Below are positions 1-9,696 of a stretch of DNA of 9,696 bases, piece by piece. Position numbers and translations under genes: made by a program. Under the pieces are notes generated by a model. It was not told the DNA's origin. It did no database searches and worked only from the letters and a program-made list of their open reading frames with translations. The first letter of the stretch is position 1. Each line of letters opens with the position of its first letter. This DNA is from Deltaproteobacteria bacterium RBG_13_61_14. GTDB lineage: Bacteria > RBG-13-61-14. The stretch lies in assembly GCA_001797815.1 (NCBI GenBank), contig MGQK01000009.1, positions 33,544-43,239 of the forward strand. Reading direction: 5' to 3'.

Positions 1-44
1 ACACTGCCGGAGTTAAACCGGAGCGGTGGAGCGGCGGTCGAGGC

Positions 45-73
45 TTGACATGAAATTGTAATCCGGGTATTCT
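45..73 (+). promoter_or_regulatory. sigma70-type promoter for the sulfatase-like gene
   Basis: A perfect -35 hexamer TTGACA (45-50) is followed by a 17-nt spacer and the -10 hexamer TATTCT (68-73, four of six matches to consensus). Transcription would start near 80 and give a leader of about 40 nt before the GTG start at 122. No other coding sequence lies between this site and the gene, so it is the natural promoter for it. Inferred from sequence only. Confidence 0.6.
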
Positions 74-98
74 TTTTTTGAAGGATCTCAAGGTGGTT

Positions 99-119
99 AT
101 GTCCTGCCTTCTCGCCTGA
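99..119 (+). CDS. possible leader peptide MSCLLA upstream of the sulfatase-like gene
   Basis: A six-codon ORF runs ATG (99-101) to TGA (117-119) and encodes MSCLLA. It has the best Shine-Dalgarno-like stretch in this leader, AAGGTGG (90-96), close to its ATG. Its stop lies 2 nt before the GTG start of the large gene at 122, a spacing that allows translational coupling. Such a short ORF can arise by chance, so this is speculative. It does offer an explanation for why the large gene has no Shine-Dalgarno sequence at normal distance. Confidence 0.25.
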   Translation: MSCLLA

Positions 120-132
120 CCGTGGGCAGGGC
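101..132 (+). promoter_or_regulatory. leader hairpin around the GTG start
   Basis: GTCCTGCC (101-108) can pair with GGCAGGGC (125-132), giving 8 pairs including one G-U, with a 16-nt loop (109-124). The loop ends in the proposed GTG start codon (122-124). A ribosome translating the short ORF at 99-119 would open this stem. Whether it is regulatory is inference. Confidence 0.25.
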
Positions 133-2395
133 AAACGCCGTCTCCATGGGCGAGCCATCAAAATCAACTGACCTTTCCCTGGTGAGGATTATCCTCTTCA
201 TCTTGGGTTTTGCCCAACTTCTGGCGCTGACTGAAATTTTGAGCGTGCCCCTCTTCTGGGCGTTGATCAAACCGGGCGGTGAACTCGAATTAATCGTCCG
301 CCCCGTTTGGCTGCTCGACTCCATTTATTCGAAACAGATCCGGTTGAACCTCATCGCCTATTTGTCCGTGGCGCTCCTGGCCAGTCTGCTTCTGTCCCCC
401 CTGGGGCTGCTCCTGAAGAAAAGAGGATGGGGTTCCACCGCCGGGGGAGTCTATTTCGGAGCCAGTGGGTCTTTCCTGCTCAGTTTCGCGTCTTTCACCT
501 TCTTTCAGCAGTTGTTCTTCTTTGTGGTGCCCTGGCTCAGATCAGGGAATGCTTTCTTCGTTTCCATTTCAGCCTTAGGGGTTTTGCTTGTTATCATGAA
601 GGGCACGCTCTGGGGCATGAAACGATGGCAGGGGCTGGAAACCGGTTTTTTTCTGGGGCTGGCCATTCATCTGGTCATCAATTTCCTCCGGGTCTGTCTG
701 ATGAATTTCGTCAACTTGACACTGAAAAATTTTGGACTGGCCCTGGCAGGGGTGGCGGTCATTTTGGGAATCGGATTGGCGCTGGGCGTGCTGCTGAGTC
801 GGGTCCGCCGCAACCGAGCCTGGCTGGCTGGTGTCGAGAGGGTTGCCCTGGCTGGATTTTTGGCCTTGGGAATCTTGATGATTTCGATCCCGGCCTTGCA
901 ATGGGGCGAGATTCTTCTCGCCCGGGGACCAGCCGCGGCCCCGCCCTCCGGCGCCGCCGGGAGCCAGCCCGCTTCAGGGCCCGGGGGCGGTTCCGCGTCG
1001 CCCAATGTCATCATGATCGTCTGGGATACGGCACGGGCCGACCACCTGTCCTTGTATGGTTACCCTCGGCCCACGACCCCTTTTCTCGAGCGACTCGCGG
1101 CCGAGGCGGTGGTGTTTGATCGCGCTTACGCTTCCTCGCCCTGGACGATTCCTTCCCACGCCAGTTTTTTCACCGGTCTCTATCCCTCCGAGCATCATTG
1201 CAGTTGGGTCAACCTTCGCCTCTCGGGCGAGTTTACCACCTTGGCCGAGACCTTCAAGGAAAACGGTTACGCCACCCTGGCCATTTCGAACAATGCGGCG
1301 CTTTCGCCCTTTACCGGCTTCGATCAGGGGTTCCACCGTTTTGTCGAGAGTTCGCGGTTGGGCTCTACCGCGGGAGAATTGATGGAGTGGCTTTGGACCT
1401 TGAGCTTTCACCCTCAATACCTTCAAGACTCGGGCGCGGAGCGAACCCAGCAGATCTTGAGCCACTGGGTTAAGCGCTTGGCCCAAACCCGGGCTCCTTT
1501 TTTCCTTTTTATCAACTATGTGGAGACTCATATTCCTTATCCGACGGTGGACGTCGCGCTTCAATTTTTTCCGGACCCCAAGGCCGCGAAAAAAAATTTC
1601 GCCCGCACCCCCCTGGATTGGGACTATTACAACTGTAACCCGAAGCGTGGCGCGGGCGCGAGCTCCGAGATCCAGGCCTGGCATGACGGAGCCATTTCTT
1701 ACCTGGACCAGCAATTGGGTCGGCTCTATGTTCAATTGGAAAAGGCGGGGTTGCTCGACCAAACGATCATTATTGTGCTCAGCGATCATGGCGAGAGCCT
1801 GGGCGAGCGCGACTACTTCGGCCATGACTTCTTCCTGCACGAGCCCTTGCTCCGGGTTCCGCTGGTGATTTATTATCCCAAACTGCTCAGCCCCGGTCGC
1901 ATTGCCCACCCGGTGTCCCTGGTCCGATTGCCCTCCCTCATTCTCGATTTAATCCACCAGCAAATGCCCGCGGTGCTCGCGGCCCCGCCCGAGGGATCGG
2001 TTCCGCTCTACGCCGAGGCTTCGCCCCCTCTGCCCGCCATCGCCAAACTCAAAGGCAGATGCCCGCAAGGGTTCGATACCCGCCGGATGGAGCGAAATCA
2101 AAAGGCGGTCCTGCAATGGCCCTATAAACTGATTTGGGACTCCCAAGAAGCGGATGAACTTTACCAGATCGCAACCGACCCGGAAGAAGGGGTTAATTTA
2201 GTTGAACAAGATCGAGGGATCTACCGACAGTTACAGCACCTCATCAACCTCTTTCGGGCGGCCCACCCGGAGACCGAAAGCGCGGGACCCCTTGCGGTTG
2301 ACTATCAAACGAAAAAAGCCCTGGAGGCGTTGGGCTATGCCCGTCCCCTGCGCCAGCCTGAACCCTCCCGTCCATCGCCCCCAGCCCCCCCATAA
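122..2395 (+). CDS. polytopic membrane sulfatase/alkaline-phosphatase-superfamily protein
   Basis: Residues 20-257 hold about seven hydrophobic segments (roughly 20-46, 76-97, 110-138, 143-160, 174-195, 203-226, 239-257). A Pro/Gly/Ala/Ser-rich linker (268-294) leads to a sulfatase-fold domain (295 to about 700). Visible motifs are WDTARADH with metal-ligand Asp302, TIPSHAS (342-348) at the nucleophile site, ETH (468-470), SDHGES with Asp555 and His556, and His568 and His573 in the following GHD/HE segment. Seven TM segments with the N-terminus inside would place the catalytic domain outside the inner membrane. The nucleophile position of the sulfatase C/S-x-P-S-R signature holds Thr342, so a formylglycine-type sulfatase is unlikely and a phosphohydrolase or phosphotransferase acting on envelope glycans or lipids is equally possible. 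The start is GTG 122 or in-frame ATG 146 (nine residues in); neither has a well-placed Shine-Dalgarno. The gene is monocistronic, and its 5' half is visibly richer in A/T than the genes to the right. The fold is secure; the substrate is unknown. Confidence 0.85.
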   Translation: MGRANAVSMGEPSKSTDLSLVRIILFILGFAQLLALTEILSVPLFWALIKPGGELELIVRPVWLLDSIYSKQIRLNLIAYLSVALLASLLLSPLGLLLKKRGWGSTAGGVYFGASGSFLLSFASFTFFQQLFFFVVPWLRSGNAFFVSISALGVLLVIMKGTLWGMKRWQGLETGFFLGLAIHLVINFLRVCLMNFVNLTLKNFGLALAGVAVILGIGLALGVLLSRVRRNRAWLAGVERVALAGFLALGILMISIPALQWGEILLARGPAAAPPSGAAGSQPASGPGGGSASPNVIMIVWDTARADHLSLYGYPRPTTPFLERLAAEAVVFDRAYASSPWTIPSHASFFTGLYPSEHHCSWVNLRLSGEFTTLAETFKENGYATLAISNNAALSPFTGFDQGFHRFVESSRLGSTAGELMEWLWTLSFHPQYLQDSGAERTQQILSHWVKRLAQTRAPFFLFINYVETHIPYPTVDVALQFFPDPKAAKKNFARTPLDWDYYNCNPKRGAGASSEIQAWHDGAISYLDQQLGRLYVQLEKAGLLDQTIIIVLSDHGESLGERDYFGHDFFLHEPLLRVPLVIYYPKLLSPGRIAHPVSLVRLPSLILDLIHQQMPAVLAAPPEGSVPLYAEASPPLPAIAKLKGRCPQGFDTRRMERNQKAVLQWPYKLIWDSQEADELYQIATDPEEGVNLVEQDRGIYRQLQHLINLFRAAHPETESAGPLAVDYQTKKALEALGYARPLRQPEPSRPSPPAPP

Positions 2396-2461
2396 GGGTC
2401 CGGTTGAAGCGGCGAAACGGAATTGATTCCTTCGCTCTCGGCGTGATATCTTGAAACGGGA

Positions 2462-2492
2462 CCGGCTTTCGCCGGCGCCGCCATCGGCTTTT
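2462..2492 (+). terminator. weak candidate terminator after the sulfatase-like gene
   Basis: Two small GC-rich hairpins follow each other: CCGGC-TTTC-GCCGG (2462-2475) and GCCG-CCAT-CGGC (2477-2488). The second runs directly into TTTT (2489-2492). The stems are only 5 and 4 pairs and the T-run is short, so termination may be inefficient. It is the only terminator-like element between 2395 and the next promoter. Confidence 0.3.
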
Positions 2493-2595
2493 CCCACTGG
2501 CCGCGGTCGGTCGGGCCAGGGCTTGGCGGCTTGGGCGTCAGCGCCGGGCGGCGGCGACGGCGCTTTCGGCTTAACCTTTCTTATCCGCCGTAATC

Positions 2596-2604
2596 TGATA
2601 TAAT
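2596..2604 (+). promoter_or_regulatory. extended -10 promoter for the ftsY operon
   Basis: TGATATAAT (2596-2604) is a perfect extended -10 element: TGn followed by consensus TATAAT. The -35 region at 17-18 nt spacing (about 2575-2581) is poor, which is normal for extended -10 promoters. Transcription would begin around 2611, about 56 nt before the first ORF of the operon. The rest of the 267-nt gap after the sulfatase-like gene (2396-2661) holds only the weak terminator described above and no recognisable gene. Confidence 0.6.
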
Positions 2605-2619
2605 TTCAAGGGCGCAAGG

Positions 2620-2640
2620 GCGCGAGAATTTTTCCCGCGC
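2620..2640 (+). promoter_or_regulatory. hairpin in the 5' leader of the ftsY operon
   Basis: GCGCG (2620-2624) pairs with CGCGC (2636-2640). After a single A-C mismatch, GAA (2626-2628) pairs with TTC (2632-2634), closing on a TTT loop. Eight of nine positions pair. It begins about 10 nt after the predicted transcription start and ends 26 nt before the ATG at 2667. No run of T follows, so it is not an ordinary terminator. It could stabilise the 5' end of the mRNA or bind a protein; this is inference. Confidence 0.4.
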
Positions 2641-2666
2641 GATCCTGGGAAAGCAGGTTTAAATGC

Positions 2667-2864
2667 ATGCACCCTTGGGAATGGTTGGAAGCGTTACTCG
2701 AAGCGAAGCTTTTCGGCTTGCCTCTCTATTTCGCGGCCCTGGTCCTGGCTGCCATCCTGGCGGTCTTGGCTGCCAGGAAGCTCTGGCGCGAATTGAAACC
2801 CTCGGTCCGCCCCTCGGATTCCCCCGCCGCCTCCAACCCCGCCCCGAAACCCGGCGCTGAATAA
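2667..2864 (+). CDS. small single-pass membrane protein upstream of ftsY
   Basis: This 65-residue protein has an amphipathic N-terminus (MHPWEWLEALLEAK), one hydrophobic helix at about residues 15-36, a basic boundary (RKLW, 37-40) and a Pro/Ala/Ser-rich tail. That pattern suggests one inner-membrane segment with the tail in the cytoplasm, although orientation is not certain. I do not recognise a named family. The start has only a weak Shine-Dalgarno (GCAGG, 2653-2657). An overlapping ATG at 2663 opens another 65-codon frame, but that one has no membrane helix and looks like noise. The gene ends 19 nt before ftsY and shares its promoter, so it is probably co-transcribed. A role near the SRP receptor, for example as membrane anchor or stabiliser, is inferred from position only. 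Confidence 0.6.
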   Translation: MHPWEWLEALLEAKLFGLPLYFAALVLAAILAVLAARKLWRELKPSVRPSDSPAASNPAPKPGAE

Positions 2865-2883
2865 TTCTGAAGAGAGGGCAGGG

Positions 2884-3807
2884 TTGGCCTCGGAAGCAAG
2901 TTTTTTCTCGCGGCTGCGCCAAGGGCTGAGCAAGACCCGCGACCAGTTGGCCGGCCGGCTGGATCGGCTTTTGCCCAAGGGCCGCCAAGTGGACGCGGCC
3001 TTGCTCGAGGAGTTGGAAGAAGCGCTGGTCACTTCCGACCTGGGAGTGAAAACCGCGGTCGAGCTCATGACCGGCCTTGGCGCCGCGGTCAAGCGAGAGG
3101 GGCTGGAGAGCGCCGAGGACCTCAAGGCTTACCTGCGCCGGGCCATCCTCGAGATCCTGCAGCCGGTGGAAAAGCCGCTGGAAGTGCCCCGGCTGGACCG
3201 GCCCTGGGTGCTGCTCGCGCTCGGCGTCAACGGCACCGGCAAGACCACCACCATCGGCAAGATCGCGCTCCGCCTGCGCCAGCAAGGCCGCTCCGTGCTC
3301 CTGGCCGCGGCCGATACCTTCCGTGCCGCCGCCATCCAGCAGCTCGAGATCTGGGGCCAGCGCGCCGGCGTCGAGGTGATCAAGCACCAGGAAGGCGCCG
3401 ACCCGTCGGCCGTGGCCTTTGATGCGATCAAGGCGGCGCAGAGCCGCGGGGTGGAAGTGGTGATCATTGATACCGCCGGCCGGCTGCACACCCGGGTCAA
3501 CCTGATGGAGGAGTTGAAGAAGGTGAAGCGGATCGTGGCCCGGGAGCAGCCGGGCGCGCCGGATGAGGTGCTGCTGGTGCTCGACGCCACCACCGGCCAG
3601 AACGCGCTCGCGCAGGCCAAGACCTTTCACGAGGCGATTGGCATCACCGGGCTCTGCCTGACCAAGCTCGACGGCACGGCCAAGGGCGGCATCGTGATCG
3701 CCATCTCCCGCGAGTTCGGAATCCCCATCCGTTTGATCGGCGTGGGCGAGCAGATCGAGGACTTGCAGACCTTCCGCGCCGAGGAATTTGTCCGGGCTTT
3801 GATCTGA
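2884..3807 (+). CDS. ftsY: FtsY, signal recognition particle receptor GTPase
   Basis: FtsY is the SRP receptor. It binds the Ffh-ribosome-nascent chain complex and delivers inner-membrane proteins to SecYEG. The 307-residue protein has the N domain (about 1-100) and the G domain. Seen directly are the P-loop GVNGTGKTT (114-122), DTFRAAA (144-150), DTAGR (196-200), DATTGQ (234-239), TKLDG (260-264) and the closing [12 protein letters not shown] (286-297). The acidic A domain of enterobacterial FtsY is absent. The N-terminus begins with an amphipathic stretch ([13 protein letters not shown], 7-19) typical of the FtsY membrane-targeting helix. The start is TTG, supported by GAGG (2874-2877) 6 nt upstream; no ATG lies between it and the conserved N domain. 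It follows the small membrane protein gene by 19 nt. Its stop codon directly abuts the stop of the convergent GMC gene. Confidence 0.97.
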
Positions 3808-3814
3808 CTAGATC
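3801..3814. repeat. inverted repeat centred on two abutting stop codons
   Basis: GATCT (3801-3805) and AGATC (3810-3814) are perfect inverted repeats around a 4-nt centre. The centre and inner edges contain both the ftsY TGA (3805-3807) and the GMC TAG, read on the minus strand from 3810-3808. The stem is short and AT-containing and has no flanking T-run, so it is at best a very weak bidirectional terminator and may be fortuitous. Confidence 0.35.
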
Positions 3815-5319
3815 CGCGTCTGAATATAGTCCGCGAAATGGGCGGCGAGCGCCATGATGGTGACCTGGGGGTTGACCCCGGGCGCGTTGGGGAAGACCGA
3901 GGCGTCGGCGATGAACAGGTTTGGGAGGTCGTGGCTCTCGCCGTGGGAGTTGACCACGCCCCGTCCCGGCCGCTCCGACATCCGGCAGGTGCCCATGGGG
4001 TGGTTGCCGATGGGGTTGAAGGCCGTCGGCCGGAGGTTGGCCTCCGCGATCAGACGGGTCTCGCTTGGGTCGTTCAACTCCTTAGGCAGACCGTAAATTC
4101 CGGGCGTCACCTTTCTCGCGCCGCCGGCAAAGAGCAGGTCTGCGGTGGCTTTCATCGCCTTCTGCATCAGGCTCGCGTCGCGCTGGCTCATGGAGTATTT
4201 GATCGCGGGGCTCCATCCCTTTCGCCGCGCGGTCACCGTGCCGGTGGAAGTGGCCCGGATCATCGCGCCCCAGCCGGCGATGTGTTTCAACTTCGCCATC
4301 AGGTTCTTGTGGTAAAGCCCGAACCCGGGCGCGCGGATGCCGATCACGTCGGGCGGGGCCCAGAAGCTTTCAATCATGAATCCGTCTTTGCGGAACTGGT
4401 CGCAGCAATAGCCCTGGCTGACCCCGTCCCAGGCGTTCACCACCTCCTCAAAAAACCCGAGCATGCCGGTGCCGGTGTGGTTGCAGAGGTTCTTGCCCAC
4501 CAGGCCCGAGGAATTGGCCAGGCGGTTCTTCTGCAGGAGCACCGGCGTGCCCATAGTTCCGCAAGCGAGGATCACGGCCCTGGCCCGCGCTTCCAGCCGG
4601 TGCTTGGGCTGCTCGGTCTTCCGGTCCAGGACCCATCCGGCCACGCCCACGGCTTTGCCCGACTCGACTAAAATTCCCTCGATCCGGCAGTCGGTGTAAA
4701 GCTCGCCCCCGAGTTCGAGGAAGGCGGGGACAAAGGTGCGGTCGGTCGAGAGCTTGGCGCCCTCGATACAGCCGGACATGCACAGCCCGCAGCCCTTGCA
4801 GCCGCGGGAGTTGCGGCGGATGACTTGTCCTTCCCAGCCTTTGGCCTGGCAGGCCCGGCGCATGAGCAGGTTGTTTTGGCCCAGGTATTGCTCGTCATCC
4901 GGAGAGATGTTGAGGAACTCCTCGATCTCTTCAAAGAGGGGCCGGAGGATATCCGGGGACAGGTCTTGCAGCCCCTCCTGCGCCACCCATTCTTCCAGCA
5001 CCTCGTCCGGAATCCGGAAACAGATGGCCGAGTTGACCAGGGTGGTTCCGCCCACGCACTTGGCCTGCATGGTGGGGATGATCATGGTGCCGACCATGGC
5101 GCGCAGGCCCTGGTCGCGGTAGAGCTGGCGCATGGCCGCCCAGGAGTCGGTGTGGAAATCCGAGGGCTGGTAATAGGCCCCTTCCTCCAGCAGCGCCACC
5201 GCCTTGCCGGCGCGCTGCAACCGATAGGCGGCCGCGGCCCCGCCCGCGCCCGAGCCGACCACCACCGCGTCCACGTCGAGCCTGACCGGGCCGGAGACAG
5301 AAGCGAAGTCGTGGATCAC
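3808..5319 (-). CDS. GMC-family FAD-dependent oxidoreductase with CxxCxxCxxxC motif
   Basis: This 503-residue flavoenzyme of the glucose-methanol-choline family probably oxidises an alcohol to an aldehyde or ketone. The N-terminal FAD-binding loop is GSGAGG (22-27), with an acidic LLEEG at the end of the second strand (43-47). The flavin-contacting CVGGTTLVN follows at 88-96. The C-terminal catalytic pair is His440 (in NHPMGTCRM) and Asn483 (in GVNPQVTI). Cys174, 177, 180 and 184 form a ferredoxin-like CxxCxxCxxxC; a related cysteine segment occurs in GMC proteins of the long-chain alcohol oxidase type, but whether it binds a cluster is unknown. I chose GTG 5319 because its start overlaps the stop of the upstream gene as GTGA and precedes the Rossmann fold by a normal length. 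A longer frame from 5454 would overlap that gene by 139 nt. No Sec, Tat or TM segment is visible, so it is cytoplasmic. It is the last gene of the minus-strand cluster. Confidence 0.9.
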
Positions 5320-5711
5320 GCCGGCTTGCCTCCGCACTTCTCGAACCAGCCCAGGTGCGCGAGCACTTTCGGATCTGAATAATAACCCATGCCGAAGAGG
5401 GTCTTGAGCAGGACCACCACCATCCGCCGCCAGTAGATGCGGCTTTCCTGCCAATCGTCGAGGTAGCGGTCCTGGTCGGGCTCGGGCAGGTTGACGAACC
5501 GGCGCGGCCGGCCGATGAAGAGGAGCGGGGACAAGTCCAAGGCGACCAGCATCGCTTTCAGCCCCAGGCCGGCGCCGGCGGGAAGCTCGCGGAGGTAGTT
5601 CTCCAGGAAGGCGAGGCAGTGGGTATCGGCGACCGAGTAAGGAATGTCTCCGCCAGGCGGGATGATGCGGTTGGCCAGAGACTGCGCCACCCGTTTAAGA
5701 TAAGGACCCAT
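5316..5711 (-). CDS. small subunit-like protein (gluconate 2-dehydrogenase subunit 3-like domain)
   Basis: This 131-residue, helix-rich protein contains ANRIIPPGGDIPYSVADT (13-30), DLSPLLF (59-65), an RPRRF/LPEPDQDRYLDDW segment (68-87) and a YYSDP motif near 115. This resembles the extra N-terminal domain fused to some GMC alcohol oxidases and the small subunit 3 of gluconate 2-dehydrogenase. In this operon it is a separate protein translated immediately before the GMC subunit, with a 4-nt GTGA stop/start overlap. That strongly suggests translational coupling and a stoichiometric complex. Unlike typical periplasmic subunit 3 proteins it has no Tat signal. The start at ATG 5711 is uncertain: the only good Shine-Dalgarno (AGGAG, minus strand, about 5736-5740) lies 24 nt upstream, and an in-frame TAG overlaps it. 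The family call is from recalled similarity, not a search. Confidence 0.72.
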   Translation of the reverse strand: MGPYLKRVAQSLANRIIPPGGDIPYSVADTHCLAFLENYLRELPAGAGLGLKAMLVALDLSPLLFIGRPRRFVNLPEPDQDRYLDDWQESRIYWRRMVVVLLKTLFGMGYYSDPKVLAHLGWFEKCGGKPA

Positions 5712-5726
5712 GTTCGAGAGCCGGAT

Positions 5727-5754
5727 CGGGCGTAACTCCTAGCAGGATCGCCCG
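5727..5754 (-). promoter_or_regulatory. intercistronic hairpin presenting an AGGAG in its loop
   Basis: On the minus strand CGGGCG (5754-5749) pairs with CGCCCG (5732-5727), a 6-pair GC stem around a 16-nt loop. The loop holds AGGAG, the only strong Shine-Dalgarno upstream of the small-subunit gene. The ATG follows 15 nt after the stem. Folding would shorten the effective distance between AGGAG and the ATG. It lies in the 57-nt gap after the ferredoxin gene, and a regulatory role is inference. Confidence 0.3.
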
Positions 5755-5768
5755 GGAAAGTCAATGGT

Positions 5769-6581
5769 TCACGAAAGTTCCACCCGCGGCGTCAGGCGGG
5801 CAATCGCCCCTTGGACGAACCGGCCCGGATCCACGGTCATCTTGATGGCCTGCTCCGGACAGACGTCCACGCAGCGGCCGCAGCCCCGGCAGGCCTCGCT
5901 GATCACGGCCCGGTCGCCGTCCAGGCGGATGGCGTCGGCAAAGCAGACCTGGTCGGCGCAGATCCCGCAGCCGGTGCAGCGCTCGGTCACCGCCACCGTC
6001 ACCCCGGGCATCCGGGTGATCCTGGCGCTGATCCCGGGCGAAAGGTGCGGCAGCGCCCGCCACAGGCAGCAGCAGGGGCAGCAGTTGCAAATGGTCATCA
6101 GCTTGTGGCCCGGGCCCACGCCCAGCCAGACGGTGTCCAGCTTGTTGCGGCCGATCAGGTGGACCAGCCCGGCCTCCCGGCATTTCCGCGCGTGCGCCAG
6201 CGCCTCCGCCTGGCTCACGCGCCGGCCGAGTTTGGGATTGATCCCCATCGCCGCTTCGCCCAGGAAAAGACAGCCCAGGTCCCGGGGATAATCTTGGCAG
6301 TGCATGGCCTCCCGGCAGATGCAGGCGTCCATGATCCAGAGGTAGTTGGCCTGGCGGATGAAATGCTCCACCACCCGGGAAGGGACCACCGTTTCCTCCG
6401 GCCGCTCCACCGACTGCTCGATCGGGATCACCTGGTCCTTGGCGAGCACGATCAGGTCATCGCCCTCGAACAAGGCGTGATCCATCAGCCGCCCCAGCCC
6501 CGGCACCCGGGTCAGCCGGGCCAGGGTGAACCGGTGGGGGAAGCCCTTCTTGATCAGCTCGACCACCCAAAGGGGAATCAT
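5769..6581 (-). CDS. cysteine-rich dicluster ferredoxin-like protein
   Basis: A 270-residue iron-sulfur protein with 19 cysteines. The C-terminal part is a two-cluster ferredoxin domain: CTGCGICADQVC (Cys202, 205, 208, 213, with four rather than three residues before the last Cys) and the canonical CRGCGRCVDVCP (Cys231, 234, 237, 241). The N-terminal 200 residues carry two further groups, DACICREAMHC with Cys87, 89, 95 and 104, and ICNCCPCCC with Cys165, 167, 168, 170, 171 and 172. I recall similar unnamed 4Fe-4S proteins with these motifs in anaerobes, but know of no demonstrated function. ATG 6581 is preferred because AAGGA (minus strand, 6592-6588) sits 6 nt upstream. The frame continues open to an ATG at 6743, but that extension is A/T-richer and carries no motif. 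No signal peptide or TM helix is visible, so it is cytoplasmic. By position it is the likely electron acceptor of the downstream GMC enzyme. Confidence 0.85.
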   Translation of the reverse strand: MIPLWVVELIKKGFPHRFTLARLTRVPGLGRLMDHALFEGDDLIVLAKDQVIPIEQSVERPEETVVPSRVVEHFIRQANYLWIMDACICREAMHCQDYPRDLGCLFLGEAAMGINPKLGRRVSQAEALAHARKCREAGLVHLIGRNKLDTVWLGVGPGHKLMTICNCCPCCCLWRALPHLSPGISARITRMPGVTVAVTERCTGCGICADQVCFADAIRLDGDRAVISEACRGCGRCVDVCPEQAIKMTVDPGRFVQGAIARLTPRVELS

Positions 6582-6587
6582 GATCGT

Positions 6588-6616
6588 TCCTTCCGCAAAA
6601 TGATATTCAGATGCGG
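6588..6616 (-). promoter_or_regulatory. ribosome binding site and adjacent inverted repeat before the ferredoxin gene
   Basis: AAGGA (minus strand, 6592-6588) lies 6 nt before ATG 6581 and decides that start. Immediately upstream, CCGCA (6597-6593 region) and TGCGG (6612-6616) form a 5-nt inverted repeat with a 14-nt AT-rich centre. In the mRNA this would be a small hairpin just before the Shine-Dalgarno; in DNA it could be an operator half-site pair. The RBS is solid; the role of the repeat is speculative. Confidence 0.45.
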
Positions 6617-6750
6617 ATGAAAATTTCCGGCCCGAGATCGGCCCGATCGCTTCGCCTTCCGGCGGCAACACATTGATATCAAGAAAATCGCCGGCGGCGA
6701 TTGGATTCCGGCTCAAACCCAGGCCCAAGAGTCCCGCTCCCATCTCGCGC

Positions 6751-6781
6751 GGCCCGGTCTGGAGCCGGGCCTGGCCCCAGG
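6751..6781. repeat. GC-rich hairpins downstream of the SDR gene
   Basis: GGCCCGG (6751-6757) and CCGGGCC (6765-6771) form a perfect 7-pair stem with a 7-nt loop. CCTGG (6770-6774) and CCAGG (6777-6781) form an overlapping second one. They lie just after the SDR stop on the minus strand, in the 217-nt gap before the ferredoxin gene. No T-run follows on the minus strand, so they are more likely mRNA-stabilising or partial-attenuation structures than a full terminator. The rest of the gap shows no clear promoter. Confidence 0.35.
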
Positions 6782-6798
6782 GCCGCGCCCGGGAGGGC

Positions 6799-7560
6799 TC
6801 ACAGCGCCTTGACCGTCATCCCCCCGTCAATCACCAGCACGTTGCCGGTAATGAAAGAGGCTTCGGCCGAGGCGAAAAAGGCCACGGCGCCGGCCACGTC
6901 TTCCGGCACTCCCAGCCGGCGCATGGGCACGCCCTTGAGCATCTTTTCCCGGAACTTTTCGTCCGAGAGCAGGGGCTTTAGCATCTCGGTCTGGATCGGC
7001 CCGGGGCAGACCGCGTTCACCGTGATGCCGAAGCGCGCCAGCTCGACCGCGTTGGCCCGGGTGAGGCCGAGCACGCCCGCCTTGGTCGCGCTGTAAACCG
7101 GAAGCAGGCCCGAGCCGCGGATGCCCTCCACCGAGGAGAGGTTGATGATCCGGCCGCGGCCGCTCTGCTTCAGGTGCGGCACCGCGGCCCGGGTCACCCG
7201 CAGCACGCCCTTCAGGTTGACGCTGAACACCCGCTCGATCTCGGCGTCGGTCACGCTCTCGATGAACGCCGCGCTGCTCACGCCCGCGTTGTTGACCAGC
7301 ACCTCCAGGCCGCCGAAGGCCCGGACCGTCTCTGCCACCATGCGCTCCACCTCCGCCGGCACGGTGACATCGGCCCGGATGGCAAAAGCGTCGCGGCCCA
7401 GGTCTCGGATCAGGGCGGCGGTCTCGGCCAGCGGCTCTTCCTGGATGTCGGCCGCCGCCACCCGGCATCCGCCCTCGGCCAGCCGCAGGGCAATCGCCCG
7501 GCCGATGCCCCGGCCGGCGCCGGTCACCAGGGCGCGGAGGCCCTGCAAGCCCGTGTCCAT
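6799..7560 (-). CDS. short-chain dehydrogenase/reductase (FabG-like)
   Basis: A 253-residue classical SDR. The cofactor motif TGAGRGIG is at 13-20, NNAG at 90-93, and the catalytic tetrad is Asn115, Ser143, Tyr156 and Lys160 (in YSATK). PGPIQTEM and the closing FITGNVLVIDGG are typical. Asp38 at the end of the second strand favours NAD(H) over NADP(H). The length matches the family's usual 250. ATG 7560 was chosen because GGGAGGGG lies directly upstream and the fold begins at residue 8; a longer frame to 7650 is not needed. It leads the minus-strand cluster. FabG (3-oxoacyl-ACP reductase) cannot be excluded, but no other fatty acid synthesis gene is nearby, so an alcohol/ketone dehydrogenase linked to the GMC enzyme is at least as likely. 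The 217-nt gap to the ferredoxin gene leaves co-transcription open. Confidence 0.93.
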   Translation of the reverse strand: MDTGLQGLRALVTGAGRGIGRAIALRLAEGGCRVAAADIQEEPLAETAALIRDLGRDAFAIRADVTVPAEVERMVAETVRAFGGLEVLVNNAGVSSAAFIESVTDAEIERVFSVNLKGVLRVTRAAVPHLKQSGRGRIINLSSVEGIRGSGLLPVYSATKAGVLGLTRANAVELARFGITVNAVCPGPIQTEMLKPLLSDEKFREKMLKGVPMRRLGVPEDVAGAVAFFASAEASFITGNVLVIDGGMTVKAL

Positions 7561-7562
7561 TT

Positions 7563-7570
7563 CCCCTCCC
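7563..7570 (-). promoter_or_regulatory. ribosome binding site of the SDR gene
   Basis: GGGAGGGG on the minus strand ends 2 nt before ATG 7560, with the GGAGG core 4 nt away. It fixes the start and argues against the upstream in-frame extension. Confidence 0.7.
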
Positions 7571-7776
7571 TTTGCTTCACTCCCGGGCAAAGGCGAAACG
7601 CGGTATCCGTCTTTGCCCGCCGCCCGCCATCGCCAACCCCGGCCCGGCATTGGACCCGCCCCCGATTCCAGAAATGAATGGAAAAGGCGCGGTTAAGCCT
7701 GCCCGTCCTCTTCCCGGCGTGGATGCCGCTGCGGCCCGTTCCGGATCAAGGAATGATCTCCATCACTTAGACTGAG

Positions 7777-7803
7777 ACTATACAAGCTATCCTCCGGTGT
7801 CAA
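7777..7803 (-). promoter_or_regulatory. promoter for the SDR-ferredoxin-GMC cluster
   Basis: On the minus strand a perfect TTGACA (7803-7798) is followed after 15 nt by TATAGT (7782-7777, five of six matches to TATAAT). The 15-nt spacer is shorter than the optimal 17, so activity may be reduced or depend on an activator. The transcript would start near 7770, giving a leader of about 210 nt before ATG 7560. Confidence 0.5.
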
Positions 7804-7861
7804 GAACCGGCCCGCCCCGGCAGGAACGCGCTTCAAGGCCTGGCGAAAAAGCTTCACGGTT

Positions 7862-7888
7862 GGGCGCGAAATTTTTTCTTCGCTGCCC
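7862..7888. repeat. hairpin with T-rich loop in the divergent intergenic region
   Basis: GGGC-GCGAA (7862-7870) pairs with TTCGC-T-GCCC (7879-7888): nine pairs with one bulged T, around an 8-nt loop of A, six T and C. No T-run follows on either strand, so it is not a standard terminator. It could be a protein-binding inverted repeat or part of the leader of the gene at 8000. Confidence 0.45.
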
Positions 7889-7899
7889 CAACTTAAAGG

Positions 7900-7927
7900 C
7901 TTTAGGCATTAGACTTTAGGCTTTAGG
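7900..7927 (+). repeat. short CTTTAGG direct repeats
   Basis: CTTTAGG occurs at 7900-7906, 7914-7920 and 7921-7927. The last two are directly tandem and the first two are separated by CATTAGA. The first copy is part of GGCTTTAGG (7898-7906), as is the third (7919-7927). The element could be a small operator array, a degraded dispersed repeat or replication slippage. Confidence 0.55.
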
Positions 7928-7999
7928 ACGAAACTTATCGGGATATCAGTCCAGCGCCTCGGAGCTTCTCTCTGGATTATCCTCCCCGCTTCCTTTAAA

Positions 8000-9610
8000 A
8001 TGATCTTGGCCATGGCCAAGCGCAAGCACCCGCGTCGCACCCCGGCGAAGCCGGAGCCGATCCCCCAGCCGCGCCTCTGGCCGCTCCTTGCGGTCATGCT
8101 CTTCGCGGCGGTCCTCTACCTGGGCACGCTCCGCGCCGGCTTGATCTGGGACGACCACAACCTGGTTGAAATGCACGCCGGCCGGACCGGCGCCTCCGAC
8201 TTCGCTCGCCTGTGGACGAGCGACTTCTGGCAGACCGGGCCGGACCAGCCCCGCTCCCAGTATTACCGGCCCCTCACCACCACCAGCTTTTTGCTCGACC
8301 AACTCCTCTACGGCCCCAGCCCCCTCGGCTTCCACCTCACCAACCTCATCCTCTACGCTCTCACCTGCGGCCTCGCCTTCCTCCTCTTTCGCCGCCTGCT
8401 CCAAAGCCCCTCCCTGGCGCTCGGGCTCGGCCTGGCCTTTGCCGCGCTCCCGGCCCATACCGAGAACGTGGCCTGGGTCTCCGGCCGCACCGACCTCGTC
8501 TGCGCCCTCTTCATGTTCGCCGCGCTCCTCCTCTACCTCCGGGCCGACGCCTCCAACCGCGCCGGACTCTGGGCCGCCTCGGTCGCGCTCTTCGTCCTTT
8601 CCCTCTTCGGCAAAGAAATGTCCATTTCCCTGGTGGCGGTGGTCGCCCTGCACCAGCTCCTCGAGCACGGCTTCAACCGCCGCGCCCTGCTCCGCCTGCT
8701 GCCTTACGCCCTCGCCGCGGTCCTTTTTGCCGTCCTCCACGCCCTGGCCGCGCCCCACACCGCGCCGGAGAACGTCTATACCACCCCGCTCGCTTACTCC
8801 CTCAACGTGATCCGCAACCTGGGTCTGGGCATCTGGTTCTCGCTTATTCCCGGCGGCTTCCATTACCTGGTCACCGCCACCCGCGAGCAGGCCGGCCAAA
8901 CCTTCCCCTTGCCCCAGGGTGTGCGCCTCGCGCTCCTGATCGGCCTCGCGCCGGCGACCGCGCTCGGCGCCATCCTTTTCGCCCGCCGCCGGCAGCGGCT
9001 CCTCGCCCTCGCTTTCGGCTCGGGCCTGATCGCACTCTTGCCCGTCTCCGGGCTGCTGCCCATCGGCGTCATCTTCGCGCTGCGCTTCCTCCTCATCCCC
9101 AGCTTCTTCTTCCTCCTCGCGCTCGGCGCCCTCCTGCAGCAAGCGGCTCGTCCTCTGCCCTTCTCCCGCTTCACGCTCGCGCCCGCCGCCTGGCTCGCGC
9201 CCCTGATCGCGCTCTATGCCGCTTTCACCTGGACCCGCGTCCCCGACTGGCGCGACGACGCCTCCCTGATGCGCTCGGTGCTCCGGCAAGCGCCGGACGC
9301 CGCCCTGGCCCACTTCATCCTGGGCAACGCGCTGGCCGGCCAGGGCCAGGTCGCTGAAGCCGGCCGCCATTACGAGCAGGCCCTTAAGAGCCGGCCCGGC
9401 TACCCGGAAGCGGAGTTCAACCTGGGCGTGCTCGAAGAGCGGAGCGGCCGCCTGGCCCAGGCGGAGGAACGCTACCGTTCGGCGCTCGCCCACGCGCCCG
9501 CTTTCCGACCCGCACGCCTGGCCCTGGCCCGGCTGCTAAAGGCCAGCGGCCGCAACGCAGAGGCTGCCGACCTGCGGCGCGGTTACTCTCTTCCGCCGCC
9601 CCGGCCCTGA
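8000..9610 (+). CDS. GT-C-type glycosyltransferase-like membrane protein with C-terminal TPRs
   Basis: A 536-residue polytopic protein. A basic, Pro-rich N-terminus is followed by TM1 (27-44) and an external loop with IWDDHN, whose Asp51-Asp52 pair is typical of catalytic acidic residues in GT-C enzymes. YYRPLTT (88-94), PAHTENVAWVSGRTD (151-165) and FGKEMS (203-208) resemble the TMTC/PMT-like branch, which transfers sugars from polyprenyl-phosphate donors to proteins or glycans outside the membrane. About ten more hydrophobic segments follow up to 410. DWRDDASL (416-423) leads into about three TPRs (433-466, 467-500, 501-530) that probably lie on the outer face and bind the acceptor. The start is uncertain (ATG 8000 or 8012), with no Shine-Dalgarno before either. 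Codons end overwhelmingly in C or G, more so than in the sulfatase-like gene. An alternative is a TPR membrane protein without transferase activity. Confidence 0.78.
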   Translation: MILAMAKRKHPRRTPAKPEPIPQPRLWPLLAVMLFAAVLYLGTLRAGLIWDDHNLVEMHAGRTGASDFARLWTSDFWQTGPDQPRSQYYRPLTTTSFLLDQLLYGPSPLGFHLTNLILYALTCGLAFLLFRRLLQSPSLALGLGLAFAALPAHTENVAWVSGRTDLVCALFMFAALLLYLRADASNRAGLWAASVALFVLSLFGKEMSISLVAVVALHQLLEHGFNRRALLRLLPYALAAVLFAVLHALAAPHTAPENVYTTPLAYSLNVIRNLGLGIWFSLIPGGFHYLVTATREQAGQTFPLPQGVRLALLIGLAPATALGAILFARRRQRLLALAFGSGLIALLPVSGLLPIGVIFALRFLLIPSFFFLLALGALLQQAARPLPFSRFTLAPAAWLAPLIALYAAFTWTRVPDWRDDASLMRSVLRQAPDAALAHFILGNALAGQGQVAEAGRHYEQALKSRPGYPEAEFNLGVLEERSGRLAQAEERYRSALAHAPAFRPARLALARLLKASGRNAEAADLRRGYSLPPPRP

Positions 9611-9613
9611 TCC

Positions 9614-9641
9614 TTGCCATCCTCAAAAAATAGGATATTAT
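9614..9641 (+). promoter_or_regulatory. promoter for the next gene to the right
   Basis: TTGCCA (9614-9619, five of six) and TATTAT (9636-9641, five of six) are spaced 16 nt apart, just after the stop at 9610. The spacer is AT-rich and contains the inverted repeat ATCCT (9619-9623)/AGGAT (9632-9636), a possible operator. The transcript would run off the window. Confidence 0.5.
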
Positions 9642-9677
9642 TTTCCTTGCGTTTCCGCGCCAGAGAGAGTAAAAGAT

Positions 9678-9687
9678 AAAGGTGAGG
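9678..9687 (+). promoter_or_regulatory. probable ribosome binding site of a gene starting beyond the window
   Basis: AAAGGTGAGG is a good Shine-Dalgarno match about 35 nt after the predicted transcription start. The start codon probably lies just past 9696. A GTG at 9682 inside this stretch is an alternative start but would have no Shine-Dalgarno of its own. Confidence 0.35.
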
Positions 9688-9696
9688 ATAGACGCG

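Follow-up and report, generated by a model that had tools for sequence, protein, structure and literature searches.

A leaderless small subunit–GMC pair with predicted [3Fe-4S] ligands, a candidate cytoplasmic flavoprotein alcohol dehydrogenase

The locus described here raises the question of where a flavoprotein alcohol dehydrogenase that appears to stay inside the cell would deliver its electrons: to a ferredoxin-like protein encoded next to it, or elsewhere. The window, i.e., the whole analysed stretch of 9696 bp, comes from a 4.7 Mb genome (132 contigs, 95% complete), and gene coordinates together with Pfam matches confirm four genes, all on the minus strand, inside positions 3808-7560. 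The most upstream of them, SDR (7560-6799), encodes a FabG/glucose-1-dehydrogenase-like SDR-family oxidoreductase (Pfam adh_short_C2, E 2e-68; subfamily NCBIfam PRK07231, over the cut-off). It is followed after 217 bp by FER (6581-5769), whose 270-aa product combines a Cys-rich domain with two [4Fe-4S] ferredoxin motifs (Pfam Fer4 families) and is confirmed as the 19-cysteine iron-sulfur protein noted earlier. SMALL (5711-5316), a leaderless Gluconate_2-dh3-like small subunit of 131 aa and a companion of GMC, lies 57 bp downstream of FER, and its reading frame shares 4 bp (GTGA) with that of GMC (5319-3808; 503 aa, GTG start), the predicted flavoprotein catalytic subunit (Pfam GMC_oxred_N, E 9e-44; GMC_oxred_C, E 4e-25). 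A consensus scan of the region revealed no sigma-70-like promoter, a result that carries little weight, and a scan for viral contigs gave no match. The preliminary description had treated all four genes as one module in which FER serves as the dedicated electron acceptor of a cytoplasmic enzyme. Its partnership of SMALL with GMC and its lack of an export signal have held up; the four-gene module and the dedicated acceptor have not.

The true conserved unit of the locus is the SMALL-GMC pair. SMALL was found in 48 genomes of a 386-genome sample and is adjacent or fused to GMC in 30 of the 30 loci inspected there, four of which represent the window's own order or a genome already examined; flanks of about 1.5 kb were covered on each side of these additional loci, with genes called simply as the longest ORFs. 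SMALL is thus borne out as a genuine GMC partner. Most GMC paralogues of the source genome and of the phylum comparison set, which consists of two other genomes (the lake-sediment MAGs G001 and G002), likewise have SMALL directly upstream or fused at the N-terminus, and natural SMALL-GMC fusions occur in G001, in G037 and in Myxococcales. Among the four genes, only SMALL and GMC remain linked in G001 and G002. At the family level, the window SMALL scores below the threshold of Gluconate_2-dh3 (PF13618; 17.7 vs 23.4 bits), and nine of 18 members of the SMALL family match this profile with E-values up to 0.1 and a best value of 6.4e-12, which supports placing SMALL as a putative member of the Gluconate_2-dh3 family. 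PF13618 corresponds to subunit 3 of gluconate 2-dehydrogenase, which, like SMALL, accompanies a flavin dehydrogenase. Searching the PDB with a SMALL profile gave no meaningful match, and a single-sequence match to a pilin (E 0.016) was treated as chance. Structure models, built from shallow alignments, were too poor to read a fold or an interface, with a pLDDT of 53 for SMALL and 37 for a natural SMALL-GMC fusion.

The catalytic subunit carries a feature overlooked in the preliminary description, a cysteine cluster of the form C174-x2-C177-x2-C180-x3-C184 (positions 4768..4800, minus strand). In an alignment of 18 GMC sequences, C174, C180 and C184 are invariant in every sequence covering the stretch (L110 is incomplete there), C177 is an extra and variable residue, and H440 and N483 are likewise invariant. 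The C-x5-C-x3-C spacing recurs in the GMCs of 29 of the 30 further SMALL loci. When the GMC family profile was compared with PDB chains, the FAD-glucose dehydrogenase of Burkholderia cepacia (BcGDH; PDB 6a2u, 8hdd, 8grj) came first and the large subunit of Gluconobacter fructose dehydrogenase (FDH; PDB 7w2j) second (E 1.9e-43). The cysteines of FDH align with those of the window family, and the columns of C174, C180 and C184 are in register with Cys212, Cys218 and Cys222 of BcGDH, which bind its [3Fe-4S] cluster (PMC6719666). Because both spacing and register match these ligands, the electron wire that the preliminary description sought in a separate ferredoxin is predicted to sit inside the GMC subunit itself. 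The window pair thus has the GMC fold with its His-Asn region, the C-x5-C-x3-C motif and the adjoining small subunit of the BcGDH/FDH type, including the conserved GMC catalytic region, although overall identity to BcGDH is low. A fourth BcGDH cysteine is disulfide-bonded to the small subunit (PMC6719666), whereas the window GMC has no cysteine at this position (Cys213 in BcGDH). The GMC fold is also common to MftG, the mycofactocin-linked GMC, and to cholesterol oxidases, which give weak partial matches far below the NCBIfam cut-offs.

The window pair departs from BcGDH and FDH in its lack of features tied to export. No export signal is visible on any of the four genes, as claimed from the outset: SMALL has an in-frame stop nine codons upstream with no start codon in between, and the N-terminus of GMC leads directly into the FAD-binding motif. 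Twin-arginine motifs are plain in other members of the SMALL-GMC family, so the test applied here is able to detect such leaders. The family as a whole includes members with clear twin-arginine leaders, three with a single N-terminal membrane helix and many without any leader. In the three anchored members basic residues directly follow the helix, which by the positive-inside rule places these enzymes on the cytoplasmic face. Exported, membrane-anchored and leaderless members fall largely on separate branches: on a quick FastTree phylogeny of the GMC part, with locations labelled from a simple rule on motifs and hydrophobicity and by inspection, the labels change four times, against a mean of 13 and a minimum of nine in 500 label shuffles. 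The window GMC groups with leaderless and anchored forms, and one Tat-bearing member (L108) stands on the same branch. FDH is an exported enzyme with a linked cytochrome c subunit, and neither trait is seen for the window pair; likewise, SMALL lacks the Tat leader of its BcGDH counterpart, and the BcGDH beta-subunit with three haem c has no equivalent near the window genes, as no protein with at least two CxxCH motifs was found among the ORFs called in the window and about 13 kb adjoining it on each side. These features point to a likely location of the enzyme at the inner face of the membrane, although the pair may be carried out by hitch-hiking on a Tat protein encoded elsewhere. In the subunit-3 family the twin-arginine signal is described as quite widely conserved (PMC10924467), whereas it is absent from the window SMALL and many of its relatives. 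For this reason the leaderless branch, which is widespread, is worth noting; its novelty is judged against the limited literature surveyed.

Taken together, the pairing, the cysteine register and the lack of a leader make it likely that SMALL-GMC is a cytoplasmic FAD/[3Fe-4S] dehydrogenase of two subunits, without a leader, that resembles the gamma-alpha core of the Burkholderia enzyme. It would probably oxidise an alcohol in the cytoplasm and pass electrons from FAD through its own cluster to an acceptor. In the proposed mechanism, the alcohol would be oxidised at the FAD on the His440/Asn483 side, and the electrons would move to a near-surface [3Fe-4S] cluster with Cys174, Cys180 and Cys184 as its ligands; SMALL would pack against this cluster and stabilise it. 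The cluster would then hand electrons to an acceptor that, given the absence of both a Tat leader and a linked multihaem cytochrome, is expected at the membrane's inner side. A membrane-bound acceptor, the quinone pool or another, appears most likely and a soluble iron-sulfur protein less so, a preference we infer from the membrane-anchored relatives, from the absence of FER elsewhere and from redox potentials, since low-potential ferredoxins, at about -0.4 V, are a poor fit for alcohol oxidation, at about -0.2 V. The relatives studied so far are exported enzymes that deliver their electrons to cytochromes, and for that reason they have been used in glucose sensors. Given the breadth of the leaderless branch, the same FAD/[3Fe-4S] chemistry may operate intracellularly in many bacteria, with a different acceptor.

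Three other readings of the locus were weighed, one concerning the catalytic subunit and two its neighbours. An oxidase role for GMC, with oxygen as acceptor as in cholesterol or long-chain alcohol oxidases, seems quite improbable. It is suggested by the top NCBIfam match, a cholesterol oxidase hit that is weak (103.5 bits; cut-off 850), and by a single-sequence PDB search headed by choline oxidase; the family profile, however, puts the iron-sulfur dehydrogenases BcGDH and FDH in the leading places, and GMC has the cluster ligands of these enzymes as well as a small subunit. The reading closest to the preliminary description, in which FER is the dedicated acceptor of SMALL-GMC and alcohol oxidation reduces a cytoplasmic ferredoxin, draws on the short same-strand spacing between FER and SMALL and on the appearance of FER relatives beside flavoproteins elsewhere. 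A single genus of another phylum, represented by three genomes, has the order GMC-aldehyde dehydrogenase-FER (the GMC near FER in G079-G081 belongs to a different subfamily). In G001 and G002 a long-form FER immediately precedes a short GMC, and in the source genome itself another long-form FER precedes a GlpA-like flavoprotein by 32 bp. With the window left out, two independent FER-GMC adjacencies, in two other lineages, were seen where 0.04 were expected, and the rough Poisson probability of about 8e-4 is suggestive only, because it uses approximate gene counts and loci gathered by FER similarity. Against a dedicated role stand the closest FER orthologues, which are not adjacent to GMC in G001, G002, G046, G072 or G093. 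In another phylum, six of 82 genomes carry FER orthologues with 54-60% identity, and two of these six, G046 and G072 (54-58%), have no GMC gene at all in a family search; a broader statement that FER-bearing genomes lack GMC was dropped in view of G079-G081. Conversely, the Myxococcales genome G141 has eight GMCs of the SMALL-linked kind and no FER-like gene, and no FER-type gene was present in the flanks of the 30 SMALL loci, within about 1.5 kb on each side. In the 386-genome sample FER occurs in seven genomes, and its overlap with SMALL is confined to the window's own order; the four genomes with FER outside that order all lack SMALL. The mismatch in potential described above counts against this reading too. 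A dedicated FER acceptor is therefore not borne out and appears unlikely, and the same low probability is given to a wider version in which FER-family proteins serve flavoprotein alcohol dehydrogenases in general as intracellular acceptors, with the window GMC feeding FER. If true, it would amount to a cytoplasmic flavin-to-ferredoxin alcohol route; in a literature search of incomplete coverage, no relevant report was found of a GMC protein working with a ferredoxin or of anaerobic GMC use.

The remaining reading, that SMALL-GMC is the sole functional unit and that FER and SDR are chance neighbours with unrelated redox or regulatory roles, has roughly even chances. It concerns the neighbours alone and is compatible with the assignment of SMALL-GMC as an intracellular FAD/[3Fe-4S] dehydrogenase. 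The gene-neighbourhood comparison envisaged in the preliminary description went largely against the module: the orthologues of SDR (72/69% identity in G001/G002), FER (60/58%) and GMC (71/71%) are spread over different contigs in each of the two phylum-mates, where FER has a histidinol dehydrogenase or a carboxylesterase as neighbour. A conserved four-gene module is rejected on this ground. Across about 50 FER-family loci, judged by eye from sequence starts, the other neighbours are varied (among them apparent acyl-CoA dehydrogenases, an SDR-family protein, a molybdopterin oxidoreductase and HypB), and the SDR-FER gap in the window measures 217 bp. What speaks against pure chance is the tandem arrangement of four co-oriented genes and the recurrence of the FER family beside flavin dehydrogenases. 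The linkage of both genes to the pair is labile; FER and SDR are not conserved parts of the unit and are separate neighbours of SMALL-GMC.

FER itself poses a second question at this locus, that of a many-copy family of Cys-rich ferredoxins with an undescribed domain. Across 11 short-form homologues, all but one of its 19 cysteines are invariant. Eight of these 18 form the two [4Fe-4S] motifs (positions 5859..5978, minus strand), C202, C205, C208 and C213 in one and C231, C234, C237 and C241 in the other, with Fer4_7 scoring over the cut-off alongside related matches. A further ten belong to the uncharacterised Cys-rich domain (CxCR-x5-C-x8-C ... CNCCPCCC; 6066..6323, minus strand), which has no match in Pfam, NCBIfam or the PDB, and are invariant or nearly so across the alignment of the family. 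The longer relatives of FER carry an additional N-terminal part that resembles a winged helix, with TrmB matches in two members.

The Cys-rich domain of FER, the window's ferredoxin-like protein with two [4Fe-4S] motifs, spans positions 6066-6323 and follows the pattern CxCR...C...C...CNCCxCCC, in which nine or ten cysteines are invariant across the family. Besides the window, the domain is present at seven loci (L120, L123, L124, L125, L128, L142 and L152); genomes carry it in many copies, and it has no match in Pfam, NCBIfam or PDB. Longer relatives of FER (long-form FER) carry a winged-helix-like N-terminus. One of these, in the window's own genome (L123, G000:C68, 3114-5833), lies 32 bp upstream of a gene for a GlpA-like glycerol-3-phosphate dehydrogenase that includes a BFD-like [2Fe-2S] domain, and the two constitute a further FER-flavoprotein pair. 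At L151 (G026:C98, 3442-9281), three FER-family genes surround what reads as a molybdopterin oxidoreductase gene.

At L162, L166 and L171, SMALL, the Gluconate_2-dh3-like companion subunit of the GMC flavoprotein, begins with a single membrane helix, and basic residues come after it; this suggests that the enzyme here is anchored in the membrane and faces the cytoplasm. In the Myxococcales loci L058 (6702-9389) and L111, about 250 additional, unassigned N-terminal residues precede a SMALL-GMC fusion in frame.

Within the window's genome, no SMALL was detected beside the GMC paralogue at L064 (G000:C46, 6054-11829), downstream of which lie several CxxCH-rich, multihaem cytochrome-like ORFs. Another paralogue (L071, G000:C81, 5920-10468) is followed by genes for a nucleotidyltransferase, a HEPN protein and an aldehyde ferredoxin oxidoreductase. 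The SDR orthologue of G002, a genome of the same phylum, adjoins an apparent iron-type alcohol dehydrogenase and aldehyde ferredoxin oxidoreductase, as read by eye (L106, G002:C775, 1055-5271). In the window itself, FtsY (2884-3807, plus strand) and GMC (minus strand) converge with a 0-bp spacer, the last base of FtsY abutting the GMC stop codon.
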